DNA of 64,000 nucleotides from Erythroxylum novogranatense. Taxonomy: Eukaryota > Streptophyta > Magnoliopsida > Malpighiales > Erythroxylaceae. Location: NCBI GenBank assembly GCA_029891385.1, contig CM057224.1, positions 39,313,005 to 39,377,004 on the forward strand, given 5' to 3'. A program made the position numbers and the translations under genes. This document shows positions 1-64,000 of the stretch, piece by piece (the stretch's first letter is position 1; each line of letters opens with the position of its first letter). Below the pieces are notes generated by a model. That model was not told where the DNA came from and made no database searches. It saw only the letters and a list, made by a program, of their open reading frames with translations.

Positions 1-1300
1 TTTATGTGCGTGAAATTTCTCTTATGTGATGCATTCATGTTGAAATTTTGCATGATTTGTGAAAAGGTTGAGAACTTGAGAAATGAATTTCGGAAACTGT
101 TTATGAATGTTTTGAAAAAAAAATTGAAAATGAGTCTTTGGATAAAATTTTTGAAGGGGAAAGGTTTGAAAAGAAGATTTTCGCTTATGTTTCATTTATA
201 CATATGTTACCCACTGAGCTGTCAAGCTCACCCCACCTCTCATCCCCATCTCCAGGTTTCCAAGCAGGAGATTGGATGAAGACGGTCCAGATATCAGTTC
301 TGCATGTGTCAGTAATAGAGTTCGTTGAGATTGTGGTTTTTGGTTTGATATCGTGGATTGAAAATGTCACTTTGGTATTGATGATGTATTTGAGTTAAGT
401 TATGGAATTGAATTTATGTATGATAGTGGAATTGGATTATGTAAGTAGATCATGGTAGTTTATACGAATATGATTGAATTGTATTCGAATTGAAGTATGT
501 ATAATGGATGGAGATTATGAAGTGCTTAGATATAGGATTGCGTTTCTGCTGGTGTGATGGATTCCGGACGGGAGGTCCGATGTTGACTTGTGTTGATTGG
601 GATATGTATTAGAAGTGTATTTTTTTCCTTGCAGAAATTTTTAGACTGTCTAAATACAGTCGTTATGCTGCCCGATTTTCGATAAAATCAGTGTTACGGA
701 AAAAGTCAAAAAAGAATTAGAATAAGTGTTTTACTCAAAAATGGAATTTTTGAGTTATTGCATGATTAAGAAGAATTAAGTGAGTTGAGATTTGTATATG
801 GATGAATTTCCAAAAGTGGGAATTGTTGGTATTTGATTTGCATGAGATTGAATATGATAGTTAAAAAAAAAAATTATACCGGGTTTGGATAGTCTAGGTT
901 TCCAACGCGAGTAAGTTTTCTTTGCTTTGTTCAAGGATGTCGGCATTTGATTCAGTTCAATTATTGCATTCGCTTGTATGTTTCGATTAATTAAATTCGG
1001 TTCCATTCCCTTTAATTTCGAGTTGAGTTCGCTTTGTTTTCGATTTATGTTTCCGCTTTCGATCAATTTGCTTCCGATATGTAATTTGATTCGTATTCCG
1101 ATTTGATTCTGCTTTATGTTCCTTTTATTCGCTTTGATTCGCTGGCGATTCTGTTTTTGTTTTGCATTTCGCTTTGTTATCCGTTTCCTTCGCCTTTCGT
1201 TTTTCGATTGGGATCTGGTGTTCCGAATCGGGTTCCAACAGAAGGGCACCAAAAAACCATTGTCAATTACCTCTCTCGACACCAAAACACAATTTAACTT
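1..1300. repeat. Degenerate gypsy LTR-like sequence, no gene
   Basis: No credible gene is seen. Positions 195-290 (a 'CCCACTGAGCTG...AAGCTCACC' stretch followed by a CAGGT) resemble the 3' part of long plant Ty3/gypsy LTRs, and the 'ggattccggacgggaggtccga' type of motif at 558-580 recurs three times at 6060-6330 inside a better preserved LTR. I infer an old gypsy LTR remnant cut by the window edge. Open frames here are short and compositionally simple. Confidence 0.4.
950..1240. repeat. TTCG/TTTCG-rich low-complexity tract
   Basis: About 290 bp in which the pentamer family TTCGN/TTYCG recurs every 8-20 bases ('ttcgctttg', 'tttcgattt', 'ttccgattt'). It gives a false open frame of basic, Asn/Lys/Arg-rich residues on the minus strand. 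CpG density is high against the AT-rich surroundings. It could be a subterminal repeat array of an old DNA transposon, but I see no matching partner end. Confidence 0.4.
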
Positions 1301-1759
1301 CTCAATATTTCTTTAATAGCTATTCCTTTAATCTTCCTAATGTTTAACCTTCCCAAAGTAACAAAAACTAAAAGAACATTTCCTACTTTCTGCAAAAGAA
1401 CTTACTATCATTGAAGAAATCAATGACTTGACAAGAAGAAGCCTTTTTTATTGGCTTCATCGTTTCTAAGAAAAGAGAAAATTACCCTCATATCGCTCTT
1501 CTTTTGACATATAAACCCCTACCTAGTTGTCTTCTTTATCAGTGAAGTTCTTCCATATGAAGCAATGTGGTACCTTTAGGTACTCTAAACTCTTTTTGCA
1601 TGTGTTATTGCAGTTCCTCCTCTACAGGTGTACAACTACCCATGTGACTGCAACAATGAATCTTTTGTCCTATTAATTTTTTTATAATGGTATTCACCAT
1701 TGACGCGCTAGAGAAAGGAGTTATCTTAAGTCATTAATTAATACAAATTATGGGATATT
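1301..1759. other. Intergenic, nothing recognised
   Basis: AT-rich sequence with no persuasive frame, repeat or RNA gene. Confidence 0.4.
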
Positions 1760-3974
1760 CTATTAGCGAAATAAGACACACAGCGCTTCTTCATAATTCT
1801 TAAGCCTTACAACTTGACAAAAGATGGGCTCATTTACACACCTAACCAAGCACACGTATGGAATACCTCTCTTGAATGGCCTAAGCATAAGGATAATGAT
1901 TATGAGAAGTCTTAGGATGTTTTTATGTGATCTTAATAATTTTCCTAAATATATTTTCCTATTACATGTTCCTCCCATAGTCCTTATCTTAGGGAATTTA
2001 TCCTTGGAGAACCCAGCATGCCAAAACAAGATTTTCCTATTACATGTTCCTACCTTGTGCCTTATACCGGAGAATTTATCCTTGGATAAACCAAAATGCT
2101 AAAAATAGATTTTCATGAAGCATAGATTGATCCTTCATTAGTCTTAGGTTTATCTTTTAAAAGACCATCTCAATCTCTTCCTCCATACTTCCAAGATTCT
2201 CAAGATCTTGATGAAGATATGCCTAAGTTCAAAGAAGAAGACTATGTGTATCTTTTTAAAAAATATGGAGACATCATAGATAATGAAGAGAATTTGTCTC
2301 CTTTCTATGAAACTATTAAGTAGAAGAACAAGAAGGTCCTATCATTAAAATAAAAGAGGCCTCGACTATACATTATTGATGTACGCTTGTACTATTGTGT
2401 GTCTCTCCATTATATAAAGCCATGAGTCTCTGTAGAACCCTATTATGTGACAAATGTCAGTGGCTCTGCTAAGATAAATTATTGTATTATAATAAGTGTG
2501 CTTAAAAATGGCTCCAATTATTATACATTGTTTGTTTGTAATCTCTTCTACTAATATCAGTATACCATTACCTTCAATTAGAGGTAATGGGAGAAAAGGA
2601 TATTAGTATTTCTTCATGAATTTCTTCTAAAACACCATTCTTTGTTGAAAGCTTGAGTTATCAATAGTTTGCTCTTTCAGGTAGATATGAGTATGCACTG
2701 CACTTATCTCTTAAAGGGGATCTCATGCATTAGAAAATATTGTGCCAAAGGATCATGCTAAGGCAATATTAAGAGATAACTCAAAATCAGATATCTATGA
2801 GGCAGACTTTGAGATATATGGCACCCATCATAAGGGTTTGTTTTCTCGACTAGCATACATGGGGCTATTTTTCAGTTAGTTTGTTAATGGATTTTTTTTT
2901 TCGTTGGCTTCTCATCAAAGAAATTAAATAGTTTACTATTGGTGTATGGGCTTAGTTGGTAATTTCCATCAGAGAATTTCATACCTAAGAAGTATATTTA
3001 GTACTTCTTCAGTATGAGAAACTAGTGAGTAAATGCCTTACGGGGATACTTATGTAAGTATCAAAAATAGGTGAGTTATCACCCTAGTCATCTAATTGAT
3101 CTTAGAAACTCTTTATCATACTGCTTTGATGATTGCATCATCAAATAATAAATTAGTTCTAAACGGTTTTATGAAATGGTTGATATAACTGGATCAAGTC
3201 TAGATGAATCAAAAGATGGTTGTATCCTATTTCTTTTAGAAGTTGATAGAAATATGATGGTTTTGGCTTAGGTTTTTTATGCTAATTAAAGGCTTAGAGT
3301 CGTCGTCGTCATCCCTAAACCTTCTTTGAGGATGTTTTTAGGGTTAACATTAATGCCTTCCTTTCGTATTTTCATTGTAATAATCTTCTGCTTTCAAATT
3401 TATGTCTGAAGTATCTTCTTCCCACTATCTAGAATCTAGATGACATATAGAAGGATCCATGTCCTAAAGGAAATGACCATTTATGTGGCTAATATAAGAA
3501 AATGTTATGTTTTTTTTATATATATTGAATTGGAGGGTTGCTCCTAATTTCTTTATAAGAGAATGTTAGGGAGACCATCAAGATCTGTCCAGTAAGTTAA
3601 GGACTATCCTACCCTAGCCTTTTACATATTGATTTAATACAGCCATCTTTATGTCATTTAAAGAATGGTGGAGTAATCGTATAGATAGAGTAGTGATGAG
3701 GGGAACGTAATTCCCTTTCATAATTAGTTATTGAGGATCTAGACAATAATAATATCTTCATGGGATCTGCTTGCCCATCATATATAGAACATTGGTGGTA
3801 AAGTTTGGGAAATGTAGATCTAGTAGATTGTTCTGTAGGTGATAAATAATATAATGATGTAAGGTGGCTATGATGGTCGTAGGATCTTGTTTAGCAACTA
3901 TAATTTGGACCTAGACCTTCAACCATGTGGAAATAGTTGGCTCATTTAATTCGATGTTGAAAGTGGTGCTATTA
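1760..3974. mobile_element. Left part of endogenous-pararetrovirus-like relic, rearranged
   Basis: Two blocks match the relic right of the solo LTR, in opposite senses. Positions about 2030-2880 (plus) match minus-strand sequence at 14830-14040 and 15615-15405, including a short acidic coding stretch (2164-2330) and the TATATAAA at 2411. Positions 3790-3950 match 14885-15025 in the same orientation, i.e. coding on minus. The block is therefore internally inverted. On the minus strand 3974-3600 has a long, nearly open reading stretch that would continue the frame at 13299-13620 across the LTR insertion. Assignment to Caulimoviridae is inference from the right-hand relic; a gypsy-type element is the alternative. 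Every frame is broken by stops. Confidence 0.45.
2411..2418 (+). promoter_or_regulatory. TATA box of the relic, copy 1
   Basis: TATATAAA lies just after the shared C-terminal-like coding block and before the leader-like region. The homologous copy on the minus strand at 14488-14494 keeps it, so it is probably the original transcript promoter of this element family. Confidence 0.4.
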
Positions 3975-6059
3975 TTAATTGTAACATCCTGTTACCCATA
4001 TTAGGGCTATAATTGTGAATTATGAAAAATTATGAGAAATTAGAAAAATGCACATCATGCATAATTAATAGTGATATACACATTTATTTTGCACATTCAT
4101 ATGATTGTACATGCATTCATTGACATTTCCGGGTAAATTGGTTTATAAATGGAAATTGTGGATTTATTTGAAATGAATTAAATATGATTTGGCAATTTTT
4201 GTACATTTTGGATATTTTAGAAATTTTTAGTAAATTATTTTTTTGTTGAAAATTTATTTGAAGAGTCATATTATTATTTCAAAATTTTGGTAAATTTTAG
4301 AAATTTTTGAAAAATTTGGGATATTTTGGAAAAAAAAAAGTGACAAATGGAAGAGTGACATATGGCAGCCTTGCATGTTGACACATGGCCTACATGCAAG
4401 GAACACACATGGTGAAGTGTGTGGCTGGAGGGAAATTTTCAAGTAGTGTTTTTATATCTTTGTTCTTCACGAAACAACCACCTTTCCTAAAGCTCTTCTT
4501 TAGCTCATCCACCAAAACATCACTTGCATTGTTTTTGCTATTATTTCATTCTCACTTGTTGGAGACTTTGTGGAACCAGGTAGGTGAATTTTCTAATGTT
4601 CTAATATTGTAAATAAATGCTTGCATGAGTGGTTGTAGGGGAAGCAATTCGGTGATGAGAGCATGGAGATTTATGTTTGAAATTTTGAACCTTGGATCCT
4701 TGGTTTGTTGTAAGTTGTTGAGTTGAAAAGAGGATAGGAAAGTTGGTTTATGCAATGGATGCAGTAGTTAGAATGTGAAAAAGTGGGAAAAAATATGGGT
4801 TTTCAGTGAAGAAGATGAAGTTTTGCGTGTTAGAGAGAGAAAAGGGTGGAGGTTGCATGTATGGTTTAAAAACTAGAGTATTTCTTTTAACATCCCTAAG
4901 TCTTTTGCCTATAACGTTTTCATCTGAACTCCAAATAACTTGAAACTTAGACCAATGGATTCATAAGACATTTTTCTTTCTCTCCATAAAAATTTAGAGT
5001 TATCTGAATTGATTTGGAAGTGATTGATAGGATGAAAGTGTGGAAGTCGGCGGGAATGTGATGAACTTGAAATTTTCATGATCATGCTTCGGTTTTCTAT
5101 GTATACAACTTGAGCTGTAGATTTCTTAATGAGTTGGTTTTTGATTCATAGTAAACTAGAGTCATATTCCTACAATTGTTGTGAAGAGGTCGAATTTTAA
5201 TTCTGTCTTTTTTATTTTCAAAATTGGCATAGAACTGAGCTTTAGCTTAGGCTGTAGCACTACCAGGGACAGAAATTATGTCCTGTGGTTATTGAATAAA
5301 CTGTATTGATATGGGCCGAATTAGGCTAATTTGTCTTCACCAAAGTTGTATATTATTCTCTTAGATTTAAATTGGTATAAATTTTGTAATTTTTGGATGT
5401 CTGAGCTGAAATATATGAGTTGTACAATTTTAAAGAATGATCATGTTCTAGCCAAAAGTTCAAATGTGCACAGTCTGAGGTATTTTTTGCATAAATCATT
5501 GAATACTAAATCAAATTGTATGATCTTGGAGTCGATAGAAACTTAAGACACTGTAAAACAACTTTCCAGAAGGAAGTATTGCCTAATTTTGTCATGTACC
5601 CTACCAGATTAATTATGCAAAATTGACCCGAAATCATATGGGTAGAAAATCTGAAGTGGTCAATTAGGTTATCAAATTGATTTCACATTGTTTTATTTTG
5701 GTCCAAATTATAAGTACCATATGACATTAATGAGGGCTTTGATATCTGATCAATTTGATGATGAGAGTTACAAAAAGATACCCGAAATCGTCTTTGAACA
5801 TGCATTGTGTATACTTTCTATATATTGATGTGCATAAAAGAACACTTGTATATTTGTGCAAAAATATGATAGTTGTGAATGTGTTGTATATGTTTTAGAA
5901 GAGCCAAATGGACTCCAAACAGACATTGCCTGACCATCCAGGAAATAGTATATTGGAGCATTCCGTGAGTCAACCTAGATGATTTCCTAGGATTGATTTG
6001 ATTTGAATTTAATTAAATTTATTACACTTCCAATATTATTGAATTGTTTGTTAGTTGTT

Positions 6060-6330
6060 TCTGGATTCCAGACCTGAGGTCCGAGGAGTTTAGTAGTTGG
6101 GCATGTATTGGGAGTGTTTTGATTTGATACGAATTTGACGAATTTAATTTGATTTGTTAAACTTCCAATTATTGAACTGTTGCAATTGTTTATGAATTCT
6201 AGACTTAAAGTCCGAGGAGTATATATCTGGGACTGTATTGGAAGTGTTCTGATTTGTTTGATAATTCTGATTGTATTATGCTATGTGAATTCTCAACGAA
6301 AGTTGAATGCCGGACTTAGGTCCGATGACT
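6060..6330. repeat. Three diverged subrepeats within the solo LTR
   Basis: A unit containing a GGATTCCAGACCTGAGGTCC-like core is repeated at about 6062, 6190 and 6306 with roughly 120-bp spacing and heavy divergence. A related core is at 558-580. Long plant gypsy LTRs often contain such internal subrepeats. Confidence 0.45.
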
Positions 6331-6517
6331 GTGAAATCTTACCTGAGCATTTGTATAAGATTGTGATATATGAGATTTTCTGAAATTGTTGCATTTCATA
6401 AAATGCATGCTCAGATAAAGGCGTTGTGACTTGAGTTGTCGGTATCAAGCGCTTGAACGTAAAACTTTGCTCCGTGATATATGATTTGGCACGTATAGTT
6501 ATACTCCGTGATATATG

Positions 6518-6559
6518 GTTGTGTATGGTTATTGTCCCTGTGAGTGGGGACAGTTGACA
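6518..6559 (+). repeat. Left terminal inverted repeat with hairpin, element 1
   Basis: After the GTTGTGTATGGTT terminus comes TTGTCCC...GGGGACAG, a short palindrome able to form a hairpin. The right end has the related TTTGTCTC...GGAGACGGAG. The ends of element 2 carry the same arrangement (CTGTCCCC...GGGGATAG). Confidence 0.65.
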
Positions 6560-7320
6560 AAACAAAGTAATCCTATCCCCCTTGGTTGTTTGGTTGATGT
6601 CCCCGCGTTTATGTCCCTGCCTGCGTTTATATCCCCTGTCTTCGGAGGACAGGGACAAAGAAATTTGCTCCTTCAAAAATCTAAGGACAAAAATTCTTTG
6701 TCCCTGTCTCTGAAACAAAGACATACTCTCCCTCCCAAATTACCCCTCTCCTCTGATATTTCGTCCTTATTTCTCTCTCGCATGCCCTCCTTCGCATCTT
6801 CCAGATTCACTCCTCTCTCACACGCTGGGCTTCTCTCTACGCTTCTCTTTCCCACACTGGGCAACTCTCTCGCACGCTGGGACTCTTCTTCCACTGGTAA
6901 GTTTTTGTTATTTGCTGGAACAATGTCTCTGCCTCCGAAGGTCTCCATTTCTCTGGTTGCGCAAATTGTATATGTGGATTTGTCATCTGTGGAGACCTTC
7001 GGCCATTAGTGGGGTTTGCAGATCTTGAATGGGATCATGTGGATTTCGGTTATAGCTCTTCATCTTGTTGGGTCTTCGGTTATTTTTGTTCTTATACCAG
7101 AATGATGAGAGGTTTTTTGAGCATATTTGTTATTGTAAAATTTGCTGGGTTTTGGATCATTCTCTCATTTCCTTTCCAAAGTTTTAACTTGTTTCTTTGT
7201 TTCTGTGTAGGAATCCTGGGTTGTTATTGATCGGTGATAGGTTGCATTGTTTTTTGATTGAATCTGAGAACCTCATTAGTTATCTCTAAAGTGCTTCTTA
7301 TGTTTCTTTTCACAGGTATG
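6560..7320 (+). other. Conserved leader region of element 1
   Basis: A C/T-rich stretch with repeated 'ctctctc' and 'cttcc' runs at 6720-6900 has a clear homologue on the minus strand of element 2 (about 45700-45200). Both contain 'ctgcctccgaaggtctcc'-like sequence (6930-6950 here). Conservation between copies at the same distance from the terminus suggests a promoter and 5' untranslated leader. An open frame spans it but its residue content is low complexity, so I do not call a gene. Confidence 0.45.
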
Positions 7321-8895
7321 TATGTTGTTCTGAATTGAATCTGCATTATGCTATCATGTTTCTGATTTTTTGTGGGTACTTTGGATTATGCCTTGTGTTG
7401 TGTGAAGTATATATTGGAATTGCATTGGCACTACATTGTGTTGTGTCGTTGTAATTAATTTAGATAGCAACCAATTATGTATGACACATGTAATGTGATG
7501 TTTATGCTTAGGTTTTGGTTGACAATATGTCCAAGCTGTGTTAGTAAAACGGTCATTTTCATTATGTTGTGTAGAAGATAGCAGGAACCTATATTGCATT
7601 TTTTTTCCTTTACGATGACTCTTCAGTTATTACTCCAATCTAACCATCTTTCACTCTTTCATTTGCAATTTCATTATTGGTATTAACCAGCAATAAGTGT
7701 AATAATAACAACCAATTATTAGATAGTTACATCCTACTATGGAATGAGAAATTTCAATTACTCATTAGTGTTATATCATGTAGCTGAAATTCAAACAAGT
7801 TATAATAACACTGAAATAGTAGATGTGTCGCATAAGGGAAATTTTTAGGTTTGATGTTTTCCTCTGTTTATCGTGTTGTTCCAACCAGTAGGTACTCATA
7901 TTATCTTTGAAATTCACTTTAAAGATGTTGAAGATACATAAATATATCTATGAATTGCTTATGTTAGTTATTGCATAATGATTTATGGAAGTAATTAGAG
8001 GTTAAAAAATCCATAAATACACACATGGTCAGCAGAAAAATTCACTATGCCTTTCATGCCCTATCCACACAATTTTTTTTTAGGAACTTAACTTATTGCT
8101 TAGGTGTTAAAGTATTGCGTACAACTAATGGATTGATACTTTCATGGTCAGAATACATTGAAACCATTTTACATGACTATAAAACATGCATAAAGTTGTT
8201 CTAACACCAGTGTCTTCTACTATGCCTTACACCTCAAAGATGCCTCCCTGCTTATGGATTCTAAAATATATTGTCATCAGGTTATTGGCAGGCTTCAGTT
8301 TTTATCTTTTACTCGCTCTAATCCATCAGGTTTGCAGGCTGTTACAATTATACGTATAAATTGCCAGCTTATCCCAAACTATTGCATTTTGAATGCTTGT
8401 GAGGTTAGGCAATACAAGATAGATCCATAAATACCTAATAGTGGTTAAGCCAATTTTCCAAAAGCAAGTTGCATGCCTTTCGGCTTTGGGACCTTATCTT
8501 GACATCCACTGGTTTTTTAAAATATTTTATGTATAGCTAGCTTCATTAAATATTTAAAAAGACTCTTTCTTAGAAGTAAGGCCCTAATATATGAAGAAAA
8601 CTTCCAACCCCATATGAAAGGGTTAACAAAAAATTAGGGGATCCTACTAAGATGTTACGTAGAAAAAGGAGAAACATGTGCAAATGCTCATATACACAGT
8701 CATTTATATACATGTATGTGAAATTCATGGTTGTTAACAAGAAACTTTACAAATGCTCATATACACAGCCCTACCTCAAATACATTGCTTTCTTTAAAAA
8801 TAGAGATTTTAGGAGATTGTCATGAAGATTATGTGATTGTCATAAAGATTAGGTGATACTTATCAAGGTGACCCAGATACAGGGGTAGGAAAGGG
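7321..8895. other. Interior of element 1, no recognisable gene
   Basis: This is where the 5' part of the transposase gene should lie. I see no stretch that reads as the N-terminal helix-turn-helix or the first catalytic Asp region, so that part is deleted or beyond recognition. Confidence 0.4.
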
Positions 8896-9593
8896 AAAAT
8901 ATGGACTAATGTGTTAGGAGTGTGCGATAGGAATTTAAACTTTGTTTATGTTCTTGCTGGATGGGAGGGTTCAGCATCTGATTCAAGGGTTCTGCATGAT
9001 GCTGTTACTATTTACTAGGCGTAATGGACTTCAAGTTCTAATGGGTATGTAAGATAAGAATTATCAGAAATTTGTTTTTTTTTTGAAATGTTTGATTACA
9101 AATACAATAGTAATAGTGTCATTTGTTTATAGGAAACTACTACTTAGTAGATACTGGCTATACCAATGGTCCTGGATTTCTTGCACCTTGTAGGGGCACA
9201 AGATACCACATTCAAGAGTGAGCAAGAGATGGAAGGGCATTTAGGAACCCAAAAGAGCTTTTTAATAAGAGACATTCATCTGCAAGAAATGTCATTCAAC
9301 GTGCATTTGATATGTTGAAAAAAAGATAGAAAATCCTAAAAAATCCATCGTTTTATGCAACAGCCACTCATGTTCACATAATTCTTGCATGCTGCCTTTT
9401 GCACAACTTTATTAGGTTGCATATGACTTCTGATCCAACAGAGGTTACTCCTCTTGAAGCCGAGGATCTGCCAATTAGGGAAGACGCATCTTTGCCCTAA
9501 ATGGTTGATCGTGTTGTGACAACTAATGAATGGAGTCAATGGAGAGAGAATTTAGCTCAGAACATGTTTGAGGAATGGAGAAGCAACTATTAA
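8896..9593 (+). pseudogene. Harbinger (HARBI1-type, DDE_Tnp_4) transposase C-terminal remnant
   Basis: Two blocks join across an apparent intron (donor GTATGT at 9045, acceptor AG at 9131-9132). The first reads through a '[20 protein letters not shown]' stretch (about 8935-9025), the second starts with 'NYYLVDTGYTNGPGF' and ends with 'WSQWRENLAQNMFEEW' near 9590; both are strongly typical of plant PIF/Harbinger transposases. Stops interrupt it (about 9056, 9217, 9328, 9497) and everything before the first block is missing. The residue expected to be the catalytic Glu in the 'RNVIxRAFxMLK' segment is Gln. It cannot encode an active enzyme. Its partner gene follows 500 bp downstream on the same strand. 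Confidence 0.85.
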
Positions 9594-10092
9594 ATTATGT
9601 ACTTTCATTTAGTTTATGTTATGTATATTGAATTGAGGGTTTGTAATGAGATGACTCCTAAACTGTTTAACACTAGGAAGCTGTTCTTTGAATGGTTTGA
9701 GATTCATTCCACCTCTCCTTTTAGAATTATGGCTTCTCCACATTCTCATGTTAACTTCATAGCCTTCCATAAGTCTTATTACTTGAATTAACGGAGAATG
9801 TCAACTAATGTCCAACAATTACAACATATAATTACATAGTGGATAAATTAAATTCTATAACTTTGTTAACATATCATATAATATAAATTTGTTTTTTTAA
9901 TTCATTCAATTAACTGTTATGCTTACTTCCTCTTCTATCCAACTTGATCCTTAATGTTTTAACTTCATTTCATGTTTCTTTTAATTCAATATTGTCTTCG
10001 TTATTTCAATAAAAGTTTCAATGTATGATGCTTAATCATTTATGGAAATGGATTGGAATGGTTTGGGAATTGCATTGCATGGTTTAGTTGCA

Positions 10093-11069
10093 ATGTCAAG
10101 AATGTGGACTGAGGCTTAAACAGAGGAATTTGTGATCTTCATGGAGGAGGTAGTTGTGGCTGGTCATAGAGCTGATAATGGCCAATTTAAGCCTGGTACT
10201 TTCCAACTCCTTGCTAGAATGATGGTTGAGAAGTTTCCTGATTGTGGCATTGACAAGAGGCATGTCAAAAATAAGCACAAAAGGTTGAAGGACAAATATC
10301 AGACAGCCTTTGACATGTTAAACTGCAGTGGGTTTGGTTGGAATGAAGCTAAGCAATGTGTTGAGGTAGACAGCAAGCAAGTGTTGGATGAATGGATGAT
10401 GGTAATTTTTTTAATTGTTGGTTGTTTATAAAAATATCGTAATAATCGTATGTTTGTAATACTGACGTATACTGATGTCTTTTCCAGGGACACCCTAACA
10501 AATATTATACTCCTGGAAAGCCTTTCTTGTTTTACCCAAGACTTGAGTTTGTCTTTGGGAAAGACAGAGCAACAGGTGCAGGTGCTCAGGATGTTGTAGA
10601 TGCAGTTGTTCAACTTGACACTGATGAAACTGAAGGTGAAGAACCAGCTGATCCAGTAGCGTCTGCTGCCCAATTAGATCTAGCAGCCCCCCCACAGGTC
10701 ACTCCTACCCCAACTACTTCAGCCCATGTCATTGGTTCTGTCGCCTCTTCCAGCAACACTGACGAAAACCGACAAAACAAAGGGAAAAGGAAGATGACGG
10801 ATATTGAAGTATTAGAAAACGTTGCTGCCTCATTTGTTCTTGCTATTGACAGTGGTAAAGAAAATGCTAGGATCATTGCTGATGCCATTGTAAGACTGCA
10901 TGGGTCTAAGCTAGGTGATGAGCTTGGAAATTTAGGCTTCTCCACTGAAGAAGTTGTCATGACTGCAAGGATATTCTCTAAGAATGTTCATGCTGGGAAT
11001 CTTTTCTGGGATCTAAATGTAGACCAGAGACTGGCTTATGTGAGGAGCCTGTTAGATGATGATGTTTGA
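10093..11069 (+). CDS. Myb/SANT-like DNA-binding protein of the Harbinger element (ORF1-type)
   Basis: In PIF/Harbinger elements this protein binds element ends and helps bring transposase to DNA. Exon 1 runs to 10401 and exon 2 from 10488 (GT donor at 10402, AG acceptor at 10486-10487); the frame joins cleanly. The N-terminal part has the plant Myb_DNA-bind_3 signature: 'ADNGQFKPGTFQLLARMM', then 'KNKHKRLKDKY', then 'GHPNKYYTPGKPF' after the junction and 'FGKDRATG'. The C-terminal half is an acidic linker plus a helical tail ending 'AYVRSLLDDDV'. An in-frame TAA at 10117-10119 lies between the family-like start ATG (10093) and the domain, so either the gene is disabled or translation starts at ATG 10141, giving about 280 residues with a slightly shortened domain. 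Confidence 0.75.
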
Positions 11070-11348
11070 CTTGATGTTTTATTTCTTAATTAGTACGTTG
11101 TGATCTGACACTTTCTAGCTGACCATTTTTTGTGGAGTTATTGCCTTTATAGTAGCTTAATAGGAAAGCTAGGATTTGTACTGTTATGAAACTGGGATTG
11201 TGATGTTGACTTTGTTTTGATGAACTGTTGACTTTGTTTGTTCAGTTGACTATTTATGATCAATGGTTGGTTTACAAACTTCTTAATGTTTGTCATTTTT
11301 CTGCGTTTATGAATGATGATAATATGATTCATTTTCAGGTACCTAAAT
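11070..11348 (+). other. Short spacer with conserved splice acceptor before the third gene
   Basis: A 'TTTTCAG' at 11332-11338 sits eleven bases before the next ATG. Element 2 keeps 'TTTTTCAG' in the same place. This suggests that the third gene has an untranslated first exon or is spliced onto the upstream SANT transcript. Confidence 0.4.
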
Positions 11349-11714
11349 ATGGGTAGATACAACTTCTATGTGGTCTTTGTTAGACGTCAAGTTGGTATTT
11401 TTACAAATTGGGATGATGTCAAATTGGCTACTGAGGAGTTTCCTAATGCTCGATTCAAGGGGTATCAGACATTAGATGAAGCACAAAGTGCTTATGTCAT
11501 GGATCTATATAGGCTGACTCGTCGCATTGAAGACATTGCTCCTACCGCCAATGAACCATCCTTTATGCCGAATCCATTTACACTTCCAACAAATGAACAA
11601 GTCAATGAAGTTTCAACTTTGCAAACAAACATAGCATGGAGTCAAGCATTTTTACTTATAGCCATTGAAGTCATTTTAGGGATTATTGTTAAGGACATTA
11701 TTAATAAATTTTAA
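11349..11714 (+). CDS. Hybrid-binding-domain protein with C-terminal membrane anchor (third Harbinger gene)
   Basis: 121 aa. Residues about 3-49 match the RNase H1 N-terminal / caulimovirus viroplasmin-type domain, a small fold that binds RNA-DNA hybrids or double-stranded RNA: 'YNFYVVFVRRQVGIFTNW' then 'NARFKGYQTLDEAQSAY'. No RNase H catalytic domain follows. After a Pro/Asn/Thr-rich linker (50-98), residues about 99-119 are almost purely hydrophobic ('FLLIAIEVILGIIVKDII') and end the protein, as in tail-anchored membrane proteins. The homologue in element 2 (43712-44080, minus) is about two-thirds identical by eye and equally intact. It lies between the SANT gene and the right terminus on the same strand. 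Its role in transposition is unknown; the domain call is confident, the function is inference. Confidence 0.8.
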   Translation: MGRYNFYVVFVRRQVGIFTNWDDVKLATEEFPNARFKGYQTLDEAQSAYVMDLYRLTRRIEDIAPTANEPSFMPNPFTLPTNEQVNEVSTLQTNIAWSQAFLLIAIEVILGIIVKDIINKF

Positions 11715-11933
11715 GGCCTTAATATATGTTGAACCAAATATGACATTAGTTCCAATAATGCTTAGATGTGTTTTTTCAATGTATGTTGAACCTATTATGT
11801 AATTAATTCTATGAATGTATGTTGAACCTATTAAATAATTAATTCTATGAATGCTTAGATGTTGTATTTGAATGTATGTTGACCTTATTGTTACTAATTT
11901 TGTATTGATTATCATTAAAATTAATATTAGAGT
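11715..11933 (+). other. 3' flank of the third gene with diverged short repeats
   Basis: The phrase 'atgtatgttgaacc' recurs at about 11723, 11778, 11817 and 11873. Element 2 has the mirrored version (for example 'ttcaacatacattcat' near 43600), so this 3' region belongs to the element. Confidence 0.5.
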
Positions 11934-12375
<442 letters not shown>

Positions 12376-12559
12376 CTTAATTTGAAATTGTTGTTATTAT
12401 TATTTGTTAATTTTTAACTAATATAAATCATTCGTAATAAAATTATCAATGAATTACATATTTCTAATCATATTAAGAACCAAAGGCATTTTCGTCATTA
12501 GCACAATTTTTTCGTTCTGTCCACTACAACCAAACATATTCTGTCCTCGAGACGGAGAC

Positions 12560-12680
12560 AGTTTTTTTGTTCTGTCTACTACAATCAAACACCGTTCTGT
12601 CTTCAATATTTGTTCCATTCTGTCTCTAAATTTTGTTCGTTCGCCTCCGTCTCCGACCGAGACAAAGAACCATACGCAAC
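12560..12680 (-). repeat. Right terminal inverted repeat and subterminal repeats, element 1
   Basis: The outermost bases (reverse strand) pair with the left terminus with few mismatches. Inside it, the motif GTTCTGTC followed by ACTACAA(C/T)CAAACA occurs twice (about 12513-12550 and 12570-12600), a direct subterminal repeat that may be a transposase or SANT-protein binding array (inference). Confidence 0.6.
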
Positions 12681-13298
12681 AGATATTTCGATCGAGCCCA
12701 ATGGGTCAGTATTTGTATATGTGATAGGCACTCGGTCACTAAATTAGTAATGAATGTGGAGTCTCATATGCATCTGTATGTGTTTATATATGATCTTATT
12801 CGCATTGATAAAATGATATGCCATGACAGTGCGAGTATTTGACATATTCATGTTCTGTATATAATTTCTGTATGTGAATCTGGTGAAATCATCAATAATG
12901 GTTCACTCATTGAGTTCGCAAAACTCATAAAAATTGCAATGTAATTTTTCAGGTACGAGACAAGAGACTTAGTGTTTATTCTAGATTAAAAGATCGTTTT
13001 GGACTAAGTTATGGCTAAGAGGTCTGTCAGTTGACGTCAGAGAGTTATAGCTTTATGTTGTAGTTTTTACTTGAACCTGTATGAGGTTTTGTAAATATTT
13101 GTTTAATGGAGACAATATATACTTTGTGAGTGAATGCAATAAATGGTTTTAATATTTGATGATTTCTGATTATGTTAGATGATGCCATGTGTAAGTTGGA
13201 TATGTTTTTGCTCTAACATGTCATTATCATAGGATATGTACTTGAATACTCTTGAATGTTTGGGTATGTACCTTATGGTAGTGGGATGTTGCATTAAT

Positions 13299-13880
13299 AG
13301 GACATTTCCATTTTTGAGAGTGGTAAGGAGAGTGCCAATAAGGGCATTCCGATACTTTGTATATGTTGTATCCAACAGGGATATTTGTGTAGTAGTTGGA
13401 ATGCCTTTCTACTATGGAGGGATAAAATTAGTTTGATTGTGACAACATGAAGATGGGTGTACCCTTTTTCTTGCCAAAAGGGTATTAGTTCTAAGGGAAA
13501 TTCTAGAGTGACATATTATTCTACTAAAGTAGCTGGAAGGCCACTCTTGTCTAGTTTGGAGCTTTGAATCATTTCTTTCTATCGTGGTGTTGAGGTTGAG
13601 ATTAAGATCAAATATTTGTGGCAAAAGATCAGGCTCATTAGTAAAGATTATAAGGACTAAGTAATGACATTTGTGATCATGGATTCTTGTCTCTTCAGAG
13701 AGATGAGTTATTTCAACAAGGTTCTTGATCTTAATGGAGAGAGTTCATTTTACAAAAGAGGGAAGATTAATAGGAGAAAGAGTAGAAGAAACATGGGTGA
13801 GAACTATCACATAAGTGGAGGATGTACTTATGCTTGTATAACCTTCCTTACTAAATCTTACCACCGATAGTCTGACCCTT
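13299..13880 (-). pseudogene. Pararetrovirus-like N-terminal and movement-protein-like fragment, copy A
   Basis: Read on the minus strand from 13870 this matches the N-terminal block at about 15190-14960, and then continues (13620-13299) into a longer mostly open stretch containing 'KYRNALIGTLLTTLKNGNVL'. It is cut at 13293 by the gypsy LTR, and the frame resumes at 3974 on the far side. The general look (hydrophobic strand, Gly, short basic turn) fits a 30K-type movement protein, but this is a pattern impression only. Frameshifts and stops are present. Confidence 0.35.
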
Positions 13881-14560
13881 TTCTTTAGTATGAAGCATTG
13901 TTAGACCTACACTATGCTCAAGAGTAAATGACTTTAATCAGTCTTCTAATCCCTAAGCCTTAGAATGATAGTTTAGTAGGTGATAAGGATCCCATCCAAT
14001 ATACCAAATAAATTGGCTCTAATACTAACAGAGATAATACTAATATACCAACTCAAAAGTAGCCACAGGTATGTTAGCAGAGAAAACAAATCCCTTATGT
14101 TGGGTACTATATATCTCAAGGCATGTCTTTTAGATAACTGGTTTTAAGTTATCTCTTAGTATTGCCTTTACAAGATCTTTTGGTATGATATTTTCTAATA
14201 CACAAGATCCTCTTAGAGAGGCAAATGTAGACATACTCATATCTACCTGAAAGTGCATAACTATTGAAGACTTAAGTTTTCAGGAAGGGAAGGTGTTTTA
14301 GAAGAAATTCCTTTTCTCTTATTGCCTTTAACTGAAGGCAATGGTATGCTTATATACACAGAAGAAATTACAAACATATAACGTATAATAATTTGAGCCA
14401 TTGTCAAATACCATCATTACAGTACAATAATCTTAGTGGAGCCATTGACATTCGTCACCTTATAAGGTTCCTCAAGCACACTTGACTTTATATAATGGAG
14501 ATGCACAATAGTACAAGTATACATCAAAATTACATATTAAAGGCCTCTTTTATTTTAATG
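13881..14560 (-). mobile_element. Promoter/leader region of the pararetrovirus-like relic, copy A
   Basis: On the minus strand: TATATAA at 14494-14488, then about 450 bp of leader-like sequence, then a decayed primer-site-like motif near 14028-14016 (agreeing in part with TGGTATCAGAGC). The same order occurs in the plus-strand block at 2411-2880. A promoter, leader and methionine-tRNA primer site without flanking LTRs is typical of caulimovirid genomes. Confidence 0.4.
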
Positions 14561-14835
14561 GTGGGACCTATCCATTCTTCCACCGAATAGGTTCATAGTA
14601 AGGAGATAAATTTTCTTTATTATATATGATATTTCTATATTTGTTGAAAAGATGCTCAGAGTCTTCTTCGTTGAACTCAGGCATATCTTCATTAGGATCT
14701 CGAGAATCTAGGATGGATAGAGGAAGAGATTGAGATGGTAATTCAAGAAATAAATCAAAGACTAATAAAGGATCAATCTATACTTCCTGAAAATCTATTT
14801 CTCGCATTCTGGGTTCTCCAGGGATAAATTATTCA
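14561..14835 (-). pseudogene. Acidic coding block of the relic, copy A
   Basis: The minus strand shows an almost open acidic, Asp/Glu-rich frame ('DSRDPNEDMPEFNEEDSEHL') preceded by in-frame stops. It matches the plus-strand block at 2030-2340. It precedes the TATA-like site, so I infer it is the 3' end of the element's coding region. Function not recognised. Confidence 0.4.
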
Positions 14836-14884
14836 AGATAAAAACTCAAGGGAGGTATATATAATAGGAGAATGATGTTTATGT

Positions 14885-15200
14885 ACAAAGAATTAGTGGT
14901 AGAGTTTGAAAAATGCAAATCTAATGTATGGTTCTACATGTGATAAATAATATGTGATGTAAGACAGTTATGACAACTGTTGGGTTTTGTTCAACACCTA
15001 CAATTTGGATTTGGATGTGTATCATAGATTCTTATCTCTTTAGGGAAATGAGATATTTCAAAAAGGTTCTCGATCTTATTAAAGAGAGTTCTTTTTATAG
15101 AAGAGGGAAGATGAATAGGAGAAAGCTTAAAAGAAAGATAGATAGGGTCTGTCATAGAAGTGGAGGATGTGCTTATACTTTATTATAATTTTTCTACTAA
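14885..15200 (-). pseudogene. N-terminal coding block of the relic, copy B
   Basis: On the minus strand an ATG at 15155 opens a frame of about 45 residues without a stop, lying 200 bp after the primer-binding-site motif at 15372. Copy A at 13870-13640 is clearly homologous. Short stops follow (around 14989). I take it as the start of the main reading frame of the element. Confidence 0.4.
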
Positions 15201-16000
15201 CTCATATTATTGATAGTCTTACTCTTTTCTTTAGTACAGGGCATTGTTAGACCTGTACTATGCTCAAAAGTAAACAGCTTTAATCAACCTTTCAATCCTT
15301 TAGCCTTAAGACGATAATCTAGTAGGTGATAATGTTTCCAGCTAATATACCAAATAAACTGGCTCTGATACCAACAAAGATAATACTAAAATACCAACTA
15401 AAGAACGACCATAAGTATGTTAGTCGAGAAACCAAACCCCTTATGATGGGTACTATATATATTAAGGTCTGCCTCTTAGATAACTGATTTTGAGTTATCT
15501 CTTAGCATTGCCTTAGAAAGATCTTTTGGTATATGATATTTTCTAATGCATAGGATCCTCTTAGAGAGATAAGTGAAGAGCTACTCATATCTACCTAAAA
15601 GAGCGAAACTATTGGCAACTCAAGCTTTCAAGAAAAAAGGTGTTTTAAAAGAAAGTTATGGTAGCCAATAAGTCAAATAAACTAGCTCTAATACAAATAG
15701 AGATAATACTAACATACCAACTCTAAAATGTCTAATCGAGAAAACAAACCCCTTATAATGAGTACCATATATCTCAATGTTTGCCTTTTAGATAACTAGT
15801 TTTGAATTATCTCTTATTATTGCCATAGCATGATCTTTATGTTTGATGTTTTCTGACGCACGTGATCTTCTTAAAGAGGCAAGTGTAGAACATATTCATA
15901 TCTACCTAAAAGAGCAAAACCATTGACAACTCAAGCTTTTAGGAACGAAGGGTGTTTTAAAAGAAAGTTATGGAGAAATACTAGCCTTATTTCCTTTTCT
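15201..16000 (-). repeat. Duplicated leader segments of the relic
   Basis: Segments of about 300 bp at 15405-15615 and 15715-15990 are diverged direct copies of each other and of 14060-14320 (shared phrases 'actatatat...ctc', 'agataact.gtttt.a.ttatctctta', 'catatctacct.aaag.gc'). They look like tandemly arranged non-coding regions, as is common in rearranged endogenous pararetrovirus loci. Confidence 0.5.
15361..15372 (-). other. Primer-binding-site motif (initiator Met tRNA)
   Basis: On the minus strand this reads TGGTATCAGAGCC, complementary to the 3' end of plant initiator tRNA-Met and used by both caulimovirids and LTR retrotransposons. Decayed copies lie at about 14016-14030 and 15680-15695, so the primer/leader region is present at least three times in 1.7 kb, without LTRs beside it. 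Confidence 0.55.
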
Positions 16001-16019
16001 CCCATTGCCTTAAGACTAC

Positions 16020-16400
16020 AAATTGGGTGTCTTCATTGTCACTTATTTGCTTTTTAAATACAAACTCCACCTCTTTATCGTCCCTAATCATCATAATATT
16101 TTCAATGGATTCTAAAAGTTTCATGTCTCTTTGGGATTCATTAGGATACCTATTGGCTTAATGTTTAGGTTTTTCATAAAGATAACATTGATCTGACTTC
16201 TTAGACCTAGGAGATCTCTTCTTAAAGAATATGACAATTCACCTTTTCCTTATATGAGATTGATGACGTTATGTCAGCTTTTTTTTATAGGAAATAAGAC
16301 TTTTTTTCTTGCAAGAACATCCTGGTGTTTCATTGCATTTAATCTTCAAATAGGGCTTTTTATAAGCCCGTGTGAAATCTGGTTTTTTTGACATCATCGT
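16020..16400 (-). pseudogene. Zinc-knuckle / capsid-like remnant of the relic
   Basis: On the minus strand a Lys/Arg/Ser-rich stretch leads to a degenerate CCHC motif (16187-16161: Cys and His kept, two Cys replaced by Tyr), followed by an acidic segment near 16020-16100. A basic region, one zinc knuckle and an acidic tail is the layout of caulimovirid capsid proteins; a retrotransposon gag would look similar. Stops and a frame change are present, so it is non-functional. Confidence 0.4.
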
Positions 16401-16450
16401 CTTGAAGAATTTTTATTGTTCATATAATTTATACTATATAGGGATAAGAT

Positions 16451-19400
16451 TGCGTACTATTAGACCTCTCCAGATCTTACTTTATTGCGAGATTTCAAAC
16501 TGGGTGATGATGATGATGATAATAATGATGATATAATTTGTCAAAAGTAGCCAGAGTTAGTTGATATATTTCTCGTAATAAGATTTTTGTCATGTCACAT
16601 TGCAAAGAGTTTATTATTCTCTGTAGCTTTGGTTGGAGTTGATCGGGACGAGAGGCAATAAATGTATATATGACATTAACATTGTTGATTCCATTAAATA
16701 TGTAAATATTATTCAAACATTTTCTAAAATTATCTCTAAAAGTCTTTTTTGTTCAGTGAATAACACGCCATTTCAAAGTACTCTTAAGGATACTATATGC
16801 CAATTAATTGGAAATCTTCAATAAAGAACTGCCTCGTAAAGCGTGACAAATAGCCTAAAAATAATTTGGGAGGATCAAATACGAGTTTAATTTTGGTTAA
16901 CTTTGAATAAGTAGACTTAATCTGCTTGTATGGACTTTGCGCATCCCAAAATGCTAAATTCAAGTGTCGGCCTAAATTGACTTTTTATATATATATTTTT
17001 TTTTAATCGAAATTTAGCTGTGAGAATATAGAATTCTTTTAAAATTAGATCTGGTAAAAATAATTGTTATAGATTATCTTGTACTGGAAATGTAACTGCA
17101 GGTCCAAATGTCATGTGAATGAGGCCTACTTAGACCCATAGGTAAGTCGAAATGGATATAGCAAAGCCGAAGATTTATTGGGTAGTTGGCAGGCAGCTGT
17201 CCGCTCTGACACTAAACGTACGTCCTTTAACCGTAATCGTCTCTGATTTCTCTAATCGAAAGGTCTGTGCCAATATATTAAACTAAAGACTCATATCGTC
17301 ACCTACTCCCAAGTATGCGCTCAGGTCTCCACATCCGTGACTATTGGTATTGTATCTTCTTACTTTGCTCGATACTAAATGGTTGCAAGTGGAAGTAAAT
17401 CAGAAATGGAGGCTAAAGCAAAATGTTGGCTACGTCAGGTTGCATTTCTTTATCTTTACAGAGACATGTAATCCTCGTCATCCTCCACTTATCCATGGCA
17501 TCTTCCATTACGAAAGTACTGTACGTGTTTATGGATTGGAATATTTATATACCAAATCACTCCAATTCGTCTATTTGATCTGACAGCTATATCTGTCTTT
17601 TTAATAGCCTCTGTCATTTTGGCTGTGACTTCATCTTTCCCTGCTCATCTGCCCCACCTACTTCTTTCTAATTTGATTTAATATTCAAACTGTACATATC
17701 ATGCTTTTCAATTAACAAATAAACACTCATTGCTTAAATTACACTCCTATTCCCAAAAATTAAAACCAATTGCCTAGGAATTTAAAAGTAAATTCATCGT
17801 GTTGACATAAGTGGTACATATTTTTATCGCTTAATTAAAAGGTCGAAGGTTTCACTCTTAGAAATATAGTAAACTCCTGAATCAAAAATAGCGCTTCTTA
17901 ATTTGAGATATTCCCGCTGAAGAGAGATTAGTTCCAAAACTAATCTTTTTATAAGTTAAAACAAAAAAAGTAAATTCATCGCGATATGTTATGAATCAAA
18001 TCATTGGACCAAACGCAAATAGTCCTAATTTGAAGTCCTTAAAAGAAAATTGAAAAAATTAAGATGATTAAACGAAAGTCAACTACCAATGATTGGTTTT
18101 CGGTTAGAAGTATGCGCTTCTTTAAAGATACAATTAAAGTCAACAAGATCGATGGTACTTAAATTTGCTTCCCTTCAAGTAGTCTTTCGTCCCATTTAAA
18201 CTCAGTAGTATGATATTATATCTCCATCTTCACTGCTATCGCTTCGCTTTTTAATAACTTCACGCCTCATCCAACATTTACCTATTTCTTAGCATCTACA
18301 TAATAAACATTTGCCCCTATATTATATAGAGGTCACAACTAATAAATTCTTTATTTTAGACTAAATATATGTATTTATTTATGAGGGAGAGAAGAGACTG
18401 CTCCGTTTTTTTTAAGTCAAAACATATTGATAAAGAGAAAATTTTAAATGTTTAGTATTAATAATAAATTATTAGAGACAAAACTTAGGTGGTATAAACA
18501 TGTTAAAAAAGATATCCTAACATTTTAATAAGAAAATCCAAAAATAATACTTAAAGACTGTAAGAAGAAAAGTAATGACCTAAAAGAACTAGGATATAGT
18601 GATAAAAATGATATTAACTTTGTTGGAACTTACTAAGAATATTATCCGTAATAAAAATTTTGGGACACTAGAATACGGATAAAGGATCTTAAATAAAGAG
18701 ATCTTTATCATTCTTTTAAGTCCTCTAAATTATTTTTCTTCAAGTCATTCATTGTATAAATAGCCTTAATATTTTAATTAAGTAATTAGTCTCTTCAAAT
18801 TGTTTAGCCTATGTAATTTTTACTAAGTTTATTTATTTTATTGTAATGACCTATTCTTGTATTTGTTTTTTAATCCAAATTTGTGTATTTATTTATTTAT
18901 TTTATCTTATTTTGTTAATCTTTATTATGTATTGCATTTCATAATTATATATATTTAGTTATACAATTTTATTGATATTTTGTATAAGTATTAATTTATC
19001 TATCGAAAAATTTACTTGCATGTTGCGTCTTTATTAGGCCTCTCTCTATATTCGCATTCTAGTAGGAATCTTATTGAATTTTGTTGTTGTAGTATATGGA
19101 TTTATTTATAATTTTAATTTATATTTGCAAACATTTTATGATAATAAAAGTTTAGAGTTTTTTAATATATATCATTAAGCTTTTATAAAATTTATTTAAT
19201 TGTACTGATTTTAATATCAAAATTTAAAAATAACCCTTTAGATTTTAGATAAGACTATTTTAAGTACTTTTAATAATGTAAGAAAATTATATTATATTTT
19301 TCAAAAGGAAAACATAATAAATGAGTGGCGTTGGTAGGGCCTAAAGGGTAATTTGATCCTTGTAAGCCAGTTCCGGTGGCTCACCCTCTTTGCTCTGTTC

Positions 19401-19560
19401 TTCCCCTTTCTTTTGTTCTTTTGTGTGGGTCTTTTCCTATTCTTTTTTCTCTAAATTATCTTCCATTATTGGTTCTTGGGTTTTTGATGATGTAGAAGAA
19501 CCAAAAGTTTTTTTTTTCCTCCTTTTTACATTTTTTCCATAAAGTAGCTAATTTACATTT
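16451..19560. other. Intergenic region
   Basis: About 3.1 kb upstream of the SirB1-like gene. A short GAT microsatellite is at 16503-16535. Otherwise it is AT-rich with no convincing frame, transposon end or RNA gene. Confidence 0.5.
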
Positions 19561-20041
19561 TCATGTTAAAAAGCCTGCAATGGATTTTGTGAAAAAGTTC
19601 AAGATCATCTTCTTTACTGATTATTGCTCTTCTTCTTCTCCTTCTCCTACTTCTGCTGCTATTGATACTGCAACTATTTCATCTGAGCCATCATCATTTT
19701 CTTCTTCTTCTTATTATTTTTATTGCTGTGTTTCTACTAAATGCAGATCCTCGGACACTTCTCTCTCTGCCACTACTTCATCTTCTTCTTTTATTGCCAT
19801 GAAAGATCACGAAATCTCACCCTTTTTTTATAATCTCTGTTACTGTTACTGTTTCTAATGTATTGGGTTTCTAAAAGTCTTCTTCTTTTTGCCATTAACT
19901 TCTTCTTACTCCTCAGGTTTGTGTTGTTGTTTCACATTCTGTATGTGTAAATCAATTGCAATTACAGTTTCTCTCTACAAGAAACGTTCAGAAAGGGAAG
20001 AACTTTGCTTTCGTTACTTTTAATAATCAAAACTGTTGATT
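19561..20041 (+). promoter_or_regulatory. Probable 5' leader of the SirB1-like gene
   Basis: C/T-rich, 'cttctt'-rich sequence with an ATG at 19580 opening a 92-codon Ser-rich frame that ends before the main ATG. The residue content reflects a CTT/TCT repeat, so I treat it as 5' UTR, with a possible uORF, not a separate protein. Confidence 0.4.
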
Positions 20042-23000
20042 ATGACTTGTTATTGTTCTGCGTCCGCTGCCACCAAGGTGGCAATTCACTGTGATCTTCA
20101 GCCTCTCAAGATCAGAATGAGGTGATTATCATATTCTATCTTTTTTTTCCACACTTTCTTTATATGATTAATCAAATTTTGATTTTAATTGTATTTGTTG
20201 CTGAAAACGAACTTCTTAACTAATACTAAGGATATTCTGATGTTCTTTAGATATATACAAATACGTGGGTGTATTCCATTTTTATTTTGTTTCAACCTAA
20301 ACTATTCTTGAACTTAAATTGAAGTTGAGAAAAGTTTTAGGTGAAGTAGAAGTCTAGGGAAGTTTCAAATGATTCTAGGAAGAAAAACAATTGTAAATCC
20401 CTTTTCTTTACGCTACACGATGATCATCATTCATCAGGTATGATCATGATCATCATGGTCCACGTGGGATTTGGAGGTGGAAGAGGAGGACCCCTTTCCC
20501 CTGGACTAGGAATGGAAGTGCTAGTCTTTCGATTTCAGCTTCAGCTTCATCCTCTCCTATTTCTACCAATCAGATGACGAGGGACTCATCCCGTCTCAAA
20601 ATTTATCAGGAGGTTCTGTTTGTACACACCAGTTAACCTATATATGAATACCTTATCTTTATTACTTTTTTGCATTCCCTGATATTATTTATGGCCATAG
20701 TTAGTACAATCTGCTTACGTAATTAATCTCGCTTGTTGAACCCACGTGCTATCTTTAGTCTTTTCTGCAACTGGTTGCTTGTTACTGCCATATCCTTTGC
20801 GCACTTCCTCTGATTCTATAACGCTGAAACATATGCTAGGTTGCCAAGTCTGCCAGGGAAAAGTTTACCCATCAAATCTCATTCCAGTCCCAGGACAAAG
20901 ATATCTCACTTGCAAAGGTACACATCTATTTCTCTGCTGTCCAGCTCTAAGATGATTTTAAGTGGGAAGCATGTTTCCTTGTTGATCTGTTCATTCTCCT
21001 AGAAGAATCTTCCATTTCCTTTTAATTGTGGATTCATTACTTTTAAGCCCTTTTAATTGTGGATTCATTACTTTGTACACCTCTTCAGTTTGCAAGTGAT
21101 GACAGAACTATGCTGTCAAGTGTACGTTGCCACATCATATACTTCTTAATAGTATAACTCCACCATTGTTTTGGAGCTAAAATGCTCAACTTTCTACAAC
21201 TGGAAATCCATCATCCTACTGTGTTTGTCATTTGCTGTTGTAGGCATTGCTGTATATTGCAGCAGAAGATGAGGCATTTATAGCCGCAAACAGAGAGATA
21301 GATGCTCGCTCACTCTTGAGTGAGAGGAGAAATCTTTCAGTCTCATCAGATGCGCAAGATTGGAATTCTCTGGAGTGGATGCCTTTGGCTGGAAAAACAA
21401 TAAATGAGTGGCTTGGTGAGTTGGATACAATTGCAAAAGAAGTGCAAGCAGAACTTGAATCCAGAGAAATAGGCTGCTATTTGGTTGAAGTTTTGGATGC
21501 TGTCAATGTTGTTCTCTTTGAGTTAAGGGGCTTCAAGAGGTCATCTGTTGTTGTAGATTCTAAGTACTCATACTTACACACTGTACTAGGCACTGGACGT
21601 GGCAGTGGTAAAGCTTCAAACATTTATCATCTTGCAACTCTTAGCTTTTCTAGCGCATGCCTGATACTATGGTTATTTTTGTTGCAGCAATTTTACTTAG
21701 CATAATTTACATTGAAGTTTGTAGACGACTTGGTCTAACCATTGTGGGATCTCGAGTTGGGGAAGATTTTTTGATATGGCCCCAAATGGGAAACCCTGAG
21801 GTGTTTCACGTTTCCAATTTCATCTGTATTCATTGCATAACCACATTTAAGTTATAGATTATAATCTTGTAAGGCATTATAATTTGCATCACTATATAAA
21901 TGTATATATAGTGATATAGTATTTTCCGTCCATTTTGGAATTCGATTAATTGTCAAATTTGCTATTACTCCGTAGGAGCTCTTCAAGATAACTTCAGGAC
22001 ACAGCTTGTTTGCAATTGTTAATGGAACGTGTGTGGACAACCCCAAGTCAAAGGCTTCAGATTTAACTAGCAACTCACTTTTGGGGCTTGAGATAGCTAC
22101 AAAGCGAGACATAATTGGCATTGCTCTGGCCAATTTGATTGTAAGTTTGAATCCCTTCATGTATACACTCTCGTTTTAGTGCTGTAAAATTTTCAGCAAC
22201 ATTAATTCTCCTTATGCTTGCTTTCGGTTTCTTTCATCATCTTTACCCACCTAATATGAATGAAAATTTAAAAAATTTCAGAGGCTTCACTGGAAACGTG
22301 CTTCAAGGTCAAGTCACGGACTCATGCTGACAACCCCACTTAGGGATGTTCATGATATTGACAAAAGACTTTGCAAGACTCGTAGTTCAAATGTTCCTCT
22401 GCTTCGACCTCAAGATCTTAGGTAATGCATTTAGATGTACATGCCGCTTTTGAACCATTCTATCTTGTTGGATAGTTTTGCAGAAGTCATTTTTAGTTTT
22501 TGTTTCATATTTGTTCAAGCAATTAGTATATGAAAGATTATTTTTGATTATTGGAATATTCCTTTCAAATTGACATTGATAAGGGTCCTGAAGTAAGTCT
22601 CAGAACCAATATGGATTGCCCTTCTTTAAAGTTACAACTACAGTAGATAGCTTAGTGGCAAAAGTGCTTCTTGCAGTTTATTAACATTATACGCATGTAA
22701 CGATCCTTGAACTTCATTCTTAACTAAACATACAGATTGTGCAAACTTAAGTGTAAGTTCTTCCCCTATTGCGTTGAGACTGGAAGATCAGTGATGCAGG
22801 GTCAGAGTGTCTGTGGTCAAGATACATATTATCTAATAATATTATAATCTGATTGTAATCAGATTTTATAGATTAGATAACAGTATCTTAGAGATAAACA
22901 TTATCCTAGGATTATCTTTTGTATCTGTATAGCTTATCTAGCCTATTTTGTACTCCTATTCATGTATATATGTACTAGATTCTCTTAGTAATATGATATA

Positions 23001-26000
23001 GAGCAAATCAGCTCTTATTCACATGGTATCAGAGCGACGTGAAAGAGATAGTGAAACCGAGGAGTCAACCCCGGCAAGCCAAGAAATGACTTCCAATCTT
23101 GAGGGATCCTCCATGGCAAACCCAAACTAGACTAGAGGTTAGTCATCGATGACCTCTGGTCTTGAAGGAGTTTTAGTTGTCATCGTCTCTGACAAATTGA
23201 ATGGAATGAGCTATCGGGAGTGGGCTCAAGCTATGAAACTTGTCATTGGAGGACACGGGAAGCTGCGCTTTATTGCCGGAGATGTAAACATTCCAGACCC
23301 AAAGAACTCACAAGTTGCAGAACAGTGGGAGATAGACAACTCCATGGTCTCTTCATGGCTTATCAATGCCATGATACCCACCGATCAAACGCACCTTTAT
23401 GTTTCTACCAATAGCTGGAGAAATCTGGGAAGGGGTGCGACAGTCATACTCTGATGGAGAGGATGCATCACAAATCTACGAGATAAAAACAAAGTTGTGG
23501 CAAATGAAGCAAGGTGATAGAGAAGTTATGAAATATTGGGTCGAAATGGTAGCATTGTGGCAGGAACTTGACCTTTTGTCGGATGAAGAGTGGAGGTGTA
23601 AGGAAGATGCTGTGATGTACAACCAAAAAATTGAAAAAGAAAGAGTCTTTGAATTTTTGGTTGGTCTCAACAAAAACTTGGATGATGTCCGTGGAAGAAT
23701 CCTAAATAGAGTTCCTATGCCAGTAACTAAAGAAGTTTTTTCTGAAGTTAGAAGGGAAGCCGCAAGGAGGAAAATCATTCTAAAACAAGAGCCAAAAGAA
23801 GAACAAAATATGTCTCCAGTACCTACCAATGAAGCATCTGCACTGATGTCCTGTGATGAACCCAATAAGAAGGGTCATAAGAAGTGGTGTGATCATTGTA
23901 CACAAAGTGGTCGCACCAAAGACACATGTTGGGACATCCATGAAAAGCCTGAAAACCAAAAAAGGGAAAAAAAATCGAGGCTACCAAGTATCTAGTGAAG
24001 GGGGAATAGAAAAATCTGAAGATAGTCAGAAACAACAAGATGGTGAGCTGAATATTTCACTAGGGAAACTATTGGCAATACTAAAGAATCTCCAAAATGA
24101 CAACAACCAACAGAAGACAAGCACAGTTGCTAATGCTACTATGAGAGGTAATATCGTAAAAGCTTTTTTATCTTAATGCAGTAGGAAGAAATGGATAGTT
24201 GATTCTGGAGCGTCAGACCATATGACAGATGATTATAACCTGTTTCATTCATATTTTCCTGGTGCTAGGCACGAAAAGGTTAAGGTGGCAATTGGTGATT
24301 CCTCTTCAGTTGTAGGAAAAGGAGATATCAAAGTAACAGATTCTATGAAACTAAATTCTGTTCTACATGTTCCGAATCTACAATGTAACCTCCTTTTAGT
24401 CGGTAAATTGACGAGGGAAGTTAATTGTAGTGCTCATTTTTTCCCTACTCATTGTGTTATACAAGACCTGTCATCGGAGAAGATGATTGGCAGTGCTAAA
24501 GAGGAAGAAAATCATTCTACTCCTTATAGCTTGGGTAATAGTGTGATTGTTCCTAAGATTGATGAACTATTGTTATGGCATAAGACGTTAGGTCAACCAA
24601 ACTTCTAATATATGTCACCGTTGTTTCCAAACATTTCAATAAATAAAGATCTTTGTGTTCAATGTGACGCTTGTGAATTTGCTAAGCATCAAAGAAGTTC
24701 TTTTACAAGGTCTAAATACAAACCCACACAACCTTTTTCACTTACCCATAGTGATCTTTGGGGCCCATCTCGTGTTACTAATAGAAACAATTCAAAGTGG
24801 TTCATTATATTCATTGATGACCATACTCGTTTGTGTTGGGTGTTTCTTTTGAAGGATAAAACTGAAGTCTCTACCGTGTTCATCAACTTTTATCAAATGA
24901 TAAAAAATCAATTCCAAACAAGTATTTAAGTCCTTCATACTGACAATGGTACAAAATATTTTAATCAACATCTTCATACATTCTTCCAAAAACATGGAAT
25001 TGTCCACAAAAGTACTTGTGTCAATAGTCCTCAACAAAATGGGATTGCTGAGCAAAAAAATAGACACCTTCTTGAAGTAGCTAGGGCCTTGATGTTCACT
25101 AGCAATGTTCCAAAATTCTTTTGGGGGGACGCTATTCTTACTGCAACTGACCTTATTAATAGAATGCCTAATCGTGTTCTTTCTTTCAAAACATCTCTTC
25201 AGAAATTTCAAGAAACCCATACTACTATTCATCTTGAAACTAACCTTCCTCTAAAAGTTTCCGTGTGTACAGTCTTTATTCACAGTTATTCACACAACAA
25301 ACTTGATCCAAGATCCAAAAAAATGTTTGTTTCTGGGTTACTCTGCTACACAAAAAGGGTATAAATGCTATGATCCTATATCAAAAAGGTTGTTTGTTAG
25401 TTGTGATGTCTCTTTTTCTGAGATAGATTCCTTCTATCCCAAGTCTTCGATTCAGGAGGAGTATTGGAGTGAGTTTGGTGGTGATGAATCTCAGCCTGAA
25501 CCTCCTTGTACATCTATTCTTGAACCTATCCTAATGTCATCTCCTATAGAGACATATTGTGATACAGAAGTAGCTATACCTAACCATACACTTAAGGTGT
25601 ACTCTCGGAAGAAGAAAACAAGTAGTACACTCCCTGTCCCTGAAGCTATACCAGTCTCTGAACTAATGCAGTTCCCTGCCGAAGAAGCTCAGAGTAGTAA
25701 AGATCAAGAAGACAACACAGATTTAGAGCTGCCAATTGCTTTACGGAGAAATCTAGATCATGTACTATGCACCCAATTGAGAGTTTTGTCTCTTATGATA
25801 CTCTTACCTTCTCAATACAAAGCATTTATTGTTAATTTGGATAGAATTGACATCCCCAAAAATATTCAAGAAGCTCTTAAAGTTCTAGAATGGAGAGAAG
25901 CAGTTTTCTAAGAGATAAGAGCACTTGAAAAGAATGAAACATGGGAAGAAGTTGATGTGCCAAAAGGAAAGAAACCCGTGGGGTGTAGGTGGATATTCAT

Positions 26001-28346
26001 AGTCAAATATAGGGCTAATGGTTCCATCGAGAGGTATAAAGCGAGATTGGTAGCAAAGGGCTATACTCAGACCTATGGGATGAACTACAAGGAGAGATTT
26101 GCACCTGTGGCCAAGCTAAACACTATCAGACTACTGCTATCTGTAGCTGCTAACTTCGACTGGCTACTTCAACAACTTGATATTAAAAATGCCTTCTTGA
26201 ATGACAAACTAAAGGAAGAAGTGTACATGAAACTTTCCTCCAGGGTTTGATGAGGAAGGAGGAGGAAACTGGTATGCAAACTAAGAAAATCTCTATATGG
26301 GCTGAAATAATCACCATGAGCTTAGTTTGAAAGGTTTGCCAAAGTCCTAAAAATAGAAGGATACACATAAGCTCAATCGGATCATACAATGTTCTTTAGA
26401 ATTGGAGAAGGTAAGAAGACAATTTTGATTATGTATGTAGATGATATTGTCATAACTGGTGATGATGCAGAGGAATTACAAGACTCAAGTCAGCTTTGAG
26501 GAAAGAATTTGAAGTTAAAGACTTAGGAGAAATGAAGTATTTTCTAGGCATGGAAGTAGTGAGATCAAAGAATGGGATTTACATCTCACAAAGGAAGTAC
26601 ATTTTTGATCTCTTGAAAGAGACTGGAATGTTAAGATGTAAACCAAGCACCACTCCCATTAACAGTACAAAGTTTGAGGATGAAGAGGATTAACATGTTA
26701 ATGGTGAAGAATACCATACACTAGTGGGAAGACTGATTTATTTGTCTCATACTAGACCAGATATTGCTTTGCCGTGAGTGTTGTAAGTCACTACATGCAT
26801 GCACCAAGGAGGAAGCATTTTGAGGCAGTTTATAAGATCCTACGGTATTTAAAGGGTACTACTGGGAAAGGATTATTATTTAAAAAGGGAGATCAAAGAT
26901 CAATTGAAATATAAACTGATTCAGATTGGGCAAGTTCAGAAGAGGATAGACGATCAACCATTGAGTATTATACTTTCATGTGGGAAAATTTGGTCACATG
27001 GCAAAGTAAGAAGCAAAAGGTGGTAGCCAAGAATAGTGCAGAAGCTGAACTAAGAGCAGTTGCAAAAGGGATTTGTGAATGTCTCCGGTTAAAGAGAGTA
27101 CTAACAGAATTGGGAATCAATTTTGAGTCACCTATAAAACATTATTGTGATAACAAGGCAGTCCTAAGCATGACACACAATCCAGTCCACCTGATGAGAG
27201 AACAAAGTATGTTGAAGTTGATCGACATTTTATCAAGGAGAAGATAGAAGATGGGACTATATGCCTAACTTATGTCCCAACGAAGAAGCAGACAGCAGAT
27301 TTGTTTACCAAACGTCTTCAAATACAAGTGTTTGAAGAATGTATCAGCAAGTTAGACATGATTGAAAATCTATGATCCAACCTGAGGGAGAGTGTGGTCA
27401 AGATACATATTATCTCATAAGATTATAATCTGATTGTAATCAGATTCTATAGATTAGATAGCAACATCTTAGAGATAAACATTATCCTAGGATTATCTTT
27501 TGTATCTATATAGATTATCTAGCCTATTCTATACTCCTATTCATGTATATATGTACTACATTCTCTTAGTAATATAATATAGAGCAAATCAGCTCTTATT
27601 CACAGAATCAAATGGTGAAGCAATTTTTACAGGCTAATTTTTCTAAAATACAAACTGTACTTCACTTAGGTTTTTCTTTTCTCTTTCTGAATGAGCATCT
27701 TTATTAGTTTGATCAATTCCTGCTCTTCTCTCTTGCCATTTGGAATAGGTAGATGATTTGCCAAAGATACTTCTGACATTCTCTGTGCAGGAATTTTGGG
27801 TTTCATATTGTCATATAACTCAAAGGTTGTAGGTTTATGAGCATCAAACCGAGTATTTGTTGGTTAATTTTGTTGGATTGTGGTATGCTGTCCTTTTTCA
27901 TATTTTTCAGCAAAAAAACTGAGATTCATGGCAATGTTAGTACTGGCTTTAATACCCTTAACCCTTGTATTATGGAGAATGACTCTTTAAATTAATTAGC
28001 AATACAACTTCTATTCATGTTCTGAGGTTGTAGATTTTTCTTGCAGGCTGGCAATAATGGCTTCGGAAAGATTATTAGTCCTACAGCCTCATAATTGGAC
28101 TTTGAGAAGGGACCATGGCATGATGTTGTATTATAATCGGTATGAACTTACAGGCTTAAATTTTTCTATATTTTGGACGAGTTTTTTATGGTGCTTGACA
28201 AAAAATATTTGATTGCAAACGACAGGGAATATGGCAAGGCAGTGCAAGAGCTTAGCATATGCATGGCATTTGCCCCGGAAGAAGAGGCAGAAGCTATAGA
28301 GCCTTTTGTTGAGAAATTGCATTTATTGCGGCTTGAGTCATCATAG
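20042..28346 (+). CDS. SirB1/transglutaminase-like (Transglut_core2) protein with C-terminal TPR-like segment
   Basis: Nine exons join in frame with GT-AG junctions: 20042-20121, 20438-20612, 20840-20917, 21244-21607, 21688-21800, 21976-22140, 22282-22421, 28047-28139, 28226-28346. They total 1329 nt (442 aa). Residues about 165-330 form the SirB1-type domain ('[17 protein letters not shown]', '[20 protein letters not shown]', 'GEDFLIWPQ', '[16 protein letters not shown]'). The C-terminus ('[20 protein letters not shown]') reads as a TPR-like helical pair. Related proteins occur in plants and bacteria; the biochemical role is not settled. The first 85 residues are poorly conserved-looking and may be a plastid targeting region, so exon 1 is the least certain. 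Intron 7 (22422-28046) holds a whole copia element on the same strand, yet both splice sites and the frame are intact. Confidence 0.85.
22812..23023 (+). repeat. 5' LTR of copia element 1
   Basis: Starts TGTGGTCAAG and ends TTATTCACA; 212 bp, same length as the 3' copy. Confidence 0.9.
23024..23035 (+). other. Primer-binding site of copia element 1
   Basis: TGGTATCAGAGC, abutting the 5' LTR, complementary to initiator tRNA-Met. Confidence 0.85.
23149..23995 (+). pseudogene. Copia element 1 gag
   Basis: The first part (23149-23440) reads as a copia gag N-terminus with '[19 protein letters not shown]'; the frame shifts near 23410-23440 and continues (to 23995) with a '[15 protein letters not shown]...LWQELD' gag core and a Cys/His region '[16 protein letters not shown]' in which the knuckle is imperfect. 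Non-functional. Confidence 0.85.
24178..27377 (+). pseudogene. Copia element 1 pol (protease, integrase, RT, RNase H)
   Basis: In order: protease '[12 protein letters not shown]' at 24190; integrase from about 24570 with zinc-binding remnant (second His of the usual HxxxH changed to Gln in '[10 protein letters not shown]'), 'FIDDHTR', 'HTDNG' and '[10 protein letters not shown]'; RT from 25957 with 'CRWIFIVKY', '[10 protein letters not shown]' and '[11 protein letters not shown]' (26431); RNase H from about 26915 with '[20 protein letters not shown]'. In-frame stops lie at 24606 and 24927, with further breaks near 26248, 26308, 26480 and 26691. The capacity to make one polyprotein is lost. 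Confidence 0.85.
27393..27604 (+). repeat. 3' LTR of copia element 1
   Basis: 212 bp, preceded by purine tract CCTGAGGGAGAG (27381-27392). Confidence 0.9.
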
Positions 28347-29175
28347 AAGTCTTTGGGACAATCCGATCGCCTCATGATTCCCTAACATTATCTGCAAGTA
28401 ACTGCTCTCTTTTGTACCTTGGTTCTCATATAGTGTATATACTCTACACTCTTGCTTTCGGCCTTTCTTTAAAACAACAATCCAAGGACTACTTTTGCTT
28501 TCAGTAAAAGCATTTCACCAGACTATAGGGTTCTCTTTCTTTTTTTGGTCTTCTTATTTTCTCCCTTTTCCTGATGGATCATTTAACATCTTTCACCTTG
28601 ACTTTCTCCAAAAACAAAAATCTTTCACCTTGACAATAGGCAAATCGCACCCAGTTCATACTTCTGGCTTCTCTGTTTTCGCTGACAGTCTAATTACTTC
28701 CATATCTCGTTGTCTATCAACATGGAAATTGTTTCCCCATGGATTTACGTCACATAAAGATCGTGTAGTTTTTCTGAAGCCAATTTGGACCAGTTTACTT
28801 TACTACAACTAAAAAATGTCAGTCATTCAGTAATTACTGAAATAAATAAACTGAACTTGAAATCAGAACGGATGAGATAAAAACCAAGCTTGTCTGCGCA
28901 CTGTCGCTTCTAAGAAGTAACCAACTTGACAAAAGCATTTATCACCAGGACATTCAAGAACCTGCATGTTTAAGTACGATGAGGGGAGAGGACGGCTCAA
29001 TTTGTATCAAGACACTTGAACGTAGGTACTACTGCATTTTATACTACTGCATGTTAGCAGCAGAAGACACAAAACCATAAAGAAGAGTTATTCCAGTCCC
29101 ACTTTAAAAGCTGTATTCTCACAGAAATTATACAGCATTAGTACAGACTACGGAAAAGTACAGCCCTGCGTTCAC
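28347..29175. other. Convergent 3' flanks
   Basis: Lies between the stop of the SirB1-like gene and the stop of the DUF2921 gene, which point at each other. It should hold both 3' untranslated regions. No other feature is recognised. Confidence 0.5.
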
Positions 29176-31914
29176 CTACGGGTCACTAACAGATGGTATC
29201 TTATCGTAAGCTCCAGTTTGTTTAAGCCTCCTGGGTAAAAGAAAACGACCACCAAAGCACTGTTGAAGGTATATGATTGCAGCAAGAAGCATAGCTACTA
29301 GTGGAATAACTACATCCCAAGCAGTTGAGAAGTAATCTGTCGCAGGATTGGCGTACGTATATGACCACTCAAATTCATCAACACAGTTGTGTGCCCTGTA
29401 AAGATCATATGCGTGAGGTGCAAGCCGCACAATTGTGTTTCCTATGTAGAAGAATTGTGAGAGAGAACTTGCTGCCGAGTCTTGGAAAATGTTGAGAAGG
29501 ATTTGAGGGAAGAGGAAACCATCCAACAACAAACCAGCGTATGATCTTAAACCCATCCAAAGGGCCTGCTGGTGCCTGCTATAACTAGAAGAATTCATCT
29601 GGACGCCGCCAAGGTTGCTGTTCCTCCAACTCACAAACACAGCAATCAAGCCTCCTGCTATGTATAATGGCAAAGATACATACATTGTCTTCTTTTCAGC
29701 ATTCCAAGAGGCCTTCTGGTTTTCATCAGCAAATTTTGCAGACCATACAACCAATAGAAGTCGAAACAGTAAGAGAAAAGCTACCATTGTGATCGTTCTC
29801 ACAATCACCTCGTTCTGTTCTAGCCAAGCTCCAGTCCCGTATATGCGAATTCGTCTACTCGACTTTTTTACGAACAATGCTTCAAAGTTCAGCACTAGAG
29901 GAATCAAGTGGCCAAGAGTAAGTACCACAAGCATGAGAAGCGAGATGGAAGAGGACAAACTGTGGTGCTTCTTTGCATACATTATTTGGTATACCGTAAA
30001 CAAGCATACTAGAGTGTTAGAAACCAAAGCTAGGATGACCTCAAAGTCCATCCTCCATATATCATTTTCAGCATAGCGAGAACTGAATGAAACTGCAGAT
30101 AATGACAGAGTTTCAAAGAATAGAGGGTCCGACTTTGTTCGTTTGCTTTCAATATGTCCCTTGACGCGATCATTTGAATCTTCCAGAGGAAATTGGAGAT
30201 TGATAAGAATCTCACAGTCCATAGAATCACTACCCTGTGTCAGATTGTTCAAATCAAGATTTTTGCAACCCACCAAGCACATACGTCCAGTTTCAGCATC
30301 ATAAATTCCTTCAGCACTTATTTCAATCGTCTTAGCGGATCCCTTGGTTGAGGAAGACAAACTCATATATATGTTGTAGCTAATATTTTGTGGGGTGCTA
30401 TCACGAATTTTCGAAGGCGGGCTCGGGCTTGAGGTTGATGAGCTCATAACATAATTCCGTGACTGAAATTTATTACCGACAAAGAGTAGACGTGACCTCC
30501 CCCATCCGAGTTGCTTTCCTTTGGAATCCCTGACAGACATATCAAGTTCCAGGTCTCCTGTAGTTATTTCCGGATATCGCTTCTGTGTGTTTCCACTAGG
30601 ATTATCTGTCTTGCATGAAGCCTTTGCTTTATCAATCACGGTGTAATTGTACTTCAGCCCTGGAATCTCAATCCCATCATTTTTGTAGCTCAACTTAATC
30701 TTACCGAAGTAACCTGAATCTCCCACAGTTTTGTTGCTCCAAATTTGTCCAACAATGCTCCTAGTATTCTTGATTGACCAAAAAGCAGGGAATCTCAGAC
30801 TCAACCTCATAGAACAATCCCCAATGTGGGAACTGGTATATGAATCTGATGTGTTGATTCGACAAGCAACAGCACATAACTGATTCTTCTTTGAATCCCA
30901 TGATCCTTCTGCAATCCATGTGATGTTTGGATTGAACGGTAGATAATAATTAGCATAGCTACTGTTGGGGAATTCCAGCAGAATTCTGAGGCTTTGTTTG
31001 TCTTCTGAACATTGAAGTGGCCTCAAAGACATAGCCGGAGGCAAGTACCCAATTGCCCCACCTAAAGGATTACATTTCTGATGAGAGTTGCAATCACTTG
31101 GATACTCCAGTTGGAATACATTAAATGAGCGATACAATAACGAACATATATGTGTACCGAGTGGCAACCTGAGTAACATGTTGGCCGGAACATCATCCCC
31201 ACCAGCACAAGCATGGTCGAAAATTTTTGAAACCTCAGTATACTTGTAATTCGTTTTATGGAAAATCAACAAGGAAATAGGTTCAAAGTAACTTTCGCTA
31301 TCCGAAGCACTCAAACTTGTAATGTTTCCTCTAACCAAGCTAGTGATGCTAGCTGAAGAATGAACATCAGTAATCTTAACAAGAGCTTCAAGAACACGAG
31401 GTTTACCTTCTTCGGGAACTGTGGTACCCGAGCCCACCATGCAAAGCCTCCCAGTAGACTTTGACCAGAACCCTTCTATTTCGAAGTTCAAGGCACCCCT
31501 CTGAGACCCACTACCGTAGGAAAGTTGACCAAAATAGAAGGTGTTCGACGAGGTTTGGAGGATGAGATTTCCCTCAACCTTGTAGACATAGGGGACAACA
31601 GTACTGTAGACATGATTGGTACTGAACAGTAGGATTCTCCTGTTATCTGTAGAGAAATAAGACTCAGATGAATCCGAATGTTTATCCTGTATTCCATCTC
31701 CACCAAGGTAGTAGCCATCTTGCTGTGGAGGAAATGGTATGGTGGTGGTTTCAGGATCAGTCGGGGCTGCTTCAGGAACAAAGGATGCACAGTGCTCACT
31801 GTACCGCGTGTTGGTTTTGTGGCACGAGACCATAGTAGTGCAAAAGGTGGTCGAAAGGAGAAAGAACATTGCAGTTGGAAGCCATGGTAGGTAACAGCGC
31901 AAACTCAGAGCCAT
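29176..31914 (-). CDS. DUF2921 family membrane protein
   Basis: A single uninterrupted 912-codon frame. Residues 1-30 are a hydrophobic signal-peptide-like start ('WLPTAMFFLLSTTFC'). Residues about 45-610 form the large extracytoplasmic part typical of the family, with repeated 'F.IEGFWSKSTGRLCMVGSG' / 'EGIYDAETGRMCLVGCKNL' blocks that recur about three times and hint at an internally repeated beta-rich fold. Residues about 620-885 contain several membrane segments ('VILALVSNTLVCLFTVYQI', 'MVAFLLLFRLLLVVW', 'LPLYIAGGLIAVFVSW', 'VVIPLVAMLLAAIIYL') and the C-terminus is a short basic tail. Length and intronless layout match plant members, whose function is not established. The ATG chosen is the first one and gives the signal peptide. 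The gene looks intact. Confidence 0.9.
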   Translation of the reverse strand: MALSLRCYLPWLPTAMFFLLSTTFCTTMVSCHKTNTRYSEHCASFVPEAAPTDPETTTIPFPPQQDGYYLGGDGIQDKHSDSSESYFSTDNRRILLFSTNHVYSTVVPYVYKVEGNLILQTSSNTFYFGQLSYGSGSQRGALNFEIEGFWSKSTGRLCMVGSGTTVPEEGKPRVLEALVKITDVHSSASITSLVRGNITSLSASDSESYFEPISLLIFHKTNYKYTEVSKIFDHACAGGDDVPANMLLRLPLGTHICSLLYRSFNVFQLEYPSDCNSHQKCNPLGGAIGYLPPAMSLRPLQCSEDKQSLRILLEFPNSSYANYYLPFNPNITWIAEGSWDSKKNQLCAVACRINTSDSYTSSHIGDCSMRLSLRFPAFWSIKNTRSIVGQIWSNKTVGDSGYFGKIKLSYKNDGIEIPGLKYNYTVIDKAKASCKTDNPSGNTQKRYPEITTGDLELDMSVRDSKGKQLGWGRSRLLFVGNKFQSRNYVMSSSTSSPSPPSKIRDSTPQNISYNIYMSLSSSTKGSAKTIEISAEGIYDAETGRMCLVGCKNLDLNNLTQGSDSMDCEILINLQFPLEDSNDRVKGHIESKRTKSDPLFFETLSLSAVSFSSRYAENDIWRMDFEVILALVSNTLVCLFTVYQIMYAKKHHSLSSSISLLMLVVLTLGHLIPLVLNFEALFVKKSSRRIRIYGTGAWLEQNEVIVRTITMVAFLLLFRLLLVVWSAKFADENQKASWNAEKKTMYVSLPLYIAGGLIAVFVSWRNSNLGGVQMNSSSYSRHQQALWMGLRSYAGLLLDGFLFPQILLNIFQDSAASSLSQFFYIGNTIVRLAPHAYDLYRAHNCVDEFEWSYTYANPATDYFSTAWDVVIPLVAMLLAAIIYLQQCFGGRFLLPRRLKQTGAYDKIPSVSDP

Positions 31915-32179
31915 AGCCTTGATGTTTCAAGTGTGTGAAGATAGTGAGCGAGAGCTGATGTTTTTTAAGTGGAAAGTGGTAACTCTCATACAGACCAATG
32001 CAAAGATAGAACCAAGGAATGGATTAGTCTCCAAGTAACATCAGCTCATCAAATGGTTATGGAAAAAGAAGCTAAATTTGACTTTGCAATTAAAGCAAGT
32101 AAACATAGTCTTCGCTCGTGGATGGACAATGTGGTCGAGAGAAAGGAAGCAAGAGGATGTGGCGGTGTAAGAGCCAAAC
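31915..32179 (-). promoter_or_regulatory. Upstream region of the DUF2921 gene
   Basis: Short unique stretch between the start codon and the minisatellite block. No clear TATA box stands out. The tandem repeats begin within 300 bp of the start codon, so they may lie in the promoter. Confidence 0.35.
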
Positions 32180-32880
32180 ATGTATGCATCAGGAATTTGA
32201 ACCGAAAATGTGTGGAAATTTCATAGTCAATAAAGACTTGGAACAGTTCTCAATTATCTGACCTACTTCTTAAGGCAAGGTAAAGACCTGAAACATTTCT
32301 TGATTATCTGACCCATTTCATAAGGCAAGGTAAAGACTTGAAACACTTCTTAATTATCTGACCCATTTCATAAGGCAAGGTAAAGACTTGAAACACTTCT
32401 TAATTATCTGACCCATTTCATAAGGCAAGGTAAAGACTTGAAACACTTCTTAATTATCTGACCCATTTCATAAGGCAAGGTAAAGACTTGAAACACTTCT
32501 TAATTATCTGACCCATTTCATAAGGCAAGGCAGCCTACTAAAGGAGACTTTCTTTTGTGAATTGAGAAGACGAAACGTTTGAAGCTTAAAGTAATTATCT
32601 GAAGACAGATTGGATATTCATTCTCTTTTAACGTTATTAAGCACTCTATGGATGGATTCAGCAATTTGATGAGATCATATTAACTAATCCAGGACTGTCT
32701 TACCCTCAGTGGTTATACAGTCATTTTGGGGCTTAGAGTAATGGTATTGAATATTGATGAGTATTAAGAAGAACAATATTAAATTAATGTCAATGGAAAA
32801 CTACCTGACGATAGTTGCATTGCATTACCAATTAGTAGATTAATTCGAAGCCTTATTTAAAATTATTTTATTTCAATCCA
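32180..32880. repeat. 50-bp minisatellite block, copy 1
   Basis: The unit starts TAAGGCAAGGTAAAGACTTG and is exactly 50 bp; copies begin at 32271, 32321, 32371, 32421, 32471 and 32521 (the last partial), with a diverged half unit before them. The middle copies are nearly identical. The flanks 32180-32230 and 32540-32880 recur near 34005-34057 and 41700-42290, so the block belongs to a larger duplication. Confidence 0.9.
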
Positions 32881-34004
32881 CATATTTTGGAATTATTACT
32901 TATCTTCCTCTTAATTTTGTATTTTTAAAATCTCTTTTACCAATATAACAAAACAATAATGCTTCACCAATTTCTAGAGTTTTAACTTGTTATTCTATTA
33001 ATCTCATCAATCGTTTATTATAGAAGATGATAGTTAAAATATTCATAAGAGAAATAATATTTTTTAATGTAAAAGGTATGAAGTTATGTGATTCAAGTAT
33101 TTTTAAAAATATTATCTAATCTTTAAAATTAGTGATTTAAATTTACTCTCTTAAATTTTTTAAAAAATAACAATAAAATTGTAATATGTCATTAATATTT
33201 AATTAATCTCTTTATGATGCACTTGTATTTTAATTATTTTATTTTTATGGTTTTTAAATGATAGATACACTTGTATCAACTTAAATCCTCTAATTGTTTA
33301 TGGTAAACCCACGTAAGGGTTTGTTTGTTTATGTTTTTGTTTTGATCTTTTGTTTTTATTTTCAAATTTAATAAAAAAATTTGTCTGAGTTTTTGATTTT
33401 TAGTTTTAGTTTTGGTTTTGGTTTTGGTTACTTTCGATTTTCAAAATTTATAAAAACATAAAAGGTAGTTTTTTCATAATCTTAATTAGCATTAACTAAA
33501 TATATATTATTTAATTATTTGTTATGTTAATTATTAATAAGAACTATGAATAATTTAATTTAATATTATATATTTAATTATTTTAAATTAATTATTAACA
33601 AAATTATGAATAATTTAAATTTTATAATTAAATTAATTAATTAAATTAAATTAAATTTAAAATTTCTTCAAATTATATAAAATTTAAATTTTGATTAAAT
33701 AATTATAATTTAATTTTTAATTTTTAATTTTTTTAAAAATAAAATAATTTTATTGACAATTTATAAATAAATATTATATAAGAGATTAAAATAAATTTAA
33801 TTAACTAAAATAATTTATCTTTAAGTTTTATATAATATGTAATTATAATCAATAATAAAATATATTTACGTTAATATTAACAACTAAATAAAATTTTCTT
33901 TTTATTTAAAATAAAATAATATTATTATATAAAAGTGAACCAAACCGTACTTACTTATTTTATCTTTTAGTCTTTTCGAAACTATTGAGAATGAAATCAA
34001 ACAA
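32881..34004. other. AT-rich spacer, possible MITE
   Basis: Very AT-rich. 33313-34005 begins 'gggtttgtttgttta' and ends with a loosely inverse 'aatgaaatcaaacaaaa', which suggests a decayed inverted-repeat element. No coding potential. Confidence 0.35.
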
Positions 34005-34057
34005 AATATATGCATCAGGAATTTAAACTGAAAATGTGTGGAAATTTCATAGTCAAT
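34005..34057. repeat. Left remnant of duplication copy 2
   Basis: 'TGCATCAGGAATTTAAACTG...CATAGTCAAT' matches 32181-32230 with few changes, then is interrupted by the LINE. Confidence 0.8.
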
Positions 34058-34675
34058 ATCTCCTGAGGCTTAAGGAGGTTTAATGGTTTTGAAGAATATA
34101 AAAACAACTTGACACTATGTTCTTAAAGGCCTAAAATGAGTGATCTATGATAAAGCTAGGACTCAGATTATGGCTAGACCCTTGGGTTGATAGTATGGTA
34201 TCTCTTATTTCTCATGTAATTGTTTCGATTTCACAATCAACTATTGATCTCAGAGTTCAGTACTTTGTGAATAATACAGGTTCTTGGAAGTGGGATGCGT
34301 TCCAATCTCTGCTCCCTCACTTGATTTGCATATATATTGCGGGTATTTTACCTTCTCAACCCTACTTAGAGTAAGATAAGCTAATATGGAGAATATCGAA
34401 CACTGGTTAGTTCACTATAGCGTCAACTTATTCCATGATTATGGATTACGCAGAACGTCATTTTGATGAATTTTGGAGGGCAATTTGGCATTGGAATGAC
34501 CCTCAACGAATTCGCACATTTCTTTGGCTCCTTGCGCAAGATCATTACTACCTAATCAACAACGAGTTCGCAGGCAGTTAACTACAGAGTTGGTATGCTA
34601 TCATTGTCGAGCAGAAGAATCCTCGCTACATGTGGTTTGGGACTGCACCAAAGCACATACTTTGTGATGTACGTT
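34058..34675 (+). pseudogene. LINE (L1-type) remnant, part 1: reverse-transcriptase zinc-binding (zf-RVT) region
   Basis: Frames in this segment read 'LWLDPWVDSMVS' then 'FWRAIWHWNDPQRIRTFLWLLAQDH' and, after a frameshift, a 'C..C....E.SLHVVWDCTKAH' pattern (34590-34660). This is the zf-RVT domain at the 3' end of plant L1-like ORF2. The upstream part of the LINE is absent (5' truncation), and the copia insertion at 34676 splits it from its RNase H part at 39610. Confidence 0.75.
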
Positions 34676-34680
34676 CCCCC

Positions 34681-34927
34681 TAATAGAGATGAATCAGAAT
34701 CACAACCGCATAACTGATAGGATTAGTCAGCATATCTCTTCACTGTATATCTTCCCTATCTTCCCAGATTCTCTATCTTCCCAGATACTCTCTTATCCAT
34801 GTATATTCTCATAGATACGTTGTTATTCAATTAGTTACAACAACACTGTAACTCACCTGTATATATTTCATAGTATATCACGTAATATACACAAGTCATT
34901 TCACAGTGACATTCCTATATCCCTTTA
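34681..34927 (+). repeat. 5' LTR of copia element 2
   Basis: 247 bp; followed at once by the primer site. Confidence 0.9.
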
Positions 34928-34940
34928 TGGTATCCGAGCA
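34928..34940 (+). other. Primer-binding site of copia element 2
   Basis: TGGTATCCGAGCA, one change from the common TGGTATCAGAGC complement of initiator tRNA-Met. Confidence 0.75.
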
Positions 34941-34976
34941 GCAATAGCTCACAGCTTTTTTTTTCGATCCACACAT

Positions 34977-35873
34977 TTGCCGAGTTTGTCACTCGAGAGT
35001 CTGTTCACCAAGCATCAAATGGCACAAGACAATTCCTCTTCGTCCAGTACACTGAATGTCGCACCAAACAACACTGTGGTAGTTATTAATCCAAATCGAA
35101 CACCAGATGCGAAGCTTCATGGTGCAAATTATCCTTCTTGGAAAGCGTTGATGTTATCCCTCTTTGTCGGATATGGAGTTGAAGGCTTCATCGATGGCAC
35201 TTATCCCTGTCCAGACAACACTTCAGAGGATTACAAATATTGGATTTGTCAAGATCGACTTCTAATTCATGCCCTCATGTCTTCTGTGGCATCTTCTGTT
35301 GTTACAATGCTTCAAAGCGTCAAGACTTCTCATGACGGCTGGGAGCTTCTAGCGAAATCATATGCAGGAAAATCACGTGCTCGCCTCCTATCACTCAAAG
35401 AACGACTACTGACAATTCAAAAAGGCGATGCACCTGTGGCAGATTTCCTGAAATGGATACGTGAATTGGCTGATGAAATTGCGGTAATTTCCTCTCCTAT
35501 TGATGACATAGATTTGGTTTTGCAGGCTTTGAATGGGCTGTCCAGTGAATCTAAGGAGATCAGTGCGGCTTTACGTGCTCGGGAAACTGCAATAAGCTTC
35601 GATGAACTATATGATAAGCTGGTTGACTTTGAGTCCTTCCTCGCCAGGCAGCATCGTGTAGCTGAGACTCCGGAGTTGCCTACTGCTAACCTGACACATC
35701 GTGGGCGTACAGGCCAGGTCGTCAGGTACCAGCAGTCCACTCATGGCCGCCACACTCCTCCGCATCAGTCCAGGACTGTTCCTGGAGTTGTATCTTGCCC
35801 AGGCCTCTTCACGTCCTGTGTTTGCCTCTCCACACCTAGCAGCTCCGGGGACACTAATTTGTCAATACTGTGA
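34977..35873 (+). pseudogene. Copia element 2 gag
   Basis: The frame opens at 34977, with a more family-like ATG at 35019 ('MAQDNSSSSS'). It carries the UBN2/retrotran_gag core ('NYPSWKALMLSLFVGYG', 'LKERLLTIQKG', 'LNGLSSESKEISAALRARE'). The correct frame is lost by a small indel around 35720-35800; the zinc knuckle 'CQYCERPGHLAKTCW' (35857-35901) lies in the next frame with protease and integrase. Confidence 0.85.
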
Positions 35874-37500
35874 ACGTCCGGGGCATTTGGCCAAAACATG
35901 TTGGCAACTTCATGGTCGGCCTGCGCGTTTTCGTCGAGGAGCCTCTGCTCATCTATCCAGTCGTGGCAATGGGACTCCAAATAGTTCACAATGGGTTCTT
36001 GACTCTGGTGCTACTCATCATGTGTCAAACCAACTGCAGAACTTATCCATTCATACTCCATATAATGGTGATGACGGGCTACAAGTTGGAGATGGCTACT
36101 CATTACCAATTGAAAATACCGGTAGTTTCCATTTACAAACCAATTCTCGGCCTTTACTATGTGATACCGTGCTTCATGTCCCACGTATTGATAAAAATTT
36201 AATTTCTGCTAAAAGGCTTTGCACTGTGAATAACGTTTCTATTGAATTATTTCCAAACTCATTTCAGGTGAAGGACCTACAGACGCGAGCGATACTGTTT
36301 ACGGGAGTGTGCCACAGTGACCTCTACAATCTCACCCTTCCTACCACTCATCCAAAGGCACTTCATACTCAGCTCTTCAAACCAAAGATTCTTCACCACA
36401 TCCTTGGTCATCCGTCTGACAAAGTCCTTAAGTTTCTTAGGTCTCAAAATAAAATTATGTCTAGTTCAGATTCGTCTATTTGTGTCTCCTGTCAATGTGC
36501 TAAAAGCCACAAGTTACCTTTTTCACGTCAACGTTTATCTAGTAATAAACCTCTGGAAATTTTATTCTCCGATGTTTGGGGTCCTGCTCCAGTCACTTCT
36601 TTTGATGGCTTTCGCTATTATGTGCTATTTGTTGATCATTACTCCAAATACATGTGGCTTTATCTGATCAAACAAAAATCTGATGTCTCCATTGTTTTCC
36701 AAAATTTTCGTCTAGTTGTTGAAATTTTTTTTCAAACATCAATCATTACCTTATACACAGACAATGGTGGCGAATATCTTAAACTCAAACCCTTTCTTCA
36801 AGCCCACGGTATCAACCATCAAACAACTCCACCTCATACCCCTGAACTCAACGATGCTTCTGAACGACGTCATCGTCATATCATTGAAACCACCAAAGCT
36901 CTTCTTCATCAAAGCAACCTCCCTTCCATTTTTTGGTCTCAGGCTGTTCTAACCTCAACCTACCTCATCAATCGTATGCCCACTCCTACCCTAAACATGA
37001 AAACTCCTTTTGAGATGCTCTTCTGTCAACCTTTGACATATGATCATCTTCATTCCTTTGGATGTCTCTGTTTCCTATGGCTTCGACCGTACACTACCGA
37101 TAAACTTCAAAATCGATCTATTCCATGTATCTTTCTTGGTTACTCTAGATCTCAATTTGCGTATCTTTGTCTTGATCCTAAAACCAATAAGATCTACACT
37201 TCTCGTCATGTCACCTTTGTTGAAGACCAGTTTCCGTATGAGAACCTCATCAAATCTAATCCCTCCAGTTCCAATGATAGCATCCCATCCGCCATTCCCA
37301 CGCATCAAATTCTTCCCTAGGCACACTCCCTGTCAACAGACGTGACTGCTTCAGTAGATCCTTCATCTTTGCCCATTTCACAAGCCTCTATTGTTCCCAC
37401 AGATTCTTCTCAAATGCCAAACTCCGCACCTCATATTCTTCCGTCAAACACTCACCCAATGACTACTCGGGCCAAAAACAACATTCGCAAACCTAAACTA
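35800..37500 (+). pseudogene. Copia element 2 zinc knuckle, protease and integrase
   Basis: One open stretch to 37320 reads zinc knuckle, protease 'WVLDSGATHHVS' (about 35995), the integrase zinc-binding region ('HHILGHPSDKVLKFL...CVSCQCAKSHKLPF'), and the catalytic core with 'FVDHYSKYMW', 'YTDNGGEY' and 'SERRHRHIIE', so the three acidic residues are all present. It ends at a stop (TAG 37318), after which the frame to RT continues with further stops. Confidence 0.85.
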
Positions 37501-37539
37501 TACACCATCTCCAAACACCCCTGACCTCCTAGTGATGAA

Positions 37540-39116
37540 CCTAAAATCATAACTCATGCCTTACAAATTCCCCATTGGCGTGAGTCGGCCATTGCTGAAT
37601 ACAATGCTTTAATCAATAATGGTACATGGACCCTTGTCCCTAAGGAAGAGGCTCAGAATGTGGTCGGTTGCAAGTGGATTTTTCATGTTAAACGAAATTC
37701 TGATGGCTCTATAGCAAGGTATAAATCTCGTCTAGTTGCTCAAGGTTTTAGTCAATGTCCTGGTGTTGATTATATCGAAACTTTCTCACCTGTTGCTAAG
37801 CATCAGACGATCAAAGTTGTTCTTACATTGGCTCTTGCCAACTCTTGGCCATTTCATCAAATGGATGTCAATAATGCCTTTCTTCAAGGCAATCTGTCTG
37901 AAACGGTATTCATGAGACAACTGCCTGGTTTTGTGCATCCTGCTCATCCTACACACGTCTGCAAACTACGGAAGGCTATTTATGGTCTAAAGCAAGCTCC
38001 TCGGGCATGGTACCAATAACTCGGTACGTTTTTACTTGAATATGGCTTTGTTAATAGCACCAGTGATTCCTCTCTGTTCATACTTCACTGTGGTTCTACG
38101 GTTCTGTATTTTCTAGTATATGTTGATGATCTACTGCTCACCGAAAACTCACGTCATGACCTGGATTGTTTTATCTCCACTATTTCTCGGCGTTTCTCTT
38201 TGAAAATATGGGGAATCTTACTTATTTTCTAGGGATCGAGCTTATTCCAAATTCCAAAGGGCTTTTTTTGTCACAACAATGGTATATTCATGACATTCTT
38301 ACCAAGTTCGACATGGCTGATTGCAACCCTTGTTCCACTTCGCTCTGCACTACTGCCACACTCAAACTAGATGATGGATCTGCTCCTACTGATGGTTCTC
38401 GTTATCGCAGTATTTTGGGTGCTCTTCAATACTTCACTCTTACTCGACCAGACATCAGCCTTGCTGTCAACAAGCTGTCTCAATTCATGCATATACCAAC
38501 TGAGCTACATCTTCAACAACTAAAACGTACACTGCGTTACCTAAAGCTCACACATGACTATGGCATTCAGTTCACTCGTCCCACTATCCTACGTCTGACT
38601 GCCTTCTCAGATGCAGACTGGGGGGGTGATGCGGATACTCGGAATTCCACCTCTGCCTATGTTATTTTTCTAGGTGGCAATCCAGTATCTTGGAGTTCAA
38701 AGCGGCAACATACCATTACTAGGTCATCTACGGAAGCTGAGTATCGTGTCATTGCCTCAGCCACATCCGAAATTATGTGGCTTCGCAATCATTTACGGGA
38801 ACTAAAAGTCACTCTTCCAGAAGCTCCTCGAGTTCTCAGTGATAATCTTGGTGCCACCTATGTTAGCTCCAATCCCAAATTCCATTCTTGGATGAAGCAT
38901 CTTGCGTTAGATTATCACTTTGTTCGCCAACAAGTTCAATCTCGTCATTTATCAGTAGCTCATGTCTCCACCAATGACCAAATTGCTGATGCATTGATGA
39001 AGGCTCTCTCCCGTCACAAGTTTGATTATTTTCGAGACAAGATGATGGTCACAAGTCGCAACCTCATCTTGCGGGGGCGTAATAGAGATGAATCAAAATC
39101 ACAACCGCATAACTGA
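37540..39116 (+). pseudogene. Copia element 2 reverse transcriptase and RNase H
   Basis: RT begins near 37570 ('VVGCKWIFHVKRNSDGSIAR', 'QMDVNNAFLQGNLSE') with a stop at 38017 (TAA in place of a Gln codon, 'WYQ*LGTF'), then 'YFLVYVDDLLLTE' (about 38105), a frameshift near 38200, and RNase H to 39116 with 'SDADWGGD', 'SSTEAEYR', 'DNLGATYVS' and the usual tail 'NDQIADALMKALSRHKF'. Only a few lesions separate it from an open pol. Confidence 0.85.
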
Positions 39117-39326
39117 TAGGATTAGTCAGCATATCTCTTCACTGTATATCTTCCCTAACTTTCCAGATTCTCTATCTTCCCAAATACTCTCTTATCCATG
39201 TATATTCTCATAGATACGTTGTTATTCAGTTAGTTACAACAACACTGTAACTCACCTGTATATAATTCATAGTATATCACGTAATATACACAAGTCATTT
39301 CACAGTAATATTCCTATATCCCTTTA
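39080..39326 (+). repeat. 3' LTR of copia element 2
   Basis: 247 bp, preceded by polypurine tract GCGGGGGCG (39071-39079). Confidence 0.9.
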
Positions 39327-39331
39327 CCCCC

Positions 39332-40171
39332 CACACGTAGTCTCCATTGTTTTTTTTTTACTCTGAACTCTCACGAATGGTTAGCTATGAATCTCTAAAA
39401 ATATCGGTTGGTGTTTGGCTTTGATTGGTCAATTATTTTTTATGTTACCTGTTGGTTCCTATAATCCTGGCAAAATAAAACCATTTTTTATGAATACTTT
39501 CTAGGTTGGAGTCCCCTGCATCTTATGTACTGAATTATGTTCACTAGACTCACAAGGTTTCGATCTAGCAAGGTAGAGCTAATATTGGCCACCGACCTTA
39601 AACTAAACAACTTATAGGCTACTCTAAACTCCCACATAGTTGGGTAAAACTAAATACAGATGGAGCATGCAAAAAAACGTCCTTTTCAACCTCAGTAGGT
39701 GGACTTATTCGAGATAGTACAGGCGCTTGACTTTGAGATTTTGTTCAGAATATTAGCTAGTGCTCCCCTATTTTTGCAAAACTTTGGAGAGTCTTCTCTG
39801 GACTCAAGCTTGCTTGGGATCTTGGTTATCATCGAGTTGAATTAGAGGTGGATTTTTTAGCGGTAACTACTATCCTGTCCTCCTCAACTAAAAAGACAAT
39901 GTCTCACAATCCCTTAGTCATGGGTATCAACGAGATGTTTGTTTCGAATTGGGTAGTTGTACCTCGTTATATCTATAGAGGGGGTAACCGGTGTGCTGAT
40001 TAGCTCGTCAACGCCGTCGCTCATTTTGAGTTAGGAATCGCCACTTTTGATACTACACCTAAGGATGCATCTCATTCCATTTAGAAGATATGTCTGAGGT
40101 TTTTTTTTCCCCTAAATTAGTTATGTAATGTACTTAGTGTATTCTCTCCTTTTCATTCCAAAAAAAAAAAA
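39332..40171 (+). pseudogene. LINE remnant, part 2: RNase H-like domain and poly(A) tail
   Basis: 'GWVKLNTDGACKK' near 39630, 'GGLIRDSTG' and '...VVPRYIYRGGNRCAD' near 39975 are the typical plant LINE RNase H (RVT_3) landmarks, with stops. About 80 bp after the last stop comes a run of 12 A residues (40160-40171), the 3' end of the LINE. Directly after it the minisatellite sequence resumes. With 34058-34675 this makes one LINE copy split by copia element 2. Confidence 0.8.
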
Positions 40172-40223
40172 GGACTTGAAACACTTCTCAATTATCTAAC
40201 CCACTTCTTAAGGTAAGTTAAAG
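40172..40223. repeat. Middle remnant of duplication copy 2
   Basis: 'GACTTGAAACACTTCTCAAT...TTCTTAAGGTAAGTTAAAGG' is one diverged 50-bp minisatellite unit, bounded by the LINE poly(A) on the left and the foldback element on the right. Confidence 0.8.
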
Positions 40224-40559
40224 GCCTTGTGTGACAATCAGCTGATTGCATTAGCTGATAGATGATTCTATCAGCTGATTTGACCAATTGATTATATTAG
40301 CTTTTGTCATTTGATGTTTGGCAAAATTAGATGTTTAATATTAGTTGTTTAGTGTAAAATGACTTATGAGTACCTGATTTAAAAAAATTATAAGAGTATG
40401 AATATTATATATCGTAGTATTTCGTTGAATATTTTATAGGAATTTAGATTTTAAATATTTAATTTTACAAAATTAAGTTTATAACTCTAATAAAAAACAT
40501 ATAACATATAATAATAATAATAATAATAACAACAACAACACAACAACAACAATAACAAC

Positions 40560-40594
<35 letters not shown>

Positions 40595-41557
40595 CAACAA
40601 CAACAATAATAATAAAAAATAATAATTCAATGTTAAATTTTCTATTAATATGAATAATGTAGCAAGCTACATCATATTAGTATTTTCATATAATATTATA
40701 AATTTTATGATTTAATAAATTAAAATGACTTATAAGGACATGATTTAAAAATTTATAGAGTCACAATTAAATATTTAATTTTACAAAACTTAAAATTTTG
40801 ACAATAATAAAATAGAATAAATTTTAAAATTTACACAATTTACAAATGTTTCTAACTAATAACTACATAAACCCTCCTCACCCTCTCATTAAAACCAAGA
40901 AAATGACTTATCTATACAAGAAAGAAAAAGTTTAACATGAGCTACTTATTGAGGATACAGATGAGGGTAAATTTGATTTTTAATATTTAAAAGTTCAGCT
41001 GATTGTTGAAAACGAAATGGGTTAAATAATAAAGAAGTCTTTGGGTTAGTTTGATAGACAACCTATCAACTATTTTTTTAGTTGATTGATTATCATAAGC
41101 TGATTCACTTTTCAAACAGCTATAAAACATATTTAGTGGACAGCTTCTCCAATAGCTTATTTAATGTAAATAGGTATTGTTGAAAACGCTCCTAAACTGT
41201 TTGACTTTTCAAATAGGTATAAAACATGTTTAGTAGATAGCTTCTCCGATAACTTATTTAGCGGAAACAGCTATTGTTGAACATGCTTATAGCTGTTTCC
41301 GTTAAAGAGCATTTTCAATAGTAATTGTTTCTGTTAAATAAGCTATTGGAGAAGCTGTCCACTAAATATGTTTTATAGCTGTTTGAAAAGTTAAACAGCT
41401 TATGACAACCGATCAATTAAAAAAATAATTGATAGCTGATTGATTGTCTACTAAACTTTTAGAGCATTTTCAACAATAGCTTTTTATGTTAAATAAGCTA
41501 TTAGAGAAGCTGTCCATTAAACATGTTTTATAGCTACTTGAAAAGATTATGACAACC
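40224..41557. mobile_element. Non-coding foldback element with AAT/AAC microsatellite
   Basis: It interrupts a 50-bp repeat unit, so it is an insertion. Arms at about 41048-41165 and 41337-41455 are inverted copies over roughly 117 bp ('TATAAAACATATTTAGTGGA' against its reverse complement at 41365-41385), and further diverged arm copies are at 41190-41290 and 41470-41550. The left part has 'AGCTGATT' repeats (40237-40310) and a compound AAT/AAC microsatellite at 40509-40622. No coding potential. The class (hAT- or Mutator-like MITE) is not resolved. Confidence 0.65.
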
Positions 41558-42290
41558 CAAAGACTTGAAACACTTCTTTGTTGTCTGACCCATTTCGTAA
41601 GGCAAGGTAAACACTTGAAACACTTCTTGATTATCTGACCCATTTCGTAAGGCAAGGTAAACACTTGAAACACTTTCTTGATTTTCTGACCCATTTCCTA
41701 CGGCTAGGTAGCCTACTAAAGCAGACTTTCTTCCAAGGACTCAGTAGTCAGTCCACTCTAATTTCTCTGGAGTCTGAGTCTAGTTAGGAGACCCATACGT
41801 TGAAATGACGTTGCTTTTGTCTAGTTTTTGTTTAAAAATTCTTTAATTAGCAATTGACTGAAAGAGGTTAGTATAAAGTACAATCAATTATTAAAACCTA
41901 TTTAAGCGAAGACCTTAATCACGTTTATTATCAGAAGATAGATTGGATATTCACTCTCTTTTAACTTTATTATGCACTTTATGGCTTCAACAATTTGATG
42001 AGATTAGATTAACTAATCCAGCGCTATCTTATCCTCAGTGGTTATGCAGTTGTCTTGGGGTTTAGAGTAATGGTGCTGATGAGAGTATCAAGGAGGACAA
42101 TATTACATTAATGCAGATGAGATGTTCCAGTTACTCTCCTGGGCTAGACGACCTCATTCATAGTTACTATCCGGCTCATTCATAAATGGCACAAAGATCT
42201 CTTCTGTATTAATGTCACTGGAAAATGACCTTACCATAGTTTCAAACCTATCTAATTACATTACCAATTAGTAAACTAATTCAAAGCGTT
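41558..42290. repeat. 50-bp minisatellite block, copy 2 right part
   Basis: Three diverged 50-bp units (41562-41710) are followed by 'AGCCTACTAAAGCAGACTTTC' and a long flank (to about 42290) matching 32530-32860, with about 15-20% difference by eye. It completes the second duplication copy. Confidence 0.85.
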
Positions 42291-42626
42291 ATCTCTCTCG
42301 AATTAGAAATTGATTTTTATTTAAATCAATTTCGATTCTCCCAACGACGTCGTATTATGTGCATACGAAAATAAGATTGGAACATAACAGCAGAGCAGAG
42401 AATCTGATGCCCCTTTTACCAAGCATGAGACTTAGTTATTCTAAGAACGTAAATACAAGTTATTCTATCATTATTAAAAAATGACTTGGAAGTAAACAAC
42501 ATCAAAAGAAAAGCTGCGGCGGGTTTTTACATCACATCGGAAGAGATTCACCTTTTACAGTAAAATTTTCTCACACTGGTGTGGTCACTAAGATACCGCC
42601 GTATCATGTTCAAAATGAATTCTTTA
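42291..42626. other. Spacer before Harbinger element 2
   Basis: No gene or clear repeat recognised. Confidence 0.4.
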
Positions 42627-42879
42627 GCGTTGCGTTTAGTTGCTGTCTCCAGTAGCTACAGACAGAAAGAACAGGACAGAAAGAAACAAAAACTAGAAAC
42701 AGAGAGATGTTTGGTTGCGGTTGACATATGAGAACTGCTCTCTTATGTGAGAATGTGTTTGATTAAGAGACGAAAACAAATATAATACAAATGATTTAAT
42801 ATACCCAGTCCTTAATATGATTAGAAATATGTAATTCATTGATACTTTTATTATGAATGGTTTGTATTAGTTAAAAGTT

Positions 42880-43500
42880 AACTTAGAATAATAATAACAA
42901 TTTTAAATTAATCACGAATAACATTAATAATAATTTTATTATTATTTTAATAACAAAAATAATAATAACCAAACATAAATAAGTGAAAAAAGTTTAATAA
43001 TAATAAATTTGAATAATAATAAATACAAATTATATAATAATTTGTAATAATCATAATTAGACATAATAATAATTTTATTACCATAATATCGTTGTAAAGA
43101 GAAAATGGATGCGGTACTAATACTAATAATACGTTAATGCGACTACTACTACTACTACTAATAATAATAATAATAATAATAATAAATTGATAATAACAAA
43201 AAACAAAATGTACGATAACATTAATAATTTAATTAATAATAACAATATTTAATACAAAATTATTGTCATTAATAATAATAATAACAATAATAATAATAAT
43301 ACAAATTTATTAATAAGTTAATAATAACAATAACTAATACAAAATTATTGTTAATAATAATCATAAAATAATAATAATAACAAAGTTTATAATACATTTA
43401 ATAATAAGAATAATAATAATTGTAATAAGAAATATATTATAATAATATTGATAATAATAATTTTGGACCAATAATAATAATATTAATATTAATGATATTC
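42880..43500. repeat. AAT-rich microsatellite of element 2
   Basis: Imperfect AAT/AAC repeats over about 600 bp with an (ACT)6 run at about 43142-43160 next to a pure AAT run. This is the reverse complement of the TTA/TAG arrangement in element 1 at the equivalent place. Confidence 0.85.
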
Positions 43501-43711
43501 AATACAAAATTAGTAACAATAGGTCAACATATATTCATATACATCATCTAAGTATTCATATACATCATCTAAGCATTCATAGAATTAATTACATAATAGC
43601 TTCAACATACATTCATATAAGTAATTACATGATAGGTTCAACATTTATTAAAAAAAACATTTAAATATTACTGTTCATAATAACATAATTGGTTCATCAT
43701 ACATAAAGGCC

Positions 43712-44080
43712 TTAGAATTTATTAATAATGTTTTGAATAATCATTCCCAAAATGACGCCAATGGCTATGAGTAAAAATTCATGAGCCCATTCTGTGTTTG
43801 TCTGCAAAGAGGAATCTGCATTGAGTTGTTCATTTGTTGGTTGTGAGACTGGAGTCGGCATAGAGGAGGAGGGTGCATTGGCGGTGGGGACAATGTCTAC
43901 ATTGCGTTGACCCGGCCTATATGAGCTCGTGGCATAAGCAGTTTGTGCTTCATCCAATGTCTGATATCCCTTGAATCGAGCATTCAGAAATCCCTCAGTC
44001 GCTTCTCTGACATCATCCCAATTGGTAAAAATATCAACTTCACGTCCAGAAAAGACCACATAAAAATTGTATCGGCCCAT
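43712..44080 (-). CDS. Hybrid-binding-domain protein with C-terminal membrane anchor, element 2 copy
   Basis: 122 aa, no stop or frameshift. Residues 3-49 read 'YNFYVVFSGREVDIFTNW' and 'NARFKGYQTLDEAQTAY', i.e. the RNase H1 N-terminal / viroplasmin-type domain with the family's FSGR motif better preserved than in element 1. The middle is a Pro/Ser/Thr-rich linker and residues about 100-120 ('FLLIAIGVILGMIIQNII') form a single hydrophobic segment at the very C-terminus. A splice-acceptor-like TTTTTCAG lies just upstream of the ATG, as in element 1. The two copies agree at roughly two-thirds of residues, with the domain core, 'PTNEQ' and the hydrophobic tail best kept. It survives although the element has lost its transposase. 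Confidence 0.8.
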   Translation of the reverse strand: MGRYNFYVVFSGREVDIFTNWDDVREATEGFLNARFKGYQTLDEAQTAYATSSYRPGQRNVDIVPTANAPSSSMPTPVSQPTNEQLNADSSLQTNTEWAHEFLLIAIGVILGMIIQNIINKF

Positions 44081-44258
44081 ATTTTAGAACCTGAAAAAGA
44101 ATCATATTATCATCATCCATACACGCAAGAAAATGGCAAACAATAAATAGTAAATAAACCAAACATTCATAAGTAAGATAATTGTTCAAACATCCATCAT
44201 TCAAGTTCACATGTACCAACTTCCATCACCATGGAAATTAAAGAAACAATACAGCAAG

Positions 44259-44405
44259 TCATATGTCATCATCTAAAAGGCTCCTAACATAAGCATGTTT
44301 AACTTCTGTTGGTAAACCCCAGAGCATAGCCCTTAACTTAGCATGCCTCCCGAATATCTTCCCAACCCTGACAATTTCGTCAACTGCGAAGCCCAACTTA
44401 TTACT
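44259..44405 (-). pseudogene. 3' end of the Myb/SANT-like gene, element 2
   Basis: On the minus strand 'KLGFAVDEIVRVGKIFGRHA' leads to 'HAYVRSLLDDDI' and a stop (44261-44259). The last residues match element 1 ('AYVRSLLDDDV'). The DNA-binding part is deleted. Confidence 0.75.
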
Positions 44406-45183
44406 TTATTAGTATAAACATTCCTTTGCATTCGGAATGAAATTTGAAGGTTCAAAAAAATATATGACTTTAATAAGTAAATGTATGTAGTCATAATTCC
44501 CAACAAACCACAATTTATATAAAAAAATGCTGCCCATCCAAATTAGATGAAACATCTATACGCAGTGTTTAATTTCAAGTCTAAATCAGCTCAAACTCAA
44601 TAGCGTTTGGTTCCTATCTTAGAAGTTATTACAAACACAGCAGACAACAAGTGATCCACATCTTTGTTTATTACAATAACAACAAACAAGTGACCGACAT
44701 ATAGTCACAACAAACAAGTGATCCACGTCTTTGTTTCAATTTGTTTGTGTCAATTTATAACGCATGCATGCAAGTGTTTGACAACTGAGACTTCTTTGTT
44801 TCTATTTGAACAACTTGTACCCATCTGAGTAACTACAGATGGACCCCTAAAATTCAAAAAATAATGATCATTTAACCCCTGCAAATTTGAACAATATAAC
44901 AGCATGTAAGTCACTAGATTTATCTAATTAAAACTTCAAAAATTGTATTCTACTTTAATCTCTGTAATAACCCAACAAATATGCTATCACGATAGCATTA
45001 CCTAAAGTTGTCAAACATTCTCACATATATGATAGCATAATGCAGATTAATCTCAGATAAAAGGAATTACCTGTTAACAGAAACACAAGAAATTCTTTGG
45101 AGCTTGAACAACCTCACACCGATGAACAAAAACTCAGCCTATTTAAACAGAAAAAAAGACAAATATTACGAGCTAAAAGGAAA
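44406..45183. other. Interior of element 2
   Basis: AT-rich sequence left after the internal deletion; 44640-44730 has a direct repeat of a phrase 'acaacaaacaagtgatccac'. No gene. Confidence 0.4.
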
Positions 45184-45716
45184 TCACTGGATGACACAAT
45201 AAAAAAATGTCGATCTGCAACCATCAAGCATAACGCATTTTTGACCCCACATTCCAAACAGAGAAGAAGAACACTTGCGTATGGACACCTTCGGAGGCAG
45301 CAACAATTTTTTCGAAAATATACAAAAACTTACCAGTGAAAGAAGAGTCCCAGCGTGTGACAGAGAAGCGTTCAGACAAGCCCACCGTGCGAGAGACGAG
45401 TGAATCTGGGAAGATGCGAAGGAGGGCGTGGGAGGGAGCAGTGGATCTGGGAAGATGGGAAGGACGGCATGCGAAAGAGAAAGAAGGGCAAGAGTTTCAG
45501 AAGAGAGGGGTAATTTTGAGAGGAACGCAACGTCTTTGTTCGGTAGACAGGACACAAATTTTTTATCCTACGATTTTCGAGTGGACAGATATCATTGTCC
45601 CTATCTTCCGGAGTCAGGGGACAAAAACGCAAAGATGTGAACCAAACGCTAACAAGGGATATGATTTTGTTGTTTTGTTTACTATCCCCGTACCTGGGGA
45701 CAGTAAACTGCGTAGA
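45184..45716 (-). other. Conserved leader region and terminus of element 2
   Basis: Homologous to 6530-7010 of element 1 (C/T-rich leader, palindromic GGGGACAG terminus). Confidence 0.55.
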
Positions 45717-45975
45717 AGTCATTAATCTTCTATCATCTTCTTATACAGAGATTGACAGAAATAATTTTTTATTAACAGGTACTTGCGGATTAATTCAAAG
45801 AGATTGGAAAGTTCAAATTCAGCACGTACATCGTAAAAAGAACCGGTGTGCGAATATCCTAACTACCCTTGCAGGCCTAGCCTGCAAGAACCTCCATTAC
45901 TTCTTCACCAAGAGAAGCAAGGAGCTGTGTCCTGAAGAGTTACGCGATAGTCTCTTCTTGTTTTTATTTTGACTG
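45717..45975 (+). pseudogene. LINE RNase H C-terminal fragment
   Basis: 'EVINLL' then 'RDWKVQIQHVHRKKNRCANI' followed by 'LTTLAG' is the end of a plant LINE RNase H domain, where His-x-x-Arg and a final Asp (here Asn) are usual. It abuts the terminus of Harbinger element 2, so the element may have inserted in a LINE, but the left flank does not clearly continue the domain. Confidence 0.6.
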
Positions 45976-46588
45976 TTTGTTTCGTTTGTAATATATATAT
46001 ATATAAAAGAAGTTGTGCCATGTGATAAATTATACTACAAAATTCTTCTCGTACTACATTAAGAAATAACATCTACTTTGCCAAAAGTGTAAGCAAAAAC
46101 GCTTTCTCGCTTATTTACTTATCCTCAATAGGGTCAATCACAAGCTTTATGCGTAAAGTTTCAGGCTAAGAAAATAGGTAAAAAAGTGAGATTTCAGAAA
46201 TCCGCAATTTGCTTGACCATGTCTTTTCTCCATAACAGTTATTGCAATTTCTTTACTAAATTCCAACACCAATTGCTTCAACTTCCCTACCATCAATCAG
46301 CAGCACCAAAGAAAATCCAATTCTAAATTGCAACAGCACAAAAACCCTAACTCAAGCCAACCACTCAAGAATGTCAGACAATATAAAATCACTGAAGTTG
46401 CAACCACCACCAACCAAACCAACAGAAACATAGCATCAACCATAAGCATCTAACGGCAGACAAGATCGACCCACCTAGAACCAAATACTATTCATTTTCA
46501 TTCAATCCAAGTTCGGAAAGGGTGTAATGTAAGACCCAATTTTGAACAAGAAATATTGTGCACTCATAAAAGTAACCCAAAGGGTCTC
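45976..46588. other. Intergenic, short AT repeat
   Basis: (AT)7 at 45992-46006, then unique sequence that should include the 3' untranslated region of the minus-strand gene that follows. Confidence 0.45.
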
Positions 46589-46885
46589 TCAGAACACCAC
46601 TCGAAACTGAGGCGCGTCTTTTTCAGTAGCGGGGAGGATCTCCCAGCGACAGGGCTCAAGCTCATCTGAGACGGGACAATAACCAGCCAGAGTAATTTTA
46701 TCAGCCGAGGCAGCAACCGAACCGAACTCAAAGATGGTGACGTTCTTGGCGGGTCGGGGGACCTCGACGGCGCCGTTCATGGCGGAGACCTCCGATGGTG
46801 ACGATTGGGAGTTAGGGTTGGTGGGGGTTTGATTGTAGTTGGATTCGGGTTTGGGGCTCCCTCTGAACCACGAAAGAAGACCCAT
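46589..46885 (-). CDS. Small conserved plant protein of unknown function (98 aa)
   Basis: One exon. It starts 'MGLLSWFRGSPKPE', has a Ser/Asn/Pro-rich linker (15-40) and a compact C-terminal domain with 'VTIFEFGSVAASADKITLAG', 'CRWEILPA' and 'FRVVF' at the very end. The structured C-terminus, sensible start and codon usage argue for a real gene. I have an impression of a conserved plant protein but cannot name the family. The Met-Gly start is compatible with N-myristoylation, not proof. It is transcribed divergently from the PPR gene, 301 bp apart. Confidence 0.7.
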   Translation of the reverse strand: MGLLSWFRGSPKPESNYNQTPTNPNSQSSPSEVSAMNGAVEVPRPAKNVTIFEFGSVAASADKITLAGYCPVSDELEPCRWEILPATEKDAPQFRVVF

Positions 46886-47186
46886 TTCTCCTTGTGTTCA
46901 ATTTGGGGGTTTTTGTGTGGAGTTTCGGAACTGGGAGGATTGGGTTTTTCTAGGGTTTTTGGTGGTGGTACTTGGTAGACTTGGGCTTGTCCTACGAGGC
47001 GACAACAGGGTTATCGTGGTGATATGCTTTCGAAATTACTGATATACCCATCTCGAAATTTTGTAATTTCACAATTTTCACTTTAAAATTTTGGAAATTA
47101 TGGTACGCAGGGCTGTTCCAAGTTTCAACTTTCAACTAAAAATTTGCTGTCCTTACAGATCACCTTAGGATCATAGACGGAGGAAA
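46886..47186. promoter_or_regulatory. Divergent promoter region between the small gene and the PPR gene
   Basis: The two start codons face away from each other across only 301 bp, so 5' leaders and core promoters must overlap. No strong TATA box is seen in either direction. Confidence 0.5.
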
Positions 47187-49106
47187 ATGGAAGTGAGGCT
47201 CAAAAAATTGGGCCTATCCTCTCAATCTCTAGACAAATTCATACTATCCCAGAAAAACCTCTCCAAAACCCCACCCAAGTTGTTCCCTACTCTTCACAAA
47301 TCCAAGCCCTCCAAAAAGAGGGAACAGGTTGTATCAATTTTAAATGTTAGCCACCCGGTTTTGCAACAACTTGAACAATGCTGCTCTACTATCCGACAAT
47401 TCAATCGAGTCCATGCCCAACTCATGGTTCATGGCCTCTTTCAACACCCTCTAGCTGCGGGTCGTTGCATCAAGAAGCTATGCACTGCTTTGAATTCAGT
47501 TTCTTACTCTGTCTTAGTGTATGATTACGTTGATGAGCGTGATGCTTTCATGTGTAATACTATAATCAGAAGTTTTGTGAATGTGAATGACCCAGTTGCT
47601 GCTTTGAGATTTTATTATGAGCGAATGGTTGCCAAGTGGGTTTCGCCTAATCATTTTACGTTTCCCCTTGTTGCAAAGGTTTCCTCTCAGATTGGGTCAC
47701 TCGCGGAAGGGCAAAAAGCTCATGCTAAGGTTTTGAAATTTGGCTTTGAATCGGATTTGTTTGTTAGGAACTCCTTTATACATATGTACTCTCAATGTGG
47801 GAGGGTTTTCGATGCACGTGTGGTGTTTGATGTTGGTACTGTATTGGATTTGGTCAGTTGGAATTCGATGATTGATGGATATGTCAAGAACGGGGAGGTG
47901 GGTCTTGCACGTCAACTTTTTGATGAAATGTGTGAGAGAGATGTTTTTAGCTGGAACTCTATGATTTCTGGGTATGTGGATATTGGAGATATGGAGGCAG
48001 CGAGAAGACTGTTTGAGAAGATGCCCTTTAGTGATATTGTGTCTTTAAATTGTATGATTGATGGGTATGCTCGAATTGGAAATGTTTCAATGGCTCGGAA
48101 ATTTTTTGATCAGATGCTTTTCAGGAATGTGGTTTCCTGGAATATCATGTTTTCTCTTTGTTTAAGGCGCAAGGATTATGGTGAGTGTCTCAGGTTGTTT
48201 GACGAGATGATTGAAGGAGGTGAAACTAAACCTAATGCAGCTTCTCTTGTGAGTGTCTTGACTGCATGTGCAAATTTTAGAAGACTTGATAAAGGCAAAT
48301 GGATTCATTCTTATATTAGAGATCATGGGATTGAAGCTGATGTGTTGCTTTTAACTGCTCTTCTAACAATGTATGCAAAATGTGGGATCATGGATTGTGC
48401 TAGAGGTATTTTTGATGAGATGACCAATAGAAGTGTTGTTTCGTGCAATTCCATGATCATGGGATATGGTATGCATGGACAAGCAGAGAAAGCCATCGAG
48501 GTCTTTTTTGATATGGAGAAGAAAGGTCCTATGCCCAACGAAGCTACCTTTGTGTGTATTCTTTCTGCATGTGCAAAGGCGGGGATGGTTTTGGAGGGGT
48601 GGTGGTTCTTTGATATAATGCATCAGAAGTACAGGATTGAACCAAGGGCGGAGCACATTGGTTGCATGATTGATCTCCTTGGTCAAGCAGGTTTGTCAAG
48701 AATGCTCATAAAAAGGATGCAAATAGAGGCAGAAGCTACTTCAAGAGCTGCTCTTTTTTCTGCTTTTAGAATGAAAATTTCAGAACTTCGGACTAGTGTG
48801 GCAGAGGAACTAGTCAAGTTGTATCCAGATGATATTGCTCCATATTTGTTATTAGTGAATATGTATGCTGCTGAAGGGCAGTGGAAGAGTGTCGATAATG
48901 TAAGAAGTGTGATGAAGGAAAAAGGATTGGAAAGTTCATTTCATTATAGCTTCAATCACCTTTCAGATTTTTTTTCAGCTTCATGTCCAATGGAATTTCC
49001 ATTGCACCGGAGACACATAATATATTCAATGTTGAGTGAGATGGGTAGTCACTTGAAATTGTCTGGTGAAGGTTCTGATGTTCTTCTAGGTATTCATGGA
49101 GGATGA
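47187..49106 (+). CDS. Pentatricopeptide repeat protein, PLS class with E-type C-terminus
   Basis: A single exon of 639 codons, as usual for plant PPR genes. After a basic N-terminal extension (1-55, possibly a mitochondrial or plastid targeting region) come about ten PLS repeats (about 75-540), for example 'DLVSWNSMIDGYVKNGEVGLARQLFDEM' split over two adjacent motifs, 'YAKCGIMDCARGIFDEM' and 'PNEATFVCILSACAKAG'. The C-terminus ('YLLLVNMYAAEGQWKSVDNV') is an E-type motif; no DYW deaminase domain follows. These proteins bind organellar RNA in a sequence-specific way and usually act in C-to-U editing with a partner deaminase. Around residues 495-520 the usual E1 stretch seems shortened, so part may be degenerate. 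The target cannot be read here. Confidence 0.88.
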   Translation: MEVRLKKLGLSSQSLDKFILSQKNLSKTPPKLFPTLHKSKPSKKREQVVSILNVSHPVLQQLEQCCSTIRQFNRVHAQLMVHGLFQHPLAAGRCIKKLCTALNSVSYSVLVYDYVDERDAFMCNTIIRSFVNVNDPVAALRFYYERMVAKWVSPNHFTFPLVAKVSSQIGSLAEGQKAHAKVLKFGFESDLFVRNSFIHMYSQCGRVFDARVVFDVGTVLDLVSWNSMIDGYVKNGEVGLARQLFDEMCERDVFSWNSMISGYVDIGDMEAARRLFEKMPFSDIVSLNCMIDGYARIGNVSMARKFFDQMLFRNVVSWNIMFSLCLRRKDYGECLRLFDEMIEGGETKPNAASLVSVLTACANFRRLDKGKWIHSYIRDHGIEADVLLLTALLTMYAKCGIMDCARGIFDEMTNRSVVSCNSMIMGYGMHGQAEKAIEVFFDMEKKGPMPNEATFVCILSACAKAGMVLEGWWFFDIMHQKYRIEPRAEHIGCMIDLLGQAGLSRMLIKRMQIEAEATSRAALFSAFRMKISELRTSVAEELVKLYPDDIAPYLLLVNMYAAEGQWKSVDNVRSVMKEKGLESSFHYSFNHLSDFFSASCPMEFPLHRRHIIYSMLSEMGSHLKLSGEGSDVLLGIHGG

Positions 49107-50377
49107 AACTATCGGATTCAATGAGCGATCAAAATGCCGAGGTTTTTTGTCAAAATCTCTTAACGGTTCACCATACAGAAAAACATGGTGTTCTGATTGA
49201 TGAAATGGTGCTTAAACGAAATTGACCTGTGCAGATTATGGCACCTTTTGAGTACCTCATGGAGAAGAAGACCGTTATCCAAGTAATATAATACCCGGAC
49301 ATCGACAGGTTAAACGGCATTGAAGGAAGTAAACCTGAGAGAGTGATTACTCACATGTCATGCACATATCACATTGGCATGCTTAAACTGCAGATGCTAT
49401 ATATAGAACACTGAGAGGCAAATAGAAGATATCATATCCAACTGCAATTTTTAGTGATCTGGAGGTGAAGAGGTGTTTTAACTTCTATAGTTAGATTAAA
49501 CAATAAAGTATCGACATGATCATTAATTGGCATCAACGTGTCCTTCACCCCTTGTGTATCCACGAATGCAATACTTGTTTTGTGGTTGTATCCTTGAATA
49601 AAACTCATCGAATACCGTCATCTTTCCTTCTCGCTTTTGCTGGACCCATTTCATATTCATATGTATTGTTGTAAATTGTAATTATTAAGCAACAAGAACC
49701 GGGACAAATCACTGGGAATGCTTTAAGCTCTCCGTTTCCTCCTGCTTGAATCCAATGACGGTAAACATGGAACAACTACTTGATTACTACAAAGTCATGG
49801 TTCCTAATCCAGTATGCTTGCATCATCTTTAGAATTTTAAAAGAATTCCACTTCACAATGTCTGTCTGACTACGACGGGATTAATGTTTTTGCCATGATT
49901 TTCTCGTCAGGGTATTCTATGTTTGAAGCAGACCAAAACATAAAATCTAAACTGAGACTACAACAGCTTTCAAAGTAGCTGGTTGATTCACACCAGTTTT
50001 GGGGTTATTATTCTAAATTATGTTTCTAAAGCGCATGTTTGAATCTGTTTACCAAAATAATGTGACATTAGCAATCTTGTTCTTGTCCACCCATATTACA
50101 TTGTAGATAAATCGTGTATCGGAAAAGTTAACAAGTTACTAAATCATGTTGACCGTAAGCAGGCGTAGGCTTAATTAAGGTTTGGCGGTATAGGACACGT
50201 GTTAATCTTCAATGTCTTGGAATTTATATGCCAACACCAAATTATTGCATACATGAATTCCTACCAATCTTGTTCCCAAACTTCAAATGAAAAAAGTTTT
50301 AAAAAATTTAGAAGATCAAAGCAGAAGACGTAGCTAAACAGGGACTTAGTTGGAGAATCAAAATCTGGTTGATAAGA
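49107..50377. other. Intergenic region, convergent gene ends
   Basis: 3' flanks of the PPR gene and of the expansin-like gene. No feature recognised. Confidence 0.5.
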
Positions 50378-51957
50378 CTAGACGTTCACTTGTATCCCTG
50401 TGTCATATGTTGCTCCAGGTTGCCAGTCAGAGGGTATGTTGTTAACAGGAACAACCCATGTTTCATCTCCATTGTCGTCACTGAACAGCATCCTCAATGA
50501 CAAGGGTCCACTGGGTGGTGACTTGGTTGTCCACACTGCTCCATAACTTCGATCCAAGAGCTTGCATACGAAATTTTGAGTCTGCATGTAGCAAAAGAAA
50601 GTGCATCAATATATAAAAGATGGGTGACATTTGCATATGTAGCGCGGAAGATGAGAAGGACTACCTCGCATAGTTGGACAGCAGTAATGTCCCTTTTCCC
50701 TTGTTGATACCATATAACAAAAGCCAAATAATGAGGGTGGCTGCTGTTATCATCAATCTTTATCGTTATGTTTTTGTCTGGATAGCTGCATGAAACACTG
50801 ATTGCAGATAAAGAAAGAGTTGAATGAGTCCACAATATTTGACAACCACAAAACTATACAACTTAAAAGAAGTTTTCCTTTACTAGAAAAATGAAAGAAT
50901 TCGAAGTCCAAAAGGTCAATATGTGGGCCTCTCGCTACTGTGGAATTACTATTTTCAGAGTCTAGTTTCTATCTGTTTTGTAACAGCTCCACCCTCACCA
51001 AACTCCTTCACCTACTTCTTGTTTCCCACTTCCATGGGAGCGATATTCTTAATCTTCTCTTTCGTGTTATTAAGTAGGGTTATGTATTCATATTGATATC
51101 TAAATTAGTCTTAACTGTCAAGATAAGTTCTCACCTTGGATACTTAGGCCATCATCTTAACTCTTTTCAATGATTTCGTTACTGTTTGATAACGCAACAA
51201 GCTCTTTATCTTCAGTTGGCCCAAAATTTATTAAAATTGTTTGGTTGGCACAGGAAAAATTGGAAGAAAGTAACTGATATAGATGTATACAACTGCTAAC
51301 ATGCATGCTTGATCTTAATTACCGTCTATATTGAATATCGACGATTCCTGAGGCTAACAGTGACGCAGCTGCGTCTGTGGTTTGAGCCATTCTAGCAAAT
51401 GCTCGTCTGCTGAGGATAAAATCTGTGTCATGACTCGACCCTTGATCGGTTATGACAACTGTTACTCCGTTGTCTGAGCAATAGTAACTATTGGTGCATC
51501 TGACCTGGTTGGAAGAATATGTATGTATCTTTATATAAACTTGAATATTAATTATGGCTGTTGCACTAAAACTGACGTTAAAGTTGGAACGAAAAGAAGC
51601 TTGTTTGTTGATATACCTGGTAGCAAGCACCACAACCAATTCCATTTCGATAGAGTTCAGAAGCTGTTGAAACATCCCCACCATTTATAGTTGCTCCAAA
51701 AGTGCCAAAACCACATGCACCCGCTGCAAATGAACATGGAGAGTTAGTAAGATGTAAGCTTACAGAACTAATATGTCCGTTCTTTCTACAGTATAGAACT
51801 AGTGTTTCTTACTATCTGTTCCATTTTGATCAGAATTTGGATAATAAGCTGCTCGAGAATTAATGAAACAGTCGCTACACGTCGCAGCCTCTGCCAAGTT
51901 ATGCAGATAAATTAGAGTGGCTAAAAAGAAAAGAAGAGACTTGGAAGAGGAAGCCAT
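50378..51957 (-). CDS. EXLB1: Expansin-like B protein
   Basis: Five exons on the minus strand: 51957-51813, 51723-51617, 51504-51323, 50797-50665, 50581-50378, all GT-AG and in frame, 771 nt (256 aa). Residues 1-24 are a signal peptide ('LLFFLATLIYLHNLAEA'), so the product is secreted to the cell wall. Domain 1 (about 26-145, double-psi beta-barrel) has the conserved Cys pattern 'ATCSDCF', 'ACGFGTFGATINGGDVS', 'GIGCGACYQVRCTNSYYC' and 'GVTVVITDQG'; the HFD motif of true expansins is missing, as in the EXLB group. Domain 2 (about 160-250, CBM63-like) has 'YLAFVIWYQQG', 'SYGAVWTT' and 'WQPGATYDTGIQVNV'. The chosen ATG gives the signal peptide. Wall-loosening activity is not demonstrated for this subfamily. 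The gene looks intact. Confidence 0.9.
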
Positions 51958-52043
51958 TGACAGGATATGAAGGGCAAAGTTGATCAAAGCAAAAGACACT
52001 GGCTACGAGGCTGTGGTTCAAGTAGTGAACAAGGATTGTAGTA

Positions 52044-52051
52044 TTTATAGC
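52044..52051 (-). promoter_or_regulatory. TATA box of the expansin-like gene
   Basis: CTATAAATA on the minus strand, about 90 bp before the start codon at 51957. Confidence 0.6.
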
Positions 52052-52099
52052 TACAAAAGGTAATTGGTAAACCCTCCCAAGTTTGACATTGTGACAAAA

Positions 52100-54580
52100 A
52101 TAGTCGTTTTGGAGTAAGTGGGATCCTGTTAGAAAATTATAATATAGATATTCCGAGCTACCTTTCTTAGACCTGGAATTATCTGTCATATAAAAAATGT
52201 AATTCTAGTTTGCTTTTTCTATCCTCGTTGAAATCTTTGAATCTAACTATCAGAAAAGTCCCTATCTAAACTGCAATCTTGTGTGAAACTATTCTGTTGG
52301 ATCAAATTCAAAGCCAGCCTAGTGCTAATTGCCAACCCTAGCAGGTTTTCTCTTGTGATGATATACATGAAGTTAAGAGTAAAACGTTCGGACCCCATAA
52401 ATTCCAGGTACATGTCTTCAAAGGATTTCAGATATGCTTGTAATTAAGGTGGCAAAGGTACGTATTTGGGAGCAGATCAAGAATGTATTTGAGTTGGCTG
52501 CTGACCATGAAGACTTATGACCAGAAAAAAGTTGTGGAGGAATTGGTCACAAGTATGGAGACCGAATTCGCGCAATTTGGCTTAGGAGTTAGGCGCATAT
52601 CCACTGAGAAGGGCCTTTCGTTAGGCTTATCTTGATGTTCCCATTCATATTATGACCACATGGCTATTGTCTCTTTGGACTGGAAAGTCCCGAGGAAACA
52701 TCCTTTCGTCTTCCTCAAGAAATATAAACGTGTACGCTTGACAATGGATTCCAGACCCTGAGTCAACAATTCTGTTAAAAATGTAGAGTTACTGCTAATG
52801 AGACAAGAACACAAGTCTGAAAATAAGAATGGAATATACCTCTTGTATAGTTCAAAGCTTGAATAGTGGAACATAAGTTCATAGTATTTGATTACTAACT
52901 TGTGCTGAAAATAGATTACTAAGTGCTTGTATATTAAATTATTTAAGACAAAAACTCGCAACTCGATTGGATGATATAGTACAGCCGCCACTTGGTAGTT
53001 TCTTGACAGAAACAAATCCATAGAACCATATCAGGTAAAGATAATGGATTCCAGGGCATTGGACCATATGCACTAGCTCAACTAGGTTGTCCATTTTCTT
53101 CTTTAAAACATGGGGAAAACGACAATATACACAAACTCTTTATGTTGTGTTTTCTTTTTTCAGTTTGATTATCTCTCTCTTTTGTTCTAGTTCTAGTTCA
53201 TATCTTTTAATTTCACATATTTGCTAATGTCTTCATAGATTCATGTTCTCATGTTTTGGGAAATGATGTTGTAAGTGTAATGCACACTAACAGTTGCTCA
53301 ACAGGGATCAAACAAACGCCCCATCTTCATAAGAATCATTAGATATAGTTTAATTTTGTCAACATTAAGCATTTATTCTAATATTTAGAGGTGGATAAAC
53401 AATTTGCATTCATGGTGGACAAGATATTCGAATATATAATGCCTACTTTGCAACTTGGCGTTTTAGGACCACCAACCACAAATGGCAATTTTGCATCCTC
53501 AACTATAAATAAAGGGAAACCTTGATAAAGGCTATCAACATCAAGCCAATTGATGTTACAGTCACTCGGTTGCCAGAGAAGAATCTTTCTTGGCATATTC
53601 AAATAATCAAAACTTTAATCTATACTGTATTCATTTTTTAATATATAATTTGTAAACTATTATTCTTTTACCTTAGGGACACTAATTAGCACGAAGAATA
53701 AGTGTCGTTAAAAGGAAAACGTACCCTTTTTGATGTAAAACACATGTTATTAAACACATGCACATATGAATTTGGCAAGTTGGAGGAGACGCGGGAACAA
53801 ACAAAGGCGACATAAGGTCTGTCTTGAAAGAACTCTCATTCCACCGCATCAGCCGTGACGTGGATTCCATGTTGGACAATTTTGTCCTATTTTATAAAGG
53901 TAGATAATTATTAATGATATTTTTTGAGTTTTTTAATAACTTATAAGTTAAGTTGCGTAATTTGAATCGGATAAAGGATCTAAATTAATGGGTCAAATTT
54001 CAATAAAAAATAAATCTCAATCAACATAGACTGGACCCATGTCGGGTCTCTAATGGAAAAGCTCGATATAGACGCTATACATAAAGGTTAAGATCTCCTG
54101 CAGTTACTCATATCATCGTAAACATAAAGATTCTCTGACCCGTTAAGAAAGCTTACGTTTTGAAAAAATTATAAAAAGACCTTATTTACGTTCCAGAGAG
54201 TAGTTCTTGTGAAGGTGGCGGTGGATTAGCACTCGTTTCGGCTTCGAAAAGCTTGTTTGAAGTTATGGAGACCGAAATAAGGTATTTTTCACATTTTTTC
54301 ATTTCTTGCTCTTTCACGTTCGATCCGAGATATGTAACCAATGTACCATTATGTGTTACTCGTGATATCAAAGCGGTGATGTGATTGGGTAGTTAAAAAC
54401 GAAGATTTTACAGAGATTTAACTTCTGTTTTTTTTTTTATTTTTTTCTTGCTTTTTATTGCATGAAAGTAGTATGCATATATTTAGCCTTGAGAAACAAG
54501 ATGAAAATGAGCCCAGGAGAGTGAAAAACTTACCCGAAAATTGTCATTTTTTGGCAAGGATGACGGAGACTGTCAGGCGT
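52100..54580. other. Intergenic region
   Basis: No intact gene. Short open stretches (52450-52640, 53378-53600) have protein-like composition but match no family I recognise and are too short to call. Confidence 0.4.
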
Positions 54581-55315
54581 CAAGCACGTGACAGTACCAC
54601 CTCTCATTTGGCGTGTGCGCTGCACGCAAATGACACGAGGGTGGAGAGTGTTGCGTCATGTGTCGGTGCATGCAACGCAATGAGCCATCGGATAAACGTG
54701 CGTGGGCACCCATCTGGTGCGTGCTGTGCACACGCCATTCAATGTTGAGGCACATCGTTGGGCAACAAATTATCACACACACCGTACCTCTCCACTCATA
54801 GTTGACGTTAGCGAATGATGTCAGCACTAAAGTGCGCTAACGCACTGCTAACATCATGCTGACGTTAGTAGCTACAATAAGTTAAAAAACATTTAAAAAA
54901 TTTCAGATTTTCGATAAGGTGCCCCAGGCATTTTGGGTCAGTTTTCAAGTTTGAAAAATTCATAAAGTGAATGTTTACATTTTTCTGGATTTATTACAAT
55001 AGTAATAAATTAAAATTTAACTCTAAAAAAAGAATTAAGACGTTCTGAATATAATTTCGAGTGAATTTTCATACTTCGGACATCACATGATGACAATAAT
55101 TCAAGTTTTCATATCTCGAGTCTCATGCTTAGTAGTCGGGATCGCATGATAGTCGCTCTAATGTTACACAAAAATTTTCTAAAAAAGACTTTAAAATGTC
55201 TTAAAACGAGACCTAGATGGCGGATTTAGATAGTGTCGCCAAAAGCTTACTTTTAACGATGATTTTCAAATCGTCGCTAAAAAAATGGTAGCTAAAGGTC
55301 AATTTTGTTGTAGTG
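54580..55315 (-). mobile_element. Possible CACTA-like transposon terminus and CpG-rich interior
   Basis: Read on the minus strand from 55315 the sequence begins CACTACAACAAAATTGACC, which matches the CACTA-type terminal pattern, followed by repeated 'TAGCGACGATTTG'/'TCGCTAAAA' motifs (55200-55290) as in subterminal regions. To the left, 54580-54760 is CpG/TG-rich, and an imperfect palindrome with CGTTAGCG...CGCTAACG spans 54806-54842. I do not see the opposite terminus or a transposase, so this may be a truncated or non-autonomous copy. Confidence 0.45.
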
Positions 55316-55541
55316 GTGTAAGGTGCTCCTAAAAAAATTTCAATAGTCAAAAAATTATTTGGTGGAATTGATATATTGAATCATAATGGAGCAAAACATT
55401 TTGAAAATTTGGAAATGAAAACAAAATTTTAAATTTCTAGATAATAATTTAAACAAATATTAATTTTATATAACAACGTAACCTCTATAAATTTTGTAAA
55501 CTTGCAGTAGAATTACAAAAATGAATGAAGATAAATTGACT
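55316..55541. other. AT-rich spacer
   Basis: Nothing recognised. Confidence 0.3.
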
Positions 55542-55737
55542 TGAAAGATGAGACGAAGAAGAAGGAAAAATAATTATGTTCATCGTTACTTTCTCAGAAA
55601 CGTACTGGTTATAATGCACAATAAGAGAAGAAATCTTAACAATTAATCTTACAACTATAATTATGAGCTATAATTAGGAGTCTAAGAATATATTTACAAT
55701 TGTACAATCCCAACAATTATGGAGAAAAATCTTGACA
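55542..55737 (-). repeat. 3' LTR of copia element 3
   Basis: 196 bp; on the minus strand starts TGTCAAGATTTTT. Confidence 0.75.
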
Positions 55738-57250
55738 GTTCCCCCTCTAGTTGGTGCATAGATGTCATGCATGCCCAACTTGTTAAGAAATTTTAAGAAC
55801 ACATGATTTGAAACTGTTTTGGTAAGAATGTTAGCCAATTGATACTCAGACCGAATCTTAGGGAACTTCACAATTTTTTCATCTAACTTCTCCTTAATGA
55901 AGAACTTGTCAACCTCAACATGCTTTGTTCGAACATATTAGATAAAATTGTGAGCTACATCACAAGTAGCTTCGTTGTCATAATATAGACTAATTGATTA
56001 TTTTAGTGGATAGCTTAAATCCTATAAAAGTAGTCTAAGCTACAAAGCTTCATAAAGACCAATTATTATACCTCTGAATTCAACTTCTGCACTTAAGTGA
56101 GTGACTACGTTTTATTTTTTACTTCTCTATATAATAAGGTTACCGCCTACAAATGTGAAGTAACCAGAAGTTGATCGTCTATCTTCTATTGCTTCAGCCC
56201 AATCAACATCTGTATACACATCTATACTTTGTCAATCTATAGTTTTAGTAAACAAAATTGCTTTACCTAGAGTAGATTTTAGATACCCCTTAATTCTCAT
56301 AATTTCCCTTATATGTTGTACTTTAGGATTATGCATAAACTGACTAACAATACTCAAAGCATAAGCAAGATCAGGTCTTGTGTAAGCCAAGTACATTAGC
56401 CTTCAGAGAAGCCTTTGGTATCTTCCTTTATCAATTGATATCTGGTTTGCTTCTACACATAACTTCAAGCCTTTCTCAACTGGTGTATCAACTGGTTGAC
56501 GTACTGACGTACCAGTTTCTTGTAATAACTCTAATGCATAGTTTCTTTGGGATAGAAAAATTCCTTTCTTTGGTTTAGAAACTTTAATCCCAAGAAAATA
56601 TTTCAAGCAACCAAGATCTTTCATTTCAAATTCTATAGACAAGTATTCTTTTAATGCCTTCTTCTCTTCTGGATCATCTCCTGTCATCATCATGTCATCC
56701 ATATATATAATAAGAGCAGTGATTTTACCTTGCCTTTTTTCAAAAAATAAAGTGTGGTTAATTTCGTTTTGATGATATTCGAAAGTTATCATAAACTTTT
56801 TAAATCTTCGAAACCATGCTCTTGGAGACTGCTTCAGCTTGTACAATGACTTTTTTAATCTACAAACCATTTTACTCTATCTTTTTGCTACCATACAGCC
56901 TGGAGGAAGCCTTATATAGATTTCTTCAAACGATTCATTACGCAAAAAAACATTTTCTACATCAAATTGTTACAAAGGCCAATCCAATTGCAACTAGGGA
57001 CAATAATACTCTAACAATATTGATTTTAATTGTCCTATACGTTTGGGTAAATCCCTTTGTCACCAATCTTGCTTTGAACCTTTCAACTGTACCATAAGCA
57101 TTGTACTTTATAGTGTAAACCTATCAACATCCAACTGGCTTCTTTCTCAGTAGGCATTCAACAATCTCCCAATTTTTACTTTTTTTATGAAGAGTTCATT
57201 TCCTCATTTATTAGAGCTCTCTACCTTAGAATCTCAAGAGCTTCCTGCAC
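55738..57250 (-). pseudogene. Copia element 3 reverse transcriptase and RNase H remnants
   Basis: RT core with 'KQSPRAWFRRFKKFM', the catalytic 'IIYMDDMMMTGDD' (Met in place of the usual Val) and 'MKDLGCLKYFLGI' lies at 56870-56403; RNase H remains run through 56350-55800, with the C-terminal 'LANILTKTVSNHVFLKFLNK' and 'TRGG' just before the purine tract. Many stops. Confidence 0.8.
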
Positions 57251-59290
57251 ACTGTTAGGAATAGTTACAATAGATAATTGATTTACAAATGACCTATTTT
57301 ATTCTGATAGATTATTATTTGACACATAATGACTCATGAGATATTTAACTCTACCTTAAGTTTCAATTTCATATGAAGGCTTAGGAATACCTCTAGTAAG
57401 ACGCTCTAGTAATTGTTTTCTGGGTGACTCAGTGTTAGGAATAGGAACATCCTCTATAAACAATTAGTGTAGTATATTAGTGAGAGTCTCAACTTCTATA
57501 CCTGATGGACCAACATTCTCCTCTTTAGTAGTGCCTTTTTATTCAATATCCTCTGGTTCAATAGCCCCTTCATGCTCCTCTTCATGTTCCAACTGATTAT
57601 TAGCACCATCACTAACATCATTATTCTATGAAAAATGACAGTCACCTTCACACTCCCCCTATAGCTCATAATTAAGAGTCTAAATTTCCTTATAGTACTT
57701 CCCCGGAAGCTTAGACTCAGAGAAATACATTATATCTTTATAAAAGACTACCTCCATTGCAATGAACATGTGTTTAGTTTAAGAATGATAACACTAGTAC
57801 CCCTTTTGGTTTGTTGCATACACAAGAAAAACACATCACAAAGCTTGTGGAGCTAGCTCATTGCTGATTTTTATGGATTTGCACAAATTCTACACTTCTA
57901 AAACATGAGGAGGAAAATTTGGTATTGGTGGAGCAACTATAGCATTAATGAGGACCTGAAATGGTGTCTAAAATTCAATAGAGTGGGAGGGATTTTGATT
58001 AATCAAATATGCAGTTGAAGAAAGAGCTTCTCCCTAATAAGTCAATGGCATATGAGCTTGAATTAATGAGGCACAAACAACTTTTAGAAAATGTCAATTT
58101 TTACTGTTGACTACCCTATTATTTTAAGGTGTATCCATTCAAGTAGTTTGATTAATAATACTTCTGCTTCCAAATAATGTTTCAATTTAAAACTATGATA
58201 TTCTCTACCATTATCACTATGAAGAACTTAAACCTGTATATTGTACTGAGTTGGAATAATCTTATGGTATTTTTAGAACAATAAATTCACTTCACTCTTG
58301 GATTTCATTAATCTCAACCAAGTTATCATCGTACAATCATCAATAAACTTAACAAACCAATGAGACCCACCCAAAGTTGGAATTTTGGATGAACCTCGTA
58401 CATCAGAGTGAATAACCATAAAGGACACGGGACTCTTATTTAACATTATTGGAAATGAATTTTGGTGACATTTTGTCAGTTCACAGACATCACTATGGAA
58501 ACTAGAGACATCAATTTCTTCAAACAAACTAGGAAATAATTGTCTAAGATACGCAAAAGATGCATGAACCAAATGTCAATGCCACAATCAGAGTTTAGCT
58601 TTATTTTCTCCACCTTTGTGTCATCCACTACAAAAAACTTATGTAACTTGTCAAAACTCCTTGACATTAGGTCTAGATACTCCCTATTTTAATACCACAA
58701 CCAATTGTCTACTTTGTTTGGATGTCTTTAAAAAGGCAAAATTTAGGAAAAAAGATTTCAATGCAAGATAAGGATATCGTTAGTTGAGAAACAAATAAGA
58801 GGTTATAATCCAAGGATGGAAAAACCAAAACAGATTCCAAACTTGGAGTATTAGTGAGAGTTAAAGACCTTCTCTAACAATTAGGGCTTTGTCACTATTG
58901 GCAGTAAAAACAAATTTTTGTGAGGACTCTTTGAGTGTAATAACCTGTCTAGAATCAAGGTCATATGATTTGTAGCACCATAATCAATTATCCATGTACT
59001 ATTATAAACAAATGCAGACACATTAGAAGCCTTACCACCATTATTTGTAGTTGCTACTAATGCAAAAGTCTTCTCAACAACATCATCATTGATCTTGGTC
59101 TCAGCAATAACAACAGTTGGAGTTTTCTTGAAATTCTTCTTTTGAGGTGCTCAATTATGGTCCCACCAATTTGGATATCCTAGAAGTTCATAGTAGTGAT
59201 CTTTAGTATGTCCAGCTTGGTTGTAATGAATAAATTTTTATGTAGATTTCACCAATGCTTTTCTTTGATTTGTTTCCAACCAATATAGCA
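57251..59290 (-). pseudogene. Copia element 3 protease and integrase remnants
   Basis: Protease 'WIIDYGATNHM' (near 59000; DSG changed to DYG) and integrase pieces 'ELTKCHQNSFP', 'HSDVRGSSKIP', 'FVKFIDDCTMITW' (58530-58290) are visible, followed by a long Ser/Glu-rich spacer with stops. Confidence 0.75.
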
Positions 59291-59990
59291 ATAGCTTCAA
59301 GGTTTCTAGATTCTCCTTTCAACATTGCACGACGTACTACCTTTCAAAGAATCAATGCGTAACATTCTTCCAGAGTCGAAATTGATTCCGTCCTTAGAAA
59401 CTCTTCATGAACCTGTTCAAAAACATCATCTAAACCTGCCAAGAATATATGCACCTTAGTCGTTTAATCGACTTTTGGTATGCTTCAACATCTTTAGGAT
59501 CCTTCATGACAATTTTGCCTTGGTGATCTAGTTCTGGAAAGACTTTAGTTAACTCTCCATCGTATTCAAAAAGAGGCATTCGATTTTGTTTTACAATGAA
59601 CGCCTTTTGCTTTAAAGCAAAATAACTGCAATTCGTTACTTCCATCATGGAAGGCTTTTGCTAGTGCACTCCAATTTCATGGGTTTTTGGTAATCATAAG
59701 TTTCGCTTCATAATCTCTAGACTTATAGACATCAACAACCATCTTTTAACTTTTTATTTTCAACATATCACTTCTCATACTCATCTTCAGATTCTGTAGG
59801 TGGTTTTGTTTTGCCACAGATTTCCCCTTTCAACATCATGCATCTCTATCAATTGTGACCAAACATCATAATTGGATTCAAAAACAACAGTAGGAATAGA
59901 TTTTTCACTAATCTTCAAAAGGTTTTGTATGCTTAGATACCAACTTAAAAGATAAGACAAAGAAAAAGGAAAAACAATTTTGTTCATCGT
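59291..59990 (-). pseudogene. Copia element 3 gag remnant
   Basis: 'NYDVWSQLIEMHDVERGNLW' near 59880-59820 is the N-terminal gag motif. Further on are broken frames and a degenerate Cys/His segment ('QAGHTKDHYYELLGYP' near 59215-59165). Confidence 0.7.
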
Positions 59991-60155
59991 TACTTTGTCA
60001 TAACGTATTAGTTATAATGTACAATAAGGGAAGAAATCTCAACAATTAATCCTACAAATATAATTATATTATAGTTATTATTAGGAGCTACAATTAAGAG
60101 TCCAAGAATATGTTTATAACTACACAATCTCAACAATTATGCAAAAAATCTCAAC
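59946..60155 (-). repeat. 5' LTR of copia element 3
   Basis: About 210 bp; on the minus strand starts TGTTGAGATTTTTTGC. Confidence 0.75.
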
Positions 60156-61555
60156 ATATTATAGGCGTCAAGGGAATCTATTACTATAATATAATATTAT
60201 TTTAGTGCATGAACTATTTTAATAAGAAAATTATATAATCAAGTTTTATTGTTATAGAAAATAGTTATTTTATCTTTTAAAATTAAAAGATAAAGGGAAA
60301 ATTTAAACCGTATTGTTTATAAAGTGTATTTTAAATTCTAATATTTATAATAAAATATAAGTCACATTAAAATATTTTGAAGATTAAAATTATAATATTT
60401 TAAAATTATTTAACTTTAACTCTAAAATAATATAATTTTTATAAAACTAAAGTTTTATCAATTAAATGTTATGTAAGTATTGATGTGACACTTTTTAATT
60501 TTTATTATTTATGTAATATTTATAGAAATGCGTGTATTCTACTTAATAATATTATTCAATTAGATTAAATTAAATTCATAATTAATCTAATTAGTCTTAA
60601 TTTTAAATTAATTATATTAAACTTTAAACAATTATAGTAAATCTTAGTTAATCCAAATTAACTCATTAACTTTAATTAACTATGTTGCAAGACGTAATGT
60701 GTTTATACGTTGAACTCCCTCCACAAGATCATCCATAATCAATGATTCATCACCAAATCTTGCAGCAGTAGAAATCTCATTACAAAAGTCTGAATAATCA
60801 GGAGAGTTTATGAGATTAATCAAATAATCCTGATATTGAAGAGCCATTGAAGAACTCTTCATTACGTCTGTGTTCTTCATTAAGGTAGTCCATGAACCTA
60901 AGCCTTGCCACTAATTTTGAGTAAAGTACATCCTCGCAAGTAACAACAATCAATAATAAGAATTTGAAAAGTGGCAGCAATCAGATAACCAATAAAATTT
61001 GTTTCGCCATAATACCAGGTAGTGAATTTGCCTGAAGAAAAAATATAAGCTTTAGTCAAAATACATGTAGAAATGTCAGATGGGTCGTTATATAAATGAA
61101 AAGGGGGTTTATAAAAGAAGGGAACTTTCGATGTCTGTTGGGTTCTTTTTGTGAATGATTGAAGGAACTTTAGATGTGGTCGTTGAAATTGTTCTATATA
61201 AATGAGGTTGTGCTTCTAAAAGCATAAGGAACATGTCTAGTTTCTAACAAAATAGATTTTTTAAATGTTGAAGGTACATGTTTTGGTTCTTGTTTTACAA
61301 TTTTTCCTAATTCATATAAGATCCTTGTAGTTAAGGGGATTTTATTTCGTAAACCTCCATTGCAATTGATACAATTGGTTCCAAACACCAATTCATGTGC
61401 GAAGTGTTCTTGTTCTTTAGATTACGTAAGGTAGAAAGAATGTATTTAATAATGCTGAATGTGTGTGAGAGAAGGTATTATAACCAATTTGTAAAAACCT
61501 TCCAATCTTTACTATGTTAATTCTTTCGTAAATATTGGTTTCATCTTTATTTGCT
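60156..61555. other. AT-rich region, no assigned gene
   Basis: 60156-60680 is nearly pure A/T without structure I can name. On the minus strand 60880-60680 a 66-codon frame ('MDDLVEGVQRINTLRL') looks protein-like but has no recognisable family and no neighbouring exons; 61194-61391 is similar. Both may be gene or transposon scraps. Confidence 0.35.
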
Positions 61556-61915
61556 TTGTTGTTTGTAGTGAAGAAGCGGTGTAATTATTTGATAGGCCAT
61601 CTTTTTGAAATGAAGATTGACCAAGAGGCCCTTAAGCATCTTTTTAAACAACAGTTGAATACATCAATGCAGTAGAAATGACTAGAAAAAATGCTTGGTT
61701 ATGACTTTACTATCCAATATAAAAAGGGCAAGAATAATTTCGTTGCTGATCCCCTTTCTAGGAAGTTGGAAAACTCTCAATTAATGGCAATAATCTCTGT
61801 AGGCAGTGAACTATTAGACCAAGTTAAAGAGATTTGGCAGACAAACACTCTAATTCAGAAACAAATTTGGCAGATAGACACTCTAATTCAGAAACAAATT
61901 CAATTCTTAGAGTAA
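61556..61915 (+). pseudogene. Ty3/gypsy RNase H fragment
   Basis: 'KTDQEALKHLFKQQLNT', a stop, then 'KMLGYDFTIQYKKGKNNFVADPLSRK' is the end of a gypsy RNase H domain with the 'NxVADALSR' signature (Pro for Ala here). 'TNTLIQKQIWQIDTLIQKQIQ' shows a 36-bp tandem duplication at 61837-61908. It is isolated, without RT or integrase on either side. Confidence 0.8.
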
Positions 61916-61989
61916 TATAAAGGTGACAATACTAACTGTAGGTGGGAACAAAAGTGCTTAAGAGGAAAGTGCATTTAGTAGTAGGAAAC

Positions 61990-62198
61990 TATTGCTTTAT
62001 TTTAGGAAGAGATATGTACGGAGAAGACTTTATATATTTATTAAGCAGAAACTTATCGATTTATACAGTCTTTCTCTAATCAAAATTCAAAAATCGGATA
62101 ACATCTAAACCAAATCAGCATAAAATAAGCATAAAATCTACACTTAAAGAAAATATTCTGATAACAACTTTAATTGTTTCAAAGTCACATATTCAACA
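61990..62198 (-). repeat. 3' LTR of element 4
   Basis: 209 bp; on the minus strand starts TGTTGAATATGTG; matches 63834-64000 with small differences. Confidence 0.8.
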
Positions 62199-62289
62199 CT
62201 CCTCCTTGACTTTGATATTGCAAACTCCAAGAATTTTTTCTTTTTCTTTTTTATTTGTGCTCCCACAATTTCGCTATTAGGCTTCTCAT

Positions 62290-63735
62290 GAACTTTTTCT
62301 AACCGTCATTTTCAAGCAGTCAAATCTTCCTTTGTCTTCCACAATGAAGGAGTGATCCATCTTGTTGGCTTTTTTTGTAGATGTTCTTAAATTGGAAGAA
62401 CTCATTTTGTTTTCATCATATATAGAGGTCTTTATGTTAATTATATCTTCTTCAAAATCACCAACTTGGTTCTCTTTCGTAAAATCCAATGCAAATCTTT
62501 TATTTTGCATTTTGATATTGAACACTTCTCTGTCCATTACATCTTTAATCATGTAGCAATCATTTTCAAACAGTACCTTAAAGTCTTTATTGAGCAACTG
62601 CAAACACTCAACAGATTTTTCTTTATTGTAGGAACATATAAGACATCATAAATTAAATTCAAACTTGAATGCCCTTTAATTGCTATAGTTCCCTTTCCTT
62701 TTGCTTCAGTGTAGTCTCCATTTCCAATTTGGACTTTGGAGTAAAACTTTTATCAATTTCTCTGAAAATCCTTTTACCAAAGGTCACGTGATTTGTGCAA
62801 CTACTATCAATAAGCCAGCTTTCATTTGAATTGTAGTTGGCTAGGCATGATGCTACAAATAACTCCTCCTCCTCAAGTTGTTTGTTTATAGCTTGCTTGG
62901 CTTTTTCCACATGTTATTGTGCTTTACATATTCTTTCAACATGTCCTAGTTGTCCACACTTGTTGCATCTTACATCTGGCCTACACCAACACTTATATTC
63001 TAAATGATTTGTTTTCTTACAATACTAACATGATGGAAAGCTTTGAGCATTGTTATTATTAATCCTCTTTTCGTTGTATGACTTTACTAGAAAACACCTT
63101 CCACGGTTCCTTATTGCCTCATGAGTGTCCTTTGTTCTTGTGCCTGTAATGTACTTAACAATTCTGCCAAAACTTTCCAAATCCTTTGAGTTTTCAAGTG
63201 ATGAAATTGTAGCCTCAAATCTTTCTGGGATGGTTACTTGAATTTTTTGAACTATTCTAGAATCGTCAAAATTAGAACTAAGAAATCTTACATTATTAGC
63301 AATGACAATGAGCTTGTTGAAGTAATCCTTAATCGTTTTTTACTCTATTTTTTGTATCTCAATTTTTTTGATCAAGTTGAGCACTTGCATGTCTTTGATT
63401 CTTTCATTCCCCGCATATTACTCCTTTAAGAAATCCCAAATTTCTTTGCTCGTCTTAAGCATTATGATTTTGGAAAGAATTGTTTATTTGACTTCTGAAA
63501 ACATGCAAACTTCTGCTTTGGACTTCCTCTGTTTCTTTTCTTTGTGGATTTTGATTTGAACCACCGTTGGATTTGAAGGCAAGTTCAGAACATCATATTC
63601 TTTATCTATAGCTTCCCACAAGTCATCCACTTCAAGGAAGGCCTCCATTCAAACAGTCCAATTTAGATAATTTCTACCATCAAACACTGGCAAAGTAATA
63701 GCAATGAATGATGATTCTGAATCCATTAATGTGTG
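62290..63735 (-). pseudogene. Gag-protease region of element 4
   Basis: On the minus strand it starts near 63723 ('MDSESSFIAITLPVFDGRNY'), with gag core 'DYFNKLIVIANNVRFL', two CCHC knuckles '[14 protein letters not shown]' and '[14 protein letters not shown]' (about 63035-62945), then protease 'WLIDSSCTNHVTFG' in which DSG is DSS. After 62620 there is a 105-codon open frame ('FENDCYMIKDVMDREVFNIK', 62603-62286) that resembles the end of the protease/pre-integrase segment, and it stops 90 bp before the LTR. In-frame stops at several gag sites. Confidence 0.75.
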
Positions 63736-63833
63736 GTTTTTGATTTGAGTATGGGAAGATGTAGAATGAATTATGAGTTATAGGTTTTTAGGTTTAGAGG
63801 TCCCTTAAGATCAAGAGAGCTCTGATACCACTT

Positions 63834-64000
63834 TGTTGGTTTATTTTAGGAATAGATATGTATGGAAAAGACTCTATATATTTATTGATTAGAAGTTTGT
63901 CAATTTATACAGTCTTTCTCTAATCAAAATTCAAACATTGAAGTAACATCTAAACTAAATCAGCATAAAATATGCACTTAAAGAAAATATTCTGATAATA
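63834..64000 (-). repeat. 5' LTR of element 4 (partial, cut by window end)
   Basis: Begins next to the primer site and ends with the window; about 40 bp should lie beyond. Confidence 0.75.

Follow-up and report, generated by a model that had tools for sequence, protein, structure and literature searches.

A likely accessory third gene, with a hybrid-binding domain and a hydrophobic C-terminus, in PIF/Harbinger transposons of Erythroxylum novogranatense

The window, i.e. the whole 64,000-nucleotide stretch of Erythroxylum novogranatense DNA that was analysed (contig CM057224.1, positions 39,313,005 to 39,377,004 of assembly GCA_029891385.1), harbors a decayed PIF/Harbinger element in which a transposase remnant and a Myb/SANT gene are followed by a short third frame, ORF3 (Table 1). 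As the original prediction had it, ORF3 lies after these two genes on the same (+) strand. The element ends were placed by eye, to within a few bases, and at such placement each is flanked by the three bases ATA. Taken as imperfect inverted repeats, the ends reach a score attained by 0/500 shuffles, while the same test is weaker elsewhere, with 9/500 shuffles each for the related copies L019 and L015, and 44/500 for W2, a short derivative further along in the window. Candidate 3-bp flanks are ATA/ATA for the window element and L019, and AAA/AAA for L015, for ends hand-placed to within a base. L015 matches PF13359 at 8.5e-17, and also PF04827 (Plant transposon protein). An in-frame stop close to its start disrupts the Myb/SANT gene of this element, which can no longer act as a transposon, whereas its ORF3 has stayed open. 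Downstream of ORF3, before the right end is reached, positions 11940-12420 contain long ATT and AGT repeats, and several other copies have comparable A+T-rich trinucleotide repeats 3' of ORF3.

Table 1. Features of the two window elements and of the Mutator-like elements that carry ORF3
Feature	Position	Strand	Basis or remark
Decayed PIF/Harbinger element	6516..12682	+	about 6.2 kb; ends where homology with other copies stops
Left terminal repeat, imperfect	6516..6545	+	inverted-end alignment
CT-rich leader region, inferred 5' exon	6770..6896	+	left limit nominal; ends in splice-donor-like CACTG/GTAAG
DDE_4-type transposase remnant, broken	8893-9009 + 9132-9590	+	similarity; 3 stops in second piece
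Myb/SANT gene, inferred exons	10132-10401 + 10488-11069	+	PF12776 E 1e-9; splice sites read from sequence
Start of inferred ORF3 exon	11339..11348	+	after splice-acceptor-like TTTTCAG ending at 11338
ORF3	11349..11714	+	121 aa; PF01693
Right terminal repeat, imperfect	12653..12682	+	inverted-end alignment
W2, short Harbinger derivative	42627..45710	-	leader region, Myb C-terminal remnant, ORF3, right end; left end approximate
ORF3 of W2	43712..44080	-	122 aa, intact, 67-68% identical to the window's first ORF3; PF01693 E 1e-13
Mutator-like elements with ORF3 transcription unit	L026 5213-10000 with L030; L027 5939-10000 with L029		

The ORF3 frame runs intact from ATG to TAA. In a Pfam search, residues 6-47 correspond to PF01693 (Cauli_VI, the RNase H1 N-terminal domain) at E 2.5e-13 and 50.5 bits, above the curated cut-off of 21 bits. 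Congruent with this assignment, the hybrid-binding domain of human RNase H1 (PDB 3bsu, a complex with RNA/DNA) matches ORF3 at E 3.6e-6, and at 4.5e-7 with a 17-row profile, the likeness being weaker by fold than by sequence. Both the unbroken 121-aa frame and the RNase H1 N-terminal/Cauli_VI character of its N-terminal motif, each proposed from the letters of the sequence, are thereby borne out. In the 17-row profile alignment, Tyr7, Trp21, Phe36 and Lys37 of ORF3 coincide with aromatic and lysine positions of 3bsu, presumably Tyr29, Trp43, Phe58 and Lys59 of the human protein with a role in binding. Domains of the hybrid-binding type attach to dsRNA as well as to RNA-DNA hybrid. ORF3 showed no RNase H catalytic domain, PF01693 being the sole Pfam match in the 121 residues up to E 10, nor did Pfam return any further viroplasmin match. 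Instead, the domain leads into a linker with predicted disorder and then into a C-terminal hydrophobic helix at residues 99-114. A Myb-ORF3 fusion is ruled out, as the two are separate frames.

The C-terminal segment was originally described as hydrophobic over 21 residues; the hydrophobicity stands, the length does not, with a core nearer 16 residues (residues 99-114, QAFLLIAIEVILGIIV; mean Kyte-Doolittle 2.58) that is followed by another 7. Position 107, inside this core, is Glu in the window ORF3 but Gly in most of the 17 copies aligned. Across 33 tail rows, comprising 32 genome copies and one database protein (P0002, see below), every row has its most hydrophobic 16-mer at the C-terminus, with a low hydrophobic moment (0.01-0.29). 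A single hydrophobic segment near the C-terminus, as in tail-anchored membrane proteins, is hence present in 33/33 rows, though it is short. Tail hydrophobicity as high as that observed was reached in 0/3000 random-substitution simulations of 15 copies, which had been pre-picked for open frames and from which L018, with masked codons, was left out. We consider the C-terminus a likely tail anchor, short core notwithstanding. An alternative is that ORF3 encodes a soluble nucleic-acid binder, the helix of which serves oligomerisation rather than membrane insertion, in line with a core of about 16 residues, a GxxxG motif in the tail of 25/33 rows and a charged residue inside the core of 4/32 genome copies (W1, the first window copy, and L019, L035 and L038); it is however at odds with the high mean hydrophobicity and low moment in all 33 rows, as in membrane helices, and we regard it as unlikely.

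The ORF3 protein was then compared with the source genome (1.30 Gb), yielding 935 candidates, the best 150 of which were scored, and 153 matches including the window copy; the 150 listed are all at E 1e-36 or better. A chance frame is ruled out by these 153 matches together with the PF01693 assignment. No internal stop is present in 95 of the 150 listed, and the stop-free fraction varies with identity to the window ORF3: 11/29 at 80% or more, 17/40 at 70-79%, 50/61 at 65-69% and 17/20 at 60-64%. Thus, the subfamily of the window copy itself has decayed, while others are better kept. Analogously, PF01693 returned 1336 candidates from the same genome, and the best 150, those that were scored, are all above the cut-off.

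To relate these loci to the Harbinger genes we compared listed coordinates, transcribed by hand, the union of the two listings holding 271 ORF3/PF01693 loci. Among the matches listed, 63 of 150 Myb matches have an ORF3/PF01693 locus 0-3 kb downstream on the same strand, where chance expects 0.05 pairs, and 60 of these 63 pairs are spaced 958-1354 bp; an opposite-strand ORF3 within 3 kb was seen for 0/150. Similarly, 66 of 150 listed transposase matches are followed by such a locus within 0-5 kb on the same strand, at 1396-2269 bp in 63 of the 66, against one upstream and none on the opposite strand among the matches listed. Inspection of randomly chosen unpaired matches recovered ORF3 in 9 of 12 Myb matches (from 87), some broken, and in 4 of 6 transposase matches (the 6 read out of 8 drawn from 84), 3 of these broken or partial. 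Although the samples are small, this suggests a share of roughly 80-85% for Harbinger copies of this kind that have, or once had, ORF3. The original prediction of an accessory gene in a Harbinger element is accordingly upheld, yet not as one adoption: the linkage of 63/150 Myb and 66/150 transposase matches listed rules out a single odd event, and ORF3 appears as a regular third gene with hundreds of candidate copies.

Starting from ORF3 instead, a Myb or transposase match lies upstream of 105 of the 271 ORF3/PF01693 loci, among the matches listed. The case that would have spoken against the prediction, an ordinary host gene, is not supported, but 76 strong PF01693 matches are without a Harbinger partner among those listed; these may represent further element types or host genes. 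Several of the 76 have longer open frames, of up to 174 aa.

We read 32 loci: the two window copies (W1, W2) and sets of 20 and 10 genome loci, all 30 chosen for open frames and the ten covering 61-72% identity. Myb sequence lies directly upstream of ORF3 in 25 of the 32, namely in W1, in W2 (as a C-terminal remnant), in 14 of the 20 (in L025 the C-terminal part only) and in 9 of the 10. Together with the coordinate linkage, this answers positively whether copies sit in Harbinger elements, the check proposed at the outset. Of the 20, 13 gave a transposase match, which in two cases spanned just 17 residues. Five further loci (L023, L024, L026, L027 and L041) are of Mutator-like element (MULE) type, and the remaining two, L012 and L021, were placed in neither class. 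Two of the loci, L009 and L010 on C6 near 7.04-7.06 Mb, are about 12.5 kb apart and 97% identical over 5.8 kb including upstream sequence, a pattern more suggestive of local segmental duplication than of two separate insertions.

The CT-rich leader near the left end offers a view of how ORF3 may be expressed. Its GTAAG donor is kept in 9/9 aligned copies of three structural classes, the nine being those in which the leader region had been located, and an acceptor AG directly precedes ORF3 in 18/22 copies plus 10/10 more. Furthermore, W2, in which no transposase match was found between 42627 and 45710, and the MULE copies, likewise devoid of the Harbinger transposase, retain leader, intron edges and ORF3. 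We infer from these conserved borders that one transcript probably splices the leader to ORF3.

The MULE-type loci place the same gene in an unrelated setting. One 60-base query typed from these copies matches L026 and L027 at both ends, in opposite orientation, with the right ends at 96.7% over 60 and at 56/56 bases, respectively, and the flanking duplications, read by eye, are AAACAATTT (9 bp) and CTTTTGTATT (10 bp). On the other strand, L027, continued in L029, encodes a MULE transposase (PF10551, 5.1e-9). The L026/L027 set hence combines the hallmarks of a MULE, i.e. transposase, terminal inverted repeats and a 9-11-bp duplication. For L023 the right MULE end was not found in the stretch read, the right side of L024 lies outside the stretch read, and L041 is typed by similarity and tree only. 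The ORF3 tree, rooted at the midpoint and containing one frame-faulted row (L042) with a very long branch, groups the sequences of all five MULE-type loci into a single clade (100/96) among those of Harbinger elements; the five loci also contain Harbinger leader sequence. The simplest reading of tree and leader is one capture of ORF3 from Harbinger into a MULE, and its presence there points to gene sharing between transposon superfamilies.

Selection was assessed as dN/dS by the Nei-Gojobori method. In the same 11 copies, dN/dS is 0.31 for ORF3 and 0.25 for the Myb exon, and in the same 7 copies it is 0.38 for ORF3, 0.42 for the transposase and 0.25 for the ORF3 tail. Eleven more divergent copies, with a median dS of 0.35, give a median ORF3 dN/dS of 0.47 (domain 0.24, linker 0.68, tail 0.60). 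ORF3 is under purifying selection as a protein, like its neighbour genes. Higher values are found within the MULE clade (0.68), for some MULE-Harbinger pairs (0.9-1.0) and for W2-L021 (1.04). These figures also bear on the notion that ORF3 is a host gene captured long ago which hitch-hikes in the element, with its decay delayed solely by the youth of the subfamily. DNA transposons often capture genes, according to a review, one fungal Helitron carries a PF01693 gene (PMC4289320), and the MULE clade value of 0.68 points in the same direction. Conversely, the domain is at 0.24 across copies with a median dS of 0.35, constraint on ORF3 is comparable to that on transposase and Myb where these were measured in the same copies, and it is kept in most of the Harbinger family, rendering a mere passenger highly improbable.

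Beyond the source genome, a single-sequence ORF3 query returned no match at E 0.001 from the protein database, and no relative was detected in the viral contigs searched. The 17-row profile, by contrast with the single query, yielded one match among 2132 candidates, P0002, a protein of 119 aa on a 2748-bp contig, 43% identical to ORF3 and with the same domain and tail layout. Its near-equal length and shared layout make it probable that proteins of this type occur outside the source genome as well.

Aggregated, the domain of ORF3, its selection as a protein, and the fixed order and spacing in which it follows transposase and then Myb make it likely, as judged from sequence, that ORF3 is a genuine accessory third gene of a large PIF/Harbinger family. 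A tail-anchored protein that binds dsRNA or RNA-DNA hybrid, and that may act against silencing, is the probable product. A transcript joining the leader exon to ORF3, skipping transposase and Myb, would give rise to a protein that inserts, tail-anchored, in the ER or nuclear envelope, and that may bind element transcripts where these form dsRNA or RNA-DNA hybrid. Held at the membrane, it could shield dsRNA or R-loop RNA of the element against dicing and RNA-directed methylation and, with the host silencing machinery kept off, the element would stay expressed. Taken alone, the anti-silencing step is tentative.

The main rival to silencing antagonism is a mechanical role in transposition, whereby ORF3 at the nuclear envelope would hold hybrid-bearing DNA, or the transposase-Myb complex, for excision or reinsertion. 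Constraint on ORF3 close to that on transposase and Myb is as expected for a machine part, a hybrid-binding domain fits R-loops at transcribed ends, and ANKLE2, a membrane protein that contains a related domain, is established as a factor in the disassembly and reassembly of the nuclear envelope. Two-gene Harbinger elements however transpose without such a protein (PMC2836001, PMC9710019), and the MULE pairs ORF3 with an unrelated transposase, for which a general benefit fits better than membership of a complex. We thus deem the mechanical role possible, if rather doubtful. Extending silencing antagonism further, ORF3 could be a portable module, i.e. a membrane-tethered hybrid/dsRNA-binding antagonist of silencing that is regular in Harbinger, kept by gene-poor derivatives and acquired by MULEs as a shared anti-silencing device, a picture that we put forward as speculative and on balance doubtful. 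More generally, a selected third gene that combines an RNA-duplex type of domain with a membrane-like anchor would imply that something which certain Harbinger elements require, or turn against their host, has escaped notice, and would allow the conflict of DNA transposons with RNA-directed silencing to be tested through one small protein.

Set against known systems, the window element shares the DDE_4 transposase, Myb/SANT gene and inverted ends of PIF/Harbinger, which are described as having two protein-coding genes (PMC9710019) and also as mobilising Tourist-like MITEs (PMC2836001); the window family holds a third, selected gene in addition. We found no three-gene Harbinger element in the literature searched, which consisted largely of titles and abstract openings and covered subscription journals poorly, so the search is weak evidence of novelty. 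With the hybrid-binding domain of human RNase H1, ORF3 shares the domain by sequence, with four binding-type residues aligned, but it is without the catalytic domain, has a linker and hydrophobic tail, and carries Gly where the human protein has Lys60. In bacterial RNase LS proteins the domain has been proposed to target RNA in RNA-DNA duplexes. Caulimovirus P6/viroplasmin and ORF3 have in common the domain after which PF01693 is named; the likeness is limited to this domain, and ORF3 is set among transposon genes. ANKLE2 differs in being an animal host protein with an N-terminal transmembrane segment and LEM and ankyrin domains. The Helitron case, capE of HELPO1.3 in Pleurotus ostreatus, is a captured gene of one long fungal copy, whereas ORF3 is a regular family gene. 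Finally, VANC, an anti-silencing accessory gene of Arabidopsis VANDAL (MULE) elements, provides the precedent for an anti-silencing gene on a DNA transposon. Both VANC and ORF3 are accessory genes of DNA transposons in addition to the transposase, but VANC acts via sequence-specific hypomethylation of related elements.
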